The position numbers and the translations under genes are program-made. Below, in pieces: positions 1 to 64,000 of a stretch of DNA of 64,000 nucleotides. Under the pieces are notes generated by a model. It had not been told where the DNA came from and searched no databases. It was given only the letters and a program-made list of their open reading frames with translations. Origin of the DNA: Acholeplasmataceae bacterium. Its GTDB lineage: Bacteria > Bacillota_I > Bacilli_A > Acholeplasmatales > Acholeplasmataceae. The stretch lies in contig JAUVXD010000007.1 of NCBI GenBank assembly GCA_030603805.1, positions 1 to 64,000 of the forward strand, in the 5' to 3' direction. Numbering within the stretch: position 1 is the first letter of the stretch; each line of letters starts with the position of its first letter.

Positions 1-84
1 CAAGAGACAAAAGATCTTGATACTTATATTTTATCAATATAGGGTCCATGAGTATATTATAAAGAAGAGTAAGAAAAAAGAAAA

Positions 85-130
85 GGCGATTTAATCGCCC
101 CGAGTGAATTTATTCACTTTTGTTCTTGAT
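85..130 (+). terminator. Tandem hairpins, probable terminator of an upstream gene
   Basis: Two adjacent inverted repeats lie here: GGCGAT/ATCGCC (85-99, 3-nt loop) and AGTGAAT/ATTCACT (103-118, 2-nt loop). The second is followed by a T-rich stretch. They probably end a transcript whose gene lies left of the window. The rest of 1-226 shows no gene that I can support. Confidence 0.55.
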
Positions 131-226
131 TTTATATGAATCAAATGAATTTTTCATTAATTTTGAACTTCAAATCATCAAGTCATAAAAAAGTGTGCTA
201 ATATCTTTATGAAAGGGTGTGCAAAG

Positions 227-1486
227 ATGTTTAAACTCAAAGGTTTTTCTACAAAAGAAAGAAGTTGGATTTTATATGATATTGCCAATTCTGCATACAT
301 TTTAACGATTGTCACTGTCCTATTTCCAATCTATTATCAAAGCATTGCATCGCATATTCCAAACCGTACTCAAATATTTGCTTTTGTTACAGCAGGGATA
401 GCATTAACAGATGCCCTCTTATCACCAATCATTGGTGCACTATCCAATTATCGGGGTAATAAGAAGAAGTTTTTCTTGATTTTCTTAATCTTAGGTCTTT
501 TAGGTGGATTTGCCTTAATCATTCCAGGTCTACAACTTGTTGCATTGATGATTGCATTTGTCATCTCATCCATCGGCTATAATGTCTCAATAGTTTTATA
601 TGATGCCTTCTTAATGGATGTCACAGACGAATCTAGAATGGATGAGGTAAGTTCTGCAGGTTATGCATGGGGCTATATTGGATCAATGATTCCTTTTGCG
701 ATCGCGATTATTCCTTATGCACTGGTAACACTTGGGTTTTTATCTAGCCAATATGAAACGATGACGGTATCATTTGCGTTTATTGTTGCACTTGTTTGGT
801 GGCTCATCTTCTCAATTCCAATGATTAAAGATGTTAAACAAGTTTATAACGTACCTGATGAAGCAAAACCAGTGAGAGAAGCATTTAGAAGTCTATATCG
901 TACATTTAAAGAAATTCGTGCTTACCGTTTTATCTTTATTTTCATGTTAGCTTATTTGTTCTATATTGATGTGGTCAACACAGTCATTAGACTTGCAACT
1001 ACGATTGGTACAGATTTAGGTGTTGGGGTTACTGTTTTATTAGGGGTTGTTGTTTTAGTTCAGTTGATTGCCTTCCCCTGTGCCATTATTTATGGAAAGA
1101 TGGCTAAAAAATTTGGTGGAAAGACTATGATTTATTATGGTATTGGTGTCTACGTACTGACCATTTTAATCACATCTCTCATTAATGAAAATACTGTATG
1201 GCTGATGTGGATTGTTGGGATTTTAGTGGGATCTGCTCAAGGGGGTATCCAATCGATATCAAGAAGCTATTTTGCTAAAATGCTTCCGATGGAAAAAGCA
1301 AATGAATTCTTCGGATTCTTTTCTGTATTTGGAAAATTTTCTGGTATACTTTCACCATTCTTACTTGCGGTTGTAATTGGCGCATGGGGCACCAATAATG
1401 CCGTTTTGATTCTACTCGTACCGCTAGTGATCGCAAGCCTCTTACTGCTATTTGTTAAAACTCAAAAAGCACCTTACGTTGGTTAA
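227..1486 (+). CDS. MFS transporter, UMF1/Atg22-like family
   Basis: A multi-pass membrane protein of about 419 residues with roughly 12 hydrophobic segments. The N-terminal motif ERSWILYDIANSAY is the hallmark of the UMF1 (unknown major facilitator 1, Atg22-like) branch of the major facilitator superfamily. The substrate cannot be read from sequence; some relatives are annotated as amino-acid or vacuolar effluxers. An earlier in-frame ATG exists at 209, but GAAAGGG at 211-217 lies 9 nt before the ATG at 227, so 227 is the better start. The gene stands alone and ends in a bidirectional terminator shared with the convergent gene that follows. Confidence 0.85.
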   Translation: MFKLKGFSTKERSWILYDIANSAYILTIVTVLFPIYYQSIASHIPNRTQIFAFVTAGIALTDALLSPIIGALSNYRGNKKKFFLIFLILGLLGGFALIIPGLQLVALMIAFVISSIGYNVSIVLYDAFLMDVTDESRMDEVSSAGYAWGYIGSMIPFAIAIIPYALVTLGFLSSQYETMTVSFAFIVALVWWLIFSIPMIKDVKQVYNVPDEAKPVREAFRSLYRTFKEIRAYRFIFIFMLAYLFYIDVVNTVIRLATTIGTDLGVGVTVLLGVVVLVQLIAFPCAIIYGKMAKKFGGKTMIYYGIGVYVLTILITSLINENTVWLMWIVGILVGSAQGGIQSISRSYFAKMLPMEKANEFFGFFSVFGKFSGILSPFLLAVVIGAWGTNNAVLILLVPLVIASLLLLFVKTQKAPYVG

Positions 1487-1488
1487 TT

Positions 1489-1530
1489 AAAAATAGCTTT
1501 TCCAGAATGCTTGGAGAAGCTATTTTTTTC
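1489..1530. terminator. Bidirectional terminator
   Basis: AAAAATAGCTT...TTCC pairs with GGAG..AAGCTATTTTT around a short loop, with a T-run on the plus strand and an A-run on the other side. It serves the converging genes at 227-1486 and 1520-2476, overlapping the 3' end of the latter. Confidence 0.75.
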
Positions 1531-2476
1531 TTTTAAAAAGATTAAAATGTTTCATTTTTTGGTTCAGTGAAACGGAAATTCCAGTATTGAATGACAGATT
1601 ACCAAAAAGCTTTTCTAAATCAATAGAACTTTCATTGTTGAGATAATTATTTGTTTCTTTAACAAAGATGAGCGCTCGATGATAGGCACGCACATAAAGT
1701 TCTAAGACACTCAGATTAAAGGCTTCATTGGTAATGGGGTGATACCAGGTTGTTTGATTTAAGTTTAAGTAATCAAATTGATTATCATAATTATAGTAAG
1801 ATAAGTCTTTGAGATCAATGATTTCATCTTTATTGAATATATCGACAATCGATAAAATAAACTTCTTTAATCCTCTAGGGTCTTCCACATAAGATTTACA
1901 GATTTTTCTCATGCGTTGATATCCTTTTTGATAAAGATTTCCGCCATCCTTAATACTGTAAACTTTTAGTGTGATATGGTCCATAAGATCTAAAACCTGA
2001 GGAGATGTTTGAAAATCATGAAAGACAATATCACAAACAGGAAATTGATTGGCATAAGTCTTATGAATAAAATAGATGAAATGAATATCAACTCTGCGTT
2101 CAAATTTCATATGAAGTCCGCGGTGGATCTTGGTTGAAGGGTCACCTTTTTTATAGTTACCTGCGTGATGATAGATATAAGGGTGTATGGTGGTATCTAG
2201 AGCATAATGAGTTAAAAAACCAACAAAAAAAGAATGAAGTTCCAAACTATAGTTTGCTTTAACATAATCAAGCATCGAAATCAGCATCTCATTAATCTTT
2301 TCCTCATGCATGAGATCAGCAAGTTTTTTTGATCTTAATTTATCGATGCCAAAGACATTGAAGTAAAAAGGATCGGGACCTTGAGCACCCATCTTGACGT
2401 AATCAGGTATTAAATATGTTTTTGATTGTTTAAGTATGTCATCTGCAAGCACATCGTGCATATAAAAATCCGCCAT
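1520..2476 (-). CDS. Zinc-dependent phospholipase C-like protein
   Basis: A 318-residue protein of the zinc-dependent phospholipase C-like family (PF00882 type). Visible family features are an N-terminal MHDVLADDIL helix, the stretch GAQGPDPFYF (residues about 31-40) and a histidine-rich metal site HSFFVGFLTHYALDTTIHPY (about 81-100). There is no signal peptide, so unlike secreted clostridial toxins it is predicted to be cytoplasmic. Many such proteins in Firmicutes are uncharacterised, and phospholipase activity is only inferred from the fold. A GAAGGAGGG ribosome site precedes the ATG, and a perfect palindrome lies just upstream of it. Confidence 0.75.
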   Translation of the reverse strand: MADFYMHDVLADDILKQSKTYLIPDYVKMGAQGPDPFYFNVFGIDKLRSKKLADLMHEEKINEMLISMLDYVKANYSLELHSFFVGFLTHYALDTTIHPYIYHHAGNYKKGDPSTKIHRGLHMKFERRVDIHFIYFIHKTYANQFPVCDIVFHDFQTSPQVLDLMDHITLKVYSIKDGGNLYQKGYQRMRKICKSYVEDPRGLKKFILSIVDIFNKDEIIDLKDLSYYNYDNQFDYLNLNQTTWYHPITNEAFNLSVLELYVRAYHRALIFVKETNNYLNNESSIDLEKLFGNLSFNTGISVSLNQKMKHFNLFKRKK

Positions 2477-2494
2477 GATATCCCTCCTTCAAAT

Positions 2495-2525
2495 CTATCT
2501 TATAAGATAGTTTTAAAATTGACAA
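2495..2525 (-). promoter_or_regulatory. Promoter with palindromic operator candidate
   Basis: Reading the minus strand, TTGTCA (2525-2520), a 17-nt spacer and TAAGAT (2502-2497) form a promoter-like pair. The perfect 16-bp palindrome CTATCTTATAAGATAG (2495-2510) covers the -10 box, a typical place for a repressor site. The regulator is unknown. Confidence 0.45.
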
Positions 2526-2580
2526 CGAAGAGGCATTGATCATGAAGCGGATTTTAAGATTGTGTTAAAAATGTGAGAAT

Positions 2581-3489
2581 CTAGAATTTATAAGTGCCTT
2601 TGCCATCCCATATGCCCCAATAAGCACCATACTCGCCTTCTTCATCAATCTTCCATGTTTCATCAAAAGATGAGAAGTAGAAAACCTTGATACCTTGTTG
2701 ATTGGCCCAGTGATAGGTTTCAGTAAAATATCTAGCAGCGTTTTCAAATGAGGGTTGTGCCTCACCATAAGATTCACCTTTAGTGGGCCATCCTGTTTCA
2801 CTAATGATGACTTCTTTGGTTGAAGACACCTTTTTAACAAACGCCACCATTTCTTTCATATAACTGATGGCATATGAAATGTTACAATGTTCCCAAAATG
2901 GATAACAGTTGGCTAAAATGACATCTGAAACTTCAACAAGTTCAGGTTCATTAACAAAGGTATAATAGGCATCAACATATCCAACAGGGACATGAGGAAC
3001 TGCTTCTTTAAAACGTTTGATATAACTAATTAAAAGTTCTGTTGGAATATCTTCTCTTAAGACAACCTCATTACCGATTGCAACGATATCTGCATGACCT
3101 TCTTTAGCTATTCGAATGACATTATCCAGTTCAGCTTCATTCATCTCTAAGTCATCACCAATCCATGCACCTACCAGTGTTTTTAGTCCATGTTTTTTTG
3201 CAATTGGCGCAATCGCTTCATTGCCTAAGGTGCAAGAAAATGTACGAATCCAGTGAACATAAGGTTTTATGACTGCAAGTCTTTCCTCAATTTGTTCTGG
3301 TGTAATCCATGAGAAAAGGGCAGGATTTTGATTTTCAGTGTAAGGGCTAAAACTAATGCCATGAATTTTTTGGTTGAGTAAATCTTTCATTTTGATTTTT
3401 AAATCATCAAGTGTTGTTGTTTTTAGATTAAGTTTTTGAAGTTTTTCTCGATCAGCCATTAAATACTTTGTTTTGGTTTGACTAGACAT
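2581..3489 (-). CDS. Glycoside hydrolase family 17-like beta-1,3-glucanase
   Basis: A 302-residue TIM-barrel hydrolase resembling GH17 exo/endo-beta-1,3-glucanases. The family acid/base is visible as IGNEVVLRED (E141) and the nucleophile as ISETGWP (E231). No signal peptide or membrane segment is present at the N-terminus (MSSQTKTKYLMADREK), so it would act in the cytoplasm on imported beta-1,3-oligosaccharides, or on an unknown glycolipid. A GGGGATACTTTT-type ribosome site precedes the ATG at 3489. A second beta-glucanase (GH16 lipoprotein, 19374-20525) lies elsewhere in the window. Family assignment is good; true substrate is inferred. Confidence 0.8.
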   Translation of the reverse strand: MSSQTKTKYLMADREKLQKLNLKTTTLDDLKIKMKDLLNQKIHGISFSPYTENQNPALFSWITPEQIEERLAVIKPYVHWIRTFSCTLGNEAIAPIAKKHGLKTLVGAWIGDDLEMNEAELDNVIRIAKEGHADIVAIGNEVVLREDIPTELLISYIKRFKEAVPHVPVGYVDAYYTFVNEPELVEVSDVILANCYPFWEHCNISYAISYMKEMVAFVKKVSSTKEVIISETGWPTKGESYGEAQPSFENAARYFTETYHWANQQGIKVFYFSSFDETWKIDEEGEYGAYWGIWDGKGTYKF

Positions 3490-3654
3490 AAAAGTATCCC
3501 CTTTTTTAGTTGCCTTTTATGTTTATTATATCACTCGTCTGTCTAATATCTTAGGTGAATGTGCTTATTTTAAATATGATAAAATGCAAATGATTTGGTC
3601 ATTAAGTAATTAATCATTAAAATAGAAAGCAAATGAAAATAAAAGGAGTTATTT

Positions 3655-4158
3655 ATGCTACGAAAGTTCTTAATCATAATAAGTTTATTTGTATCAAGTT
3701 TTGTGCTTGTTGCCTGTGATGAAAATGGTGAACTGGATGAAAATTTTGATCCAACACCTTATTTAGGAGAAGCATTCCAAAAAGTAGCAAATCATGAGGG
3801 TGTTATGATTTCTCCACAATCTGCTAAATGGATTTATGCAGATGATGATGCTTCAAATTTAAGCATTCTCTATCTTTTCACAGCATTTGGTCGAAGTGGT
3901 AGTGAAGGAACATTTTACGCCATGGTTACGATTTACGTTAATAAAGATACAGAATCTTTAGAAGCTGCATTTATTGACCGTATTTATTATGATGAACTTG
4001 GTGCATCAAAGAGTAGTGCACAAGGCTATCAAGAGTTATATGTAAACATGCTTGCACAGGTGAAAGCCATTGAAGACAGATTGGTTGAAGAAGGTGTATT
4101 CACCTCTGATGTGATCCTATCTGCGATGCAATTTGTAACAGCACCCTCTGCTTCATAA
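3655..4158 (+). CDS. Lipoprotein of unknown function
   Basis: A 167-residue protein with a type II signal peptide: MLRK, a hydrophobic stretch and the lipobox LVAC with Cys21 as the lipidation site. The mature part is acidic, with no motif I recognise. A strong AAAGGAG lies before the ATG. It is a single gene closed by a bidirectional terminator shared with the flavoprotein operon coming from the other side. Confidence 0.7.
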   Translation: MLRKFLIIISLFVSSFVLVACDENGELDENFDPTPYLGEAFQKVANHEGVMISPQSAKWIYADDDASNLSILYLFTAFGRSGSEGTFYAMVTIYVNKDTESLEAAFIDRIYYDELGASKSSAQGYQELYVNMLAQVKAIEDRLVEEGVFTSDVILSAMQFVTAPSAS

Positions 4159-4180
4159 CTAAATATTAAGTAATATAAGA

Positions 4181-4209
4181 AAAAAATGACCGAAACTTGG
4201 TCATTTTTT
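4181..4209. terminator. Bidirectional terminator
   Basis: AAAAAATGACC (4181-4191) pairs with GGTCATTTTTT (4199-4209) across a 7-nt loop. It ends the lipoprotein gene on the plus strand and the flavoprotein operon on the minus strand, and contains the stop codon of the latter. Confidence 0.8.
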
Positions 4210-5793
4210 GGTTTTCTTCAGGAGTTTATGAATTTTATTAGCTGCAATCTTCGCAGTCACAATCGATGTTGGAAAACCAGAAGGTGAGAAGGACCATTGA
4301 GAAGATTGGAAAACATCTGGAAAGGGCGTGTTAATTGAGTTTGCAATTTTAAAGAGTTTATGCTCAACTGGAATATCACCTTTAAATGACCAACCCGTAA
4401 TGGCACCACCGGTATTATTTAATCTAGATTCAATCGTGAGTGGGGTTGCTTCAAAATAAGCAATGACATTGTCTTTCCAACCAGGAAGAAGTGTAGATTC
4501 TAAAACTTCGATAATTTTCGAGGACAAATGCTTCTTTAAAAGATCATAATAGCCATTTTTTTGAATCCACTTAGATAGTTCATAACTAAAAAGTGTACTG
4601 ATAATAACAGAAGATTTGCCTTTAGGAGCAAGTGTTGCATCACGAACCACAGGGACAGAAATCTCATAAGTGGTTAACTGAGCAAAATCAGAAAGCCACT
4701 CCAGTAAAGCTTCTTTTTGTTCTTCAGATTTTAGTCCATCTAAATAAGGGATTAAAGCTTCATCAGTCATTTTTAGTTTAGATAAGCCCTCTCTTGTAGG
4801 CATATAAAAGAGATGACCTGAAAATTTTTCTTTAAAATAGGATGCAGGTAAATCCACAGTGATATACATTTGGTAAAGAGAATCATTACCTTTAGCTTGT
4901 TCTAACTTTTTCTTAGTTTCAATATAATTGATCTCTGTATTTTTGATACTGCGATACATCGCATTTAAATCACCACACCACAAGAGTGCATCATAAGGAA
5001 AAGCTTTTTCTTTATGGTAACAAATCTTTTGATTGATGTCGATTTGATCAACTTCTGATTCTGTATGAATGATACCACCTTTGGATAAGATAAAATCTCT
5101 CATAGCATCGACAATCGCACGAGTACCACCAACAGGATAGTAGTAATCACTATGCATCTTTAAGTAACTTAATGCAAAAAATGCAGGTGTATCGGTGAAA
5201 AAGTGCTGTGCAATCGCATCAATTAAATGTTCATTTTTTGTATATTTCAGTAAATAGGTTCGAATCGGCGTCTTTAACTTTTCGATTTTTCCAATCGTAA
5301 AGGTATATTTAAACATCCAAGGAACAATCACTTTCATTAAATATTTAGCATCTTCTTTGGGATCTAAGAAAAGTGGATTATCAATATCATATAAAACTTC
5401 CATATATTTTGAAATTTTCTTGATATCTTTAAAAATATGTTCAATAGATTCTTTTTCATCTGGATAAGATGCTGATAATAGATCCTTATAAGTTTGATAG
5501 TTTTCTTTAGGATTAATCGAAATAATGTCTTTGCCAATCCCCATATCAACCACATTTGGTATAAAATCAACTTTGATACCGAGTTGTCTAAGCATTGGAA
5601 AAAGCGTGCCTGAATTTTCGACACCACGAATGCCGTGATCAAAAGTAAAACCATCACGCTTAAATGAACCAATCAAACCACCAAGGTCATCTGATTTTTC
5701 AAGTAAGGTGACTTTGTGTCCTTCTTGACTTAAATAGGCTGCAGCGGTTAAACCTGAAATACCGGCACCTACAATAACAATTTGTTTTTCCAT
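4201..5793 (-). CDS. Phytoene-desaturase-like FAD-dependent oxidoreductase (copy 2)
   Basis: A 530-residue flavoprotein with an N-terminal dinucleotide-binding fold (VIVGAGISGLTAAAYL, residues 6-21, then an acidic LLEK end of strand 2) and the C-terminal FAD segment SSQWSFSPSGFPTSIVTAK. This is the CrtI/CrtN/CrtISO carotenoid desaturase-isomerase family. It is last in a four-gene minus-strand unit, 9 nt after a full-length paralogue. No phytoene or squalene synthase gene is nearby, so a carotenoid substrate is not proven; other polyene or fatty-acyl chains are possible. Both copies keep the nucleotide-binding motif, so neither looks degenerate. Confidence 0.75.
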   Translation of the reverse strand: MEKQIVIVGAGISGLTAAAYLSQEGHKVTLLEKSDDLGGLIGSFKRDGFTFDHGIRGVENSGTLFPMLRQLGIKVDFIPNVVDMGIGKDIISINPKENYQTYKDLLSASYPDEKESIEHIFKDIKKISKYMEVLYDIDNPLFLDPKEDAKYLMKVIVPWMFKYTFTIGKIEKLKTPIRTYLLKYTKNEHLIDAIAQHFFTDTPAFFALSYLKMHSDYYYPVGGTRAIVDAMRDFILSKGGIIHTESEVDQIDINQKICYHKEKAFPYDALLWCGDLNAMYRSIKNTEINYIETKKKLEQAKGNDSLYQMYITVDLPASYFKEKFSGHLFYMPTREGLSKLKMTDEALIPYLDGLKSEEQKEALLEWLSDFAQLTTYEISVPVVRDATLAPKGKSSVIISTLFSYELSKWIQKNGYYDLLKKHLSSKIIEVLESTLLPGWKDNVIAYFEATPLTIESRLNNTGGAITGWSFKGDIPVEHKLFKIANSINTPFPDVFQSSQWSFSPSGFPTSIVTAKIAANKIHKLLKKTKK

Positions 5794-5802
5794 GAATAAC
5801 TC

Positions 5803-7413
5803 CTAAACGTGATGAGTCGATTGATTTTTTTTAAGATGTTTCTTTATGCTATCAGCAGCAAGCTTACCTGTAATTATTGATATAGGAACTCCAGCAGGAC
5901 TAAAGGTCCATTGACCAGCTTGATAAATATCAGGAAGTCCTGTTTGAATTGACTTTGTGATGTTTGACATCTTATGAACTGCAGGCATGACTTTGTTGGT
6001 ATAAGACCATCCAAAGATGGCGCCATCTGTGGTACCAACGCGCTTATTAAAGGTGAGTGGTGTTGAAGAGAACGTTTCAATCACATAATCCTTAAGATTA
6101 GGATAAATGCTATCAGATAATATGTCAACAAAATAGGACTCAATAAATGTTTTAAATGCTTTATAATATCCTTTTTGATCAATATAAGATATGGTTTCAT
6201 AATCAAGGAGTATGGAGATGATGAGTGCGGTTTTTCCAATAGGTGCGAGTGATTCATCTCTTAATACTGGAATCGATATTTCATAGGTATTGAGATCTAA
6301 AAACTGCTTCAAACTTGGGAGTAAAGATGCCATCGTTGGTGCTTTAGGTAGACTCAAATGATTGAGTCCTTCACCTTTTGGTGTATAGAAGAAGTGTTCA
6401 CTAGATTTTTCTTTAAAATAGCTTGGACTTAGATTAACAAGTGCATAGACAGATAAGACAGATTCAGCTCCTGTTTTATTTTTTAACAGTTCCATTCGTC
6501 GATTAATCTTGTTTTTGAGTTTGAAAGCTTTAATTTGATTTATGTTAATGGCTTGATAAAAGCGATTCATATCTGCTGCCCAAATAAGTTTATGATATGC
6601 ATATTGATTTCCTTGATGATCGGTTACCGTTTTGGTTTCCAAATCAAGTGATACAATCTTTGTATTTGGTTGTAATATGCCCCCATGTTCTTTGATGTAA
6701 TTTTCCAAGGCTAAAGGTAGTTTTCCAGTGCCACCTCTAGGATAATGGTAATCAAAATAAATACTAAAATATCCTAATGCGAAAAATGCAGGTGTGTCTT
6801 TAAAGAAATGCTGTGCAATCATATCAATTAAAGCTTGATTCTTTGTATATTTTTTTAAGTATTTTTCAACAGGAACATTCAGTTGATCGATTTTTGTCAG
6901 TGTCGGTAAAAACTTAAATAACCAGGGTATGAGTGTTTTTGTAACATAGCCAGGATTTTTTTTGAAATCAACAATCATTGGATTATCAATGCCATATAAA
7001 ATATCCATGTATTTGAGGATTTGTTGAATGCGCTTAAATATTTTTAAAATGTCTTTTTCATCGTTTGGAAATAGGGAGATTAAAAGTTTTTGATAATCCT
7101 CTAAGTTTGACTGATCAGAAAGTGGAATGACTTGATCTTTAATGCCTAAAGTCACATGGCTTCGTATCAAGTCTATATTTAGTCCTAGATCACGAATCAG
7201 TGGTTTAACAACACCAGAAGATTCGATTGACCTTATGCCACCATCTAAATGAAATCCTTTATAATCGAAGGAATTCACTAAACCACCAAAAATATCCTGT
7301 TGTTCAAACAGGATGGTTTGATAACCATATTGAGATAAGTAAGCCGAAGCCGTTAGTCCAGAAATGCCACCTCCGACAATGATGACATCATAAGACCTTA
7401 AAGGTTCATTCAT
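5803..7413 (-). CDS. Phytoene-desaturase-like FAD-dependent oxidoreductase (copy 1)
   Basis: A 536-residue paralogue of the next gene, with VIIVGGGISGLTASAYL near the N-terminus (residues about 10-26) and the C-terminal AGQWTFSPAGVPISIITGK FAD motif. The two proteins align along their whole length, including the shared TKNQALIDMIAQHFFKDTPAFFALGY-type central region, and so arose by tandem duplication. Its start overlaps the end of the upstream dehydrogenase gene by 8 nt, indicating translational coupling. Paired CrtI-like enzymes often divide successive desaturation or isomerisation steps. The substrate is inferred only. Confidence 0.75.
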   Translation of the reverse strand: MNEPLRSYDVIIVGGGISGLTASAYLSQYGYQTILFEQQDIFGGLVNSFDYKGFHLDGGIRSIESSGVVKPLIRDLGLNIDLIRSHVTLGIKDQVIPLSDQSNLEDYQKLLISLFPNDEKDILKIFKRIQQILKYMDILYGIDNPMIVDFKKNPGYVTKTLIPWLFKFLPTLTKIDQLNVPVEKYLKKYTKNQALIDMIAQHFFKDTPAFFALGYFSIYFDYHYPRGGTGKLPLALENYIKEHGGILQPNTKIVSLDLETKTVTDHQGNQYAYHKLIWAADMNRFYQAININQIKAFKLKNKINRRMELLKNKTGAESVLSVYALVNLSPSYFKEKSSEHFFYTPKGEGLNHLSLPKAPTMASLLPSLKQFLDLNTYEISIPVLRDESLAPIGKTALIISILLDYETISYIDQKGYYKAFKTFIESYFVDILSDSIYPNLKDYVIETFSSTPLTFNKRVGTTDGAIFGWSYTNKVMPAVHKMSNITKSIQTGLPDIYQAGQWTFSPAGVPISIITGKLAADSIKKHLKKNQSTHHV

Positions 7414-8326
7414 CCTTAAGACCTACCATCTCCATGCTTAAGGCATAGACCTTTTCTGCCATAACAGGATCTACTGCGTGCTTAGCAGGAAGTTCATCGA
7501 TGGTTAAATTGAAAAATTTACCAGAGACACCTTCAAGTTTTGGATCAGCAGCTAAATAATAGAGTGCTTTTCCAGAAATGATTGGATTTTTTAAAAAACG
7601 AGACGTCACGAGTTTAAAAAATAAGCGATATAAAAAACCGTTGTTACTGCCAATGGCGGTTTTGACTGCACCAGGATGACAAGCATTGATGGTCACATTG
7701 GATTCTTTAAGTTGTTTGCTCATCACTAAAACGGTTAAAAGTTGAGCAGTCTTTGATTGACCATAACCTTTAAGTCCTGTATAAATTCTTTTTTTGAAAT
7801 GAATATCTTTTAATTTAACACCACTAAAGCGATGTCCTTCAGAATTCACTTGGATAATTCTAGAAGGTTTAGAAGAAGCCTTTAATTTGGGTAAAAGTAG
7901 TTTAGTAAACAAAAAAGTACTTAAGTGATTCACTGTAAAACAAAGTTCATAACCATCTTCATTAAAGAGTTTCTTTGTAGAATGGATACCCACACTATTA
8001 ATTAAAACATCGATATCTTTGTCGTTAGAAATGATTTCATCTGCAGCTTTTCTTACATCTCCAAGACGACTAAAATCACCAACAACGATATCGACTTTTA
8101 CACCATAAGTCTCTTCTAAATTCTTTTGAATAGGAAGTGCTTTTTCTTTATTTCTGCAAACTAAAATAAGGTTCGATCCTGCTTGTGCTAAGACTTTTGC
8201 AGCAGATAATCCAACACCAGAAGTTGCACCAGTAATGATTGATAATTTGCCGGTCATAGAAACATCTGTCTCAGACTGTTTCGCACGACCATTTTTCATG
8301 AAAATCAGTTCATCAGGCCATTTCAT
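7406..8326 (-). CDS. Short-chain dehydrogenase/reductase
   Basis: A 306-residue NAD(P)-dependent SDR. The cofactor motif TGATSGVG follows a 24-residue leader, the NAG-equivalent loop reads INSVG, and the catalytic pair is YGQSK. The layout is closest to retinol-dehydrogenase or protochlorophyllide-reductase-like SDRs that act on lipophilic alcohols, ketones or double bonds. AAGGTGAA lies about 9 nt before the ATG. It sits between the NTF2-like gene (17 nt upstream) and two desaturase-like flavoproteins, which suggests action on the same lipophilic substrate. Confidence 0.85.
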   Translation of the reverse strand: MKWPDELIFMKNGRAKQSETDVSMTGKLSIITGATSGVGLSAAKVLAQAGSNLILVCRNKEKALPIQKNLEETYGVKVDIVVGDFSRLGDVRKAADEIISNDKDIDVLINSVGIHSTKKLFNEDGYELCFTVNHLSTFLFTKLLLPKLKASSKPSRIIQVNSEGHRFSGVKLKDIHFKKRIYTGLKGYGQSKTAQLLTVLVMSKQLKESNVTINACHPGAVKTAIGSNNGFLYRLFFKLVTSRFLKNPIISGKALYYLAADPKLEGVSGKFFNLTIDELPAKHAVDPVMAEKVYALSMEMVGLKDE

Positions 8327-8343
8327 ACGATTGATTCACCTTC

Positions 8344-8802
8344 TCATCCAAAAAATACGCGCATAAACCAGCGATAAAATCTTCGATAAATGGGGATCCC
8401 ATTATTGATATCTCCCCAAATGTCATAGTAGTCTCTTTGCTCAATGATTTGACCATTTTCATGAAGAGTCAAACGTGAACTACCATACATCGGTGTGCTT
8501 GGAAAAATACGAAACTTCATGGTCATGATCCATTCAAACATGATGATATTATTGTTTTTAGTCACATTGAGTATTTCCATATGAAGACTTCTGCAGCGCT
8601 TAGTCAAGCGTGCACACATCGCTTTAAAGGGAACAATCCCATTAATTTTTTGAATAGAATCATGAAACTTGATTTCATCATGATAATAAGGGAAGATGTG
8701 TGACCAATCAGGCTTACCTTCTTTATTATAGGTTTTTGACCATTCACTATAAATGGTATCAATATCTAAGGGTTTTAATGGACTTTCATGATCTTTTTGC
8801 AT
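8344..8802 (-). CDS. SnoaL/NTF2-like fold protein
   Basis: A 152-residue protein with the cone-shaped NTF2/SnoaL fold signature: WSHIFPYYHDEIKFHDSIQ, a central beta stretch and the C-terminal ENGQIIEQRDYYDIWGD pattern. Such proteins serve as small isomerases, cyclases or ligand pockets. An earlier in-frame ATG at 8826 exists, but AGAGGAG lies 8 nt before the ATG at 8802, which I prefer. It is the first gene of the unit with the SDR and the two desaturase-like flavoproteins. An NTF2-like, SDR and FAD-oxidoreductase grouping also appears in proteobacterial fatty-acid-modification clusters, but no cyclopropane synthase or DUF1365 gene is present here. Confidence 0.7.
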   Translation of the reverse strand: MQKDHESPLKPLDIDTIYSEWSKTYNKEGKPDWSHIFPYYHDEIKFHDSIQKINGIVPFKAMCARLTKRCRSLHMEILNVTKNNNIIMFEWIMTMKFRIFPSTPMYGSSRLTLHENGQIIEQRDYYDIWGDINNGIPIYRRFYRWFMRVFFG

Positions 8803-8970
8803 GTTTATATCTCCTCTAATCAACACTATAAGATTAATCTTATTATAGCATGCATTATGAATAAAAAATCATATCACGCTATCCACAGATAAAGTACTAC
8901 CATAAAGCATTTGTCATGTATAATTAAATTAAAGAAGAATTGATGGATTCTTAAGAAAGTTGTGATATTT

Positions 8971-9870
8971 ATGTCAAGTTCGATGAGCAAAATGATCTAT
9001 AAGGTACTCAAGCGTTCTAAACTAAATACGAAATTGGCTACTGAAATTAAAACCAATCAACTTGAAGCACATCCTCAAAAAAAGCCAAGCAAACATATGA
9101 TGAAGAAATATCATATCGAAGTTAAATCTTTCTTTAATCAATCCGTTTACTATATGAATCAACATCAAGATTTAAATCAAACCATCATTTACTATCTACA
9201 TGGTGGCGCTTATGTGCATGGATTATCCAATATGCACTATAGATTGATTAAGAAATTGATGAAACAGACAGGGTGTATGATGGTTGTATTAGATTATCCA
9301 CTGGTACCTAAAGCATCCGTTGATGACATTTATCAGTTCCTAGAAACCACATATTTAGATTTGGTTCAAACGTATCCAAAATCTAAAGTGATATGCATGG
9401 GAGATTCCGCAGGTGGTGGACTCGCACTTGGACTTGCGATACAACTTTATAAAAAGCACCAAATTAAAGACCATCAACTCATGCTTTTATCTCCATGGCT
9501 CGATATAAGTATGGAAAATCCTAAGATTAAAAATATAGAAGATCAAGATCCCATTTTAAACAGAGAAACACTAAAGTTAGTTGGAAGGATGTATGCAAGA
9601 GACCTAAATAATAAAGATGAAAGATTGAGTCCACTCTATGGATCTTTTGATGGTGTCCAAAAGATTGACCTATGGACAGGGACTAAAGATATATTATATG
9701 TTGATGCTCTCAAATTAGAAGAAAAATTCAAACATCAAAAAGATAAACTAAAAATCCATAGTTATGAAGATATGTTACATACATGGATGTTTTTTGGAAT
9801 ACCCGAATCCAAACAGGCAATCGACGAAATGATTGATGTGATTCATCAGTCAAAGGAGCATTCAAAATGA
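8971..9870 (+). CDS. Alpha/beta hydrolase, hormone-sensitive-lipase-like
   Basis: A protein of about 299 residues with the HSL-type oxyanion motif HGGAYVHG (about residue 77) and nucleophile motif GDSAGGG (Ser about 146). A likely acid follows in TGTKDILYVD and the catalytic His in HTWMFFG. It is predicted to hydrolyse short-chain esters or lipid acyl groups in the cytoplasm. Reading could begin at GTG 8962, but the ATG at 8971 is better placed relative to AAGAAAG; the ribosome site is weak. It overlaps the flavodoxin gene by 4 nt (ATGA). Confidence 0.8.
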   Translation: MSSSMSKMIYKVLKRSKLNTKLATEIKTNQLEAHPQKKPSKHMMKKYHIEVKSFFNQSVYYMNQHQDLNQTIIYYLHGGAYVHGLSNMHYRLIKKLMKQTGCMMVVLDYPLVPKASVDDIYQFLETTYLDLVQTYPKSKVICMGDSAGGGLALGLAIQLYKKHQIKDHQLMLLSPWLDISMENPKIKNIEDQDPILNRETLKLVGRMYARDLNNKDERLSPLYGSFDGVQKIDLWTGTKDILYVDALKLEEKFKHQKDKLKIHSYEDMLHTWMFFGIPESKQAIDEMIDVIHQSKEHSK

Positions 9871-10295
9871 ACTTAAAAGTGGTTTATTTTACGCGAACAG
9901 GCAATTCTAAACGTGTTGCAGAAAAGATTGCATCAAAGCTAAATGCTGATCTTATCCAAATTAGTGATCATCACAATTGGAAAGGATTGATAGGCTATAT
10001 ACGTGCAGGATTTTATTCCACTGTGGATAAGAAGGTTAAGATGACGTTAAGTCAACCTATTGAAAGTTATGATGAGCTTATCGTCGTTTCACCACTATGG
10101 GCAGGTGGTGCAGCACCCGCCATACGTGCTTTTTTTAAGATGTTCCCCAAAAATAAGTCTCATCTCGTCATCACATCCATCGGAAGCACAATCAAAGATA
10201 GAATAGGATATTTATCCCTAACAGACATTGTTCAAAGAGAACATCGTGAAGATGAAGTCATCGACACACTTGTTTCAAAAATAAAAGAAATTTAG
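9867..10295 (+). CDS. Flavodoxin-family protein
   Basis: A 142-residue single-domain protein beginning with the FMN phosphate loop VVYFTRTGNSKRVAEKIA (residues 5-22) and followed by a flavodoxin-like VVSPLWAGGAAPAIRAFF segment. It would carry one or two electrons from a cytoplasmic reductase. Translationally coupled to the alpha/beta hydrolase through a 4-nt overlap. The divergent neighbours are flavoprotein oxidoreductases, which makes an electron-donor role possible, but there is no direct evidence. Confidence 0.8.
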   Translation: MNLKVVYFTRTGNSKRVAEKIASKLNADLIQISDHHNWKGLIGYIRAGFYSTVDKKVKMTLSQPIESYDELIVVSPLWAGGAAPAIRAFFKMFPKNKSHLVITSIGSTIKDRIGYLSLTDIVQREHREDEVIDTLVSKIKEI

Positions 10296-10315
10296 ATAAC
10301 ATGCATAAAAATGAA

Positions 10316-10344
10316 GTTAAAACACATCTTTAAGATGATATAAT
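10316..10344 (+). promoter_or_regulatory. Promoter with a palindrome in its spacer
   Basis: TATAAT at 10339-10344 lies 17 nt after a weak -35 (GTTAAA, 10316-10321). The spacer holds CATCTT-T-AAGATG (10325-10337), a perfect inverted repeat that could bind a regulator. It would drive the rhodanese gene. Confidence 0.35.
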
Positions 10345-10403
10345 AACCCTAGTGAACTTTTCTTACATAAGATGATTTTTGCAGGATTATAGAAAGAAGC
10401 ATC

Positions 10404-10748
10404 ATGATAAAAGATCATAATTTAGAACTGAAACATAAGAATAACATCATCAATCTCGACCAGTATCTCTCCATGAAAAATCATGGACTAGATATCGTCT
10501 TGCTTGATGTTCGAACTCAAGAGGAATTTGATGAATTGCACATAAGAGATGCAATTTTGTTTCCAGTGCTCTATATAGAATTCTATGTAGAACAGTATTT
10601 TCCTAACAAAGAGTTAATCTATGTCATTTATTGCAGAAGTGGGGTAAGAAGCCATAATGCTTTAAAGATTATGGAAAGTTTGGGATATAAAAAAGTCTAT
10701 GATTTGGGTGGAATTATAGACATTAAAGATCAATCGATTCTCGTGTAA
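10404..10748 (+). CDS. Rhodanese-like domain protein
   Basis: A 114-residue single rhodanese domain. LLDVRTQEEFDELHI marks the conserved aspartate region, and the active-site loop YCRSGVRS places the catalytic persulfide cysteine at Cys77. It would transfer or carry sulfane sulfur in the cytoplasm. It probably starts the unit that continues 25 nt later with the CPBP protease. Confidence 0.85.
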   Translation: MIKDHNLELKHKNNIINLDQYLSMKNHGLDIVLLDVRTQEEFDELHIRDAILFPVLYIEFYVEQYFPNKELIYVIYCRSGVRSHNALKIMESLGYKKVYDLGGIIDIKDQSILV

Positions 10749-10773
10749 ACACACGTTAGTTTAGGAGGACATG

Positions 10774-11499
10774 ATGAAAAAACATATCATCAATTTTTTG
10801 GTTATCTTAGGTCTGTTTGTGCTTTTAATAGGGATTCCTAAGGTCTCAGGATTACTTGCAAATCAATTTGATTTGAGTCGAATTGATCCAGATGGTTCCT
10901 TTGTTTGGATATCACTTCATCATATATTTCAAGCATTAATCTTTATACCACTTTTCGTTGTTGTTAAAAGACTTAAACCAGAAATCTATTTTGGACTAGG
11001 TGTTGGAGATTACAAACTTGGCTTATCTTATGTCGGTAAATTTACACTTTTCTTTTTAGGATATACGGCTGTAGGGTTTGCAATTGTCTTAATCAGTGGA
11101 ACCTTCCAACCGTTTCAATATCCAATGAATGCAAGAAATATCTTCGGATATTTAGGCTTTCAATTACTCTTATCAGGACCTTCGGAGGAATTGTTGTTTA
11201 GATCATTTGGAATGGCCGTTTTAGGATACTTCATTGGGAAGCGTGTTTTTCATGGAAAACTGAGTGTTTCAAATATCGTGATTGCGGTCATTTTCGGTTT
11301 AGCACATGTTGGTTTTTCTTTCAGTCCATTTGAACTGAGATATAGTACGTTTCAGGTGGTTTATGCATTCGCTTTAGGACTTCTTTATGGAGACTGTATA
11401 GAGAGAACCAAGAGTGTCATCTATCCGATGATGCTTCATAGTATCTCTAACGTGATTGCAGTAGGTGCTACTATTTTAGTGACTGCTTTAAACATTTAA
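10774..11499 (+). CDS. CPBP family intramembrane metalloprotease
   Basis: A 241-residue membrane protein with about seven hydrophobic segments and the Abi/CPBP motifs: the glutamate pair SEELLFRS (about residues 137-144) and a later FGLAHVGFS histidine motif. Family members cleave prenylated or other membrane substrates or act in bacteriocin immunity. Two ATGs are adjacent; AGGAGG at 10763-10768 is 5 nt from the second (10774) and only 2 nt from the first, so 10774 is preferred. The next gene starts right at the stop codon. Confidence 0.8.
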   Translation: MKKHIINFLVILGLFVLLIGIPKVSGLLANQFDLSRIDPDGSFVWISLHHIFQALIFIPLFVVVKRLKPEIYFGLGVGDYKLGLSYVGKFTLFFLGYTAVGFAIVLISGTFQPFQYPMNARNIFGYLGFQLLLSGPSEELLFRSFGMAVLGYFIGKRVFHGKLSVSNIVIAVIFGLAHVGFSFSPFELRYSTFQVVYAFALGLLYGDCIERTKSVIYPMMLHSISNVIAVGATILVTALNI

Positions 11500-12675
11500 A
11501 TGAAGAAAAAAGGGATCATTTTACTCGTTGTTGTCTATTTATCTTTTATCGCATTAGGGCTTCCTGATGCCCTTTTGGGCTCTGCATGGAATCTGATTCG
11601 AACGGATTTAAATGTGTCATTAGGCACACTGGGTTTGATGACTGTCACCATATATATCATGTCCATCTTATCGACACTCAATGCACCTAGATTGCTAAGA
11701 CTCATTCAAACAAAAAAAATTACATTCATCAGTATTTTCTTTACTGGTAGCGCACTCGTACTGATGAGTCAAGTAACTTCATTTTATCAGATGCTATTTT
11801 TTGCTTTGCCACTGGGTGTAGGTGCTGGTGCGATTGATGTTTCCTTAAATCATTATTTAGCCAAAAACTATCAAGCAAAACATATGAATTTCTTGCATTC
11901 ATTTTATGGCATTGGTGTGACTTTGGGACCCAGTATTATGGCGGTCACACTTAAAAATGATGCATGGCGTATTGGATATATTGTCGTTGGTCTTATATTA
12001 GTAGGGATAAGTTTGTGTGTACTCTTTTCTTTTAAACTTTGGCATCAGGAGCATTCAGTCGACCAAAAAGAAGAACACACACATATTCCATTAAAAGAGA
12101 TACTTAAGGTCAAAGGATCCAAAGTGAGTATCATCATCTTTTTGCTTTATGTGCATGTAGAGTCCCTATCTGGTGTTTGGATCGCGAGTTATTTCTTTAT
12201 CATTAAAGAAGTCTCATATAGTATTGCTGCACTTTTTACAACCATTTATTTTTTATCGCTGACTTTAGGTAGACTTTTATCGGCATATTTATCTCAACGT
12301 ATAAAGCCTAAACGTTTGGTTGTTGTTGGAAGTATCTTTATCCTCGTTGGAGGTAGCTTATTACTCATCAATCCATTTTCTGGATTATGGAGCTACGTGT
12401 TTGTAACCGCACTGATTGGATTTGGATGTGCACCAATCTATCCGAACATGATGTTTTTAAATAACGATTATTTTAAGCGAAATCAAATCTCAAGAATCAT
12501 GAGCCTTCAAATGGCGATTGGTTATATGGGCTTTGGATTACTCACACCGCTTGCTGGATTGATGTTTGAGAAAATATCCATTTCACTTTACCCTTGGTTA
12601 TTAACCATGATGGGCTTATGCTTACTGATCATGGTGATTCAATATTTTAAAAATGAGGTTATAACAGACCTCTAA
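11500..12675 (+). CDS. MFS transporter
   Basis: A 391-residue protein with about 12 membrane segments, beginning IILLVVVYLSFIALGLPDALLGSAW. The GLPDALLG-type N-terminus and the central loop are typical of FucP/YfkF-like major facilitator permeases of sugars or unknown solutes. The ATG directly follows the stop of the CPBP gene and there is no clear ribosome site, so translation is probably coupled. Substrate unknown. Confidence 0.8.
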   Translation: MKKKGIILLVVVYLSFIALGLPDALLGSAWNLIRTDLNVSLGTLGLMTVTIYIMSILSTLNAPRLLRLIQTKKITFISIFFTGSALVLMSQVTSFYQMLFFALPLGVGAGAIDVSLNHYLAKNYQAKHMNFLHSFYGIGVTLGPSIMAVTLKNDAWRIGYIVVGLILVGISLCVLFSFKLWHQEHSVDQKEEHTHIPLKEILKVKGSKVSIIIFLLYVHVESLSGVWIASYFFIIKEVSYSIAALFTTIYFLSLTLGRLLSAYLSQRIKPKRLVVVGSIFILVGGSLLLINPFSGLWSYVFVTALIGFGCAPIYPNMMFLNNDYFKRNQISRIMSLQMAIGYMGFGLLTPLAGLMFEKISISLYPWLLTMMGLCLLIMVIQYFKNEVITDL

Positions 12676-12687
12676 ATGGAGGAAAAT

Positions 12688-13551
12688 ATGTTTCAAATGA
12701 TGCATTACCCAAAAACAAAAGACTACGGTCAAGTATTTCATGAACTCATCAGTTTTCTAAATCGCAAAAATGATGAGCACCACTTTATCTTTTTTCATTG
12801 GAGCAGATTCGAATGGATGTTTGCACGAGATAACTTTAAAGAAGATGATCTTCCACACATCACACTATTTTATGAAGAAGAAAAGATTGTTGGTGCACTT
12901 ATTTTTGAAGATGAACTGAACCCTTATTTTGTTATTTATGATGATAAACTAGAACTCAAAAAAACAATCGTTTCTTACTTAAAATCAAATGAAATCAAAG
13001 ATGAACTCATTATTCCACAAGATGAAGAAATGGTTAATTTGTTGAAATCAGAAGGCTATATACAAACCGATTGGATAGATCCCGTGACTCGATTTTCAAT
13101 CGATGATCCCAAAATGCCTGAAACTTTAGGCTATGAGATCAAATCTCTAGAAGAAGATTATAGGTTAGATCAAATTCATTATGCGCTTTGGAGAGGTTTT
13201 GATCATGGGGATGATGTTATCTATAGTGATATAAATTTAAGTGATCGAAGACACATGACATCATCACCACACTTTAAAAAAGGATATACCTTTGTCGCAG
13301 TTAAAGATAACCAGTATGTTGCTTATGCAGGGATTTGGTATATGGAAAACACAAAAACTGCACTGGTAGAGCCGGTTGCAACTGTCCCTGAACATCGAGG
13401 TAAAGGATTAGCAAGAGCTTGTATCTATCACGCTATAGAAGCAGTGAGAAAAGATGGGGCGAAAGATATTTTTGTAGGATCAAATCGCAGTGTTTACTTA
13501 AATATGGGATTTACACCGTTTGATTATGCCATTCGATTTAAAAAAGTTTAA
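12688..13551 (+). CDS. GNAT family N-acetyltransferase
   Basis: A protein of about 287 residues. The C-terminal half carries the acetyl-CoA site: EPVATVPEHRGKGLARA contains the RxxGxG/A-type pyrophosphate loop, and NMGFTPFD ends the domain. The N-terminal half looks like a degenerate second GNAT unit or substrate domain. An in-frame ATG occurs at 12676, but the only Shine-Dalgarno (GGAGG, 12678-12682) lies inside that reading and 5 nt before ATG 12688. The target molecule is unknown. Last gene before a terminator. Confidence 0.75.
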   Translation: MFQMMHYPKTKDYGQVFHELISFLNRKNDEHHFIFFHWSRFEWMFARDNFKEDDLPHITLFYEEEKIVGALIFEDELNPYFVIYDDKLELKKTIVSYLKSNEIKDELIIPQDEEMVNLLKSEGYIQTDWIDPVTRFSIDDPKMPETLGYEIKSLEEDYRLDQIHYALWRGFDHGDDVIYSDINLSDRRHMTSSPHFKKGYTFVAVKDNQYVAYAGIWYMENTKTALVEPVATVPEHRGKGLARACIYHAIEAVRKDGAKDIFVGSNRSVYLNMGFTPFDYAIRFKKV

Positions 13552-13567
13552 ATAAAGAATGATTTAG

Positions 13568-13597
13568 AGCGTACCTCATCTAAGGTATGCTTTTTTC
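13568..13597 (+). terminator. Intrinsic terminator
   Basis: AGCGTACCT (13568-13576) pairs with AGGTATGCT (13583-13591) across a 6-nt loop and is followed by a T-run. It closes the rhodanese-to-GNAT unit. Confidence 0.85.
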
Positions 13598-13675
13598 ATG
13601 CATTTACTAAAGGAATTGAATACAGTGGTTTTCTTTTTTGGTATACTATGAGCAAACTTACCCAATGGAGGCACT

Positions 13676-14887
13676 ATGAAACATCATTATCTAGGTCTTG
13701 ATTTTTTAAGAGGATTAGGCATCTTTTTTGTGATTACACTTCATACAGCATTTTACTTTTATCATGACATATATGATGTAGATTTAAACAATCCAACCCC
13801 CATCATAACGCTTATTGGATTTTTACTCATGTTTGCTGGGTTGTTTGCAATGATTAGTGGATTGGTACATACCATCCAATATATCAAGCATTTAAATGAA
13901 GATTATTCAAGAACAAAATATATGCTCATCAGTGGTAGCTTATTACTTGTTGTTGCCTATCTCTACTTTTTATTTACGGGTCCTGGTATTATCCTTTTCG
14001 ATCTGAGATCCATGGATGAAAGTTTATTTGTCTCACTCATTAATCAAGGGTCTTTTCAAGCACTCACATTAGAGAGAATCTTTTATGTAGATAGTTTGGT
14101 GATGCTTGGACTCAATATTTTATTACTTGCGCTTTTATTTAAAGTGATTAAAAAGCATTTGCTAAAAGAGAAAATGCCACTTTATCTTTTGATAGGAGCA
14201 ACCCTTTTTATGGCGCTGTCTTATTTTAGAATTCCATTATATGACATCTATTTAAATGCAAAAGACAACAACCAATATGCTATCATGATTTTACTGAACT
14301 GGTTTGTTGCTAAAAATAATCCGATACTCCCATTTTATGCATTTGCTTTATTTGGTGCATGGATTGCACTTCTTTTAAACAAGCAAAGTTTCAAACTACT
14401 TAAAAAGTGGGTGTTACCTGTTGGAGTGACTTACTTTATTGTTGGCATACTCGGGTATATCTTTGCACCAGAAACCATGCTTGAACGTTCCATTGATCTC
14501 ACTTGGTATTTCATTATGGTTGCTCAAATTGGTTTGTTTATGCTGATGATTTTGCTAGCACTTTATGTTTTTGATTTTAGAGAGCACCACTCTTTTTTCT
14601 TATCGAAATTTATCATGAGATTTGGTGTTGCAGGTTTAACAGCATTTTTCTTCGAGTCTGTCTTTAGTGCACTGATCTTTAAGGTACTCAATTTGTTTGT
14701 AAAGATAGAATTCGGTATACCCGGAGCCATCCTTTATGGGCTTAGTCTCGCGATTTTATGGGGATTATTCTTCATCATTTGGGAAAAGAAATCTTATCGA
14801 TACGGTGTCGAATACTTTATGTCATCGATACTCATGAGATTTGGTGAAAGTAGCAAGCGAGACAAATTAGAAAAAGGTCAATCATGA
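13676..14887 (+). CDS. Multi-pass membrane acyltransferase-like protein
   Basis: A 403-residue membrane protein with about ten hydrophobic segments. The opening GLDFLRGLGIFFVITLHTAFY has the RxxDxxRGxxxxxVxxxH-like pattern of membrane acyltransferases (acyltransferase 3 / HGSNAT-DUF1624 type), with the His in the first membrane helix. These enzymes move an acyl group onto a sugar or lipid headgroup across the membrane. TGGAGG precedes the ATG, and the gene overlaps the adenylating-enzyme gene by 4 nt. Family assignment is by pattern only. Confidence 0.55.
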   Translation: MKHHYLGLDFLRGLGIFFVITLHTAFYFYHDIYDVDLNNPTPIITLIGFLLMFAGLFAMISGLVHTIQYIKHLNEDYSRTKYMLISGSLLLVVAYLYFLFTGPGIILFDLRSMDESLFVSLINQGSFQALTLERIFYVDSLVMLGLNILLLALLFKVIKKHLLKEKMPLYLLIGATLFMALSYFRIPLYDIYLNAKDNNQYAIMILLNWFVAKNNPILPFYAFALFGAWIALLLNKQSFKLLKKWVLPVGVTYFIVGILGYIFAPETMLERSIDLTWYFIMVAQIGLFMLMILLALYVFDFREHHSFFLSKFIMRFGVAGLTAFFFESVFSALIFKVLNLFVKIEFGIPGAILYGLSLAILWGLFFIIWEKKSYRYGVEYFMSSILMRFGESSKRDKLEKGQS

Positions 14888-16203
14888 TTCAAACAATTTT
14901 GGATTATTTAAAACTTAAACGACATCAAAAGCGTTTTTCTATCCAAAAAATTAAGGATTACCAGCTCAAGGAGATTCAAAAGCTCCTTCTTTATGCACAG
15001 AAAAATAGCAGCTTTTATCAAGAGCGATTGCAAACCTATCAAATCAATACTTTAGAGGATTATCATCAAATACCGACCATCAATAAACATATCATGATGG
15101 AAAATTTCTCTAATCTAAACACCTGTGGATTAATCAAAGAGGATGTTGAAGCGTATGCCATCCTAAAGGAAAAAAACAAAGATTATCTCGGATACTATAA
15201 GAATCAATATGTGATTGGACTATCCTCTGGAACATCAGGAAATCGAGGCATCTATATCACCCCAAAATCGATGACTAAAAGACTACCCGGGGTCTTTCTT
15301 GCAAGAAGCGGATTATCACCAAAAGATTTGCCCATGCGCATTTTATTTTGTTTACGTGTCTTTTCTCAAGGCTTTAATGACATCAACGCACCTTTTATTA
15401 AATTAAACTATATGTCAACCATGACACCACCTGAAGAAATCATCACCACCATCAATCAAAAAAATATCAATATTTTAATGGCACCACCATCGCTCATTAG
15501 ATTTTTATTACCTTTAAAAGACGAGATTAAAGTTCCATTTAATAAAATCATCACCTATGCAGAAGTGCTCACAAAAACAGATAAGGAACAATTCGAAAAA
15601 GCATTTCATTCTAAAGTCATTGAAATTTATCAAGCATCAGAAGGACAGATAGCAAGTGCGTGTGAAAAAGGGAATCTTCATATTAACGAAGATTTAGTTT
15701 ATATTGAACTTTATGATCAAGACAATCACCTCATTACAAAACCACACATCACTGGCCATAAAATGGTATTAACAAACCTTATCAATCACGCGCAACCTCT
15801 CATTCGATATGAAATGAATGACATGATTGTCCTAGATGATCCTTGTCCATGTGGATCACACTTTAGAACAATTAAAAAGATTTTAGGTAGAAACGATGAT
15901 TTAATCTATTTTTATAATTCAACGGGCGAAAGAAAAGTCCTTTTTCCAGATTTGTTTTCGCGGTGGATCATTACCGAAAGTGATCAAGTGCGAGAATTTC
16001 AAGTTATTCAAAATGAAATTGGTACTTTAGATATCACCATTGATTGTGAAGTTGATGAAATTAAAGATAAACTTAAGCAAAGATTGATAGATGAGCTTAA
16101 AGCATTGGATTTATCTGGAATCATCCATGTAACAGTTAATAAAATTGAGTTGCCTCAAAATCAAAATAAATACAAACGTTTTATTTCAAAAATTAAAATG
16201 TAA
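14884..16203 (+). CDS. PaaK-like adenylate-forming enzyme
   Basis: A 439-residue protein of the phenylacetate-CoA ligase / coenzyme F390 synthetase-like branch. The ATP loop LSSGTSGNRG is at about residues 112-121, YQASEGQ at about 250 is the adenylate-binding motif, and DPCPCGSHFRTIKKILGRNDD near 320 is the family's cysteine-containing segment. It would activate a carboxylate as acyl-AMP and pass it to CoA or another acceptor. The 4-nt overlap with a membrane acyltransferase-like gene suggests that the activated acyl group is used in envelope modification; that link is inferred. Confidence 0.75.
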   Translation: MIQTILDYLKLKRHQKRFSIQKIKDYQLKEIQKLLLYAQKNSSFYQERLQTYQINTLEDYHQIPTINKHIMMENFSNLNTCGLIKEDVEAYAILKEKNKDYLGYYKNQYVIGLSSGTSGNRGIYITPKSMTKRLPGVFLARSGLSPKDLPMRILFCLRVFSQGFNDINAPFIKLNYMSTMTPPEEIITTINQKNINILMAPPSLIRFLLPLKDEIKVPFNKIITYAEVLTKTDKEQFEKAFHSKVIEIYQASEGQIASACEKGNLHINEDLVYIELYDQDNHLITKPHITGHKMVLTNLINHAQPLIRYEMNDMIVLDDPCPCGSHFRTIKKILGRNDDLIYFYNSTGERKVLFPDLFSRWIITESDQVREFQVIQNEIGTLDITIDCEVDEIKDKLKQRLIDELKALDLSGIIHVTVNKIELPQNQNKYKRFISKIKM

Positions 16204-16215
16204 AAATCCTAAACA

Positions 16216-16256
16216 AAAACCCTGTAGTGTCCAATATATGAAACAAACAGGGTTTT
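16216..16256 (+). terminator. Probable terminator with long loop
   Basis: AAAACCCTGT (16216-16225) is matched by ACAGGGTTTT (16247-16256), with a 21-nt loop. It lies directly after the adenylating-enzyme gene. The U-run is short, so efficiency is uncertain. Confidence 0.5.
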
Positions 16257-16301
16257 ATGCTTATTTTGATTGAAAAACAGTGTTTTTTTTAAAAAGTATC
16301 T

Positions 16302-16321
16302 ATGATAATTTTGATTATCAT
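16302..16321 (+). promoter_or_regulatory. 20-bp palindromic operator candidate before nhaC
   Basis: ATGATAAT and ATTATCAT (8-bp arms, 4-bp spacer) form a perfect palindrome 43 nt before the antiporter start. The GATAAT/ATTATC halves resemble Fur-family sites, but the spacer differs from the classical 7-1-7 Fur layout. The regulator is unknown. Confidence 0.5.
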
Positions 16322-16363
16322 GTTAATATAACACTAAACTTATAAAATTAGGAGGATACGAAA

Positions 16364-17893
16364 TTGGAATTGTTTTTAGCGTTATTACCAGCATTAGTGA
16401 TGATCACCCTGGTTATCATTACTAGGAAAGTTTTAATCTCATTAGGTGTTGGTATTGTGCTTGCAGCTTTTATCTATGCAGGCTACAATCCGATTGACGC
16501 AGTTGTTTACATTGCAGAAAGTTTCTGGGGTATCATCACGGACATCTATTGGTATCTACCCATTTTAGGATTTGTCATCATCATTGGTGGCATCACATCA
16601 GTCATTACTTTAATTGGTGGTGTCAAAGCTTTTGCTGATTGGGCGGTATCAAAGATTAAGAATCCTGTAGCTGCACAGCTTATGACTTGGATTTTAGGTT
16701 TAATCATCATGATTGATGACTATTTCAACGCACTGGTTATTGGCGAAGTGTCCAAACCTGTCACCGATCAATATAATGTATCTAGAGCAAAACTAGCCTA
16801 CATTATTGACTCAACATCAGCACCAGTCGTTATTTTAATGCCTGTCTCTACATGGGGCGCATACATCATTGGTTTAATTGGGGGTCTATTTGCAGGAACC
16901 ACTTATGGTAAAACCGGTTTACAAGGTTTCCTATCTTCGATTCCTTATCAATTCTACCCGATTACTGCAATCGTTATGGTATTCTTAATTGTTAAATTTG
17001 GCATTAAGTTTGGACCAATGAAGAAGTTTGAAGAAGCAGCTGATGCAGGCGATGATATTTCTAAACTTGAAACTGAAGTTACACAAAAAACTCCAGTTGA
17101 AGGTACGAAAGCAAATCAATGGTCACTGATTGCTCCAATCTTATTGTTAGTCTTCATGACATTCTTTATGATGTTGGTTTCTGCAGGTTTTGATTTCTCA
17201 GAAATGATGGGTCAAGATATTACGATTCCACTGTTTGTGGGCGGTCTATCTGCATTTATTCTAGCTGTAGTCTTTGCACTTATTGATAAGAATGTTAAAC
17301 CAAAGAGCATTGCTAAAGTCTCTGGTATTGGTATGTTAGGCATGGCAAAATCTGCTGCTGCAATCTTGATTCTTGCATGGATGGTCTCAGGTGCAATCCA
17401 AGATTTAGGTACAGGTGATTTAATTGCGGATGTTGTTGCAAATTCTAGCATTGCACACGCACTCCTACCACTCATTTTATTCTTAATCGCTGGCGCAATG
17501 GCATTTGCTACAGGTACAAGCTGGGGTTCATTTGGTATTTTATTACCGATTGCAATTCCAATTGCAATGGCAACTGATCCAGCATTTATGCCAGCAATTA
17601 TCGCTGCAGTTTTAGGTGGTGCTGTATTTGGTGACCATTCATCTCCAGTATCAGATACAACCGTATTATCTGCAACTGGTGCAAGATCAACACTCCACTC
17701 ACATTTTATTACTCAACTTCCATATGCATTAACCACTGCATTTATTGCAGCTATCGGTTATCTTGTTTATGGGTTAACTGAAATTCTATTATTAGGTTAT
17801 GTTGCAGTTGCTATATTACTCTTCTTATTTGTTAAATTCTGGAAACAAATTTTTATTAGAGAACCCAAAGTAGTTCCAGCTGCTGAAAAATAA
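16364..17893 (+). CDS. nhaC: NhaC-family Na+/H+ antiporter
   Basis: A 509-residue transporter with about 12-13 membrane segments. The acidic membrane motif MIDDYFNALVIG (about 120-131) and GDHSSPVSDTTVLSATGA (about 425) are characteristic of NhaC-type antiporters. It would expel sodium in exchange for protons. The start is a TTG: GGAGG at 16351-16355 is 8 nt upstream and the first ATG is 14 codons inside, within the first membrane helix. Single gene, with a palindromic operator candidate in front and a strong terminator behind. Given the sodium pump genes at the right edge of the window, a sodium-based bioenergetics is plausible. Confidence 0.85.
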   Translation: MELFLALLPALVMITLVIITRKVLISLGVGIVLAAFIYAGYNPIDAVVYIAESFWGIITDIYWYLPILGFVIIIGGITSVITLIGGVKAFADWAVSKIKNPVAAQLMTWILGLIIMIDDYFNALVIGEVSKPVTDQYNVSRAKLAYIIDSTSAPVVILMPVSTWGAYIIGLIGGLFAGTTYGKTGLQGFLSSIPYQFYPITAIVMVFLIVKFGIKFGPMKKFEEAADAGDDISKLETEVTQKTPVEGTKANQWSLIAPILLLVFMTFFMMLVSAGFDFSEMMGQDITIPLFVGGLSAFILAVVFALIDKNVKPKSIAKVSGIGMLGMAKSAAAILILAWMVSGAIQDLGTGDLIADVVANSSIAHALLPLILFLIAGAMAFATGTSWGSFGILLPIAIPIAMATDPAFMPAIIAAVLGGAVFGDHSSPVSDTTVLSATGARSTLHSHFITQLPYALTTAFIAAIGYLVYGLTEILLLGYVAVAILLFLFVKFWKQIFIREPKVVPAAEK

Positions 17894-17912
17894 TATCTAA
17901 ATTTTAAATGAG

Positions 17913-17946
17913 AAAGCCGTGATTCTTGAAATCATGGCTTTTTTTG
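17913..17946 (+). terminator. Intrinsic terminator of nhaC
   Basis: AAAGCCGTGATT pairs with AATCATGGCTT (one wobble) across a 5-nt loop, followed by seven Ts. Confidence 0.85.
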
Positions 17947-17949
17947 CAT

Positions 17950-17972
17950 TAAAAAAGGCTCGAAATCGAGCC
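17950..17972 (-). terminator. Intrinsic terminator of the PAS-GGDEF gene
   Basis: On the minus strand GGCTCGA and TCGAGCC (17957-17972, 2-nt loop) form a perfect stem followed by six Ts, right after the stop of the minus-strand gene. Confidence 0.85.
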
Positions 17973-17973
17973 T

Positions 17974-19197
17974 CTAAATAACCATGTTTCTACCATTTTG
18001 TTTGGCGAGTAATAAGCTTTGATCTGCTTTTTCAATCATATCTTTTGGAGTACACTCTAAATGATCTAATTCATCTATTGAAATGATACCCGCACTAAAC
18101 TTAATTTTGATACCGTTTCTAGTATCAAGTAGTGTTTTTTGGACAGTTAAAGATATTGAACTCATTTTTTTAAGTGCCTCACTATGGCTCATATCATAGA
18201 GGATCACAATAAATTCTTCTCCACCATAGCGTCCGACTAAATGCTTTTGACCCACTTCTTTTTCAAGTAACTTTGAAAACACTTGTAATATTTGATCTCC
18301 AACAACGTGTCCATATCGATCATTAATCGATTTAAAAAAATCAATATCAAGTAACACGACACTGAAGGTTTCTTTTTTCTGAAGATATCGTTTGATATCA
18401 CTTTCAAGCCTTTCATTAATGTATCTACGGTTATATAAATTGGTGAGTGGATCTCTAATGGATAACTCTCTAACTTCCTCTTCAAGTCTTTTTCTTTCAG
18501 TAATGTCATAAGAAATACCTAAAATATGATGAATAGAGCCATCTTCATTTCTAAGAGGCGCTTTAAGTTCAAGATAAACTTGTTTGGAGCCATCATCATG
18601 GTTAACGACAATTTCCTCAGAGGATTGTTGTCCTTTTAAGACCTGTTGATCAATCATTCTTAATTTTTCAACAACAGTGACAGGAAAATAATCATAATCT
18701 TTTGTTCCTTTGACTTCTTCAGCTGTTGTGTTAAAAAGCTTGAGTGTGAGTTCATTGGCGTATTGATATCTGCCTTGATCATCTTTGATATAGACGTATG
18801 AATCTAACATGTCCAATGTTTTTTTTAGTTGACTAAGTTCTCTATGCTGATTTTTGTAGAAGGTTAAATCCTTAACAAAGACAAAAAGTAAATCAAGAGG
18901 TTGATAAAAAGAAAACATGAGGTATGAGTCGATGAGCTCAAGATTTTTCTTTTCAAGTTGTATTTCAATATATCCCCGTTCTTTACTCACGATTTGTTTT
19001 AATATTCTAGGAACATTTTCATCATTAGCTCGAGGCATAATTTTTTTTATGGATTGATCCATGAGTTCACTTTTCGAATAACCAAGAAGTTTTTCAAAAT
19101 CACCATTTAAATCAACCATGATACCATCAGTGTTCAACACAAAAACACCATCTAAGGCGATGTGAAACGCAAAATCAAATATCAATGAATGATCCAT
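17974..19197 (-). CDS. PAS-PAS-GGDEF diguanylate cyclase
   Basis: A 407-residue soluble protein. Two PAS sensor domains (about 1-115 and 125-235, the second ending in ISYDITERKRLEEEV) precede a GGDEF domain (about 245-405). SIRDPLTNLYNRRYI opens the catalytic domain and RYGGEEF (GGEEF at 325-329) is an intact active site for making cyclic di-GMP from two GTP. The RxxD product-inhibition site is missing: GQKH stands where RxxD would be. No transmembrane helix or signal peptide is seen, so it senses a cytoplasmic cue. It is divergent from the GH16 lipoprotein gene. Confidence 0.9.
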   Translation of the reverse strand: MDHSLIFDFAFHIALDGVFVLNTDGIMVDLNGDFEKLLGYSKSELMDQSIKKIMPRANDENVPRILKQIVSKERGYIEIQLEKKNLELIDSYLMFSFYQPLDLLFVFVKDLTFYKNQHRELSQLKKTLDMLDSYVYIKDDQGRYQYANELTLKLFNTTAEEVKGTKDYDYFPVTVVEKLRMIDQQVLKGQQSSEEIVVNHDDGSKQVYLELKAPLRNEDGSIHHILGISYDITERKRLEEEVRELSIRDPLTNLYNRRYINERLESDIKRYLQKKETFSVVLLDIDFFKSINDRYGHVVGDQILQVFSKLLEKEVGQKHLVGRYGGEEFIVILYDMSHSEALKKMSSISLTVQKTLLDTRNGIKIKFSAGIISIDELDHLECTPKDMIEKADQSLLLAKQNGRNMVI

Positions 19198-19258
19198 TTA
19201 ACCACTTCCTATGTTCTATGATGATAATTATAGCATAATCAAAGACGCTATGATATCG

Positions 19259-19339
19259 ACCCGTCTAAAAAGTAATGAAATTGTAAGAATAATCATTTAA
19301 AAGAGGTATAAGGGATATCTTATGATAAAATAGACGGGT
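19259..19339. repeat. Distant inverted repeat between divergent genes
   Basis: ACCCGTCTA (19259-19267) and TAGACGGGT (19331-19339) are perfect 9-bp inverted copies 63 bp apart, in the space between the PAS-GGDEF gene and the GH16 gene. Each copy lies close to one of the divergent promoters, so they could be two sites for one regulator. Chance is not excluded. Confidence 0.3.
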
Positions 19340-19373
19340 ACAAAAAAGATAACACAGTTTTTTAGGAGGCATT

Positions 19374-20525
19374 ATGAAAAAAACATTCAGATGGATCATC
19401 AGTTTATTTCTGATTTTAATACTTGCAGCATGTGAGTTAGAACAAAAAGATTTACCAACAATTGTTGGTGCAACCAATCAAGAGGTTGCACTTGGAGCAA
19501 CGTTTGACCCAATGGTGGGTGTCACAGCATTTGATATTGATGATCAAGATTTAACCGATGAGATTACTGTATCTGGCATTGAAAATCTTCTTTTAGATAG
19601 TCAAGGAAGAACATCTAATACAGGGACTTTCACACTCATCTATTCAGTAACCGATAGTCAAAATAGAACAAGAACCGTCAATCGTATCATTACTGTTTTA
19701 GTGATTGAACCAGAAGATCCCAATTTGATTGGATGTCCAATCATTACACAAGGTGATTACGTTCTTACGTGGTGTGATGAATTTACAGGCACAGGGACGA
19801 ACCTTAATGCATTTGGCGTGGATTTAAATAAATGGGCATTTCAAACAGGTACTGGATCCCAATATGGACTTACACGTTGGGGTAATAATGAGCAGCAGTT
19901 TTATACACAAAACAATGCAAGAGTTGAAGATGGTAGATTAATCATTGAAGCAAGAAGAGAAAATATGGGGGGTATGGCTTATACATCAGCACGTTTATGG
20001 ACTCAACCGACATTTGCTCAAAAGTATGGTAGGTTTGAAGCTAGAATTAGATTACCATTAGGCGATGGGTTGTGGCCAGCATTCTGGATGTTACCGGTAA
20101 ATAGTCCTTATGGCACATGGGCAAGATCTGGAGAAATTGATATTATGGAAGCTAGAGGAAGAATTCCTAATGTAGCGACCGGAGCTATTCATTTTGGTGA
20201 TGTGTGGCCTAATAACACCTACACATCTGGCAATTATAATTTCCCAAGTGGCATGAATATTAATCAGTTTCATGAGTATGCCATCGAATGGGAAGAAGGT
20301 ATCATTCGTTGGTTTGTCAATGGAATGCTTTATATGACACTCACCAATTGGAATAGCCAAGGACATCCATTTCCAGCACCTTTTGACACAGAGTTTTATT
20401 TACTCCTTAATTTAGCTGTTGGTGGAACATTTGATGGTAATAGACTACCCGATGATTCTATCTTTAGTGAACCTGTCATTATGGAAGTTGACTATGTCAG
20501 GGTCTATTCAAAACGCACAAATTAA
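19374..20525 (+). CDS. GH16 beta-glucanase lipoprotein
   Basis: A 383-residue exported hydrolase. Type II signal peptide with lipobox LAAC (Cys20), then an Ig-like beta-sandwich (about 28-110, DUF5011-like, ending TYSVTDSQNR-type), then a GH16 domain (about 125-380). The catalytic motif is GEIDIMEARG with Glu254, Asp256 and Glu259 in the ExDxxE arrangement of laminarinases. It would cut beta-1,3- or mixed beta-glucans on the outer face of the membrane. A promoter-like TAAAAT and an AGGAGG ribosome site precede it. Together with the GH17 protein at 2581-3489 it suggests glucan use. Confidence 0.9.
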   Translation: MKKTFRWIISLFLILILAACELEQKDLPTIVGATNQEVALGATFDPMVGVTAFDIDDQDLTDEITVSGIENLLLDSQGRTSNTGTFTLIYSVTDSQNRTRTVNRIITVLVIEPEDPNLIGCPIITQGDYVLTWCDEFTGTGTNLNAFGVDLNKWAFQTGTGSQYGLTRWGNNEQQFYTQNNARVEDGRLIIEARRENMGGMAYTSARLWTQPTFAQKYGRFEARIRLPLGDGLWPAFWMLPVNSPYGTWARSGEIDIMEARGRIPNVATGAIHFGDVWPNNTYTSGNYNFPSGMNINQFHEYAIEWEEGIIRWFVNGMLYMTLTNWNSQGHPFPAPFDTEFYLLLNLAVGGTFDGNRLPDDSIFSEPVIMEVDYVRVYSKRTN

Positions 20526-20530
20526 GATAT

Positions 20531-20561
20531 AAGGTGATCACTTAAGTGGGGTCACCTTTTT
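20531..20561 (+). terminator. Intrinsic terminator of the GH16 gene
   Basis: AAGGTGA (20531-20537) pairs with TCACCTT (20552-20558), followed by T residues. Confidence 0.75.
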
Positions 20562-20610
20562 CATCTCTATGATATAATGAGGACAACTTAAACACATGGA
20601 GATATCGCTT

Positions 20611-21210
20611 ATGAATCATCTTTTAACATATGAAACTCAATACTTGATAGGACATAAAGTCGAATTTGATCCAGAAGCACATCAATATGTTGTTGATGGA
20701 AAACCTGTTTTAAGTGTTTCCCAAATATGTAAGCTTGAAAATCCCGACATGTATAAAGGCGTTGATCAAGGCACACTTAAAAGAGCTGCAGATAGGGGAT
20801 TAGGACTTCACGAGGAAATTGAAAATTATGAAAAAGAAGGTATTTTAAGTCATAGTTTAGAATTCAAAAACTATTTAAAAATCAAGTCACGTCTAGGATT
20901 TAATAAAGAGATGACGGAATCCATGATTATCATCAAAGTTGATAATCAAGTGGTTTGTGCAGGTAGATTTGATTTACTGGCTACGATTCAAAATGAACAT
21001 CTTTTAATTGATTTTAAAAGAACTCGTGAAATCCACAGGAAATATGTTAAACTTCAACTCAATCTCTATCGCTTAGGACTCAAACAGTGCTTCCAAAAAG
21101 AGATCAATCGTCTTATGATGATAAGACTTAGAGGCAATGAAGCAAACATCATCGAGATTGATGTAAATGAAGAAGAAACACTTCAACTATTAAGAAAATA
21201 TTTAGATTAG
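20611..21210 (+). CDS. PD-(D/E)XK superfamily nuclease
   Basis: A 199-residue single-domain protein with the full RecB/phage-exonuclease motif order: GLGLHEEIE (His), AGRFDLLA (Asp), LLIDFKRT (DxK) and KLQLNLYRLG (QxxxY). It probably cuts DNA with a metal ion. An in-frame ATG at 20596 is disfavoured because GGAGA at 20598-20602 lies 8 nt before ATG 20611. It forms a unit with the Smr-like gene 10 nt downstream, hinting at DNA processing or repair. Phage-type recombination exonucleases have this build, but no phage genes surround it. Confidence 0.75.
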   Translation: MNHLLTYETQYLIGHKVEFDPEAHQYVVDGKPVLSVSQICKLENPDMYKGVDQGTLKRAADRGLGLHEEIENYEKEGILSHSLEFKNYLKIKSRLGFNKEMTESMIIIKVDNQVVCAGRFDLLATIQNEHLLIDFKRTREIHRKYVKLQLNLYRLGLKQCFQKEINRLMMIRLRGNEANIIEIDVNEEETLQLLRKYLD

Positions 21211-21220
21211 AGGAAACTTC

Positions 21221-21553
21221 ATGTATACCATCGATATTAAATCTGAAATGTTACCTAAACTAGATGCAGGTAAAAAACTTGCAGACGCTTTAAGAAAAGC
21301 AAAAACTCAACATAAAGTCATTAAAATTCTTCATGGTTATGGTTCAACAGGAGAAGGTGGCTCTATTAAATCTTTAACGCATCAATCACTTCGAAACAAA
21401 GTTAAAAAACAAGAAATTCAAGCATTCATTCCTGGAGAAGCCATCGTAAGACCTTTGGGTTTTGATGAAATTATTTCTACATATAAACATCTCATCTCAA
21501 ACGACATCGATTTTAAAAAGGATAATTACGGAATTACCTATGTCATCTTATAA
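21221..21553 (+). CDS. Smr-domain-like protein
   Basis: A 110-residue protein. DIKSEMLPKLDAGKKLADAL, then IKILHGYGSTGEGGSIK, match the DxH-less Smr (MutS2 C-terminal) layout, with the HGxGxG glycine loop and a following helix; the family then ends in a hydrophobic strand (ITYVIL). Smr domains nick or bind branched DNA or RNA. Ten nt after the nuclease gene, with AGAGGAAA as ribosome site. The assignment rests on the glycine motif and size. Confidence 0.6.
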   Translation: MYTIDIKSEMLPKLDAGKKLADALRKAKTQHKVIKILHGYGSTGEGGSIKSLTHQSLRNKVKKQEIQAFIPGEAIVRPLGFDEIISTYKHLISNDIDFKKDNYGITYVIL

Positions 21554-21565
21554 TCATCTGATTTT

Positions 21566-21609
21566 AGGACATATACGCCCTTTTCAAGTCATCTAAACAA
21601 AACTATAAT
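21566..21609 (+). promoter_or_regulatory. Promoter with shared 16-bp upstream element (copy 1)
   Basis: AGGACATATACGCCCT (21566-21581) overlaps a poor -35 (TTTTCA, 21581-21586), followed by a 17-nt spacer and TATAAT (21604-21609). Two further copies at 22860-22903 and 25161-25118 keep the element and its exact 22-nt distance to TATAAT. Placement against a weak -35 is typical of an activator site. Confidence 0.65.
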
Positions 21610-21634
21610 AAAGTCATCTAGGATGGTGATGTTG

Positions 21635-21880
21635 ATGAAAAAGCTCTATGTCTTAACCGAAGTAGACAATAGTCAGTTAGACTCAAGTCGAATACTTTGT
21701 ACCAGTATGAATGGATCAACCATTAAAGCAGAACTCGAAGAGCGTCTCTTAACTTATCAAGGATTTGGGTATCAACTTAAGAGTTTCGAATCGGATGAAC
21801 CCTCACTCACGTTGATGATTCACGTAGAGCAGGCAGATGGCATGGCACACACAATAGATACCATTCATCTTTATAAATAA
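21635..21880 (+). CDS. Small protein of unknown function
   Basis: An 81-residue protein if begun at ATG 21635 (MKKLYVLTEVDNSQ), 4 nt after GGTGAT; earlier in-frame ATGs at 21623 and 21629 would add four or two residues. It is soluble, with a mixed alpha-beta look and a single cysteine, and no motif I know. It has its own promoter with the shared element and its own terminator. Its neighbour on the other strand is the HTH/helical-repeat regulator, so it is likely a regulon member. Confidence 0.65.
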   Translation: MKKLYVLTEVDNSQLDSSRILCTSMNGSTIKAELEERLLTYQGFGYQLKSFESDEPSLTLMIHVEQADGMAHTIDTIHLYK

Positions 21881-21886
21881 AAAAAG

Positions 21887-21912
21887 TAAGGGTATCTGCG
21901 GATACCCTTAAG
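21887..21912. terminator. Bidirectional terminator
   Basis: TAAGGGTATC (21887-21896) pairs with GATACCCTTA (21901-21910) over a TGCG loop. It ends both the small-protein gene and the convergent regulator gene. Confidence 0.85.
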
Positions 21913-22834
21913 TATTTTTTGAAATATAGTCAAGCATATAACTTTTCAAGTTGATTTTATAATCTGCTTCAATTAAATCTGTGAACTTTTTTAACTTGGC
22001 CGGATTATTTTCAGCCATAATTACAGAATAACATCTAAATATAGCCTCATCACGTGCTGGAATATTGCCTAAAGCATCATAAGCAAGCGATATATAATAG
22101 TAGCAATAATCAAACATGTAATAAAGTCTAATTTTTTTGAGTTGTTTGATAGCATGCTCGCAAAGATCTATAACTTTTTGAAACTCACCGTTGATTCCAT
22201 AATATCTTGCAACCATTTGGACACATAAAAACTTGTGAGATTGGATATAACCTCCGATGATAATTTTAGGATTCATTAAAATAGACTTTATCTTATCGGC
22301 AAGCATTTCTCGATCCTTAAAGCCTACATGATTGAGCAATGATCCCATAATGACGAGTTCTATACCTGATATTTTGTAGTAGTTTAAAATTTCCGGATAA
22401 TTAACGAGTTCAATATTCTTTTGAATAAACTCAAACTCAGTGATTTTTTTAGTTTGATAATCGAGAAAGGCGCATGTATGTTCATAGAAAATTCGATTGA
22501 CTCTTTCTTCAAGTAGATTTAGATTAATCGATTTTCTCATCCGATTTGCATTTTCGTAATCGTAATTGGCGGCATAGTTATAAAAATCAATGACTAACTG
22601 GGTTTCATCGACTTTGGATGCTTCATAATCCATAATGATATGTTCTGGTTTTAATCCAAGTCTTTCTGAAAACTGTCTGACGACTGTTTGAGAGATTTTG
22701 CACTCACCAGAGAGATATCTTCGATATTGACGCATCGATACTATGTCAAAAACAAACTCCTCTTGTGTGAGTCCTCGCGATAACCTAACATTGTCAAAAA
22801 ACAAAGATAAACCTCTTGAATATGTTTTTTCCAT
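21908..22834 (-). CDS. HTH regulator with C-terminal helical repeats, RRNPP/Rgg-like
   Basis: A 308-residue protein: an N-terminal helix-turn-helix of the XRE type (about 10-65, LFFDNVRLSRGLTQEEFVFD and LSGECKISQTVVRQFSERLG), then about 230 residues of helical repeat of TPR appearance (for example YYISLAYDALGNIPARDEA). This architecture is shared with the peptide-responsive Rgg/PlcR/ComR group and with several orphan regulators. No signal-peptide-like pheromone gene is obvious. Divergent from a 49-residue ORF and flanked by three promoters with the same element, which it most likely controls. Peptide sensing is inferred from architecture only. Confidence 0.75.
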   Translation of the reverse strand: MEKTYSRGLSLFFDNVRLSRGLTQEEFVFDIVSMRQYRRYLSGECKISQTVVRQFSERLGLKPEHIIMDYEASKVDETQLVIDFYNYAANYDYENANRMRKSINLNLLEERVNRIFYEHTCAFLDYQTKKITEFEFIQKNIELVNYPEILNYYKISGIELVIMGSLLNHVGFKDREMLADKIKSILMNPKIIIGGYIQSHKFLCVQMVARYYGINGEFQKVIDLCEHAIKQLKKIRLYYMFDYCYYYISLAYDALGNIPARDEAIFRCYSVIMAENNPAKLKKFTDLIEADYKINLKSYMLDYISKNT

Positions 22835-22859
22835 AAAAAAATACCTCTTTTTTAAAAAT

Positions 22860-22903
22860 AGGACAGATTTGCTCTATGTAAAATCAAATCCTCGCGATAT
22901 AAT
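22860..22903 (+). promoter_or_regulatory. Promoter with shared 16-bp upstream element (copy 2)
   Basis: AGGACAGATTTGCTCT (22860-22875) touches a non-consensus -35 (TATGTA, 22875-22880); after 17 nt comes TATAAT (22898-22903). The element matches copies 1 and 3 at 12 of 16 positions and keeps the 22-nt distance to TATAAT. It reads toward the 49-residue ORF and lies 26 nt from the regulator's start codon. Confidence 0.6.
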
Positions 22904-22951
22904 CTAGACAAACGGAAGGTTTAGATCTGTATGTCTGGGGGGAGAACAGTG

Positions 22952-23101
22952 ATGAAACCGTTATTGACCAAATGGTTGGATACGACTAATCTTAATCTCG
23001 AGTATGACCCAAAGGATTTAGAAGAACCATCAAAATTTTTGGGGACACATTTTCCAGAAGTCATGCTTGGATTTGAAGAAGATATCGTTTTTCAAAGTTA
23101 G
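22952..23101 (+). CDS. Small ORF, 49 residues, divergent from the regulator
   Basis: A short gene starting MKPLLTKWLDTTN and ending IVFQS, with an excellent GGGGGGAG ribosome site 7 nt before the ATG and a TATAAT promoter at 22898-22903. An in-frame ATG at 22931 behind GGAAGG would add seven residues. The product is acidic and soluble, with no signal peptide or membrane helix, and I recognise no family. It faces the HTH/helical-repeat regulator gene across a promoter carrying the shared element, so it may be the output or partner of that regulator. It is followed by a terminator. Confidence 0.6.
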   Translation: MKPLLTKWLDTTNLNLEYDPKDLEEPSKFLGTHFPEVMLGFEEDIVFQS

Positions 23102-23135
23102 CTCTTATCCGTTTCGCTAACTCACATTTGGGACC

Positions 23136-23180
23136 TCGCATGCACATGACCTGGGGGGGTTCGCTGCATGCGATTTTTTT
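23136..23180 (+). terminator. Terminator after the 49-residue ORF
   Basis: TCGCATGCA (23136-23144) and TGCATGCGA (23165-23173) form a perfect 9-bp stem followed by seven Ts. The 20-nt loop contains a run of seven Gs, rare in this AT-rich DNA, which echoes the six Gs in the ribosome site of the ORF. Confidence 0.8.
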
Positions 23181-23251
23181 ATACTTACAAACATTTTATC
23201 ACAAAAACATAGACTTCAAACGTTAACACTTTTTATAATTGTAATACAGTC

Positions 23252-23287
23252 ATCCAAAGTCTCATCAGTCCTTTGGATATTTTTTAT
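23252..23287 (+). terminator. Second terminator-like hairpin
   Basis: ATCCAAAG (23252-23259) pairs with CTTTGGAT (23271-23278), then ATTTTTTAT. It may back up the previous terminator or end a short transcript from the TATAAT-like sequence near 23234. Between 23101 and 23351 I see no gene. Confidence 0.6.
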
Positions 23288-23351
23288 ACGTGTTTAATGA
23301 TGTTTTTTAACAAATAAGATATAATATACATAACATTGTTGAGGTGTCGAT

Positions 23352-25013
23352 ATGAGCAAAGTGTGGCAATATAAACCCTACATCATCTTAATCCTATTTT
23401 CCATACTTTTAGTGCTGATGACACTATATTTTCATAGTGATTCTTTAAAAATAGAAGTTGAATCACCCCAAACATTGAATCAAGGATGGACTTATCAAGG
23501 TGAAACGCTTCCTAATCTACCTTATGAGTTAAATTTAAACCAAATAGAACCTTATGAAATTATAATTACACTCCCTCAATCTTTTTCAACGAGACAAGTC
23601 ATGATGATCCGAACCTCCTTATCTGATGTCATTGTTCGATTAGATGGAGTCATCATTTATGAAAAATCATTTGGAGAAGGTGGACTCCCGCCATATGCTA
23701 GTATGTGGCATTTTGTTGAATTACCTGGACACTCCAATGATAAAGAGCTATCCTTGACGTTTTATTCACCCTATCAAAACATGGCGGGCACACTTAATAG
23801 TATCTTATATGGTTCTCATGCATCTTTACTACAATATCAATTCCAAACTTATGGTGTTAGATTATTTATCGGTATTTTTGTATTCATTGTAGGGATATTA
23901 CTTATGGTTGTCAGTTTGTTTTCTGATAAAACATCACAAAAAGGCTTCTCATATGTAGGTCTCTTTGCAGTTTTATTAGCACTTTGGATGATTGCAGAAT
24001 CAAGAATGATACAGTGGATTACTGGAAGTCAACTCATCATAGGGTCACTGGCCTATTTGGTATTACCGCTTTTTCCAATACCACTTGCGATTTATCTAAA
24101 GAAACACGTGATGAAATTATACAAAAAGCCTTTTGATTATTTGATGATATTATATACACTTCAGTTTTTCATCGTGCTAGGATTTCAGATATTTGGTATT
24201 TATGATTTTTTTGAAACTTTAAGTATATCTATCCTTTTAATAACAATAGGTATCATAATCGCAGTTACCCTCTTGACTCTTGAAATTAAGCAAGTCAGTA
24301 ATCAAGAAGCGATAACATTTATTAAAATGTTTATCTTTTTGATTGTCTTTGGATTACTGGAGTTTATTAATGTTTTACTAAACAATTATGCGTATACATC
24401 TACATTTCTATTGATAGGCATTGCCATATTAGTATTACTCATTTTAATTAATTATGGTAGATTTTTGATTCAAAGATATAAGATGAGCTTTGAAAAAGAA
24501 GTCTATGAGAAACTAGCCTATGATGATAGATTAACAGGTGCTAAAAATAGACTAGCTTATGAACAAGATTTTGAAAAACTCTTCGATGATAAAAAAGTAG
24601 CAGATCAATTACAACTCATCTATCTTGACTTTGATGATTTAAAAACAGTCAATGATAATTACGGACACCTTGAAGGTGATGAGGTCTTAAAACGAGGATA
24701 TGAAGTTATTAAAGAAACCTTTGGATTATATGGAGAATGCTATCGCATTGGAGGCGATGAGTTTGCATGCTTACTCATTGATGATCATCAAAACATCATA
24801 GAGAGCCAAGTTCCAATCTTTGAAGAAAAGATGACTCGATTAAGTCAGAAAATGGGTTATAACTTTAGAGTATCCTTAGGGTATACATCACATAAAGCTT
24901 CAGATTTAAAACCAAGTGATATGGTTAAAAGAGCAGATGATCACATGTACTTAAACAAGTGCTCATTTAAAGGTAACTGCAAACGTATTATCCATGAACA
25001 TGATGCGTCATAA
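23352..25013 (+). CDS. Membrane diguanylate cyclase with extracytoplasmic sensor (7TM-DISM-like)
   Basis: A 553-residue protein: one N-terminal membrane helix (about 10-27), an extracytoplasmic beta-rich domain (about 30-165), seven or eight membrane helices (about 170-375) and a GGDEF domain (about 388-550). The opening motif is DDRLTGAKNRLAY, and RIGGDEF (467-471) is intact, so cyclic di-GMP synthesis is expected. The RxxD inhibitory site is absent (GLYG in that place). The layout resembles 7TMR-DISM receptors that bind carbohydrates outside the cell. GAGGTG lies before the ATG. Confidence 0.85.
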   Translation: MSKVWQYKPYIILILFSILLVLMTLYFHSDSLKIEVESPQTLNQGWTYQGETLPNLPYELNLNQIEPYEIIITLPQSFSTRQVMMIRTSLSDVIVRLDGVIIYEKSFGEGGLPPYASMWHFVELPGHSNDKELSLTFYSPYQNMAGTLNSILYGSHASLLQYQFQTYGVRLFIGIFVFIVGILLMVVSLFSDKTSQKGFSYVGLFAVLLALWMIAESRMIQWITGSQLIIGSLAYLVLPLFPIPLAIYLKKHVMKLYKKPFDYLMILYTLQFFIVLGFQIFGIYDFFETLSISILLITIGIIIAVTLLTLEIKQVSNQEAITFIKMFIFLIVFGLLEFINVLLNNYAYTSTFLLIGIAILVLLILINYGRFLIQRYKMSFEKEVYEKLAYDDRLTGAKNRLAYEQDFEKLFDDKKVADQLQLIYLDFDDLKTVNDNYGHLEGDEVLKRGYEVIKETFGLYGECYRIGGDEFACLLIDDHQNIIESQVPIFEEKMTRLSQKMGYNFRVSLGYTSHKASDLKPSDMVKRADDHMYLNKCSFKGNCKRIIHEHDAS

Positions 25014-25015
25014 GA

Positions 25016-25111
25016 CAAAACGGTCTACCCCAACAGGGATAGACCGTTTTATCAAAAAGTTTAATTGGAGAGGGCATCAGGAATGAGGTGTTGCCTAGTC
25101 ACCTAATTCTT
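25016..25111 (-). ncRNA. Candidate small regulatory RNA, about 95 nt
   Basis: A promoter with the shared element (25161-25118) fires leftward into a stretch with no plausible ORF that ends in a strong hairpin with a U-run. The predicted RNA has a 5' hairpin (AGGTG/CACCT), then pyrimidine-rich single-stranded segments containing CACCUCAUUCC and GCCCUCUCC, then the terminator. C/U-rich loops complementary to ribosome-binding sites are a common feature of base-pairing sRNAs in low-GC Gram-positive bacteria. The transcription start is estimated from the TATAAT box. Confidence 0.5.
25017..25050. terminator. Bidirectional terminator
   Basis: AAAACGGTCTACCC (25017-25030) and GGGATAGACCGTTTT (25036-25050) pair over a CAACA loop. 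It ends the GGDEF gene on the plus strand and the candidate small RNA on the minus strand. Confidence 0.85.
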
Positions 25112-25117
25112 ACTTCT

Positions 25118-25161
25118 ATTATAGAATACTTAGGAAGTTGTGAACAGGGCATATATGTCCT
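25118..25161 (-). promoter_or_regulatory. Promoter with shared 16-bp upstream element (copy 3)
   Basis: On the minus strand AGGACATATATGCCCT (25161-25146) overlaps TGTTCA (25146-25141); after 17 nt comes TATAAT (25123-25118). The element differs from copy 1 at one position of 16. It reads into the candidate small RNA. Confidence 0.65.
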
Positions 25162-25190
25162 AAAAAGTAAAAAAATAAAGAAAAGCGGAG

Positions 25191-25829
25191 TTAATTATAG
25201 TAGGTATTTCTACTTGGATCAAATTGAGTCAAATAATAGGGTTCATCTGGAACGATTAGTTTTAAAACTAATAAACCCGCAATCAATCCGCCGAGATGAC
25301 CGAAGATGCTGATGTTTGGGATCAAAAATGTAATGACTAAATTAATCATGATTAAATTTCTAATCCATTGAACCGTCTCTGGTCTAAACCAATGCTTTTT
25401 AAGTATCGTGAGCATAAATAACCCACCCATAATTCCATAAATCGCACCACTTGCACCAATGGTCACAGAATTTGGCTCACTTAAGAATACAACAAGAACG
25501 CTGGATGCAATGCCTGAAAGCATATAAAGTAGTAAATACTTTTTAGGACCTAAAATACGTTCCATGTTACCACCAATAATGTATAAAACATAAGAGTTCA
25601 TAAAGAAATGGAAAAAACCACCATGCAAAAACATGGCTGTTATAACTCTATAATATTCTCTATCATTGATTACTTTTTCTGGAACAAGCCCACCCCAGCT
25701 TCTTAAGTTTTCTGTAGAGAATCCTCCCGAGAAAAGCACAAGTATAAACATCGCACCACTGATTAAAATCAGGATACTTGTTACTGGATGTAGTTGATAG
25801 TAATGTTTTAAACGATCTTCAAATCTCAT
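25191..25829 (-). CDS. Rhomboid intramembrane serine protease
   Basis: A 212-residue membrane protein with about six helices. FLHGGFFHFFMNSYVLYIIGG supplies the HxxN loop, GASGAIYGIMGG the catalytic serine (GxSG), and FGHLGGLIAGL the catalytic histidine. It cleaves membrane proteins within or near the bilayer. An in-frame ATG exists at 25844, but AGGTGAT lies just before ATG 25829. Single gene, divergent from the phosphorylase gene. Confidence 0.9.
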   Translation of the reverse strand: MRFEDRLKHYYQLHPVTSILILISGAMFILVLFSGGFSTENLRSWGGLVPEKVINDREYYRVITAMFLHGGFFHFFMNSYVLYIIGGNMERILGPKKYLLLYMLSGIASSVLVVFLSEPNSVTIGASGAIYGIMGGLFMLTILKKHWFRPETVQWIRNLIMINLVITFLIPNISIFGHLGGLIAGLLVLKLIVPDEPYYLTQFDPSRNTYYN

Positions 25830-25956
25830 GATATCACCTGTCATTATTATATGACTTCACCTTTGAAAGTCCAAACAAGTTTGCATTCTATGTGAAACTT
25901 CATACATTTGAAATGGTATAATGACTATAGTTTCTAAAATGATAGGAGAAAATACA

Positions 25957-26775
25957 ATGACACAAATGAAACAGTATCAAAAAGCAGCATCATACATCTT
26001 AGCAAGAACCGATTCGAATCCAAAAATAGGTCTTATTTTAGGATCGGGACTAGGTGTATTAACCGAAGAAATTCAAGGTGCAGTTAAAATTCCTTTTGAA
26101 CATATTCCTTTTTTTGCTAAACCTACTGCAGAAGGACACAAAGGAGAGCTTGTGATTGGCAAACTTGGTGGGGTTGATGTGGTTGCATTATCAGGTAGAT
26201 ATCACTATTATGAAGGATTATCTTTACAACAAGTGACATTTCCTGTGAGAGTGATGAAGCTTTTAGGTGTTGAACGCCTTATTTTAACCAATGCTTGTGG
26301 TGCGGTCAACGAAACTTTTAAACCTGGAGAACTCATGCTCATTATAGATCATCTCAATTTAGTTTCGAGTAACCCACTGATTGGAAAGAATCAAGATGAC
26401 TTTGGACCAAGATTTCCTGATGCGACAGAAATCTACACAAAAAAACTAAGAGATATTGCAACTGAAGAGGCTCAACATCTGAACCTTAAGATTCAACAAG
26501 GTGTCTATGCATGGTGGAGTGGACCTTCCTATGAGACGCCTGCTGAAATCAAAATGATTCGAAGATTAGGTGCAGATGCTGTGGGGATGTCTACGGTTCC
26601 TGAAGCACTTGTTGCATCACATGCTGGAATGGAAGTTTTAGGGATTTCATGTTTAACTAACATGGCTTCTGGTATCCTACCACAAAAACTATCACATCAA
26701 GAAGTATTAGATGTTGCACTTCAGGTCAGAGAAAAGTTCAGTCTATTAGTCAAAAACATTGTTAAAAAAATTTAA
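25957..26775 (+). CDS. Purine nucleoside phosphorylase, type II (trimeric)
   Basis: A 272-residue enzyme of the PNP/MTAP family. The phosphate-binding loop LILGSGLGVL is at about 26-35, GRYHYYEG and ILTNACGAVN follow, and the purine-site segment TYETPAEIKMIRRLGADAVGMSTVPE is read at about 190-215 (written here as family positions; key residues Glu and Met of GMST). It splits purine nucleosides with phosphate in salvage. Translation most likely begins at 25957, where AGGAGA sits 7 nt upstream, and not at the in-frame ATG at 25921. A single gene ending in a shared terminator. Confidence 0.9.
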   Translation: MTQMKQYQKAASYILARTDSNPKIGLILGSGLGVLTEEIQGAVKIPFEHIPFFAKPTAEGHKGELVIGKLGGVDVVALSGRYHYYEGLSLQQVTFPVRVMKLLGVERLILTNACGAVNETFKPGELMLIIDHLNLVSSNPLIGKNQDDFGPRFPDATEIYTKKLRDIATEEAQHLNLKIQQGVYAWWSGPSYETPAEIKMIRRLGADAVGMSTVPEALVASHAGMEVLGISCLTNMASGILPQKLSHQEVLDVALQVREKFSLLVKNIVKKI

Positions 26776-26791
26776 ATGATTAGCAAAAGAA

Positions 26792-26822
26792 AAAGCCACC
26801 CAAAAGCGGGTGGCTTTCTTGT
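26792..26822. terminator. Bidirectional terminator
   Basis: AAAGCCACCC (26792-26801) pairs with GGGTGGCTTT (26808-26817). It separates the phosphorylase gene from the convergent ferredoxin gene. Confidence 0.85.
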
Positions 26823-26838
26823 ATTCTTAAGGTTATTA

Positions 26839-27006
26839 TTATACTTCAATAATTGCGTCTGTTGGACATACAGCTTGGCATGCTCCACAGTCGATGCAGA
26901 TATCTTCGTCGATCACGTAGATATCACCTTCAGAAATACAGTCTACTGGACATTCTGCTTGGCAAGCGCCACAAGCGATACAAACATCAGTAATTCTTCT
27001 TGGCAT
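26839..27006 (-). CDS. 2[4Fe-4S] ferredoxin, clostridial type
   Basis: A 55-residue protein, easily missed because of its size. Two cluster motifs are intact: CIACGACQAECP (residues 9-20) and CIDCGACQAVCP (37-48), each CxxCxxCxxxCP. GGAGG lies 8 nt before the ATG at 27006. It carries low-potential electrons in the cytoplasm for fermentation or for a membrane oxidoreductase. The plus-strand frame over the same bases is an artefact. The NADH:quinone reductase-type genes at the right edge and the haem proteins next door show other parts of an electron network. Confidence 0.95.
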   Translation of the reverse strand: MPRRITDVCIACGACQAECPVDCISEGDIYVIDEDICIDCGACQAVCPTDAIIEV

Positions 27007-27166
27007 AGTCTAATCCTCCATATCCACAGGGGTGTATATTAATATTTTATAGAAAGTTGTCAAGAAATACAACCTGTTGAGAGAAATATGTAAAATTTCT
27101 TTTTAGTGCATACATCGCACATTTCAAATAGTGGTGTGATAATCTAAAGGCAAAGGAGTGATGCTT

Positions 27167-27502
27167 ATGAAATTTTTGAGATTTGTGATGCTTTTTATGA
27201 TCTTATTAACTCTAGTTGCATGTCAAAAAGAAGATTATGTACCTAATGTGCCTACAGATGAATCATTACCAGAAATGACACTAGAAGAACTTGCATTTTA
27301 TGATGGTAAACAAGGTCGACCAGCCTATATCGCTGTCCAAGGCTGGATTTATGATGTTTCAGGGTCTAGTTTATGGATAAATGGTGAACACAATGGCTAT
27401 TCAGCTGGTCAAGATTTAACTGCAATCATCTTATCCCAATCCCCACATGGACTATCGACATTAAGTAGAGTACCGATTGTTGCAAAACTGGTGGTTGAAT
27501 AA
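27167..27502 (+). CDS. Cytochrome b5-like haem/steroid-binding lipoprotein
   Basis: A 111-residue lipoprotein: signal peptide with lipobox LVAC (Cys19), a short linker, and a cytochrome b5-like domain (about 38-111). LEELAFYDGKQGRPAYIAVQ, WIYDVSGSSLW, GEHNGYSAGQDL (His75) and SPHG (His94) match the prokaryotic b5-like family; the two histidines are candidates for haem ligands. AAAGGAG lies 8 nt before ATG 27167; the upstream GTG and ATG lack a usable site. It sits on the outer face of the membrane. The next gene begins 2 nt after its stop, which points to one electron-transfer module. Confidence 0.8.
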   Translation: MKFLRFVMLFMILLTLVACQKEDYVPNVPTDESLPEMTLEELAFYDGKQGRPAYIAVQGWIYDVSGSSLWINGEHNGYSAGQDLTAIILSQSPHGLSTLSRVPIVAKLVVE

Positions 27503-27504
27503 CG

Positions 27505-28146
27505 ATGAGTTTTTTCAGTTATAATTTGGCCATTTTGATAGCGCCTATTCTCTATCTTATCATCCATTTTTTGAGCAAGCATATCCATCACCAGGCAACC
27601 TATTACAGAATAGGTGCGCTTTTTATCGCTTTACTCACCATATTGACACGCCCTTCTTTTCTTGATCTATTGATGACGAGCGGACATTTGGGATTATCTT
27701 TTTTCATCTTAGTCATTTTTACTAGTGTTTTTCCAAAGAAAAGCAACATTCACAAAAACTTAAATTTAGTTCGTGGGGATCTCGCAATTCTCGGGTTTAT
27801 TTTCTTGATACCTCATGCAGTGGCTAGATTAAATCTTGCACTTGCTGGATACAACTCCACAGGTCTTATGGCTATGATTGTTTTTACACCGCTATTTATC
27901 ACATCATTTTTAGTGATTAGAAAGAAAATGAAGCCAATTAGATGGAAGAAGCTTCATCAGTTTGCGTATATCGCTTATGGCTTGATTTACATACATTTGG
28001 GTTTTAATCTGTCGATTAATCCAAATAATTTCTTTATCAGATTGAGTCCAGATGCGATTTTATATCATCTTTTAGCACTTATCTATATTTTCATAAGAGT
28101 GATGAGAAAATTTAATAAGAATAAGCTTACATTAAAAACAAACTGA
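27505..28146 (+). CDS. Ferric-reductase-like/MsrQ-like membrane protein
   Basis: A 213-residue membrane protein with six hydrophobic segments and histidines placed as in the ferric reductase-like transmembrane domain: GHLGLS (His61), PHAVARL (His104), KLHQFAY (His151) and YIHLGF (His164). Such domains hold two b haems and move electrons across the bilayer. Its pairing with an outer-face b5-like lipoprotein replaces the MsrP partner usual for MsrQ. The terminal acceptor is unknown. Confidence 0.7.
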   Translation: MSFFSYNLAILIAPILYLIIHFLSKHIHHQATYYRIGALFIALLTILTRPSFLDLLMTSGHLGLSFFILVIFTSVFPKKSNIHKNLNLVRGDLAILGFIFLIPHAVARLNLALAGYNSTGLMAMIVFTPLFITSFLVIRKKMKPIRWKKLHQFAYIAYGLIYIHLGFNLSINPNNFFIRLSPDAILYHLLALIYIFIRVMRKFNKNKLTLKTN

Positions 28147-28164
28147 CTTCGGTCAGTTTGTTTT
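28136..28164 (+). terminator. Intrinsic terminator with TTCG tetraloop
   Basis: AAACAAACTGAC pairs with GTCAGTTTGTTT around a stable TTCG loop, followed by T residues. It overlaps the stop codon of the membrane protein gene. Confidence 0.9.
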
Positions 28165-28169
28165 AATAA

Positions 28170-28193
28170 AAAAGGGTCAATTATAGATGACCC
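28170..28193 (-). terminator. Terminator of the tandem GntR unit
   Basis: On the minus strand GGGTCA (28193-28188) and TGACCC (28179-28174) form a stem followed by six Ts, overlapping the 3' end of the gene. Confidence 0.7.
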
Positions 28194-28981
28194 AGATCTT
28201 GGTTGAGATGCACATAACTCGATTTGACTTCTTGAAGATTAACTTCTGTTTGAAATACATAATTATTAGAAGACCAACCCTCAGTATAATCCACTTGTTT
28301 ATGATGTTGATCATAAGTCAGTGATGTCACAAAATAACCTGCTGTACCTGTTCTAACTTTGAATATTGAAGATAAGTCTTTGGGAAGATTGACGACTGCG
28401 AGTAATCGTTTAGATTGACTTACAAACCGATGATAGTTGATTGCAAACACATCATAAATTGGTTTTTCATCTGTAAGAATGGCTTCAATATTTGGAAATA
28501 GTTCTAGTGGAATGTAGGTATCGAGCACAATAAGTGGTGTCTCGTTTCCATAATAAACACGTCTAATATAAAAGAGTGACTCTCCTTTTTTGAACTTGCT
28601 TTTTTGATGAAACTTTTGATCCACCTTAATAGTTGTTTGGATTAATGTCTTCATGGATGGCGTTAATCCCATCATTTTGATGGCATCATATAGTTTTATG
28701 AGCTCAGTGATAAAATTTGCAGTCAAGTCGTATTGATAAGCGAGATAAGATCCATCGTTAAAAATGACATAATTATCAAAAACAAGTTGTTGATAACTCT
28801 TAGTAACGACATCAGGATCGATCTCAAAAAATGCTGCTACTTCGTCTATTGCAGGAAGAGGTTCTTGATAATGAAAGACACGGTCAACAATGAGTGATTT
28901 AATCGCATTACTTAGTTGTAAATATAAAGGAAGAGATGATCTTCGATCGATTCTGATATGTGAAAATTTTTGAATGTTCAT
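28181..28981 (-). CDS. GntR-family regulator with UTRA domain (second copy)
   Basis: A 266-residue regulator: an N-terminal winged helix (about 10-75, RRSSLPLYLQLSNAIKSLI opening) and a C-terminal UTRA ligand domain (about 95-255). It overlaps the upstream GntR gene by 4 nt and is a divergent paralogue of it. HutC-type members respond to sugars or small acids. The recognition-helix region is less canonical than in its partner, so the two could form heterodimers. No obvious target operon lies beside it. Confidence 0.8.
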   Translation of the reverse strand: MNIQKFSHIRIDRRSSLPLYLQLSNAIKSLIVDRVFHYQEPLPAIDEVAAFFEIDPDVVTKSYQQLVFDNYVIFNDGSYLAYQYDLTANFITELIKLYDAIKMMGLTPSMKTLIQTTIKVDQKFHQKSKFKKGESLFYIRRVYYGNETPLIVLDTYIPLELFPNIEAILTDEKPIYDVFAINYHRFVSQSKRLLAVVNLPKDLSSIFKVRTGTAGYFVTSLTYDQHHKQVDYTEGWSSNNYVFQTEVNLQEVKSSYVHLNQDLGHL

Positions 28982-29715
28982 GGTAATATAACCTCGAATC
29001 TCGTGATTTCACTTGGATAAATCGAAACTAAGACAGCAAATGTCTCATGATTCTGATCGTAAATAAGGCTTTTCACATAATGAGCAGCAGCATCTTTTTC
29101 AACTTTAAGAAGTAATGCTTCATAACTCGATAAATTATAGGGCTTAAAGATATTCTTAATCGAGGCAATTCGCTTTTTACTGTATCGTTCTAAAACCTCG
29201 AGTGTGGTATGGTTCTCAATTTGATCGATATCCATATTTGGATACACAGATTTTGGTAGATAAAGCATTTGCAAAATGACAGGCTCATTGCGAAGATAAA
29301 TCACAATCTTGGCAATATGGCAATATTCAGTCTGGTTTAAATTAAAGATATCATGGATATCTGACTGATACTTAACGGTATCAAACAGAATCAGTTTTCG
29401 ACTTAATTCATATTTCGCGTTGGATGAAAATTGTTCGAGGTTATAAAAAAACTTCAAAGGGACAATATATTGTCTTCTTGTTGTTACAAAGGTGCCTTTG
29501 CCTTTAATTCTAGTAATTAAACCTTCCTTAACAAGCTCATCATAAGCATTTTTTGCAACAATCACGCTGATGTGAAATGCATCACAAATTTCAGCCTCTG
29601 TTGGAAGCTGATGCATATGGGTGATGGTGCCATTCATGATTGCAATCTTGATTGCATGCTTAAGTTGTAGATAAATCGGCTCTTTAGATGTTTTATCAAT
29701 TTGTATATATTCCAT
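28978..29715 (-). CDS. GntR-family regulator with UTRA domain (first copy)
   Basis: A 245-residue HutC-type regulator. The winged helix reads KEPIYLQLKHAIKIAI, then LPTEAEICDAFHISVIVAKNAYDELVKEGLITRIKGKGTF-type segments (residues about 40-80, with IKGKGTFV as the wing). The UTRA effector domain follows. It opens a two-gene regulator unit with a 4-nt overlap. Ligand unknown. Confidence 0.85.
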   Translation of the reverse strand: MEYIQIDKTSKEPIYLQLKHAIKIAIMNGTITHMHQLPTEAEICDAFHISVIVAKNAYDELVKEGLITRIKGKGTFVTTRRQYIVPLKFFYNLEQFSSNAKYELSRKLILFDTVKYQSDIHDIFNLNQTEYCHIAKIVIYLRNEPVILQMLYLPKSVYPNMDIDQIENHTTLEVLERYSKKRIASIKNIFKPYNLSSYEALLLKVEKDAAAHYVKSLIYDQNHETFAVLVSIYPSEITRFEVILP

Positions 29716-29790
29716 AGTATAACCTCATTTATATTATACAATCCTAAGATTGATTTCATATAAATAAACTTTATTTTTACGTGATGAAAC

Positions 29791-29811
29791 AAAAAAAGCC
29801 CGAAGGCTTTA
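29791..29811 (-). terminator. Intrinsic terminator of the FMN reductase gene
   Basis: On the minus strand AAAGCC-TTCG-GGCTTT is followed by Ts; the stop codon lies at its edge. Confidence 0.75.
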
Positions 29812-30357
29812 TGTTGATCTTGTTGATTTTAAAGCTTTACCCCAAGAGATGACTTGATCAAGTAATGTATTAAGATTTTGAGTATGTAACGATTGAGGCT
29901 TAAAAATTGACCAGTTTTCGAAATCTGTAAACATCGAGAGTGCGACGTGCGATCTCACATCCGCGATCATCAGTTCTCCTAAAATACCTCTTAAATGTTC
30001 TGCAGCACGTGCACCGCCGACTGAGCCATAGGATATAATACCTGCTGATTTATTGTTCCAAGGTTCTCTGGCTAAATCGAGTGCATTTTTAAGTGATGCA
30101 GGGATACTATGGTTATATTCCCCTGTGACAAAAATAAAAGCATCCAAAGATGCAAGTTTTTCTTGCCATAGCGTAATACCTTTGGTTTCTTCACTTTCAC
30201 CTAAAAGTGGTAAGTGATAATCTTTAATATCTACAATTTCGTAATGAGCATCATTTCTTGCTTCAGCAAACCCTAAAACCCATGCGCCTACCTGTGTGGA
30301 TACTCTACCTGTGCGCGTACTTCCGATGATAATACCAATATTCATTTTTTGATTCAT
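29809..30357 (-). CDS. NADPH-dependent FMN reductase family protein
   Basis: A 182-residue flavodoxin-fold reductase. GIIIGSTRTGRVSTQVGAW (residues 8-26) is the FMN phosphate loop, and TGEYNHSIPASLKNALD (about 100) the conserved flavin-binding segment. Members reduce FMN, quinones or azo compounds with NAD(P)H. AAGGAG lies 9 nt before the ATG. A perfect 18-bp palindrome sits 36 nt upstream, so the gene is probably repressor-controlled. Confidence 0.85.
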   Translation of the reverse strand: MNQKMNIGIIIGSTRTGRVSTQVGAWVLGFAEARNDAHYEIVDIKDYHLPLLGESEETKGITLWQEKLASLDAFIFVTGEYNHSIPASLKNALDLAREPWNNKSAGIISYGSVGGARAAEHLRGILGELMIADVRSHVALSMFTDFENWSIFKPQSLHTQNLNTLLDQVISWGKALKSTRST

Positions 30358-30392
30358 GATATGATTCTCCTTTTCTATCTACACCCCAATTA

Positions 30393-30410
30393 TATTTCGA
30401 ATTCGAAATA
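30393..30410. promoter_or_regulatory. Perfect 18-bp palindrome, operator candidate
   Basis: TATTTCGAATTCGAAATA reads the same on both strands and lies 36-53 nt upstream of the FMN reductase start. Its form suits a MarR- or HxlR-type dimer, but no such gene is adjacent. Confidence 0.55.
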
Positions 30411-30453
30411 AAATCAAATAATTTGCTTGGTTAAGAAAAAGCAAGCATCGCTA

Positions 30454-30482
30454 TTGCATTGATTGTGGTGAAGTGCTATAAT
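30454..30482 (+). promoter_or_regulatory. Promoter of the his operon
   Basis: TTGCAT (30454-30459), a 17-nt spacer with an extended TG, and TATAAT (30477-30482). Transcription would start near 30489. The sequence around the -10 (AGTGCTATAATG) recurs before nqrB. Confidence 0.8.
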
Positions 30483-30524
30483 GTTTATGACTTTACTATA
30501 ATAAAGCACTAAAGAGGTTGAACT

Positions 30525-30569
30525 ATGACTAAGAAATTTAATTTGAGACAAGGACATCATCATACATAA
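30525..30569 (+). CDS. hisL: His operon leader peptide
   Basis: A 14-codon ORF encoding MTKKFNLRQGHHHT with three consecutive CAT codons just before its end. AGAGG lies 7 nt before the ATG, and the ORF is 36 nt after the expected transcription start. A run of His codons ahead of a terminator and the his genes is the classical sign of ribosome-mediated attenuation: scarcity of charged tRNA-His stalls the ribosome here. It has nothing in common with T-box leaders. Confidence 0.85.
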   Translation: MTKKFNLRQGHHHT

Positions 30570-30574
30570 ATATG

Positions 30575-30678
30575 GGAAGCTTCTTTATAAGATGCAAGCC
30601 CTACTTTGTGTTATGGACTTGTATCACGACCCACGAAACATGGTTGGATAGATATAAGTCTATCTAACTTTTTATTTT
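30575..30678 (+). promoter_or_regulatory. Histidine attenuator with three exclusive structures
   Basis: Segment 1 (30591-30601) can pair with segment 2 (30615-30625) at 10 of 11 positions. Segment 2 (30613-30625) can instead pair with 30651-30663 over 13 continuous pairs, two of them wobble, as an antiterminator. The terminator itself is GTTGGATAGA (30643-30652) with TCTATCTAAC (30659-30668), a 6-nt loop, and TTTTTATTTT. The antiterminator takes bases from both terminator arms. A weaker pairing of 30575-30582 with 30596-30601 may hide segment 1 when the ribosome stalls at the His codons. The exact ribosome logic is inferred. Confidence 0.8.
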
Positions 30679-30689
30679 GGGAGGATATT

Positions 30690-31646
30690 ATGGAATTTTT
30701 ACTTATGAATGAAGAACTGGCTTATTACGAACTTAAGTATCAAATGAATAAAAAACTAGAACAACTTGCTATATCTCAAGGATATCAACTAATTGAACCT
30801 TCTTTTTTTGAAGATTATGATGACTTTATTCAAAGAAATAGGCGCATTAAAAAATCATCGATGGTTAAATTGATTGACCTCGATGGTTCAGTTTTAGTCT
30901 TAAGACCAGATATCACAACATCCATTATTAAACATGTGATTCCCAAGTATGAAAAAGGAGAACTTAAGCTCTTTTATCTTTCAACGATTTTTTCAAGAGG
31001 TAAAACAGGACGAATCGAGGAAAAGAAACAATTTGGCATTGAATACTTAGGGTGCCCAAATCCCTCATCTGACTTAGAAGTTATCACCATGGCGATTGAG
31101 CTTTTAAAGTCGTTTGACATGAATTTTGTTTTAGAAATATCAACGACGAAATTTTTATCAAAACTCATCTCAAATTTAAAGATCACTTTGGAAGAAGAAA
31201 ATCAATTAAAAAACATACTCTATACTAAAAATCAATACGAATTAGACCTATGGCTCCATAAGGTTAATTTAAAAAATGGGAATAAAGCATTATTGAAAGA
31301 CATCTTTAAACTTCAAGGTAACCCCAAAGATTTAGATCAAATTCTTAAAAACTATCATTTAGATGAGAAGATGACTCAAGCCATTGATGAACTTAAGATG
31401 CTATTTAATACACTTGAAGAAAAATCTTTAAGTGCCTATGCTCAAATCGATTTGACAGTGCTTTCAACTTATGACTATTATGATGGGTTTGTGTTTAAAG
31501 GATACGTTGAAAATATGTCAGAACCGATTTTAAGTGGTGGCAGATATGATCCCTTGACATTAGAACAAGGTAAAAAAGTACCAGCCATTGGATTTACACT
31601 TAACAGCAATGATTTACTTAAGGAGGTCATACGACGTGGGAAGTAA
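30690..31646 (+). CDS. hisZ: ATP phosphoribosyltransferase regulatory subunit
   Basis: A 318-residue protein with the class II aminoacyl-tRNA-synthetase fold: YQLIEPSFFEDYD, then VLRPDITTSI (motif 2-like) and SGGRYD near the C-terminus (motif 3-like). HisZ has no synthetase activity; it supports short HisG in the first step of histidine synthesis and carries feedback control. An open frame extends upstream to 30606 through the attenuator, but GGGAGG 5 nt before ATG 30690 fixes the start. First structural gene of the operon. Confidence 0.9.
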   Translation: MEFLLMNEELAYYELKYQMNKKLEQLAISQGYQLIEPSFFEDYDDFIQRNRRIKKSSMVKLIDLDGSVLVLRPDITTSIIKHVIPKYEKGELKLFYLSTIFSRGKTGRIEEKKQFGIEYLGCPNPSSDLEVITMAIELLKSFDMNFVLEISTTKFLSKLISNLKITLEEENQLKNILYTKNQYELDLWLHKVNLKNGNKALLKDIFKLQGNPKDLDQILKNYHLDEKMTQAIDELKMLFNTLEEKSLSAYAQIDLTVLSTYDYYDGFVFKGYVENMSEPILSGGRYDPLTLEQGKKVPAIGFTLNSNDLLKEVIRRGK

Positions 31647-32268
31647 AATGTTAACCATCGCACTTCCAAAAGGAAGACTAGGCAACCAAACACTCGATGT
31701 TCTTAAGAAAATTGGTTTAGGGGATGTCGTCATTGAAAGCAGCAGAAGGCTCATTTTTGAAGATGAACAAGAGATGATACGTTATATGCTTGTTAAACCA
31801 TCAGATGTCATAACCTATGTTGAAAAAGGTGTTGCAGATATCGGTGTGATTGGTAAAGATAGTATTTTAGAAGAAAATATGGATGTTTATGAACTGATGG
31901 ATTTAGGGTTTGGCAAATGTGTGTTTGCTATTGCAGGTAAAAAAGGAGAAATCATCCATCAAAGGGACGAAGTCTTAAGGGTAGCAACCAAATATCCAAA
32001 AATTGCTTTAGAATACTTTAGTTTAAGAAATCAGCCTATTGAAATTATCAAATTAAACGGATCAGTAGAATTGGCACCTTTGGTAGGACTATCTGATGTG
32101 ATTGTAGATATTGTAGAAACAGGATCAACGCTTAAGGCGAATGACTTAGATATTTTAGAAGAGATGTATCCGATTAGTGCAAAACTGATTGCTAATCGTG
32201 TCAGCTACCGTTTTAACTATGAACGCATTAAAGAGATAACTAGAAAACTAGAAACTATGAAAGGATAA
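31636..32268 (+). CDS. hisG: ATP phosphoribosyltransferase, short form
   Basis: A 210-residue catalytic subunit with TIALPKGRLG at the start and GSTLKAN near residue 160 (phosphoribosyl pyrophosphate site). It joins ATP and PRPP to give phosphoribosyl-ATP. It lacks the C-terminal regulatory domain of long HisG, consistent with the HisZ gene in front. The likely start is GTG 31636, 9 nt after GGAGG and overlapping hisZ by 11 nt; the ATG at 31648 is too far from the ribosome site. Confidence 0.9.
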   Translation: MGSKMLTIALPKGRLGNQTLDVLKKIGLGDVVIESSRRLIFEDEQEMIRYMLVKPSDVITYVEKGVADIGVIGKDSILEENMDVYELMDLGFGKCVFAIAGKKGEIIHQRDEVLRVATKYPKIALEYFSLRNQPIEIIKLNGSVELAPLVGLSDVIVDIVETGSTLKANDLDILEEMYPISAKLIANRVSYRFNYERIKEITRKLETMKG

Positions 32269-32272
32269 TCAT

Positions 32273-33550
32273 ATGATTCCAATTTATGATAAAAATGAAA
32301 ACTTATGGATTGAAAGACTTTTAAAAAGAAGTCAGTTTGATTTTACAGAGATCAACAAATCTGTTGAAGAGATTATTGCGAATGTTAAAAAATATGGCGA
32401 TGAAGCTGTAAACATGTATACGAAAACCTTTGATGGTATTGAAGTCAAATCATTTAAAGTCAGTGAAGATCAAATAAACCTTGCCATGAGTGAAGCTTCA
32501 CCAGATTTGATCAAATATCTGAAGCTTGCCATGCAAAATATTAAAGCTTACCATGAACTTCAAAAAATAGAGGATTTTGAGATCAAAAAAGATGACGGGA
32601 TTATTCTTGGACAACGTGTTAAACCGATTGAAACGGTTGGCATTTATGTACCTGGTGGAACTGCAGCTTATCCTTCAACCGTTTTAATGAATGCTGTTCC
32701 TGCAAAAATTGCAGGTGTCAAAAGACTAATCATGATCACACCACCTCAAAAAGATGGAACCATTAAAGCATCTTTGATGGTTGCAGCAAGACTTGCTGGG
32801 GTTGATGAAATCTATACTGTTGGTGGTGCTCAAGGGATTGCAGCACTCACTTTTGGAACAACTTCAATTCCTAAGGTAAATAAAATTGTTGGACCAGGCA
32901 ACATCTATGTAGCGATTGCGAAAAAACAAGTATCTGGTTATGTAGGAATTGATATGATTGCTGGACCTTCTGAAGTCTTGATTATTGCAGATGAAAAAGC
33001 AAATCCAAAGTATATTGCAGCAGATTTGATGGCACAAGCCGAACATGACAAGTTATCTGCAGCAATTTTATTAACCACATCAAAAGATATTGCAGGATCT
33101 GTCAAAAATGAGATAGAAAAAGAGATACAAACATTAGAAAGAAAAAGTATCATCGAACAATCATTAAATACATTTGGTGCCATCATGGTTTTAGATACGC
33201 TAGAAGAGGCAATCTCTATTTCAAATCAAATCGCACCTGAGCATTTAGAAATTTTGACAGAAGATCCATTTAAAGTTTTAAAGAGCATAGAAAATGCAGG
33301 ATCTATCTTTTTAGGTCTTTATACACCTGAGCCTGTAGGCGATTATTTTGCAGGTCCTAATCATACACTACCTACCAGTGGAACAGCAAAATTTTCTTCA
33401 GCACTATCAGTTTTAGATTTTGTTAAGAAGAGTTCATACACTTATTACACAAAAGATGCTTTAAAAAGCGCTAGTCAAGCGATTGTAGGGTTAGCTGAGG
33501 AAGAAAGATTAACTGCACATAAACGATCGATTCAAATCAGATTTGAGTAA
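32273..33550 (+). CDS. hisD: Histidinol dehydrogenase
   Basis: A 425-residue enzyme for the last two oxidations from histidinol to histidine. Family signatures are VGIYVPGGTAAYPSTVLMNA, GGAQGIAALTFGT, the zinc/substrate histidines in AEHDKLSAA and APEHLEI, and GPNHTLPTSG (about 365). Four nt after hisG. Full family length with all motifs intact. Confidence 0.95.
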   Translation: MIPIYDKNENLWIERLLKRSQFDFTEINKSVEEIIANVKKYGDEAVNMYTKTFDGIEVKSFKVSEDQINLAMSEASPDLIKYLKLAMQNIKAYHELQKIEDFEIKKDDGIILGQRVKPIETVGIYVPGGTAAYPSTVLMNAVPAKIAGVKRLIMITPPQKDGTIKASLMVAARLAGVDEIYTVGGAQGIAALTFGTTSIPKVNKIVGPGNIYVAIAKKQVSGYVGIDMIAGPSEVLIIADEKANPKYIAADLMAQAEHDKLSAAILLTTSKDIAGSVKNEIEKEIQTLERKSIIEQSLNTFGAIMVLDTLEEAISISNQIAPEHLEILTEDPFKVLKSIENAGSIFLGLYTPEPVGDYFAGPNHTLPTSGTAKFSSALSVLDFVKKSSYTYYTKDALKSASQAIVGLAEEERLTAHKRSIQIRFE

Positions 33551-33554
33551 ACTT

Positions 33555-34598
33555 ATGAAACCTAAAAAGAATATTGAAACACTGAAATCTTATCATGTCA
33601 ATGAATCAAAATATCATGTGAAGTTAGACGCAAATGAATCTAATAACTTCTTGTTTGAGCACTCAAGTTTAAGTGATTTAAAAGGGATAAACCTTTATCC
33701 AGACAATGAAGCATCACAACTCAAAGATAAAATAATTCAGTTATATCCGATTACAAAAAAGGAAGTCACTTTTGGAAACGGCTCAAGTGAACTTCTAGAT
33801 TTACTGGTTAAAAGCTATGTCAATCCCAAAGAAGTCATTTTATCTTTTGAACCTAGTTTTTCAATGTATCCCATTTATGCAGCACTCTATGATGCAACCT
33901 ATATTCCAGTACCTTCAGAAAAAGATTTTTCTTTATCCATAGATTTAATGATTTCTTATGCACATAAGTTTCATCCAAAACTGATTTTTATTTGTTCTCC
34001 AAACAATCCCACAGGATACTTAATTCCTAAAAAAGACATTGTAAAACTCATTTCAAGTACGGAAGCGATGGTCTTAGTAGATGAAGCTTATATGGAATTT
34101 TCAAGTGTTGAAAACTCACTTGTTTCAGAGATTAATCAGTATAAAAATCTTGTCATTGTTCGAACGTTTTCAAAGGCTTTCGGGCTTGCAGGCATTCGAC
34201 TGGGCTATATGATTGCATCAAAAGATATCATCGATGTGATCGAAAAAGTTAAAGCACCTTACGCGCTCAATACACTCTCACAAACCTTGGGATTAAAAGC
34301 ATTAGACAACTATGAACGTGTATTAAAACATGTGAGTGAAGTTAAAAAGCGAAGAGAAACTTTAAGTCAGTCACTTAAAGATTTAGGGTTTAAAGTTTAT
34401 CCTTCAGAAGGCAATTTTGTCTTTACTTATGTTACAATCCCAAACCTTGATGAAAAACTTATTCAAAAAGGAATCTTAATAAGAGCATTTAGCAATACCT
34501 TAAATAACTACTATAGAATCACTGTAGGTACAAGTGAGGCACATGACATTTTAATTCAAGCACTTAAGGAGATTAAAGATGAGAAGTTATCAGATTAA
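33555..34598 (+). CDS. hisC: Histidinol-phosphate aminotransferase
   Basis: A 347-residue PLP-dependent class I/II aminotransferase. VKLDANES near the start, SPNNPTG (about 150), VDEAYMEF and FSKAFGLAGIRLGY with the Schiff-base lysine are all present. It converts imidazole-acetol phosphate to histidinol phosphate using glutamate. Reading could begin at TTG 33543 inside hisD, but the ATG at 33555 is preferred; the ribosome site is weak, so coupling to hisD is likely. It overlaps hisB by 20 nt. Confidence 0.93.
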   Translation: MKPKKNIETLKSYHVNESKYHVKLDANESNNFLFEHSSLSDLKGINLYPDNEASQLKDKIIQLYPITKKEVTFGNGSSELLDLLVKSYVNPKEVILSFEPSFSMYPIYAALYDATYIPVPSEKDFSLSIDLMISYAHKFHPKLIFICSPNNPTGYLIPKKDIVKLISSTEAMVLVDEAYMEFSSVENSLVSEINQYKNLVIVRTFSKAFGLAGIRLGYMIASKDIIDVIEKVKAPYALNTLSQTLGLKALDNYERVLKHVSEVKKRRETLSQSLKDLGFKVYPSEGNFVFTYVTIPNLDEKLIQKGILIRAFSNTLNNYYRITVGTSEAHDILIQALKEIKDEKLSD

Positions 34599-35157
34599 AA
34601 GAAAAACCAAAGAAACCGATATTGAACTATCTTTAAAGATAGATGGCTCAAGAGACATTGATATTGATACAGGTGTTCCCTTTTTTGATCATATGCTGAC
34701 CCTTTTTGGATTTCATGCCGGGTTCGATTTAAATATTAAATGTCTTGGAGATTTACCTGTCGATGATCATCACACAGTAGAAGATGTCGGTATTGCTTTA
34801 GGTCAAGCTTATTATCAAGCTTTAGGTCAGTTTAAAGGGATTAATCGATATGGGATGTGCTATGTGCCGATGGATGAAGCACTGGCTCGAGCTGTCGTCG
34901 ATGTTTCAAATAGACCTTATCTTTTTTATAAAGCTACATATCAAAGAATTGAAATTGGTGGATTATCGTTAGAAAATGTCTTAGAGTTTTTTAGAGCATT
35001 TGTGAATGAAGCAAGAATCAATTTGCATCTTGAAGCACTTTATGGTCAAAATGATCACCATAAAGTAGAGTCTTTATTTAAGGCATTTGCTCGTGCGATT
35101 AAAGAAGCGTCGATGATTGTATCAAATGACTTACCTTCAACGAAAGGAATGTTATGA
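34579..35157 (+). CDS. hisB: Imidazoleglycerol-phosphate dehydratase
   Basis: A 192-residue manganese enzyme, the monofunctional form without a phosphatase domain. The metal motifs FFDHMLTLFGFHAG, DDHHTVEDVGI and NDHHKVESLFKA (about 165) are complete. It dehydrates imidazoleglycerol phosphate. AAGGAG lies 7 nt before the ATG. Confidence 0.95.
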   Translation: MRSYQIKRKTKETDIELSLKIDGSRDIDIDTGVPFFDHMLTLFGFHAGFDLNIKCLGDLPVDDHHTVEDVGIALGQAYYQALGQFKGINRYGMCYVPMDEALARAVVDVSNRPYLFYKATYQRIEIGGLSLENVLEFFRAFVNEARINLHLEALYGQNDHHKVESLFKAFARAIKEASMIVSNDLPSTKGML

Positions 35158-35762
35158 TGAATGTGATTTTAGACTATGATTCAGGAAATCTTGATTCGGT
35201 CTTACGTGGGTTTGAAAAGGCTGGAATTCCTTCAATCATTTCCAAAGATCCAAATATGATTAAAGAAGCGAAATCTTTAGTGCTTCCTGGTGTTGGTGCT
35301 TTTGGTGATGCCATGGCTGCACTTAAAAGATCTGGACTCATTCCATCTATTTTAGATCACGTCAATAGAGGGAAGTATTTATTTGGCATATGTTTAGGGA
35401 TGCAACTTCTTTATGAAGTAGGTTATGAGCACGGTAGACATGAGGGACTAGGCTTACTCAAGGGTGAAATCAAATACCTAGATATTTCCTTAAAGGTTCC
35501 TCAGATGGGATGGAATACGCTTAAGTTCTTTGATATCAATCATCCGATTTTAAAATATATCAAGCCAGATGATTACGTGTATTTTGTTCACTCTTATTAT
35601 GTGAACTCAAGTTTAGAGGAACTGATTGCTTATACGTCGTATGAAAAACTTATTCCTGCAATCGTAGGTTCTAACCATATCATTGCAACCCAGTTCCACC
35701 CAGAAAAAAGTGGACAAACAGGAGAAAATATTCTTAAAGCCTATAAGGAGATGATTTTGTGA
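35154..35762 (+). CDS. hisH: Imidazole glycerol phosphate synthase glutaminase subunit
   Basis: A 202-residue class I glutamine amidotransferase. The nucleophile is in FGICLGMQLL (Cys about 80), and the His-Glu pair in TQFHPEKSG (about 185). It supplies ammonia to HisF. It overlaps hisB by 4 nt and ends in TGA within the start codon of hisA. Confidence 0.95.
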   Translation: MMNVILDYDSGNLDSVLRGFEKAGIPSIISKDPNMIKEAKSLVLPGVGAFGDAMAALKRSGLIPSILDHVNRGKYLFGICLGMQLLYEVGYEHGRHEGLGLLKGEIKYLDISLKVPQMGWNTLKFFDINHPILKYIKPDDYVYFVHSYYVNSSLEELIAYTSYEKLIPAIVGSNHIIATQFHPEKSGQTGENILKAYKEMIL

Positions 35763-36490
35763 TTATACTACCCGCCATAGATTTAAAAGATAACCTATGT
35801 GTAAGGCTTACACAAGGTGACTTTTCAAATCAAAAAATATATGCATCAAACCCGTTAGATATTGCTTATAAATTTGAAGAAGATGGCGCGACATATTTAC
35901 ACGTCATTGATCTTAATGGTGCTCAAGATGAAAACTTAGTCAACTTAAAAACAATTCAAATATTCAAAGAAAAACTTAAAACGCCATTTCAAGTCGGTGG
36001 CGGTATACGCTCCTTAGAAACAGCAAAACGTGTTTTAGATGCCGGGGCGTCTCGGATCATTTTAGGTACTGTTGCAATTGAAAACAAAGCGCTTCTTCAA
36101 AGATTGATTCAAGTATACGGAAGTCAAATTGTTGTTTCAATCGATGCCAGAAAAAGAAAAGTCGCGATTAAAGGATGGACTCAAGATACAGAAGTTGATG
36201 TTGTTGAGCTTTGTAAAGAGTTAGAGTCTTTCGGTTTAGAAACGATTGTTTATACCGACATTGAAAAGGATGGCATGCTTAAAGGTCCTAATTTTGAAGA
36301 TTATCAACTGCTTGTCAAAAGTACCAGGATGAAGATTATTGCATCTGGTGGTATCACCACCTATGATGATTTAATGAAGTTAAATGAAATAGGGCTTTAT
36401 GGTGCCATTGTTGGGAAAGCAATCTATGAAAATAAAATTGATTTAAAGGAGGCTATCCGATGCTTGCAAAACGTATCATCCCCTGTTTAG
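35759..36490 (+). CDS. hisA: ProFAR isomerase
   Basis: A 243-residue beta/alpha barrel. [18 protein letters not shown] carries the first catalytic aspartate, [11 protein letters not shown] and IASGGITT the phosphate loops, and [14 protein letters not shown] the second aspartate. It opens the ring of ProFAR to PRFAR. The start is GTG 35759, 8 nt after AAGGAG; overlaps hisH by 4 nt and hisF by 31 nt. Confidence 0.95.
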
Positions 36491-37218
36491 ATGTTAAAAA
36501 TGGTCGTGTTGTTAAGGGAAAAAAATTTCTAGGCCTTGAGGATGTGAATGATCCAGCAACTTTAGGAAAATACTATAGCGATGAAGGCGCAGATGAGCTT
36601 GTATTTTATGATATTACCGCATCATCAGATGAACGAAAAATATCTTTAGAGTTTGTTGAGCGTGTTGCTAAAGAAATCAATATTCCCTTTTGTGTTGGTG
36701 GAGGTATCAACTCCATTGAGGACTTCACAGCAATCTTACGAAAAGGTGCAGATAAAGTTTCAATCAACTCTGCAGCTGTACTTAACCCATCACTCATTAC
36801 AGAAGCTTCTAAAAAGTTTGGTGCTCAGTGTGTTGTCTTATCTATCGATGCTAAGAAAAATGATGAGGGTTCATGGAGTGTCTATATCAAAGGTGGCAGA
36901 GAAAAGACAAATTTGGATGCCATCTTATGGGCAATCGAAGGTGTTCGACTGGGTGCTGGTGAACTTGTCATTAACTCGATAGATGAAGATGGCATGAAAC
37001 AAGGCTATGACTTGGAACTACTTAAACGAATTACCCAAAGTGTGACTGTACCTGTGATTGCATCAGGTGGTGCTGGATCAATTAAACATTTTTATCAAGC
37101 TATTGATCATGCAAATGTCGATGGTATCCTGGCAGCATCTGTTTTTCATTATAAAGAAATACAAATCAAAGACTTAAAGAAAGCCTTGAAAAATCAAGGC
37201 ATTCCCATTAGATTGTGA
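36460..37218 (+). CDS. hisF: Imidazole glycerol phosphate synthase cyclase subunit
   Basis: A 252-residue beta/alpha barrel related to His[17 protein letters not shown] has the catalytic Asp11, FCVGGGIN and ASGGAGS are the phosphate loops, and [13 protein letters not shown] the second catalytic aspartate. It forms imidazoleglycerol phosphate and AICAR with HisH. GGAGG precedes the ATG inside hisA. Confidence 0.95.
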
Positions 37219-37225
37219 GGGTTTA

Positions 37226-37849
37226 ATGATGATAGAAAAGATCAAGTTTAATCAAGAAGGGCTCATTCCAGTAGTTGTTCAAGATGATCAGTCAAATGAA
37301 GTTTTAATGCTTGCTTATATGAACGAAGAAGCATTAAAAAAAACAATTACAGAAAAAAGAGCGTACTATTTTAGTCGCTCAAGAAATGAATTATGGAAGA
37401 AGGGGGAAACCTCAGGAAACGTTCAATTTGTGAAATCATTATTTTATGATTGCGATGCGGATACACTGTTATTAAAAGTGGAACAAGTCGGTGTTGCATG
37501 CCACACAGGAAAGATGAGTTGTTTTCATAATCCACTCATAGAAGGGGTAAAGACTTCGTCAAATCCCTTGGTCTTAAAAGAGATTTATGCTACAATCGAA
37601 GAGAGAAAAAGAAACCCAATTGAAGGCTCGTATACCAATTATTTATTCACAAAAGGGATTGATAAGATCCTAAAAAAAGTCGGAGAAGAAACAGCAGAAG
37701 TCATTATTGCAGCTAAAAACAATTCAAAGTCTGAACTTACTTACGAGCTAAGTGATCTTGTTTATCACAGCCTTGTCTTAATGGTTAACCAAGGTGTTTC
37801 TCTTTCAGAAATATATGAAGAACTCTCAAGGAGACAGCAAAAGAAATGA
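37226..37849 (+). CDS. hisI: Bifunctional PR-AMP cyclohydrolase / PR-ATP pyrophosphatase
   Basis: A 207-residue fused HisI-HisE protein. The HisI part (about 1-112) has [18 protein letters not shown] and the zinc site DCDADTLLL...GVACHTG. The HisE part (about 115-205) has [17 protein letters not shown] and ELSDLVYH. It performs the second and third steps of the pathway. ATGATG start after GAGGG; overlaps hisJ by 4 nt. Confidence 0.95.
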
Positions 37850-38655
37850 ATCCCAAAATCATTGATTCCCACATGCATTCCAACTATTCACCGGATGCAG
37901 ATCCAAAAGCAACATTTGAAGCCTATATCGAAAAAGCGAAACGTCTGGGTATCATGAGTCTCGTTTTTACCGATCATGTCGATTTTGACAGTCCTGCAGA
38001 CATATTTACAGAAATGATTGATTATGATGTTTATGTCAAGCATTTAAATGAAGTTAAAAAGACATCAAATGTCGAACTCCTTTTGGGTGTTGAGATGGGT
38101 TATCAGCCACATTTGCACCAACGAATCGATGAATTTTTAAGCACATACCCTTTTGATTTTGTCCTCCTGTCAATGCATATTGGAGATGGATTAGATTTTT
38201 ATAATGGAGATTTCTTTAAGGGCAAAACTCAAGTTGAAGCTTATCAAAGATATTTCGAAATTGTTTTGGATTCTGTTAGAAATTATCAAAATTATGATGT
38301 CTATGGTCATATCGACTATATCATCAGATATGGCGGATACGAAAATAGACGCTACCTTTATGACACTCATAAAGAAACCATTCATGCAATCTTAAAAGAA
38401 ATCATCAAACATGGAAAAGGTATTGAAATTAATACGTCTGGTTTAAGATATGGATTAGGATTAGTTCATCCTTATTTAGAACTATTAAAAGATTATAAAG
38501 CACTGGGTGGAAAGATTGTTACCTTTGGTTCAGATGCTCATTTTGTGAAAGATTATTATGCAGGATTTAATGAAAGCATAGAGCTTCTTAAAGATGCTGG
38601 ATTTGAGTATGTTACGGTTTATCGCAATCGGAAACCTGAGTTTATTAAGATATAA
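37846..38655 (+). CDS. hisJ: Histidinol-phosphatase, PHP family
   Basis: A 269-residue PHP-domain phosphatase. [13 protein letters not shown] gives the first metal pair, VFTDHVDF the next, GHIDYI and TFGSDAHFV the last. It removes phosphate from histidinol phosphate, filling the one step that hisB lacks here. This makes the ten-protein set for PRPP to histidine complete in one unit. Confidence 0.92.
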
Positions 38656-38677
38656 GCCCGCTTGGGCTTTTTTCTTT
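38654..38677 (+). terminator. Terminator of the his operon
   Basis: AAGCCC and GGGCTT around a GCTT loop, followed by a T-run. Confidence 0.85.
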
Positions 38678-38729
38678 AAGATGCTTCGTGTACAATAAAA
38701 CTAAAGACAAAACCCTAGGAGACAAATAC

Positions 38730-39395
38730 ATGAAAATTAAAGATTTCATTTGGATTTTAGTAATCATAATTTTTACATCTTTGATCATATTCCCACAAAC
38801 ACGCACTTATTTTGAATATGCCACAGAAGAGGCACCTTATTTGATGGGTTTTCTTAAAACAGGATTACTTGCAACCATGGGGGAACTCCTAGTTAAAAGA
38901 ATAAAGACAGGCTTTTATTTTAATGATCAGGGTATTGTTTATAAATTTATTATCTGGGGATTATTTGGGATGAGCTTTGTTTTGGTCTTTAAGCTCTTTT
39001 CATCAGGTGTGATTTCTGCTCAAGCATCGGGTTTATTACCAAAGATTTCTGAACCTATCTTTATAGGCGCAATGCTTACAGCGTTTATGACATCACTTTT
39101 TATGAATTTAATCTTCGCACCCACCTTTATGATGTTGCATCGAATCACGGATGGCTATATCGAATTATCTGAAGGCAAAATCAAACATATCAAACATGTT
39201 CAACTTAAACAAGTCATTGAAAAAATTGACTTACACCAGTTTACATCATTTGTTGTCCTAAGGACCATTCCATTTTTTTGGATACCTGCACACACCATCA
39301 CATTCCTCTTACCAGAAAACTATAGAGTGCTCATGGCAAGTTATTTATCGATTGCTTTAGGGATGATTTTAACACTTGCAAAAAGAAAAAAGTAA
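38730..39395 (+). CDS. Membrane protein of unknown function
   Basis: A protein of about 221 residues with five hydrophobic segments (about 5-22, 35-52, 70-90, 105-130 and 175-215) and a positively charged loop (KIKHIKHVQLKQ). I recognise no family. The open frame reaches back to 38688, but AGGAGA lies 7 nt before ATG 38730. A single gene between the his terminator and the RND operon. Confidence 0.6.
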   Translation: MKIKDFIWILVIIIFTSLIIFPQTRTYFEYATEEAPYLMGFLKTGLLATMGELLVKRIKTGFYFNDQGIVYKFIIWGLFGMSFVLVFKLFSSGVISAQASGLLPKISEPIFIGAMLTAFMTSLFMNLIFAPTFMMLHRITDGYIELSEGKIKHIKHVQLKQVIEKIDLHQFTSFVVLRTIPFFWIPAHTITFLLPENYRVLMASYLSIALGMILTLAKRKK

Positions 39396-39431
39396 AGCAT
39401 TATTGTAAATCATGTGAAAGATGCGATTTTG

Positions 39432-39487
39432 TTGAATCTAGATGAACCCATTGGTATAATAGAAATACCGACCGACCGTTCGGTCGG
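39432..39487 (+). promoter_or_regulatory. Promoter and TetR operator of the RND exporter operon
   Basis: TTGAAT (39432-39437), 17-nt spacer and TATAAT (39455-39460). CCGACCG-TT-CGGTCGG (39472-39487) begins about 5 nt after the expected start of transcription, an ideal repressor site. The CGACCG/CGGTCG form is common among TetR operators, and the operon encodes a TetR protein. The same repeat followed by CTATTTTTTT also looks like a terminator. Confidence 0.75.
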
Positions 39488-39511
39488 CTATTTTTTTAAC
39501 TGGAGGATCAT

Positions 39512-42500
39512 ATGAGTTCATATAGCGTTAAACGTCCCATTACGGTTTTAATGGGGATATTAATTATTATTGTCTTAGGACTTTTTTCAGTCACTAGACT
39601 GCCTTTAACACTGTTTCCGGAGGTGAATTTACCCTTTGTTGTGACAATCACCGATTATCAAGGTGCATCACCTGAAGTTGTTGAACAAGAAGTTTCAAGA
39701 AAGATTGAAGCCACTGTTGCAACCATAGGTAACTTCAGTGAAATTACTTCAATGTCTAATGAGCATTTTGCCATTCAGATTATTACATTTGCTGAAGGCT
39801 CAAACATGGACTCTATTGTTATTGAAATGAGAGAACTCATCAATAATATCCGTTTTGCAGATGGCGTAGGCTCAACAAGAATTCTAAGAATTAGTCCTGA
39901 TATGCTTCCTGTCATGACAGTGACTTTGTTTAGAGACTATGATGAATCTTTAACCGATGAAGAAGCACTCATAAGAAATACAGAATGGATTAATCGAGAC
40001 ATTCTTTTAGACTTATTAAGTATTCCTGGGGTTGCTGATGTCAGTTTATCTGGTGATGCCAATATTGTCCTTCAAGTCAATTTAGATAACACCATCATTT
40101 CATCCTATGGACTAACCCATCAAGCAATACTTACCATTATCGAAGAACAAAATGTTGGTGGACTTGTAGGTGTTGCACTAGATAATGGCGAACTTAGAAT
40201 GCTTTATTTAGGTGATCGTCCTTCTCGCTTAGATGAAATTTCGAGTCTTCCTATTTATAACGATAATGGCACCATTATTTATCTTTCTGATTTGATTATC
40301 GAAGATGGTATTAAATACATCAACGCCAATACAAACACCTATTCAAAGATTAACGGGACACAAGGTATCCAAGTTTCATTCACAAAACAATCTGATTACG
40401 GCATCACTGAAGCAACCGCAAATATTGTTTCAAAGCTTGACCAAATTATGGAAAGAGAAGGAGAGACCGCACATTACACCATCCTTTTAGACCAAGGTGA
40501 ATATATCAACCAATCGATTGGTTCAGTTTTACAAAACCTTATCTTTGGTGGGATATTAGCGATTATCGTCCTCTTCATCTTCTTAAAAGATATAAAACCA
40601 ACACTGATTGTAGGGTTAGCAATTCCTATATCTGTTGTTGCAGCATTCATGCTGATGTATTTTACCAATGTGACCTTAAACTTAATTTCAATGGGTGGAC
40701 TTGCTCTAGGTATTGGGATGCTTGTTGATAATTCAGTTGTCGTCATTGAAAATATATTTAGAATGATTGGTGAAGGCAAATCTAAAAAAGAAGCAGCTAT
40801 TGAGGGCTCTAAACAAGTTGCAGGTGCAATTACGGCATCAACACTAACCACCATGGCAGTCTTTTTACCGATTGTTTTTGTTGAAGGTTTGATTGCAGAT
40901 GTCTTTATCAGTATGGCACTTACGATTGCTTATTCTTTAGGTGCATCACTCTTTATTGCCTTAACCATGGTTCCTGCTATGTCTGCAAACATGCTAAATG
41001 ATGAAATCAAACAAAAAGAAAGCAAGTTCATTCATAGACTTAAGGTTTGGTATAAATCTTCTGTCTTATTTACACTCAAACATAAAGCATTAACACTTGT
41101 AGTTGTCTTAATATTATTGCTTGCATCCGGATGGGCAGTGGTTGCTAAGGGCTTTATCTTATTACCAACATCAGATGAAGGTGTCGTTGAAATCACGATT
41201 GAAACGACTTCACAAACATCTTTCCAATCTAAAGCACTTTTAACAGATGCACTCACAGAAATATTTATGGAAATTGATGAGATTGAAACAGTTTCTGCAC
41301 GTATAGGTAGTAGTGGATTCGGTGGCTTTGGTATGATGGGTGGCGGTGCACAAATAGGTGCGAATATAAGAATCACCATCAACTTAGCATCCAATCGATC
41401 GAAATCAACGGAGTATTATCGTGATTTAATTGAAAATGAAATCTTAAGTTTTGATTTATCCTCAATTTCTGGACTCAATGAAGACAGCATTGTTGAAGTT
41501 GGCGTTTCCTCACAAAATAGCACCAGAGGCTTTGGAGGAGGACAAGGAATCAATATTAAGGTCAGTGGTTATGATTTAGAAACCCTAGAAGTGATTGCTA
41601 ATGATTTAGTCGCTATCCTAGATCAATCTGAGGGTGTGATCAAATCTGATAATGGTATATCGCAAGGTGCTGATAATGTTAAAATTACCATTAACCGCGA
41701 TCAAGCGATGCTTTACAATCTCACCAGTCAAGCTGTGATGGATAATATTAATTTCTTTTATGCCAATTTAGGCGGTCTAGGTGCTCAACAATCCTTAACT
41801 GTCACCATTGAAGGGATTGATTATCAACTCGATTTACCTAATGAATCTTTAGGTGGCATCACCTTTGATATCTTTGGTGATTACTTAAATTTCTTATCAG
41901 GTATTATGTTATTTGATGCACCTACTAGAGCCATGATTCAAACTTATATGGATCAATCTGGACAAAGCATCTACACCATCGATCCTTCAGGACTTTCCCT
42001 AGGGCAACCTATTAAATTCGTGATCAACCCATTCCTTAGAGTCAATAATGGAACCATCGTTTTAGATTTTAATCCAATGAGTCCAGATCCCACATTAGCA
42101 TCTCTTGCTGTTGCACCACTTTATGATACTGATCCTTTACAGAGTGTAACAACCATCGATTACATCACTGGGTTTGCGACCATAAGAACCGATGGAACAA
42201 ACCGCTTCTTAAATGTAACTGCCCAAGTTGAAAGAGGTAGAAATGTGACTTTGGTTTCAACGAATGTCATTACACGCGTGAATCAATATTTAGAATCTGA
42301 AGCTTTCACACAACATGGTAGTGGCTATTCTGTAGTTTTTGAAGGTGAAAACGAAGAAATTATGAGCGCTGTTTCAGATTTAGCTTTAGCAGCAGTTGTT
42401 GCAATCCTACTCGTTTACATGGTGATGGCTATCCAGTTCCAATCCTTACTCTATCCATTCATCATTTTAGGCACTATTCCTCTAGCTTTCACGGGTGGTA

Positions 42501-42904
42501 TGCTTGCACTCCTTGTGACCAATTCTTACCTAAGCTTAGTTTCTATTATGGGTTTAATCATCTTAATTGGTATCGTTGTGAATAACGGTATTGTCTTAAT
42601 CGACTATATCAATAAGCTTAGAGAACAAGGCAGAACCATTAAAGATGCAATTGTTGAAGCTGGTGAAACAAGACTTAGACCTATTTTAATGACTGCATTA
42701 ACAACGATTTTAGCGTTACTCACTTTAGCGATTGGCTTTGGTGAAGGTTCTGAATTATTACAACCGATGGCAATCACTGCGATTGGTGGTTTGATTTATG
42801 CAACCATTTTAACCTTAGTGGTTGTCCCAGCTATTTATGCCCTATTCAACCGTAAAAAGATGAAGCAAGAAGAGGAATCCAAAAATGCTCACAACGAAGG
42901 ATAG
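39512..42904 (+). CDS. RND-family efflux permease
   Basis: A 1130-residue AcrB/SwrC-type exporter. The N-terminal helix is SVKRPITVLMGILIIIVLG; two large extracytoplasmic loops (about 35-335 and 560-860) alternate with two groups of six helices. GGLALGIGMLVDNSVVVIENI holds the proton-relay aspartates and GIVVNNGIVLIDYI the matching segment of the second half. The second loop carries a Gly/Met-rich stretch (FGGFGMMGGGAQIGA). It probably exports lipids or drugs by proton antiport. No membrane-fusion or outer-membrane partner is encoded, as in other Gram-positive-type RND proteins. Confidence 0.9.
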   Translation: MSSYSVKRPITVLMGILIIIVLGLFSVTRLPLTLFPEVNLPFVVTITDYQGASPEVVEQEVSRKIEATVATIGNFSEITSMSNEHFAIQIITFAEGSNMDSIVIEMRELINNIRFADGVGSTRILRISPDMLPVMTVTLFRDYDESLTDEEALIRNTEWINRDILLDLLSIPGVADVSLSGDANIVLQVNLDNTIISSYGLTHQAILTIIEEQNVGGLVGVALDNGELRMLYLGDRPSRLDEISSLPIYNDNGTIIYLSDLIIEDGIKYINANTNTYSKINGTQGIQVSFTKQSDYGITEATANIVSKLDQIMEREGETAHYTILLDQGEYINQSIGSVLQNLIFGGILAIIVLFIFLKDIKPTLIVGLAIPISVVAAFMLMYFTNVTLNLISMGGLALGIGMLVDNSVVVIENIFRMIGEGKSKKEAAIEGSKQVAGAITASTLTTMAVFLPIVFVEGLIADVFISMALTIAYSLGASLFIALTMVPAMSANMLNDEIKQKESKFIHRLKVWYKSSVLFTLKHKALTLVVVLILLLASGWAVVAKGFILLPTSDEGVVEITIETTSQTSFQSKALLTDALTEIFMEIDEIETVSARIGSSGFGGFGMMGGGAQIGANIRITINLASNRSKSTEYYRDLIENEILSFDLSSISGLNEDSIVEVGVSSQNSTRGFGGGQGINIKVSGYDLETLEVIANDLVAILDQSEGVIKSDNGISQGADNVKITINRDQAMLYNLTSQAVMDNINFFYANLGGLGAQQSLTVTIEGIDYQLDLPNESLGGITFDIFGDYLNFLSGIMLFDAPTRAMIQTYMDQSGQSIYTIDPSGLSLGQPIKFVINPFLRVNNGTIVLDFNPMSPDPTLASLAVAPLYDTDPLQSVTTIDYITGFATIRTDGTNRFLNVTAQVERGRNVTLVSTNVITRVNQYLESEAFTQHGSGYSVVFEGENEEIMSAVSDLALAAVVAILLVYMVMAIQFQSLLYPFIILGTIPLAFTGGMLALLVTNSYLSLVSIMGLIILIGIVVNNGIVLIDYINKLREQGRTIKDAIVEAGETRLRPILMTALTTILALLTLAIGFGEGSELLQPMAITAIGGLIYATILTLVVVPAIYALFNRKKMKQEEESKNAHNEG

Positions 42905-43472
42905 AATCTTAAGCGTTTTGGTCGATCATATTAAGACAGGTACAAACCTTTCCAATCTTTCGTTATCTCAAATTGCAGCTGAAGCTGAAATCGGAAAAAG
43001 TACAGTTTATGAATATTTTTCAAGTAAGGATGAGATGATTTTAGCCACATATACATATTTACTTGATACATATCACCAAATTTTGTTATCAGATCTGACC
43101 CATAGTGATTTTAAAAATGCATTTATTGAACAAATTTCACGTATCCTGACTGTCATGAAAGATGCCAAGAATATTATGGATGCAATCATGAACAACAACA
43201 AAACCCCATTTCCCATTTTTAGCAATCATCTTGATGCGTGTATGAAAGACATTCAATCAAAAATGGATGGTAGGTTTAAATACATCATGGAAACTGGTGT
43301 TATGGAAGGAATTCTGCCCAATAGAGAACCCCATCCGTTTGCTAAAAATGTTATTCAAGCAATTATTTCGGGGTTATTATTTCAATTTGTTAACCAAGAA
43401 ATCAAATGCACCGAAGATCAGTTAATGACACTCATCTATCAACAAACGATTCATCATCTTAAACAACATTAA
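42885..43472 (+). CDS. TetR/AcrR-family repressor
   Basis: A 195-residue regulator with an N-terminal TetR helix-turn-helix (about 7-52; LSLSQIAAEAEIGKSTVYEYFSSKDEMI) and a helical ligand domain. It overlaps the exporter gene by 20 nt and so is made together with it. The palindrome at 39472-39487 in the operon promoter is its probable site, giving negative feedback released by an exported compound. Confidence 0.9.
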   Translation: MLTTKDRILSVLVDHIKTGTNLSNLSLSQIAAEAEIGKSTVYEYFSSKDEMILATYTYLLDTYHQILLSDLTHSDFKNAFIEQISRILTVMKDAKNIMDAIMNNNKTPFPIFSNHLDACMKDIQSKMDGRFKYIMETGVMEGILPNREPHPFAKNVIQAIISGLLFQFVNQEIKCTEDQLMTLIYQQTIHHLKQH

Positions 43473-43495
43473 AGCGCAGCGATGCGCTTTTCTTC
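43472..43495 (+). terminator. Terminator of the RND-tetR operon
   Basis: AAAGCGC (43472-43478) pairs with GCGCTTT (43485-43491) and is followed by T residues. Confidence 0.8.
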
Positions 43496-43544
43496 ATATT
43501 TGATTCATATTTTTTGTGTAAAGTTGATATAAGGAGGGATCTCA

Positions 43545-44468
43545 ATGAGAAAAGGCTATCTCTTGAATTCAATTGTTATTTCATTCATTAAGATGATTGT
43601 TGTTTCGGCTTATATTGTATTTATCAGTGTTGCCAATCAAAACTTAAATATTCAAAGTTTGGTTCATGATTTTATATCAAGAGCAGAGTTTGAAGAAGAA
43701 ATAACAGTTTATTTTCCAAATGGGACAAAAGAAGTTCGTCGTTACTATCGAATTACCCCAATCAAAGACTATGAACTTTTTGAGCAAAGGTCCATATTCT
43801 ATGAAACCAAAAACGATCCATTCTTAGGTCAAGCCGGAGATATATTTGTCACTCAAGAATCACCTTTTCCTGAAACACCAGTCGTTCATGAAATGATGAC
43901 TTTTTTTGTTGGTGGACATGCTGCTTTAAATAATGGAGAAAATCGCTTGATAGAAGCTGTAGGTTTTCCACAACCCAATGAAAGCATCATGGACATTATT
44001 AAAGATAAATCTATAGGTGATCACTCATTTACTGTAGGGGTTAAGGTTTCCTCTTCAAACTATTGGTTTCAGCCTGATTATAGATCATCAAATGAAGTAG
44101 GTTTTTCCAGATATGGGAATTACTACAGACAAAAATTTCTAATCTTGAGAGTTAAATATGCTGATCAAGAAATGATTGATGAGACATTATCTTATGCGAA
44201 CCATCATGCCCAAAACCGTTCACTTTATAATTTTCTATTTGTTTTTGATACGAAAAATAAATTCTACTGCACGGATCTAATCAGTCGATCATATCGAAGT
44301 GGTTATCATCAAAGTGAGGGTGTTTATAATCGTCGCTTTCTTAATGATAATGGTTTTGTCACGACAGTCAATGATCTCATATTATCTCGAGATACGTATA
44401 TAGCAGCATATATTATTAACGAAAATGGCATCAGAAATATATATTATCTAGATTATATAAACGCTTGA
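43545..44468 (+). CDS. Membrane-anchored YiiX-like permuted NlpC/P60 cysteine hydrolase
   Basis: A 307-residue protein with one N-terminal membrane anchor (about 8-28) and an extracytoplasmic domain. GQAGDIFVTQ precedes VGGHAAL (His125) and LIEAVG (Glu137); KFYCTDLISRSY places the cysteine (Cys242) after the histidine. This permuted order is that of YiiX/YebB-like NlpC/P60 papain-fold enzymes, which act on peptides, amides or lipids. In a cell without peptidoglycan a wall substrate is unlikely, so a lipid or lipoprotein target is possible. AAGGAGGG precedes the ATG. Confidence 0.7.
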   Translation: MRKGYLLNSIVISFIKMIVVSAYIVFISVANQNLNIQSLVHDFISRAEFEEEITVYFPNGTKEVRRYYRITPIKDYELFEQRSIFYETKNDPFLGQAGDIFVTQESPFPETPVVHEMMTFFVGGHAALNNGENRLIEAVGFPQPNESIMDIIKDKSIGDHSFTVGVKVSSSNYWFQPDYRSSNEVGFSRYGNYYRQKFLILRVKYADQEMIDETLSYANHHAQNRSLYNFLFVFDTKNKFYCTDLISRSYRSGYHQSEGVYNRRFLNDNGFVTTVNDLILSRDTYIAAYIINENGIRNIYYLDYINA

Positions 44469-44526
44469 CATCAGCTTCGTGATGTGTTATTCTTATAGTG
44501 TACACCCCCCACATAGGGGAGGGGTA
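44465..44526 (+). promoter_or_regulatory. csoR-copA promoter and CsoR operator candidate
   Basis: TTGACA (44465-44470), 17 nt with an extended TG, and TATTCT (44488-44493). At the expected start of transcription lies a GC-rich quasi-palindrome, TAC..CCC to GGG..GGGGTA (44501-44526), the pattern of CsoR sites, in which G/C tracts flank a central A/T pentamer. Copper-free CsoR would block this promoter. Confidence 0.7.
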
Positions 44527-44553
44527 AAATATTCTTATAAGAGGAGAAATTCA

Positions 44554-44817
44554 ATGAAACATCACAATCTCGAAGCCTTAAACTTAATCAAAACTGCTAA
44601 AGGTCAAATGGATGCAGTCATTCGCATGACAGAAGATGAAAGATACTGTATTGACATTTCAAATCAAATACAAGCGATAACGGCACTTCTTAAAAAAGCA
44701 AATATGGTAATCTTAAAAAACCATATTGAAACCTGTGTTGTAGAATCATTTCAAGTAGGACAATCGGATGAAAAGATTAAAGAAGTTATTGATGTGCTTG
44801 AAAAGTACTTAAAGTAG
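44554..44817 (+). CDS. csoR: CsoR-type copper-sensing repressor
   Basis: An 87-residue all-helical DUF156 protein. The Cu(I) ligands of the family are present as RYCIDI, KNHIETC: Cys in helix 2, then His and Cys in helix 2'/3. It binds DNA when copper-free and lets go with copper. The frame extends back to 44479 through the operator, but GAGGAGA fixes ATG 44554. It leads the copper operon. Confidence 0.9.
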   Translation: MKHHNLEALNLIKTAKGQMDAVIRMTEDERYCIDISNQIQAITALLKKANMVILKNHIETCVVESFQVGQSDEKIKEVIDVLEKYLK

Positions 44818-44827
44818 GTGATATATC

Positions 44828-45064
44828 ATGATTAAACTCATCTTTAAATTAGAGAACATTCATTGTGTTGGTTGTGCAAACAGAGTTAAAAATGCACTGA
44901 TTTCAGCTGGCGCACTTCACGTAGATGTGGATTTTAGCAGTAAAACAGCTCACGCTTTGGTTCATCATTTTGAGCATGGAGACACGACATATACTTCTGC
45001 TATAGAAAAATCAGGCTATGAAACTCAATTGATTGCTGTTTTAGATGAAGTAGCGGAGGATTAA
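44828..45064 (+). CDS. HMA-domain copper chaperone-like protein
   Basis: A 78-residue HMA fold (beta-alpha-beta-beta-alpha-beta) with a metal site HCVGCANRV (Cys14 and Cys17 region) in place of the usual MxCxxC; the residue before the motif is His. It probably delivers Cu(I) to CopA. GGTGATA serves as ribosome site, and copA begins 1 nt after its stop. Confidence 0.85.
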   Translation: MIKLIFKLENIHCVGCANRVKNALISAGALHVDVDFSSKTAHALVHHFEHGDTTYTSAIEKSGYETQLIAVLDEVAED

Positions 45065-45065
45065 A

Positions 45066-47501
45066 ATGGAAAAAACAAAGTTAAACATAATTGGAATGAC
45101 ATGTGCATCGTGTGTCAACCATGTCGATAAAGCATTAAGAAATACTCAAGGTGTTCTTGATGTTTCAGTCAATCTAACGACTGAAACAGCAACCATTACC
45201 TATGAAGATTCAAGTTTTAATCAAGAACAAGCATTACATGCTGTTAGAGATGCAGGCTATGATGCTGTGATTGAAAATGAAGAAATTAAATCAGCAACAT
45301 TACGCGTTGAAGGAATGACATGTGCATCATGTGCTAGTCGTGTTGAGCAAGCAGTAACAAAACTCAATGGCATCAAATTCGCCAATGTTAACATCGCTAA
45401 TGATAAGATCAATATCTCATTTGACTCTACTATGCTTAAAATTAGTCAAATCAAAAAAGCGGTTCAGGATGTTGGCTACGATCTTATTTTAGAAGAAGAA
45501 CTTGATGAAGAAATTGATCCTACTGCGCAAAAAATGAATAAAGCAAAAAAAACAATGATTCAATCGATGTCGATTACCATAACAATGATGACCTTAATGA
45601 TTGTTCATATGTTTATAATCAAAATTCCTTTTTATACATGGATTGTTGCATTTATGGCGATACCTGTTATTTTTATCTTTGGTTTTCATGTTCATAAAGG
45701 AAGCTTTAAATCAATAAAAGCAAAATCACCAAATATGGATGTCTTAGTTTCATTAGGATCTATACCACCATACTTAATTGGTTTGTTAGGTCTTTTTATG
45801 CCGATTACAACTTTTGTTGAAATGGCAACAACCATTATGACATTTCATCTCTTAGGAAAATATCTTGAAGCAAGAGCAAAAGGTAAAGCATCACAAGCTA
45901 TTAAAAAACTGATGGACCTTGGTGCTAAAACAGCGAGAATCATCGTTGATGGAACAGAAATTCAAGTTTTGACAAGCGAACTGTCTGTTGGAGATTTAAT
46001 GATTGTAAAACCAGGCGAAAAAATACCCACTGATGGCATTATTGTTTGGGGTGAGAGTCTCATTGATGAATCGCTAGCTACAGGTGAATCGATGCCAGTA
46101 CAAAAAGGCGTTGGTGATCAAGTCATTGGTGCAACAATCAACAAACAAGGCTTATTGAAAGTTGAAGTCAAAAAAGTTGGGAATGAAACATTTTTAGCAC
46201 AAGTTATCGAGATGGTTGAGGCTTGTCAAGGTTCAAAAGTACCCATACAGGAATATGCAGATCGTATAACATCTTATTTTGTACCTGGAATTCTTGTGAT
46301 TACACTCCTAACGTTTGTTTCATTTCTTGTATTTACTCCGTTTCATTTGAATATATTAAGATTTATGGAGCCAATATTACCTTGGATTAATACCAGTCAA
46401 AGTCCGTTAACATTAGCATTTATTACTGCAACAGCAGTACTTGTTATTGCGTGTCCATGTGCCTTAGGTCTAGGGACTCCAACTGCCTTAATGGTAGGAA
46501 GCGGTATAGGTGCAGAAAAAGGCATATTAATTAGAAATGGTGAAGCAGTTCAAACACTTAAAGATGTTTCTGTCATTGCTTTCGATAAAACAGGGACGCT
46601 AACTTATGGGAAGCCTGTTGTTACAGATATGTTTTCAAAAACCTTAGAATCTAATCACTTTTTAGCATTACTCGCTTCTATAGAAAAAAGTTCTGAACAT
46701 CCCCTAGCTAGCGCTATTGTAGAACATGCACATCAATTAAATCTGACATTAAGTGATGTAGAAAGCTTTGAAGCTGTAACAGGAAAAGGTGTAATAGGCG
46801 TAATCGAAAGCCAAAGATATTATGTGGGCAATCGAAAACTCATGGATGATCAAAACTTAAGTTATCTGGATTGGGAATCAAAAATGGTAGAACTTGAAGA
46901 TCAAGCAAAAACAGTCATGATATTTGCAAATGACTTAGAGGTTTTAGGAATCATTGCAGTTGCAGATGCCATAAAACCTCAAGCACGAAGTGTGATAGCG
47001 CAGATTGAAGCTATGGGTATATCCACAGCGATGATAACTGGTGACAATGCAAGAACTGCAAAGGCAATTGCATTGAGTGCAGGCATCTCGCATGTCATCT
47101 CTGATGTTTTACCCGAAGGTAAAGTCAAAGAAATCAAGAATTTACAAGATGCTTATGGTTTAGTTGCTATGGTAGGCGATGGTATAAATGATGCCCCTGC
47201 GTTAAAACAAGCAAATATCGGCATCGCGATAGGTACTGGTACAGATGTTGCCATTGAAGCATCTGATGTGACACTCGTTAGAGGCGATTTAAACTCCATC
47301 GTCTCAGCAATCTTACTCTCAAAAGCAATCTTTAGAAAGATTAAAGAAAACTATTTTTGGGCATGGTTCTATAATGCTCTCGCCATTCCTTTTGCAATGC
47401 TTGGATTGCTCCATCCTATGATTGGAGCTGCAGCCATGTCATTAAGTTCACTCAATGTGATTTATAACTCCCTTCGATTAAAGAAGATTAATTTATCATA
47501 A
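45066..47501 (+). CDS. copA: Copper-exporting P1B-type ATPase
   Basis: An 811-residue pump. Two N-terminal HMA domains carry GMTCASC (Cys13/Cys16 and Cys86/Cys89). Eight membrane helices follow; TGES (339-342) is the actuator motif, CPC (463-465) the membrane metal site, DKTGT (Asp507 phosphorylated), SEHP and GDGINDAP the ATP domain. The last helices show YN and MSLSS, the Cu(I) selectivity signature. It drives Cu(I) out of the cytoplasm. GGAGGA overlaps the stop of the chaperone gene. Confidence 0.95.
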   Translation: MEKTKLNIIGMTCASCVNHVDKALRNTQGVLDVSVNLTTETATITYEDSSFNQEQALHAVRDAGYDAVIENEEIKSATLRVEGMTCASCASRVEQAVTKLNGIKFANVNIANDKINISFDSTMLKISQIKKAVQDVGYDLILEEELDEEIDPTAQKMNKAKKTMIQSMSITITMMTLMIVHMFIIKIPFYTWIVAFMAIPVIFIFGFHVHKGSFKSIKAKSPNMDVLVSLGSIPPYLIGLLGLFMPITTFVEMATTIMTFHLLGKYLEARAKGKASQAIKKLMDLGAKTARIIVDGTEIQVLTSELSVGDLMIVKPGEKIPTDGIIVWGESLIDESLATGESMPVQKGVGDQVIGATINKQGLLKVEVKKVGNETFLAQVIEMVEACQGSKVPIQEYADRITSYFVPGILVITLLTFVSFLVFTPFHLNILRFMEPILPWINTSQSPLTLAFITATAVLVIACPCALGLGTPTALMVGSGIGAEKGILIRNGEAVQTLKDVSVIAFDKTGTLTYGKPVVTDMFSKTLESNHFLALLASIEKSSEHPLASAIVEHAHQLNLTLSDVESFEAVTGKGVIGVIESQRYYVGNRKLMDDQNLSYLDWESKMVELEDQAKTVMIFANDLEVLGIIAVADAIKPQARSVIAQIEAMGISTAMITGDNARTAKAIALSAGISHVISDVLPEGKVKEIKNLQDAYGLVAMVGDGINDAPALKQANIGIAIGTGTDVAIEASDVTLVRGDLNSIVSAILLSKAIFRKIKENYFWAWFYNALAIPFAMLGLLHPMIGAAAMSLSSLNVIYNSLRLKKINLS

Positions 47502-47516
47502 ATATTAGATGATTAG

Positions 47517-47538
47517 AAAGGACGAAAGTCCTTTTTAA
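47517..47538 (+). terminator. Terminator after copA
   Basis: AAAGGAC, GAAA loop and GTCCTTT, followed by T residues. A TATAAT box near 47577 then starts the next unit. Confidence 0.8.
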
Positions 47539-47602
47539 ATTATCAAATGATTCATGATTGATTCATATTCGATTGTTATAATGATGATGGAGGCGATCTC
47601 AT

Positions 47603-47926
47603 ATGAGAAATAAGCGTGTTCAAATTGCGATTTTAATCTTACTTTCCATCATTTTGATTGTATGGATTGGTAGGCTTGTTGGGATTTTTGTTTTCAACTG
47701 GTCTTGGTATCCTGTCTATGGACACATGAGTGGTATGATGCCCTTTGGTATGATTTTGATGGTTTTCTTCTGGCTATGCATTACCTACATCGTTTTGACA
47801 TTATTCGAAAAAAAAGATGAAAAATTACATCATCACGATCGTGAAATTTTGAAAGAAAGACTAGCACATGGAGAAATATCCATTGAAGAATATGAAAAGC
47901 TACTTAAAAAAATAAAGGAGGAGTAA
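47603..47926 (+). CDS. SHOCT-domain membrane protein
   Basis: A 107-residue protein with two hydrophobic segments (about 9-31 and 46-68). Between them is YGHMSGMMPFG, rich in Met and His and fit for copper binding. The C-terminus LKERLAHGEISIEEYEKLLKKI is a SHOCT motif. First gene of a four-gene unit ending in the CCC-motif protein. Similar small proteins often accompany copper genes. Function inferred from context. Confidence 0.7.
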   Translation: MRNKRVQIAILILLSIILIVWIGRLVGIFVFNWSWYPVYGHMSGMMPFGMILMVFFWLCITYIVLTLFEKKDEKLHHHDREILKERLAHGEISIEEYEKLLKKIKEE

Positions 47927-47929
47927 ACA

Positions 47930-48274
47930 ATGAAAAAATTAGTGATATTTACAGGTGTTTTAATGGTTGTTGCAATCGCACTAACAACGATGACTTACGC
48001 AATACCAAATTTTAATTATTGGCAAAATGATGAAGCAGAATCCTATGTAAGACCTTGTCATCAAAATAGAAGACAAACGTCTTATGCTTGGTACTACTTA
48101 CACTTAAGCTCAGAAAATCAAGAAATCATCGACTTATTATATATCGAATATTTAAGTGCATATGATTTTGACGCTATGACAGCAGAAGAAAAAATTGAAA
48201 CTATTAAGGAGATTAAATCATTATTAATCGATTATATGATCGAAGAAGAGATGATTACAAACAGGCAACCATGA
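47930..48274 (+). CDS. Secreted protein of unknown function
   Basis: A 114-residue protein with a signal peptide (MKKLVIFTGVLMVVAIAL, probable cleavage after TYA, residue 25) and a helical acidic mature part containing RPCHQNRRQTS (one Cys-His pair). AAGGAGG precedes the ATG. It overlaps cueP by 4 nt, so a role in envelope copper handling is plausible, but no family is recognised. Confidence 0.65.
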   Translation: MKKLVIFTGVLMVVAIALTTMTYAIPNFNYWQNDEAESYVRPCHQNRRQTSYAWYYLHLSSENQEIIDLLYIEYLSAYDFDAMTAEEKIETIKEIKSLLIDYMIEEEMITNRQP

Positions 48275-48822
48275 AACAAACCATCATCGTTTTAAGTATA
48301 TTGATTACTATTATTGCTGGGATTATCATTTTAAGAACAAATCAATCAACAGATTTTTTAAAGCAAGAAGGACTAGATGGGTTAGATACCGTCGAAATGG
48401 TTGAACTCTTAGAAGCGCGCACTATCGATCCAAACCACTATATTGCAAGCATTTCTGGCACTGAACTTAAAATCATTACAGCTAAAGAGACCTATTCATT
48501 TTTAGTTCCTCATGATTTGTTTTATCTTTCAATTGCTCCCTATATTCAGTCAACACATGCATGTTCTATTCACAATCTAACAACCTGTAGGGGAGAACTC
48601 AAAAATAAAGTCTTTGATGTTGAAATTAGAGACTTAGCTAATAATCTAGTCATCAGTCGCTCAGTTGTGTCAGAAGATAATGGATTTGCAGGTATTTGGT
48701 TACCAAGAAATATGGAGGGAAGCATCACCGTCTATTATCAGGGACTCATATCTACAAGACCTATAAGTACTTTTGATGATTCATTCACCTGCCTTACAAC
48801 CTTAGAGCTTAGAAATCCATAA
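48271..48822 (+). CDS. cueP: CueP-family copper-binding protein
   Basis: A 183-residue membrane-anchored protein. DFLKQEGLDGLDTVEMVELL, FYLSIAPYIQSTHACSIHNLTTC and FAGIWLPRNMEG are strongly CueP-like. The copper thiols Cys98, Cys106 and Cys174 are all kept, with His96 and His101 near them. In Salmonella CueP holds periplasmic copper and passes it to superoxide dismutase; here it would sit outside the membrane behind an uncleaved N-terminal helix (about 4-21). Last full-size protein of this unit. Confidence 0.85.
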   Translation: MKQTIIVLSILITIIAGIIILRTNQSTDFLKQEGLDGLDTVEMVELLEARTIDPNHYIASISGTELKIITAKETYSFLVPHDLFYLSIAPYIQSTHACSIHNLTTCRGELKNKVFDVEIRDLANNLVISRSVVSEDNGFAGIWLPRNMEGSITVYYQGLISTRPISTFDDSFTCLTTLELRNP

Positions 48823-48834
48823 GGAGGAAAAAAA

Positions 48835-49035
48835 ATGAAAATTCAAATGAAACAAGTGTGTTGTTGCGGGTTTAAGACCTTAAAAACAAAGTTGATTGAG
48901 CTTGGTGCAAAAAAAGTTTTGATTCATCTCGATGAACTTCAAATAGATGTTGAATTAAGTGATGATCCAGAGCTTAAATCAAAAATTTTGTTCTTACTCA
49001 ATCAAAAACAACTCAATTATGAAATTTTAGAATAG
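48835..49035 (+). CDS. Small CCC-motif HMA-like protein
   Basis: A 66-residue cytoplasmic protein: MKIQMKQVCCCGFKTLKTKLIELGAK. Three consecutive cysteines (residues 9-11) occupy the place of the CxxC loop in an HMA-size fold with beta-alpha-beta-type pattern. GGAGGAAA precedes the ATG. It sits in the copper unit after cueP and may be a Cu(I) carrier with an unusual site. I know no family with this motif. Confidence 0.65.
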   Translation: MKIQMKQVCCCGFKTLKTKLIELGAKKVLIHLDELQIDVELSDDPELKSKILFLLNQKQLNYEILE

Positions 49036-49040
49036 ATCAC

Positions 49041-49070
49041 AAAAGGGCATGATTAATTTCATGCTTTTTA
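49041..49070 (+). terminator. Terminator of the cueP unit
   Basis: AAAGGGCATGA and TCATGCTTTTT pair around a short loop; a U-run follows. Confidence 0.75.
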
Positions 49071-49102
49071 TATTTACTGTATAATAAATGTGTGGTGATA
49101 CC

Positions 49103-49792
49103 ATGAAAATTCTTATCATTGAAGATCATAAAAAAATTAATGATCTCTTAAGTCTTTATTTAAAACAAGAACATCACGATGTTTTACAAGCCTTTAATGG
49201 AAAAGAGGCACTTTTACTGTTTGATTCTCATAAAATTGATTTAGTCATTACCGATTTAATGCTTCCAGATATCCAAGGTGAAGACTTAATCAAACATATG
49301 AGAACCACTGGAAACACCTATATTATTTGTCTTTCAGCTAAAACAGATGTCACTCATAAAATTGATGTTTTTTCTCTTGGTGCTGATGATTACATGACCA
49401 AACCATTTTCAGTTGATGAAGTCATTGCCAAACTGAAAAATATAGAGAAAAGACTGAAACAATACCTGCAAAAACCGTTATCCTATAATCAACAAAAACT
49501 CATCATTTACCCAGCTGAACTCAAAGTTCTATATAACCTTAAACCAATTGAATTGACGCATTATGAACTTAAAATCCTCATTCACCTTTCATCAAATCCA
49601 CACCGTATCTACTCAAGAGATGATTTGATGATGAGTCTTTTTGATCAAAGTGAAGCATATGATCGGGTCATCGATGCATTTATAAAAAATATTCGAAAAA
49701 AATTAAACGATCATGCTAGAAATCCACTTTTTATTAAGACACATTACGGCTTAGGGTATCAATTTATAGGAGTCAAAGATGACGAACTTTAA
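49103..49792 (+). CDS. OmpR-family response regulator
   Basis: A 229-residue regulator: a receiver domain (1-115) with IIEDH, phospho-Asp in LVITDLMLPD (about 52) and KPFSVDE, and a C-terminal winged helix (about 130-226) ending KTHYGLGYQFIG. The frame reaches back to 49088, but GGTGATA near ATG 49103 favours that start. It overlaps the kinase gene by 14 nt. Confidence 0.9.
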   Translation: MKILIIEDHKKINDLLSLYLKQEHHDVLQAFNGKEALLLFDSHKIDLVITDLMLPDIQGEDLIKHMRTTGNTYIICLSAKTDVTHKIDVFSLGADDYMTKPFSVDEVIAKLKNIEKRLKQYLQKPLSYNQQKLIIYPAELKVLYNLKPIELTHYELKILIHLSSNPHRIYSRDDLMMSLFDQSEAYDRVIDAFIKNIRKKLNDHARNPLFIKTHYGLGYQFIGVKDDEL

Positions 49793-51020
49793 TCACTTTT
49801 TTAAACAAAACATGACACGATTTTTTGCCTTACTATTTGCAGGCTTAATGATTATCGCAAATATCGGTTTATATGTTTTGCTTACCATACAATATAATCG
49901 GGAAATCAATAGACAAACTGAATCACTCATTGAGATGATTGAGCATTTGATTCTTCAAGAAGATATGGAGACCTCTATCATTTATCTCGAACATTATGAT
50001 CATACACATGGTGTATCTATGATTTTTAGTGATGAACAGGATGTCATTCGTTATCAAAGCTTGAAAATATCTGATCAAAGTAAAACTTATTTTATCATGT
50101 ATCAAGATACATACTTAGGCAAAATTGAACTTGACTTTCAGTCTGCACGCTTTGGTAAAGAGTTAACCCTTGGATTGATTATTTTTAATGTGTTTTCTTT
50201 TTCACTTTTCGTACTTAGTTTATCTATTCTTTATCGCTATATCAATAAACAATACCAAAAAGTCAATCAAGACTTAATCAAAGTTGGAAGTGAAGAAAAA
50301 GAGTTTGTATTTAAAGATATATCCTTAATTAATGATCGGTATCTTGAAGCACTACAGGCTGAAAAACAGACAAAAGAACTTCAAGCGCACTATGTAAATG
50401 TGCTTGCTCACGATATTAAAACACCACTCACTGTGATGAAAGCTTATTTAGAAGGTGTTCACTTGGGTAGAATTGAGTACTCAAAAACGTTAGCTTTAGA
50501 ATTACTTGATGAAATTAAAGCAATCGAATCTTTAATTCCAAAACTACTCGTCAAAGATCTAAAAGAAATTATCAAGCTCCAAAATGTGAGTTTAATTTTG
50601 AAAGAGTTATTAGAAAACATTAAGGAAGTAATGTTATCAAAAAAAATCACTTTACATGCATCAATTGAAGATGTAGATTTAAATATCTCTAGAAATGACT
50701 TTCAAAGGCTTGCAGAACATTTGATATTTAACGCCTTTTATTATTCTAATGAGAAAAGTCACATTTGGATTACATTAAGCAACCAAGACATGCTATTCAG
50801 TGTCAAAGACGAAGGTATCGGTATGTCTTATGAGGATATTCAATCGATTAAGAAGGGGTCATTCCGCTCACAAGATGCACAAAAAATGCATCCAAAAGGT
50901 AGTGGTATTGGTCTAAAAATCGTCGATGAAATCATCAAAAAGTATCACTTTGATTTAGATATATCTAGTCAAGTGAATCAAGGTTCTACGTTTACTATAA
51001 AATTTAAACCAAAACAATAA
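49779..51020 (+). CDS. Sensor histidine kinase
   Basis: A 413-residue membrane kinase. Two helices (about 12-35 and 127-150) flank a 90-residue outside sensor domain. The H-box is VLAHDIKTPLTVMKAYLEG (His about 210); the ATP domain has NAFYYSNE (N), DEGIGMS (G1) and GSGIGLKI (G2). It pairs with the response regulator just before it. Location after the copper genes suggests, but does not prove, a metal or envelope signal. Confidence 0.9.
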   Translation: MTNFNHFFKQNMTRFFALLFAGLMIIANIGLYVLLTIQYNREINRQTESLIEMIEHLILQEDMETSIIYLEHYDHTHGVSMIFSDEQDVIRYQSLKISDQSKTYFIMYQDTYLGKIELDFQSARFGKELTLGLIIFNVFSFSLFVLSLSILYRYINKQYQKVNQDLIKVGSEEKEFVFKDISLINDRYLEALQAEKQTKELQAHYVNVLAHDIKTPLTVMKAYLEGVHLGRIEYSKTLALELLDEIKAIESLIPKLLVKDLKEIIKLQNVSLILKELLENIKEVMLSKKITLHASIEDVDLNISRNDFQRLAEHLIFNAFYYSNEKSHIWITLSNQDMLFSVKDEGIGMSYEDIQSIKKGSFRSQDAQKMHPKGSGIGLKIVDEIIKKYHFDLDISSQVNQGSTFTIKFKPKQ

Positions 51021-51045
51021 CATTTGATAAACCATGGAGAGAACA

Positions 51046-51837
51046 ATGAAAGAAATAGACGCAAATAAAAATGCTTGGAATACATTATCCAAAGACCATT
51101 ATCATCACTTTAAAGAAAGACTAAAAAAAGAAGATACACTCTTAAATGAACATATCTTAAAAGAACTTGGAGATATCTCATCAAAGACACTTTTGCATCT
51201 TCAATGCAATACTGGAGCAGATACCTTATCTCTTGCTAGATTAGGGTTATCTTTTGTTACAGGTGTTGATTTATCTGATCAAAACATCTATTATGCAAAC
51301 CAATTAAAAGATGATTTTCAAATGAATCAAGTTCAGTTTATCGAATCTAATGTTTTAACTCTAAGTGATATCCATCAAGAAACATATGACATCGTTTTTA
51401 CATCTGAAGGTGTCCTTGGTTGGCTTCCAGATTTAAAAGCATGGGCTAAAGTCATTTTTGAACACTTAAATAAAGGTGGTTTTTTCTATATTTATGATAG
51501 TCACCCCTTTTTTCACATGCTAGATCAAGAAGCCTTGATTCAAAGAAGATTTCAACACAAATATGATTATTTCGACCAAAATGCAGATTATGATGAAGCG
51601 ATTGGTGGTTATGCGTCTGAAACCAAATATGCAGGAAACTATTGGTGGAATCATAAAATCTCAGATATTTTAAATGCCTTAATCGAAGCAGGATTAACGA
51701 TTGAATATATGCATGAGTTTGATACATTATTTTGGAATAATGGCGGTATGACAGAAGTCAAAAAAGGACTTTATCAATATCCTGAGTTTAAAAATAAAAT
51801 GCCATTCTCATATTCGATTAAAGCTATAAAAAAATAA
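51046..51837 (+). CDS. Class I SAM-dependent methyltransferase
   Basis: A 263-residue protein. LLHLQCNTGADTLSLARLG is the SAM-binding motif I (LxCxxG variant), and VTGVDLSD the acidic motif II. YDIVFTSEGVLGWLPDLKAW and the C-terminal HEFDTLFWNNGG are typical of this small-molecule methyltransferase group. GGAGAG before ATG 51046 makes that start better than the in-frame 51034. Target unknown. Confidence 0.85.
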   Translation: MKEIDANKNAWNTLSKDHYHHFKERLKKEDTLLNEHILKELGDISSKTLLHLQCNTGADTLSLARLGLSFVTGVDLSDQNIYYANQLKDDFQMNQVQFIESNVLTLSDIHQETYDIVFTSEGVLGWLPDLKAWAKVIFEHLNKGGFFYIYDSHPFFHMLDQEALIQRRFQHKYDYFDQNADYDEAIGGYASETKYAGNYWWNHKISDILNALIEAGLTIEYMHEFDTLFWNNGGMTEVKKGLYQYPEFKNKMPFSYSIKAIKK

Positions 51838-51864
51838 GAAATAGACAAAACTTCTATTTCTTAT
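51834..51864. terminator. Bidirectional terminator
   Basis: ATAAGAAATAG (51834-51844) and CTATTTCTTAT (51854-51864) form a perfect 11-bp stem shared by the converging methyltransferase and helicase genes. Confidence 0.8.
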
Positions 51865-54205
51865 CTTCATAAGTTTCCCAAAACTGAGATAGTTCTTTAC
51901 TCAAATGCTCATGATCTTTGATGATTGTGGGCTTTTTCCATTCTAAGGGATAAAGCTTTTGATAGGTTTGTGTGGTAAACCGATCATCAATTAAAACAGC
52001 AATCCCGTAATCTTCTTTTCTTCGAATCACACGACCGACCGCTTGAATAACCTTATTCATTCCTGGATAGGTATATGCATAATTAAAGCCTTGATCAAAC
52101 TTTTGTTGATAATAATCTTTAAGTTCATTGTTTTGTTCGGAAAGCATGGGTAGTCCCACCCCAACAACAATAACGCCATGAAGCATATCTCCAACATAAT
52201 CAATGCCTTCAGCAAACATACCACCCATCACAAATAGACCCAGTTGGGATCTTTGATTTTCAGTCTTAAATCGGTCTAAAGTCACATCTCTTAAGTCTTG
52301 TGACATATCTCTTTCTTGAATGAAGTAGTCACAAGATATATTTTTTGGTAGTGCATCAAGCACTTGATTTAAATAGTGATACGAAGGAAAAAATGCGATA
52401 TAATTACCTTTTTTGGATTCAACGACTCGTTTAATCGTTTGCGAAACTAAGGATATAGAAGAACTTCGGTCTTGAAATCTTGTCGATATTTGATTTAATA
52501 TCATCAGTTTTAAACGATTAGGATCAAAAGGAGATTTGATTTTTAAAGTCTCACCCTTCGATTCAGTCAGTAATGTTTGATAGTATTCGATAGGATAGAG
52601 GGTTGCACTAAAAAACACAGTCCCATAGGCTTTATGTTTGATCGTATCATGAATGAAGGCACTCGCATCAAGACATTGAAGTGTGATGGTGATATCGCCA
52701 TCTTCAAGTTTTTGGATATGTGTGACATAAGCATCATTATAGTACTCAAATATTCTTATAAACCCTAAGATGGATAGATAACCTTCCATGACATCCGCTT
52801 TCTTAGGATACTTAGGATTTTCTTTTATAGCATTTTCTATTTTCTTCATTAAATGTCTTAAAACATCAATGAGTTCATCGCCTGGATATTCTATGGACAA
52901 AAAGGGTTTGGTGGCTAATCTTTCCTCATAAAGAGCAAAGTGATCTAAGACCTTTTTGACAGCGTTTCGAATCGTAGGCTTCATTTGATTGGCAAGTCTT
53001 CTAATTTTAATAAAATCAGAACGTATAATTGTTGATGAATACATATCTCTAGACCTTGAAATCATGTTATGGGCTTCATCAATTAAAAGGAGGGGTTTAT
53101 AGTTTTCTTCATCAAAGTATCTAATCAAATGAGCTCTTGGATCAAAAACATAATTATAATCACAAATAATGACATCTACAAAATAAGAAACATATAATGA
53201 AAATTCAAATGGACAAACCATGTGTTTTCTTGCATAGCGTTCAACAACGCTTCGAGTCATTAAGGTTTCATGATCAAAAATATCTTCCATAGCTTCTTGT
53301 AGACGGTCAAAGAATCCTTTAGCAAACGGACATTTTTCAGGATCACACTCTCTTTTTTCTAAAAAACAAATCGAATCTTTAGAGGTTAATTCTAAGGTTT
53401 TCGTCTCAAGTCCTGATTCATGAAGCATATCCATGGTATCTAGTGCAACTTTCTTACCTTGAGTCTTAGCCGTTAAGTAAAATATCTTTTGATTGTCTTC
53501 ATGAAGCGATTTTAAGGTTGAAAATAAGGAAGCCATGGTTTTGCCAATTCCTGTAGGTGCTATCGCATAAAGCAGATCATCATCCATCATCGTCTGATAG
53601 ACAGCTGTCATCATCTCTCTTTGACCTCTACGGTACGTATCAAAGGGAAAGTATAGATTCTTGATTGTCTCTTTTTTTCTTTCATAATGAAGATAAAGCT
53701 TTTCAAGCCATTTAAGATATCTTTCAATGGATTCTGTGAAAAAGGATTCGAGTAAATCAACATCAAAATAGGATTCAAAATGTCTCACCTGATAATCACT
53801 TAACTGAATATAAGTCACACGACCTAAGATATCGGTTAAGTTTTTATTTTTCATCATCATATAAGCATACATCTTAAGTTGTGATAGATGCTCAAGATTT
53901 AAGGCAAAATCATCAGAGAATATGTTTTTGCGAGTCGATTTAATTTCTTCAATCATCACCTCATCATTTCGATTGAGTAAACCATCAATTCGACCTGAAA
54001 GTGTGATTAAGATGTCATCTGAATAAGAAAAACTATACTGAATAAAAACTTCAGCATCATCTGTTGATTGATATTTACTTTGTAGATACTGGTGTGCTTT
54101 AGTCCCTTCGAGTAGAGATACATTTTGAAATGTCTCAGAGGAGAGATCCCCGCTTGCATATAAGAAGGATATTAGTTCACCAACGCCAATTTTAAACTCT
54201 TTCAT
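51854..54205 (-). CDS. PD-(D/E)XK nuclease - Rad3/XPD helicase fusion
   Basis: A 783-residue DNA-processing enzyme. Residues 1-175 carry a complete RecB-type nuclease set: GTKAHQYL (His38), GRIDGLL (Asp74), EEIKST (Glu87, Lys89) and QLKMYAYM (Gln109, Tyr113). The superfamily 2 helicase begins at about 185: Walker A APTGIGKT (216-223), four iron-sulfur cysteines (280, 287, 292, 331), DEAH (376-379) and a C-terminal GRVIRR motif VI. It should unwind DNA 5'-3' and cut it. Single gene with a bidirectional terminator. Confidence 0.9.
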   Translation of the reverse strand: MKEFKIGVGELISFLYASGDLSSETFQNVSLLEGTKAHQYLQSKYQSTDDAEVFIQYSFSYSDDILITLSGRIDGLLNRNDEVMIEEIKSTRKNIFSDDFALNLEHLSQLKMYAYMMMKNKNLTDILGRVTYIQLSDYQVRHFESYFDVDLLESFFTESIERYLKWLEKLYLHYERKKETIKNLYFPFDTYRRGQREMMTAVYQTMMDDDLLYAIAPTGIGKTMASLFSTLKSLHEDNQKIFYLTAKTQGKKVALDTMDMLHESGLETKTLELTSKDSICFLEKRECDPEKCPFAKGFFDRLQEAMEDIFDHETLMTRSVVERYARKHMVCPFEFSLYVSYFVDVIICDYNYVFDPRAHLIRYFDEENYKPLLLIDEAHNMISRSRDMYSSTIIRSDFIKIRRLANQMKPTIRNAVKKVLDHFALYEERLATKPFLSIEYPGDELIDVLRHLMKKIENAIKENPKYPKKADVMEGYLSILGFIRIFEYYNDAYVTHIQKLEDGDITITLQCLDASAFIHDTIKHKAYGTVFFSATLYPIEYYQTLLTESKGETLKIKSPFDPNRLKLMILNQISTRFQDRSSSISLVSQTIKRVVESKKGNYIAFFPSYHYLNQVLDALPKNISCDYFIQERDMSQDLRDVTLDRFKTENQRSQLGLFVMGGMFAEGIDYVGDMLHGVIVVGVGLPMLSEQNNELKDYYQQKFDQGFNYAYTYPGMNKVIQAVGRVIRRKEDYGIAVLIDDRFTTQTYQKLYPLEWKKPTIIKDHEHLSKELSQFWETYEDKK

Positions 54206-54303
54206 AGTGCCCTCGCTATCTTATATTATACACGTAAATCAATGTTCATCTTTTTTTTTAAGTTGATGTAAAATAGAGTTAATGATTGAAGAGGTGATTA
54301 AAA

Positions 54304-55323
54304 ATGCAACACAAATTAACCAAAGGTCCTTTATTAAATGATCAGGGGGAACTGATTGAAGCAGGATATCATACATCTTTAGTAAAGAGTTATGACCGTT
54401 CTAAGATTAAGGTCAAAGGCATGCGTATTAAAGAATGGGATTATTATTATGTGGGTCATGATCATATAGGTTTCGCTTTAACGGTTGCAGATAATGATTA
54501 CTTGTGGCTAACATCCATCACTTTTTTTGATTTTATCGAAAAGAAGGAACATACCTATACCAAACTAGGCTGGTTTCCAAGAGGGAAGTTTAAAATGCCA
54601 CCAACGTCAACCAAAGGAGATATCAGACTAAAATCATCGAAACAAACCATTGAAATCATCATTGAAGGTAAGAAAAGACATCTTAAGGTTTATGTGAAGG
54701 ATTTTAAAAAGGGTATAGATCTCAATGTAAACCTTATCTTAGAGCCCACCATCAAAGATAGCATGGTGATTGCAACCCCTTTTCATAAGAAAGGACATTT
54801 CTATTACAATCAAAAAATAAATCTCTTAAAATCCAAAGGCAGTCTCATTTTAGGTCATCATGCTTTTGAATTAAACGATGCTTATGGTGTGCTAGATTGG
54901 GGTAGAGGTGTTTGGACTTATCAAAATACGTGGTACTGGTCATCCTTATCAGGCGTAGAAGAGGGTCATTTGATTGGGTTTAATCTAGGCTATGGATTTG
55001 GAGATACATCTCAAGCTTCTGAAAATATGGTTTTCTATGATCAAGAAACATTTAAGCTTGATGATGTCACATTCAATATCCCCATTAAAGAGGGTAAAGA
55101 ATCCTATTTAGAACCTTGGACAATTACTTCAAGCAAGCAAGATATCTCATTAATATTTACACCGATATTAGATCGGCACTCTCATTCCAATGTTATTTTC
55201 ATCAGTTCACTCCAACACCAAGTCTTTGGAAAATTCAGTGGAACCATAAAAGTATCTGATGACCGTATCATTGAAATTAAAAATTTGATGGGATTTGCAG
55301 AAAAAGTGAAGAACCGCTGGTGA
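54304..55323 (+). CDS. DUF2804 domain protein
   Basis: A 339-residue protein matching the DUF2804 layout: KGPLLNDQGELIEAGY at the start, RIKEWDYYYVGH, GVLDWGRGVWTYQNTWYWSSLSG in the middle and a beta-rich C-terminus. No signal peptide. The function is unknown; the predicted beta-sandwich resembles proteins acting on lipids or sugars. GAAGAGGTG serves as ribosome site. Confidence 0.8.
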   Translation: MQHKLTKGPLLNDQGELIEAGYHTSLVKSYDRSKIKVKGMRIKEWDYYYVGHDHIGFALTVADNDYLWLTSITFFDFIEKKEHTYTKLGWFPRGKFKMPPTSTKGDIRLKSSKQTIEIIIEGKKRHLKVYVKDFKKGIDLNVNLILEPTIKDSMVIATPFHKKGHFYYNQKINLLKSKGSLILGHHAFELNDAYGVLDWGRGVWTYQNTWYWSSLSGVEEGHLIGFNLGYGFGDTSQASENMVFYDQETFKLDDVTFNIPIKEGKESYLEPWTITSSKQDISLIFTPILDRHSHSNVIFISSLQHQVFGKFSGTIKVSDDRIIEIKNLMGFAEKVKNRW

Positions 55324-55355
55324 CACATAGATAAGAAATAAACTTTAAATGATAC

Positions 55356-55400
55356 ATGGCTTACATTGGGTTATTTCCCATAAGTAAGCCATTTCTATTT
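55356..55400 (+). terminator. Terminator with nested hairpin
   Basis: ATGGCTTAC (55356-55364) pairs with GTAAGCCAT (55384-55392); inside, TGGG pairs with CCCA. T-rich sequence follows. Confidence 0.8.
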
Positions 55401-55418
55401 TTCTATCTAAAATTGTTC

Positions 55419-55503
55419 TGATACTACGTATCAAGCAGATGAAAATATTTTCAAAATTATGTGAGATTTCTTTATTGAAATCAGACCTTTAAAAGTTTAT
55501 AAT
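55419..55503 (+). promoter_or_regulatory. Promoter region of nrdJ with palindrome
   Basis: TTGAAA (55475-55480), 17 nt and TATAAT (55498-55503) make a near-ideal promoter. TGATAC-TAC-GTATCA (55419-55433) is an inverted repeat 42 nt before the -35. The leader then forms a small stem (GTTTTG/CAAAAC near 55515-55540). No NrdR box or cobalamin riboswitch was recognised. Confidence 0.6.
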
Positions 55504-55573
55504 ACATGTAAGCCGTTTTGTTGACGCTTGCAAAACAGGTTTAAGGGGATAATTTAAAAATGAGGTGGATAAG

Positions 55574-57760
55574 ATGTATGTCATCAAGCGAAACGGTATC
55601 AAAGAACCGTTTGATTTAAACAAAATCGCCAATGCGATGCAAAAAGCTTATCGAAGTGTGGGGCTCTCTTTTACAGATGAGGAATGCTTGAAGCAAGCAA
55701 CCGAAATCACGAAGGCGTATCCAAAATATCAAGAAGTCAACATCGAAATGATTCAAGATGATGTTGAGCTCTATCTAATGAAGAAGAAGCATTATGATGC
55801 TGCACGTTCTTATATTAAGTATAGAGAAAAACAAAAGACTGACCGTGATAATCCATGGGCAGACAATGATGAAAGACAAGATTTAATTTTAAAGAAGTAT
55901 TTAATTAATGGGGAAGATAAAAAAGACTTCATCAAACGTATTGCCTTTGGTAAATCTTCTTTAGAAAAGATTTTTAGAAGAAAAGAAGCCATTTTTGGTG
56001 GTAGAAACCTTTATGCGATTGGTAGAGAAGGTAATATTACCGGTAGTAACTGTTATGTTGTACAAGATCCAGAAGATAGCTTAGAAAGCATTTATCGTGT
56101 GGACTACCAAATTGCTAGAACCTATAGCTATGGTGGCGGACAAGGGATGAACCTATCTAAGATTCGTCCAAAAGGTGCGAAGGTCAATAACTCATCAAAC
56201 ACCACACCAGGTGTTATGGTGTTTGCAGAAAAGTATTCTCACACGACTTTAAATACACAACAAGATAATAGACGTGGTGCATTGATGCTTGTTTTAAACA
56301 TCGATCATCCAGATATTATCGACTTTATTACGACCAAGCTTGACTTATCTAAAGTTAATGGTGCCAATATCTCGATTGCCATTACAGATCCTTTCATGAA
56401 GGCTGTTGAAAATGATGAACAGTGGGTCATGAATTTTGAAACGCCTTATGAAGTGATCCAAAAGAAGATGAAAGCCAGAGATTTATTAAAACTTGTGGGT
56501 TATGCAGCGCATACGATGGGTGATCCTGGGGTCATTTTCATCGACAACATGAATAATTATCATTTCTTATCCGAATATGATGATGTTAGATTTACAGCAA
56601 CCAACCCATGTGGTGAACAACCACTCATGCCTCATGGATCATGTAATTTAGGCTCTATCAACTTAAATGCATTTGTTAAAAATCCATTTACAGAAGAAGC
56701 AGTCTATGATTGGGACCGATTTGATTTTGTTGTTGGAGAAATGATTGTTGCATTAGATGATTTACTCACCATGCTTGGTGATCGTCATGCGCTTCCAGAA
56801 CAAATAGAGCACGTGATTCAATACCGTGAAGTTGGACTTGGCGTGATGGGCTTAGCTGACCTAGCTTTATCACTAAGACTGAGATACGGTTCAGAAGAGT
56901 TCTTAAAATTCTTAGATCAACTGATGAGACGTATGTTAAACTCTGCAACCAAAGCTTCAGCACTTCGTGCTAAAGATTTAGGTGCATTCCCAAGATTTGA
57001 TTATGGTAAAGTCTCTAAATCGAGATTCTATCAAGTCGGTATTGACCCAGATACAGATGAACTCGTCAAAAAATATGGCATGAGAAACTCAAGACTCTTA
57101 TCGATAGCACCTACAGGATCTATCTCTAACATATTAGGTGTAAGTGGCGGTGTAGAGCCATTCTTCCAAATTAATTATACACGCCGTATTGTCTCTATGT
57201 TTGATGAAGAAAAAACGATTACTATTTGGGAAAAGACACCACTTGCGCTTGCAAAGACAATGAATGTCAAACCAGAACAACTTCCAGAATGGGCTTTAGT
57301 CACCTCACAAAACATTTCATTTATGGAACGCGCACACGTGCAAGCAACCATTCAAAAATATGTAGATACTGCGATTAGTTCTACATTCAACTTACATAAT
57401 AGTGCATCTGTTGACGATGTCATGGATATTTATAAAACTGCTTGGAAGCTTGGATTTAAAGGTGCAACCGTCTTTAGAGACAGATGTGCGAAAATTGGTA
57501 TTTTAGCAGGTATCAATGAAAATACCGAAGATTTAAATCCTGCAGTTCCACCACATGTTCACGTTGAAGAAAAATGGTTCAACAAGAAAACATTAGAAAC
57601 CAAAGAATATATTACACACATTTCTGTATCTTCTAGTGGACACACACCAGAGAAGATTGAAAAAGAACTTTGCCCATTATGTGGCGATGTCTTAGTTAAA
57701 AAACAAGGCTGTATTAAATGTAATAATCCAGACTGTGTTTACGAAAAATGCGCTATTTAA
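55574..57760 (+). CDS. nrdJ: Ribonucleoside-diphosphate reductase, class II (cobalamin-dependent) type
   Basis: A 728-residue reductase. An ATP-cone (about 1-90) precedes the ten-strand barrel with GGRNLYAIGREGNITGSN, NPCGEQPL (344-351), SCNLGSINL and PTGSISNILGVSGG. The C-terminus has CPLCG, GCIKCNNPDCVYEKC, the cysteine-rich tail of NrdJ enzymes. No nrdB or nrdG gene is nearby, which also favours class II, dependent on adenosylcobalamin. GAGGT lies 7 nt before ATG 55574; GTG 55565 is less likely. Confidence 0.85.
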   Translation: MYVIKRNGIKEPFDLNKIANAMQKAYRSVGLSFTDEECLKQATEITKAYPKYQEVNIEMIQDDVELYLMKKKHYDAARSYIKYREKQKTDRDNPWADNDERQDLILKKYLINGEDKKDFIKRIAFGKSSLEKIFRRKEAIFGGRNLYAIGREGNITGSNCYVVQDPEDSLESIYRVDYQIARTYSYGGGQGMNLSKIRPKGAKVNNSSNTTPGVMVFAEKYSHTTLNTQQDNRRGALMLVLNIDHPDIIDFITTKLDLSKVNGANISIAITDPFMKAVENDEQWVMNFETPYEVIQKKMKARDLLKLVGYAAHTMGDPGVIFIDNMNNYHFLSEYDDVRFTATNPCGEQPLMPHGSCNLGSINLNAFVKNPFTEEAVYDWDRFDFVVGEMIVALDDLLTMLGDRHALPEQIEHVIQYREVGLGVMGLADLALSLRLRYGSEEFLKFLDQLMRRMLNSATKASALRAKDLGAFPRFDYGKVSKSRFYQVGIDPDTDELVKKYGMRNSRLLSIAPTGSISNILGVSGGVEPFFQINYTRRIVSMFDEEKTITIWEKTPLALAKTMNVKPEQLPEWALVTSQNISFMERAHVQATIQKYVDTAISSTFNLHNSASVDDVMDIYKTAWKLGFKGATVFRDRCAKIGILAGINENTEDLNPAVPPHVHVEEKWFNKKTLETKEYITHISVSSSGHTPEKIEKELCPLCGDVLVKKQGCIKCNNPDCVYEKCAI

Positions 57761-57768
57761 TGATGATG

Positions 57769-57797
57769 AAACACTCTACTCACCTAGAGTGTTTTTT
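57769..57797 (+). terminator. Terminator of nrdJ
   Basis: AAACACTCTA, loop CTCACC and TAGAGTGTTT with six Ts. It lies between nrdJ and the kinase gene. Confidence 0.9.
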
Positions 57798-57836
57798 CTT
57801 AAGAGTGATATACTAAACTTGAATCAGGTGATTATA

Positions 57837-58619
57837 ATGAAAAGAAAAAAGATTCACTTAACCGTGATGCCTAAAGAAATACTCACGCATCTTCATTCAA
57901 GGGGATATAAAACCAATGACATGGGTATGTCATCTGCTTTGGTCTACGATTATGGGGACATGATTTTAAAAGTGGATTATCAATCAGAGGAGACCATCAA
58001 TGAAGTGAGGATGTGTGGGTGGTTGGCACCTTATGGGTTAGCACCAAGAATTATTGCTGAACACCTTGAAAAAAACATTCATTTTATTTTGATGGAAAAA
58101 GTTCAAGGAATGGAACTTTGTGGTGATTCTTATTTAAAGAACCCAGGTCTTTTAATTGATTGCTTAATAACAGCACTTAAACTCCTTTGGAAAATACCCA
58201 TTGAAGGTTGTCCTTCTCATATGACAATTGAAAATAAACTAAAACTTGCTAAAAAACGTGTGATGAACAAAGAGGTTGATTTAAGCGATTGGGATGATGA
58301 GATTATCAATCAAAGATTTAAGACACCTGAAGAACTCTATGACTATTTAGAAAGACATAAGCATCACGAACATTTAGTGATGTCCCATGGAGATTTTTGT
58401 TTACCCAATATTTTCTTTAAGGGTAAAGACTTTGAAAGATTCATTGATCTAGGTAGAGCAGGGCTTTCCTCCAAATGGCAAGATATTGCCTTATGTGTGA
58501 GATCCCTTAAGTATAACTTAGGAACTGATCAATATATACCAAAATTTTTTGCAAAGCTTGGTATTGAACCTAATCACGACTTAATTGATTATTATCTCTT
58601 GATGGACGAACTTTTCTAA
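57837..58619 (+). CDS. APH(3')-like aminoglycoside phosphotransferase
   Basis: A 260-residue kinase of the APH(3') fold and usual length. VYDYGDMILKVDYQ gives the ATP lysine, SHGDFCLPNIFF the catalytic Asp (Brenner loop HGDxxxxN) and FIDLGRAGLSSKWQDIALC the metal-binding DxGR segment plus the family tail. It would phosphorylate the 3'-OH of kanamycin-like drugs or a natural small molecule. AGGTGAT precedes ATG 57837; the longer frame from 57735 crosses the nrdJ terminator. No mobile element surrounds it, so it may be native. Confidence 0.85.
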   Translation: MKRKKIHLTVMPKEILTHLHSRGYKTNDMGMSSALVYDYGDMILKVDYQSEETINEVRMCGWLAPYGLAPRIIAEHLEKNIHFILMEKVQGMELCGDSYLKNPGLLIDCLITALKLLWKIPIEGCPSHMTIENKLKLAKKRVMNKEVDLSDWDDEIINQRFKTPEELYDYLERHKHHEHLVMSHGDFCLPNIFFKGKDFERFIDLGRAGLSSKWQDIALCVRSLKYNLGTDQYIPKFFAKLGIEPNHDLIDYYLLMDELF

Positions 58620-58623
58620 ATCC

Positions 58624-58671
58624 TTTCTATAAAATAGAAACCTTGACATCCAGCTTTAAAATGAATACAAT
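58624..58671 (+). promoter_or_regulatory. htpG promoter with adjacent inverted repeat
   Basis: TTGACA (58643-58648), 17 nt and TACAAT (58666-58671). TTTCTAT-AAA-ATAGAAA (58624-58640) abuts the -35 and may be an operator or the terminator of the previous gene. It is not a CIRCE or CtsR site. Confidence 0.6.
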
Positions 58672-58691
58672 TTTATATGGAGGCGAAAAAT

Positions 58692-60563
58692 ATGGCAAAA
58701 ACACAACAGTTTAAAACAGAATCTCAAAAACTTTTACACTTAATGACGCATTCAATCTATACGCAAAAGGAAATTTTTTTAAGAGAACTGATCTCTAATG
58801 CATCCGATGCCATTGATAAGCGTCACTATCTATCGTTAACAGATCGCAAGGTACCAACAGATACCTATGAAATTTGGTTAAAGCCAGATGAAGCAAATAA
58901 AACACTCGTTATTTCTGATAATGGGATTGGCTTTACTGAAGAAGAACTCATTGAAAACTTAGGAACGATTGCACAAAGTGGATCTAAAGCTTTCTTAGAA
59001 AAGATCGAACAAAAAGATTTAGACATCATTGGCCAGTTTGGTGTCGGGTTTTACTCATCCTTCATGGTTGCAAAAGAAGTCATCGTAGAAACAAGATCAC
59101 CCTATGCAGAAACGGGATATCGATGGACATCTTTAGGGGAAGACTCCTATACCATTGAAGAAATTGAGCGACATGAGATTGGAACAACCATCACTTTATT
59201 CCTTAGAGATGACGATACTGAAAACGAAGAAAACTTCTCACAGTACACACAAACTTATACACTCAAGAATCTCGTTAAAAAGTATAGTGACTATGTCCGC
59301 TATCCGATTTTAATGATGGTTAAAAAGACTGAAGATAAAAAAGAGAAGTTTGAACAAGAAACACTCAATCAAATGATTCCAATTTGGAAAAGAGCAAAAT
59401 CTGAAATAAAACCAGAAGATATGAATCAGTTTTATCAACATCAGTTTAATGATTATGAAGAACCACTTCATGTGATTCATACCGATGTAGAAGGTTTATT
59501 AACCTATACAGCATTACTCTTTATTCCTAAGAAACCTGCTTATGACTTTTACAGTGAACATTATGAAAAAGGCTTGCAGCTTTATTCAAAAGGTGTTTTT
59601 ATCCAAAACAAGAATAAAGATTTAATACCAGATTACTTTAAGTTTGTTAAAGGGTTAGTCGATTCAGCAGATTTATCATTAAATATTTCAAGAGAACTCT
59701 TGCAGCATGATCGTCAACTCAAAAAGATTGCATCTCATATTGAAAAGAAGATTAAATCAGAGTTAGAAAACTTACTTGAAAAAGATCGAGATAAGTATAT
59801 TGAGTTTTATGAGGCATATAAGAACACACTCAAATATGGACTTTATGAACATTTTGGTGTCAATAAAGAAAAACTTCAAGACTTAATTATGTTTAAGACC
59901 TCTAAACGCGATGAATACATCACGTTTAAGGAATACATCGATCAAAAACCTGAGGAACAAAAAGCGATTTATTATGCATCAGGTAAATCTAAATCCTCTA
60001 TTTTATCACTCCCACAAATGGATGTGATGAAGGAAAAAGGTTATGAAGTCCTCTTATTCACAGATGAAATCGATGAATTCATGATTCAAATCCTTCAAAG
60101 TTATCAAGAAGTTCCTTTTAAATCTGTTCAACAAGGGGAATCTGATTTAGTTGATGATACGAAGAAAGAAGAACTTAAGTCTAAGGAAAAAGAACATAAG
60201 GATATCTTAAAGGCACTGAAGAAAGCATTAAAAGATAAGGTTAAAGATGTGAAGCTTTCTGCAAGACTTAAGACATCTGCTGTATGTTTAGTATCAGGTG
60301 AAGGTTTATCTTTAGAAATGGAAAAGATTTTAAAGACCATGCCGAATCAAACGGATGTTAAGGCAGATCGAATTCTTGAAATTAATCCAGATCATGATCT
60401 TTTTAAAGCATTAAACAAGATTTATGACCAAGATGCATCCAAAATTGATGATTATGCATCCATTCTTTATCACCAAGCACTTTTAATTGAAGGCCTACCT
60501 ATTGAAGACCCAACAGAGTTTTCGAATCAATTAGTCAAACTGATGATTGAATCGAGCAAATAA
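58692..60563 (+). CDS. htpG: Chaperone HtpG (Hsp90)
   Basis: A 623-residue bacterial Hsp90. The N-terminal ATP domain has ELISNASDAIDK (catalytic Glu and Asn), ISDNGIGF (Asp of the adenine pocket) and GQFGVGFYSSF (lid). The middle domain holds SRELLQHDRQLKKI with the gamma-phosphate arginine; a shorter C-terminal dimerisation domain ends the protein. GGAGG precedes ATG 58692; the in-frame ATG at 58677 is disfavoured. Single gene. Confidence 0.95.
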   Translation: MAKTQQFKTESQKLLHLMTHSIYTQKEIFLRELISNASDAIDKRHYLSLTDRKVPTDTYEIWLKPDEANKTLVISDNGIGFTEEELIENLGTIAQSGSKAFLEKIEQKDLDIIGQFGVGFYSSFMVAKEVIVETRSPYAETGYRWTSLGEDSYTIEEIERHEIGTTITLFLRDDDTENEENFSQYTQTYTLKNLVKKYSDYVRYPILMMVKKTEDKKEKFEQETLNQMIPIWKRAKSEIKPEDMNQFYQHQFNDYEEPLHVIHTDVEGLLTYTALLFIPKKPAYDFYSEHYEKGLQLYSKGVFIQNKNKDLIPDYFKFVKGLVDSADLSLNISRELLQHDRQLKKIASHIEKKIKSELENLLEKDRDKYIEFYEAYKNTLKYGLYEHFGVNKEKLQDLIMFKTSKRDEYITFKEYIDQKPEEQKAIYYASGKSKSSILSLPQMDVMKEKGYEVLLFTDEIDEFMIQILQSYQEVPFKSVQQGESDLVDDTKKEELKSKEKEHKDILKALKKALKDKVKDVKLSARLKTSAVCLVSGEGLSLEMEKILKTMPNQTDVKADRILEINPDHDLFKALNKIYDQDASKIDDYASILYHQALLIEGLPIEDPTEFSNQLVKLMIESSK

Positions 60564-60570
60564 ATAAAAC

Positions 60571-60603
60571 GATGTCACGAGATTTTTCTTGTGGCATCTT
60601 TTG
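60571..60603 (+). terminator. Terminator of htpG
   Basis: GATGTCACGAG (60571-60581) pairs with CTTGTGGCATC (60588-60598) with two wobbles; T-run follows. Confidence 0.8.
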
Positions 60604-60682
60604 ATAATCGACTGAGATATCAAGGTTAAGTTTATATTTTCAAGGTATAATAGACATACAAACATCAAAGGAGATCATTTTA

Positions 60683-61063
60683 ATGAAAACCATTATCACA
60701 AAAGATGCACCTGCAGCTATAGGTGCTTACAGTCAAGGGGTGTGGGTAGCAAATACACTTTATGTCTCTGGACAAATCCCATTTGTTCCAGAAACGATGA
60801 CTCTAGTCTCACAAGATATTAAAGATCAAACCAAACAATCACTAGACAATGTGTACGCGATTGTAAAAGCAGCAGGACTAAAAAAAGAAGATATTGTCAA
60901 ATGTACGATTTATATGACTAATCTTGGTGATTTTCAAGTCATGAATCAAGTTTATGGTGCATTTTTTGGTGAACATAAACCTGCACGAGCAGCTGTTGAG
61001 GTCAGAAGACTGCCTAGAGATGTTCAAATTGAAATTGATGCAATCGCAATTAAATCGACTTAA
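60683..61063 (+). CDS. ridA: RidA/YjgF imine deaminase
   Basis: A 126-residue trimeric RidA protein. AIGAYSQGVWVANTLYVSGQIP opens the family domain, and the substrate-binding arginine is in KPARAAVEV (about residue 104), followed by Glu in QIEIDAIA. It hydrolyses reactive enamines and imines made by PLP enzymes. AAAGGAGA precedes the ATG. Confidence 0.95.
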   Translation: MKTIITKDAPAAIGAYSQGVWVANTLYVSGQIPFVPETMTLVSQDIKDQTKQSLDNVYAIVKAAGLKKEDIVKCTIYMTNLGDFQVMNQVYGAFFGEHKPARAAVEVRRLPRDVQIEIDAIAIKST

Positions 61064-61068
61064 TAAAT

Positions 61069-61112
61069 ACTCAGCAAATTTAGGGGATGCCCTTTGGTTT
61101 GCTGAGTCTTTT
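61069..61112 (+). terminator. Terminator of ridA
   Basis: ACTCAGCAAA pairs with TTTGCTGAGT; an inner AGGG/CCCT pairing extends it. CTTTTATTT follows. Confidence 0.85.
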
Positions 61113-61138
61113 ATTTCATAAAAACAAGTGCTTTACTT

Positions 61139-61230
61139 TTGGAATCATTTTAATTAAGTGCTATAATGTAAGTAAATTTATGGTGGTGTATGATGCCATC
61201 TAATGCATGCAACATTGCATGGTGAATCAT
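61139..61230 (+). promoter_or_regulatory. Promoter and structured leader of the nqr operon
   Basis: TTGGAA (61139-61144), 17 nt with extended TG, and TATAAT (61162-61167). The leader can form CATGCAA-CA-TTGCATG (61206-61221) or, instead, a larger stem in which TGATGCCAT (61191-61199) pairs with ATGGT..ATCA (61219-61230). The two share bases and exclude each other. No known riboswitch core was recognised. Confidence 0.55.
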
Positions 61231-61247
61231 AGAAAAAAGGTGACAAT

Positions 61248-62192
61248 ATGACAGATATTAAATCGTCTGTAATCAAGTATGTACAGACAAATAAAAACAC
61301 AGTAATTTATGCTTCTATGCTCTTAGGTTTACTCATAGTCGGAGCAATTATCTTTTCTCCTTATGTCCTGCTTTTGGCACTGGTTGCTTTATTAGTAGCA
61401 CTTCCTTTGGATTTAGCATTTTCTAAATGGAGAAAAAAGCCTTTTGATCCTGGGTTTATGGTAACACCGCTCTTGCTCACTTTACTGATGCCTCCAGCAA
61501 TCCCACTTTGGGTTGTCGGTATTGGTGCATTCTTTGCGGTTCTCTTTGGTAAGAACATTTTTGGTGGATCTGGAAAATATGTTTTTACACCCGCTTTAGT
61601 TGGTGCAGTCTTTGTCTTAATCTCGTTTCCTTCTCATATGGCAACACACTGGGTAAATCCTGTGACAGATATTATTGGAGGGGCAACACCACTCATCAAT
61701 CTTAACAATAATTTAAATCCTTATCCTTATACCATCACACAGTTACTTTTAGGTAATGTACCTGGATCTTTGGGTGAAACATTCAGATTAGGGATTATCG
61801 TTTTAGGTTTATTACTGATTGCACTTAAGATTGCTGACTGGAGAATCCCACTCGCTTATCTTGGTTTCTTCTTTATCATTACGGCAATTTTCTATTACGT
61901 ATTTCCAGATTACGTGAATGCACGCAATATTCCTTATGGTAAAGATCCATTGACTTCCCTTTTTGTCGGTGGACTACTTTTCGGTGCATTTTTCATTGCA
62001 GTTGATCCTGTGATTGCACCGCTCACTTCAAAAGGAAAAATTATTTATGGTTTTGGTCTTGCACTTATTACCTTTATTATTAGAAATTATGGAACATTCC
62101 ATGAAGGCGTCACATTCAGTCTTTTAATTATGGCTGCGGTATCACCTTTAATTGATCATGCAACCCAAAAGAAAGTAGAGGAGGTTAAATGA
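61248..62192 (+). CDS. nqrB: Na+-NQR/Rnf-type subunit B (NqrB/RnfD)
   Basis: A 314-residue membrane protein with about nine helices. FTPALVGAVFV, KYVFTPA and NYGTFHEGVTFSLLIMAAVSPLID match NqrB/RnfD. The covalent FMN site is DIIGGAT (Thr147); it deviates from the ApbE consensus DgxS/TgAT because a glycine stands at the S/T position. It is about 100 residues shorter than usual NqrB. First gene after the promoter, with no nqrA or rnfC before it. AAAGGTGA serves as ribosome site. Its partners at the NQR side favour the Nqr name. Confidence 0.8.
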   Translation: MTDIKSSVIKYVQTNKNTVIYASMLLGLLIVGAIIFSPYVLLLALVALLVALPLDLAFSKWRKKPFDPGFMVTPLLLTLLMPPAIPLWVVGIGAFFAVLFGKNIFGGSGKYVFTPALVGAVFVLISFPSHMATHWVNPVTDIIGGATPLINLNNNLNPYPYTITQLLLGNVPGSLGETFRLGIIVLGLLLIALKIADWRIPLAYLGFFFIITAIFYYVFPDYVNARNIPYGKDPLTSLFVGGLLFGAFFIAVDPVIAPLTSKGKIIYGFGLALITFIIRNYGTFHEGVTFSLLIMAAVSPLIDHATQKKVEEVK

Positions 62193-62773
62193 TGAAAAAC
62201 CAACTCAAGATTTTTATGTTCGTGATTATTTTAGGGACACTCACATCAGCTTTACTACTCGGTATGGATTTACTCACAAGAGATAGAATTGCAGCGAATG
62301 CAGAAGCACTTCTCAAATCAAGTATTTTAGACGCCAATGCAGTCTCTTATAATTTCACCAATATCCATACCATTTTTGATGAAGAGGTTGATGTCATCGA
62401 ATCTGAAGGGTTAACCTTTTATGTCCACAAGACCACAGGCAATATTTCATATACTTTTGCCGGTGGTGGTGTATGGGGTCCGATTGAAGGTATTATCACG
62501 TTGCAATCTGATTTTGTGACGATTGTTGCGATTAGAGTACTTCAACAAGAAGAAACCCCTGGATTAGGTGGTGTTGTTGCTGAGCCTAGATATTTATCTC
62601 AGTTTGTGGGTAAACTCATGACACCAGAACTCATTATTGCAAAAAATCCAGAACCTAATGCAGATAACGAAGTGGATTCGATTACAGGAGCAACCGCAAC
62701 TTCTAATCGCTTTTCACTCATACTCAATACAAACTATACCGAACACAAAGCTGTTTGGGATCGTTTGAGTTAA
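62192..62773 (+). CDS. nqrC: Na+-NQR subunit C (NqrC/RnfG)
   Basis: A 193-residue protein with one N-terminal helix (about 8-25) and an outer-face flavin domain. WGPIEGIITL, EETPGLGGVV and DSITGATATS are the family motifs; DSITGAT fits the ApbE flavin-transferase consensus exactly, with FMN on Thr168. GAGGAGG lies 7 nt before ATG 62192, 4 nt before the alternative 62189. Start overlaps nqrB stop. Confidence 0.9.
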   Translation: MKNQLKIFMFVIILGTLTSALLLGMDLLTRDRIAANAEALLKSSILDANAVSYNFTNIHTIFDEEVDVIESEGLTFYVHKTTGNISYTFAGGGVWGPIEGIITLQSDFVTIVAIRVLQQEETPGLGGVVAEPRYLSQFVGKLMTPELIIAKNPEPNADNEVDSITGATATSNRFSLILNTNYTEHKAVWDRLS

Positions 62774-62785
62774 GGAGATAAACTT

Positions 62786-63412
62786 ATGAAACTGATACGT
62801 TTAAAATATACAAAATGGTTTAACATCTTAAAAGATGGCCTGCATAAGAATAATCCGATTGTTGTTGCTGTTTTAGGGATTTGTTCAGCATTGGCAGTCA
62901 CGAACAAAGTTGAAAATGCGATTGCGATGGGTTTAGGTGTGACCTTCGTTGTCATGGCCTCTTCTGCAACCGTCTCTTTAATAAGAAGCTTTATTCCCTC
63001 TAAAGTAAGAATGATTACCTACATGGTGATCATCTCAACCTTTGTTATCTTGGTTCAAATGTTCCTTCAAGCATTCTTTCCTAATATTGCATCCGCGTTA
63101 GGCGCGTACGTAGGACTGATTATTACCAACTGTATCGTGATGGGTAGAGCAGAAGCATTTGCAGCTAAAAATCCAGTTAGATATACACTTGTGGATGGTT
63201 TTGCAAGTGGTATGGGCTATACGTTCATTTTAATTATTGTTTCGATGGTTAGAGAAGTCTTAGCGTTTGGTACGTTTTTAAACATCCGTGTTATGCCTGA
63301 AACCTGGCCAAACTGGACAGTGATGGCGATTGCCCCAGGTGGATTCTTCGTATTAGGTCTACTCATCTGGGCGATTAGAGAAATGTCTCATTTTTATGAG
63401 ACTGCAGAATAA
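62786..63412 (+). CDS. nqrD: Na+-NQR subunit D
   Basis: A 208-residue membrane protein with six helices. NNPIVVAVLGICSALAVTNK and LIITNCIVMGRAEAFAAKNP are NqrD sequences; RnfE would read LGLCPLLAVT instead. The cysteines in LGICS and TNCIV hold the membrane [2Fe-2S] cluster together with NqrE. AAGGAGA precedes the ATG. Confidence 0.92.
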   Translation: MKLIRLKYTKWFNILKDGLHKNNPIVVAVLGICSALAVTNKVENAIAMGLGVTFVVMASSATVSLIRSFIPSKVRMITYMVIISTFVILVQMFLQAFFPNIASALGAYVGLIITNCIVMGRAEAFAAKNPVRYTLVDGFASGMGYTFILIIVSMVREVLAFGTFLNIRVMPETWPNWTVMAIAPGGFFVLGLLIWAIREMSHFYETAE

Positions 63413-63423
63413 GGAGGGCAATC

Positions 63424-64000
63424 ATGGAACTGTTAGATCTATTAGTCCAATCGATACTCAATCAAAATATAGCTTTAGTCTTTATTTTAGGGATGTGTCC
63501 TTTAATTGCGATATCAACCAATATTAAGAATGCTAAAGGTATGGGAATTGCTGTTGTCTTTGTTGTAACCATTACAGCAATGATCAATTATCCGATTTAC
63601 CGTTTGCTTGTCTCAACTGGGACAACCAATCTTGCATTACTTGTATTCATTATCACGATTGCTGCAACCGTTCAATTTTTAGAGATGTTTTTAGAAAGAT
63701 TCATTCCAAAGCTTTATAATGCTTTCGGGATTTTCCTACCTTTGATTACGGTCAACTGCGTGGTTTTAGCGGTTTCCTTATTCTTTGTGAATAGAAACTA
63801 TAATTTCCTTCAAACAACATCTTTTGCCTTTGGTTCATCAGTGGGTTGGCTTTTAGCCATTGTCTTACTTGCGGGTATTCGTGAAAAGATGAACAAAATC
63901 TCAGATGTTCCAAGAGGCTTAAAAGGTAAAGGTATTGTCTTTATCATTTTAGGGATTTTAGCACTTGCGTTTATTGGATTTACTGGATTTTCAATCGCAT
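63424..64000 (+). CDS. nqrE: Na+-NQR subunit E, cut by the window edge
   Basis: The frame runs open to the end of the window: 192 residues are visible, close to the usual 200. NQNIALVFILGMCPLIAIST and GIFLPLITVNCVVLA carry the two cluster cysteines, and FGSSVGWLLAIVLLAGIREKM the NqrE signature. GGAGGG precedes the ATG. The operon probably continues with nqrF, which lies beyond the window. Confidence 0.9.
   Translation, partial: MELLDLLVQSILNQNIALVFILGMCPLIAISTNIKNAKGMGIAVVFVVTITAMINYPIYRLLVSTGTTNLALLVFIITIAATVQFLEMFLERFIPKLYNAFGIFLPLITVNCVVLAVSLFFVNRNYNFLQTTSFAFGSSVGWLLAIVLLAGIREKMNKISDVPRGLKGKGIVFIILGILALAFIGFTGFSIA

Follow-up and report, generated by a model that had tools for sequence, protein, structure and literature searches.

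A probable ribosome-mediated histidine attenuator, layered with a predicted HisR operator, upstream of hisZ in an Acholeplasmataceae genome

In the enteric his leader, the A:B stem is a local hairpin formed by the first two segments. The same attenuator uses an extra fast-forming hairpin that limits basal read-through (PMC1183508), and the weaker attenuator of trp has been tied to its repressor (Elf and Ehrenberg, PMC1183508). Among Firmicutes, Ashniev et al. (2022, PMC9413887) put forward candidate His-leader attenuators from the Bacillus cereus group, from Peptostreptococcaceae/Lutispora and from Erysipelotrichales, and His-leader attenuation is therefore already known as a kind in that phylum. 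The original prediction for the locus described here had treated an attenuator as unexpected, T-box or repressor control being the usual arrangement. The surprise does not stand in view of the 2022 proposals. No T-box is found here, and a predicted HisR operator and a hisR gene are present.

The locus lies in a window of 64,000 nucleotides (the whole stretch of DNA that was analysed) from a 2.06 Mb genome (G000), in which the named relatives of HisZ are Acholeplasmataceae and Tenericutes MAGs. Its his operon is, with high probability, controlled by a ribosome-mediated, His-sensing transcription attenuator layered with a HisR repressor. The Rfam family of the enteric leader (RF00514, His_leader) gave no match at the locus, either at the gathering threshold or at E values up to 10.

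The leader and the his operon in the window

The genes 3' of the leader are arranged in the order hisZ-G-D-C-B-H-A-F-IE, together with a HisJ-type phosphatase. TIGR00443 was the top family for hisZ (E 1.2e-66), yet the match is under the curated cut-off, and the match to PF13393 exceeds its cut-off. The features of the locus are as follows.

30454-30482, plus strand: promoter, with a -35-like TTGCAT (30454-30459), a spacer of 17 bases and TATAAT (30477-30482) preceded by TG (extended -10)
30489-30508, no strand assigned: predicted HisR operator GACTTTACTATAATAAAGCA, just 3' of the -10 and across the expected transcription start
30511-30517, plus strand: leader ribosome-binding site AAAGAGG, read from the sequence; a G-rich ribosome site precedes most homologous leaders
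30525-30569, plus strand: leader peptide gene MTKKFNLRQGHHHT, 14 aa, ATG at 30525 and TAA at 30567-30569
30546-30555, plus strand: segment S0 AGACAAGGAC, predicted partner of S3 on the ribosome-free leader
30555-30563, plus strand: regulatory codons CAT CAT CAT, read from the sequence
30574-30586, plus strand: segment S1 GGGAAGCTTCTTT, which pairs with S2 and is partly under a ribosome sitting at the stop codon
30589-30601, plus strand: segment S2 AAGATGCAAGCCC, partner of S1 or S3
30613-30630, plus strand: segment S3 ATGGACTTGTATCACGAC, which pairs with S0, S2 or S4
30642-30663, plus strand: segment S4, comprising the left arm of the terminator, its loop and the first bases of its right arm; with S3 it makes the antiterminator
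30642-30678, plus strand: intrinsic terminator, a 12-pair stem (30642-30669) and a U-rich tract up to 30678
30690-31646, plus strand: hisZ, the first structural gene (TIGR00443, PF13393), with a GGGAGG ribosome site directly 3' of the terminator
31588-38655, plus strand: operon stretch after the hisZ start, named by NCBIfam, with hisF named via its reading frame

The promoter was absent from the list produced by the consensus scan because its -35 matches at 3/6 positions only; by-eye reading finds TTGCAT/A-N17-TATAAT in several relatives as well. On the minus strand adjoining the his promoter, positions 28181-30357 hold two GntR-like regulator ORFs and an NADPH-dependent FMN-reductase-like ORF, named by eye from their translations only.

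The intrinsic terminator sits between the leader ORF and hisZ. Only two ATG-started ORFs of at most 40 aa with HHH occur in the 64 kb, and the leader ORF is the only one of the two to have both a terminator and a his operon downstream. The original prediction had proposed a 14-residue peptide with three His codons, which is present, and three helices, all of which are found at the coordinates it gave (30591-30601 with 30615-30625, 30613-30625 with 30651-30663, and 30643-30652 with 30659-30668). Its labels are one off, its 1:2 being 2:3 here and its 2:3 being 3:4. The mechanism requires a 1:2 helix, which is what it had called a weak extra pairing at 30575-30601; in the window genome this helix is weak (-7.9 kcal/mol), and most relatives have a strong one, reaching -19.6 kcal/mol.

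Recurrence of the leader across the class

A survey of the family identified a his leader of this type 5' of hisZ in 16/88 genomes, and all 16 Acholeplasmataceae leaders with this structure encode a short His-run peptide, ranging from HHH to HHHHHH. A covariance model (R1) was built from S2 through the terminator of the 16 relatives, with the leader peptide left out; the model begins at S2 because the MAFFT alignment A1, which included S1, put the S1 of the window in the wrong place. Searched against the 160 genomes of the order, R1 gave one strong site in each of those 16 (E 1e-14 to 4e-7) and in none of the others. In the class it gave 23 further sites in 20 genomes from families f16, f12 and f24 (E 2.6e-10 to 2.1e-4), bringing the total with the leader to 36 genomes of the class. 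Every one of the 23 class-level sites is followed by hisZ, and 22 of them carry at least three His within six codons. Random regions do so in about 3% of cases, a figure that is somewhat too high as the pool includes true leaders. Among all homologous leaders, 40/41 have such a run. R1 finds His-run leaders even though the peptide was left out of it; therefore the structure predicts the peptide.

Among 395 class genomes, no strong R1 matches were found outside f1, f16, f12 and f24. Four matches at E of about 1e-3 or above were checked (L102, L106, L108 and L109), none of which lies at his genes, and no his leader was seen at the weak order-level matches L054-L059. One genome from the same family as the window, G024, has a his operon without a leader of this kind. 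Five his operons of family f2, from the same order (L086, L087, L088, L090 and L092), have no attenuator of this kind and no Rfam T-box, and their operator match is never above 9/14.

Some of the loci have features of their own. At L029/L050 (G077), hisZ is broken by many in-frame stops, through frameshift, decay or assembly error, and the attenuator upstream is intact. At L065 (G216, about 1597-2240), roughly 600 nt beginning with GTGCCGGGCAAGCATAACAACTAGGTGATG separate the terminator from hisZ; this stretch is insertion-like and perhaps group-II-intron-like. The HisZ of L063 (G417, f24) nests with those of G030 and G042 from the family of the window, which suggests horizontal transfer of the operon together with its attenuator and operator.

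Alternative pairings and ribosome position

The leader has six alternating segments, S0 to S5, and its terminator is the pairing 4:5. We compared native pairings with between-species swaps in 30 representative leaders, a test that corrects for relatedness incompletely. The native 1:2, 2:3, 3:4 and 4:5 helices were stabler than all 20,000 swaps, and at most 40 of 20,000 swaps were equally good when the leaders were split inside and outside the family. The native form of the control pairings (S1:S3, S2:S4, S0:S2, S0:S4, S1:S4 and S0:S1) failed to beat all swaps. The compensatory changes in homologous leaders to which the original prediction had looked are there in alignment A3, which was fitted to its structure and holds three opposite-strand self-matches. 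In the 2:3 helix and the terminator stem together, 17/21 pairs are changed on both sides compared with 7.7 in shuffles, and the double-sided changes number 121 versus 25 in shuffles. Compensation in the 3:4 helix can be read directly from L015 (GGCTTGAATC with GATTCAAGC), L029 (GTATCCGTC with GACGGATAT) and L012 (GACTTGTG with CATAGGTC). Altogether, as judged by sequence comparison, the leader contains the ORF and the alternative helices 1:2, 2:3, 3:4 and 4:5. Peptide, alternative hairpins and terminator are kept with covariation across 36 genomes, which upholds the earlier reading of the locus as a ribosome-mediated His attenuator.

S0, just 5' of the His codons, changes together with S3, as in the pairs CAAGTCC/GGACTTG, CAAGCAC/GTGCTTG and ACACAAGCAC/GTGCTTGTGT. 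Overall, none of the 20,000 swaps equalled native S0:S3; when each genus was represented by a single leader, the median z was 2.8, and 1% of shuffles were as good (median fraction 0.01). The native register was paired in 78% of cells, in comparison with 22-49% for slid registers. In three VHVH leaders, S0 was placed manually at the second His. About one third of leaders have a poor S0:S3, and the window has a partial one (AGACAAGGAC), with some 8 S0:S3 pairs expected in the ribosome-free fold of the full-length RNA. An S0:S1 pairing was also considered as the counterpart of the enteric A:B stem; here the native form was no better than the swaps, and S0:S3 is preferred. We regard the pairing of S0 with S3 as probable and moderately supported by the sequence data.

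S0 falls within Gln-Val/Ala codons, so that a constraint on the peptide could conserve it. S0 might accordingly be kept purely as peptide or codon context (Gln-Val-His), without pairing to S3, the untranslated leader being handled in some other way. This explanation would accommodate the leaders in which S0 is missing (L053, L051, L052, L048, L070, L096, L097, L099 and L100). Against it stand the covariation of S0 with S3, of which ACACAAGCAC with GTGCTTGTGT is an example, and the preference for the native register, and we consider it possible and rather doubtful.

With S0 pairing to S3, the leader would work as follows. As RNA polymerase moves through the leader, a ribosome would translate MTKKFNLRQGHHHT, and S3, with three possible partners, would be the deciding segment. 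When no ribosome is present, S0 would pair with S3 around hairpin 1:2 and terminator 4:5 would form. When His-tRNA is ample, the ribosome at the stop codon would cover S1, allowing S2:S3 and again the terminator. When His-tRNA is scarce, the ribosome would wait on the His codons with S0 covered and S1 free, giving 1:2 and S3:S4; with S3:S4 formed there would be no terminator and the operon would be transcribed. Read-through would thus require a ribosome over S0 but not over S1, i.e., one stalled at the His codons.

The front of a stalled ribosome lies about 12 nt beyond the first base of its A-site codon. S1 starts 16-27 nt past the first His codon in 40/41 leaders and between -17 and +8 nt relative to the stop codon in 41/41. 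S1 is therefore beyond the stalled front, yet under a terminating ribosome, which gives the three-state logic of no ribosome, ribosome at the stop codon and stalled ribosome. These distances also bear on a simpler arrangement, a three-hairpin attenuator of the trp type with 30591-30601 masked by the stalled ribosome itself. The three helices of the original prediction, taken alone, do resemble 1:2, 2:3 and 3:4 of trp. The His codons end at 30563, however, 28 nt short of the 30591 arm and out of reach of the ribosome; in relatives the distance from stop codon to S2 is 11-42 nt, with S1 at the stop codon. As the ribosome cannot reach the 30591 arm and the S1:S2 helix covaries, another alternating segment is needed, and the simpler arrangement is very unlikely.

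Folding of transcripts ended at S3 left S3 free in 3/41 leaders without a ribosome, in 13/41 with a ribosome stalled at the first His codon and in none of the 41 once the ribosome sat on the stop codon. For the leader of the window, equilibrium folding with masked ribosomes did not reproduce the switch: the full-length RNA favoured the terminator in every ribosome state, and a shorter RNA favoured 3:4 in every state. The leader region, whose folding the original prediction had proposed as a check, is more stable than 200/200 dinucleotide shuffles (z = -3.3). Equilibrium folding was rejected as a sufficient explanation and, since it is indiscriminate for the window, kinetics must be invoked. 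For the attenuator with S0:S3 we infer the ribosome positions and co-transcriptional kinetics, as well as the histidine response of the leader.

HisR, tandem attenuators and relation to known systems

The published HisR consensus is cacTTTAnnnnnnTAAAgtg (PMC9413887), and the site at 30489-30508 agrees with it at 8/8 core positions and 11/14 overall. In itself, a score of 11/14 is no rarity: seven such sites occur in the window, so that the weight rests on position and on comparison across genomes. We compared 36 genomes, scoring hisR as present where a TrpR-family gene was above the cut-off. The best site upstream of the attenuator scored at least 11 in 14/15 genomes with hisR and in 0/21 without it (Fisher p = 4e-9), the hisR label changing about five times on the HisZ tree. 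The hisR gene of G000 (G000:C35:71730-71981) matches PF01371 (E 4.6e-31) and TIGR02531 (E 2.8e-38; YerC/YecD, HisR type). In these sequences, predicted operator and hisR are concordant, and operator, hisR and attenuator occur together in 14/36 genomes. At the initiation layer, HisR, a TrpR-family protein encoded elsewhere in the genome, would bind the start-site palindrome when histidine is plentiful, and we predict dual control by repressor and attenuator as in E. coli trp. Operator-like sites without an attenuator are present in G024, G085 and G143.

It could be argued that HisR at the promoter is the sole control and that the leader is either vestigial or a partial terminator that acts constitutively, as both the operator and the hisR gene are present and G024, with an operator and no attenuator, implies that HisR alone can suffice. 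The elements of the leader are nevertheless kept with covariation, including in 21 genomes without hisR, and this proposal appears highly improbable. A T-box, a riboswitch or a translational switch sequestering the SD sequence can be dismissed with near certainty: the genome has 12 T-boxes and his genes are under T-boxes in other Firmicutes (PMC9413887), but the Rfam search gave no T-box (RF00230) in the window and, at the locus, neither a T-box nor any other family at E up to 10 save chance-level unrelated matches, while the hisZ ribosome site is outside the stem and a U tract follows the stem.

The relatives add a second form of the leader. Two attenuators in series precede hisZ in seven genomes of two genera (g69 and g136), all without hisR. 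In the tandem leaders (L061, L062, L066, L068, L069, L093 and L094) each attenuator has its own His leader peptide and its own terminator. The mean total of His codons was 3.7 with the operator and 5.5 without it (p = 0.002, relatedness ignored); for the first attenuator alone the difference was not significant (p = 0.18). The direction, with fewer His codons where there is an operator, agrees with Elf and Ehrenberg (PMC1183508).

On balance, we lean towards a his attenuator family found in a number of families within a single class, where S3 has three partners and read-through needs a ribosome exactly at the His codons, atop a repeatedly lost HisR and with a second, tandem attenuator in some hisR-less lineages. 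If this is true, the family would allow the proposal of Elf and Ehrenberg (PMC1183508), by which an attenuator under dual control may be weaker than one acting alone, to be tested in nature. The leaders described here carry predicted ribosome-mediated His attenuation into Acholeplasmataceae and the families next to them, and the genome of the window keeps 12 T-boxes. The 36 naturally varied leaders, with or without repressor and with one or two attenuators, make it testable how attenuators compensate for loss of the repressor and how an untranslated leader stays off.

The attenuator shares with that of Salmonella and E. coli his (RF00514) a His-run peptide, alternating helices, a terminator and read-through only with a ribosome stalled in the control region. 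It differs in the number of regulatory His codons, 3-6 in most single leaders here against the 7 cited for his (PMC1183508), and in the added HisR operator. In addition, its off state without a ribosome apparently depends on long-range S0:S3 pairing around 1:2 rather than on a local hairpin of the enteric style. The candidates of Ashniev et al. (PMC9413887), compared by description, likewise occur in Firmicutes and have 3-5 consecutive His codons followed by attenuator, antiterminator and terminator hairpins before the his operon. They were reported from groups without HisR, whereas 14/36 genomes here have both, and Acholeplasmataceae and the other families considered here are not among the lineages reported. 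A repressor-attenuator combination for his was not reported in that Firmicutes survey (PMC9413887). What we consider new is the lineage-wide family, the S0:S3 topology, the coexistence with HisR and the tandem His attenuators, none of which was found in the open-access papers searched.

E. coli trp likewise joins a TrpR-family repressor, acting at the start site, to ribosome-mediated attenuation, but for another amino acid; in the present system many relatives have lost hisR, and some of these carry two attenuators. Salmonella mgtCBR (PMC3641672) resembles the tandem his leaders in having a pair of leader ORFs and a pair of attenuators one after the other. Its ORFs are described as two different short ones within one leader, whereas both attenuators of the tandem his leaders read histidine and each has its own terminator.
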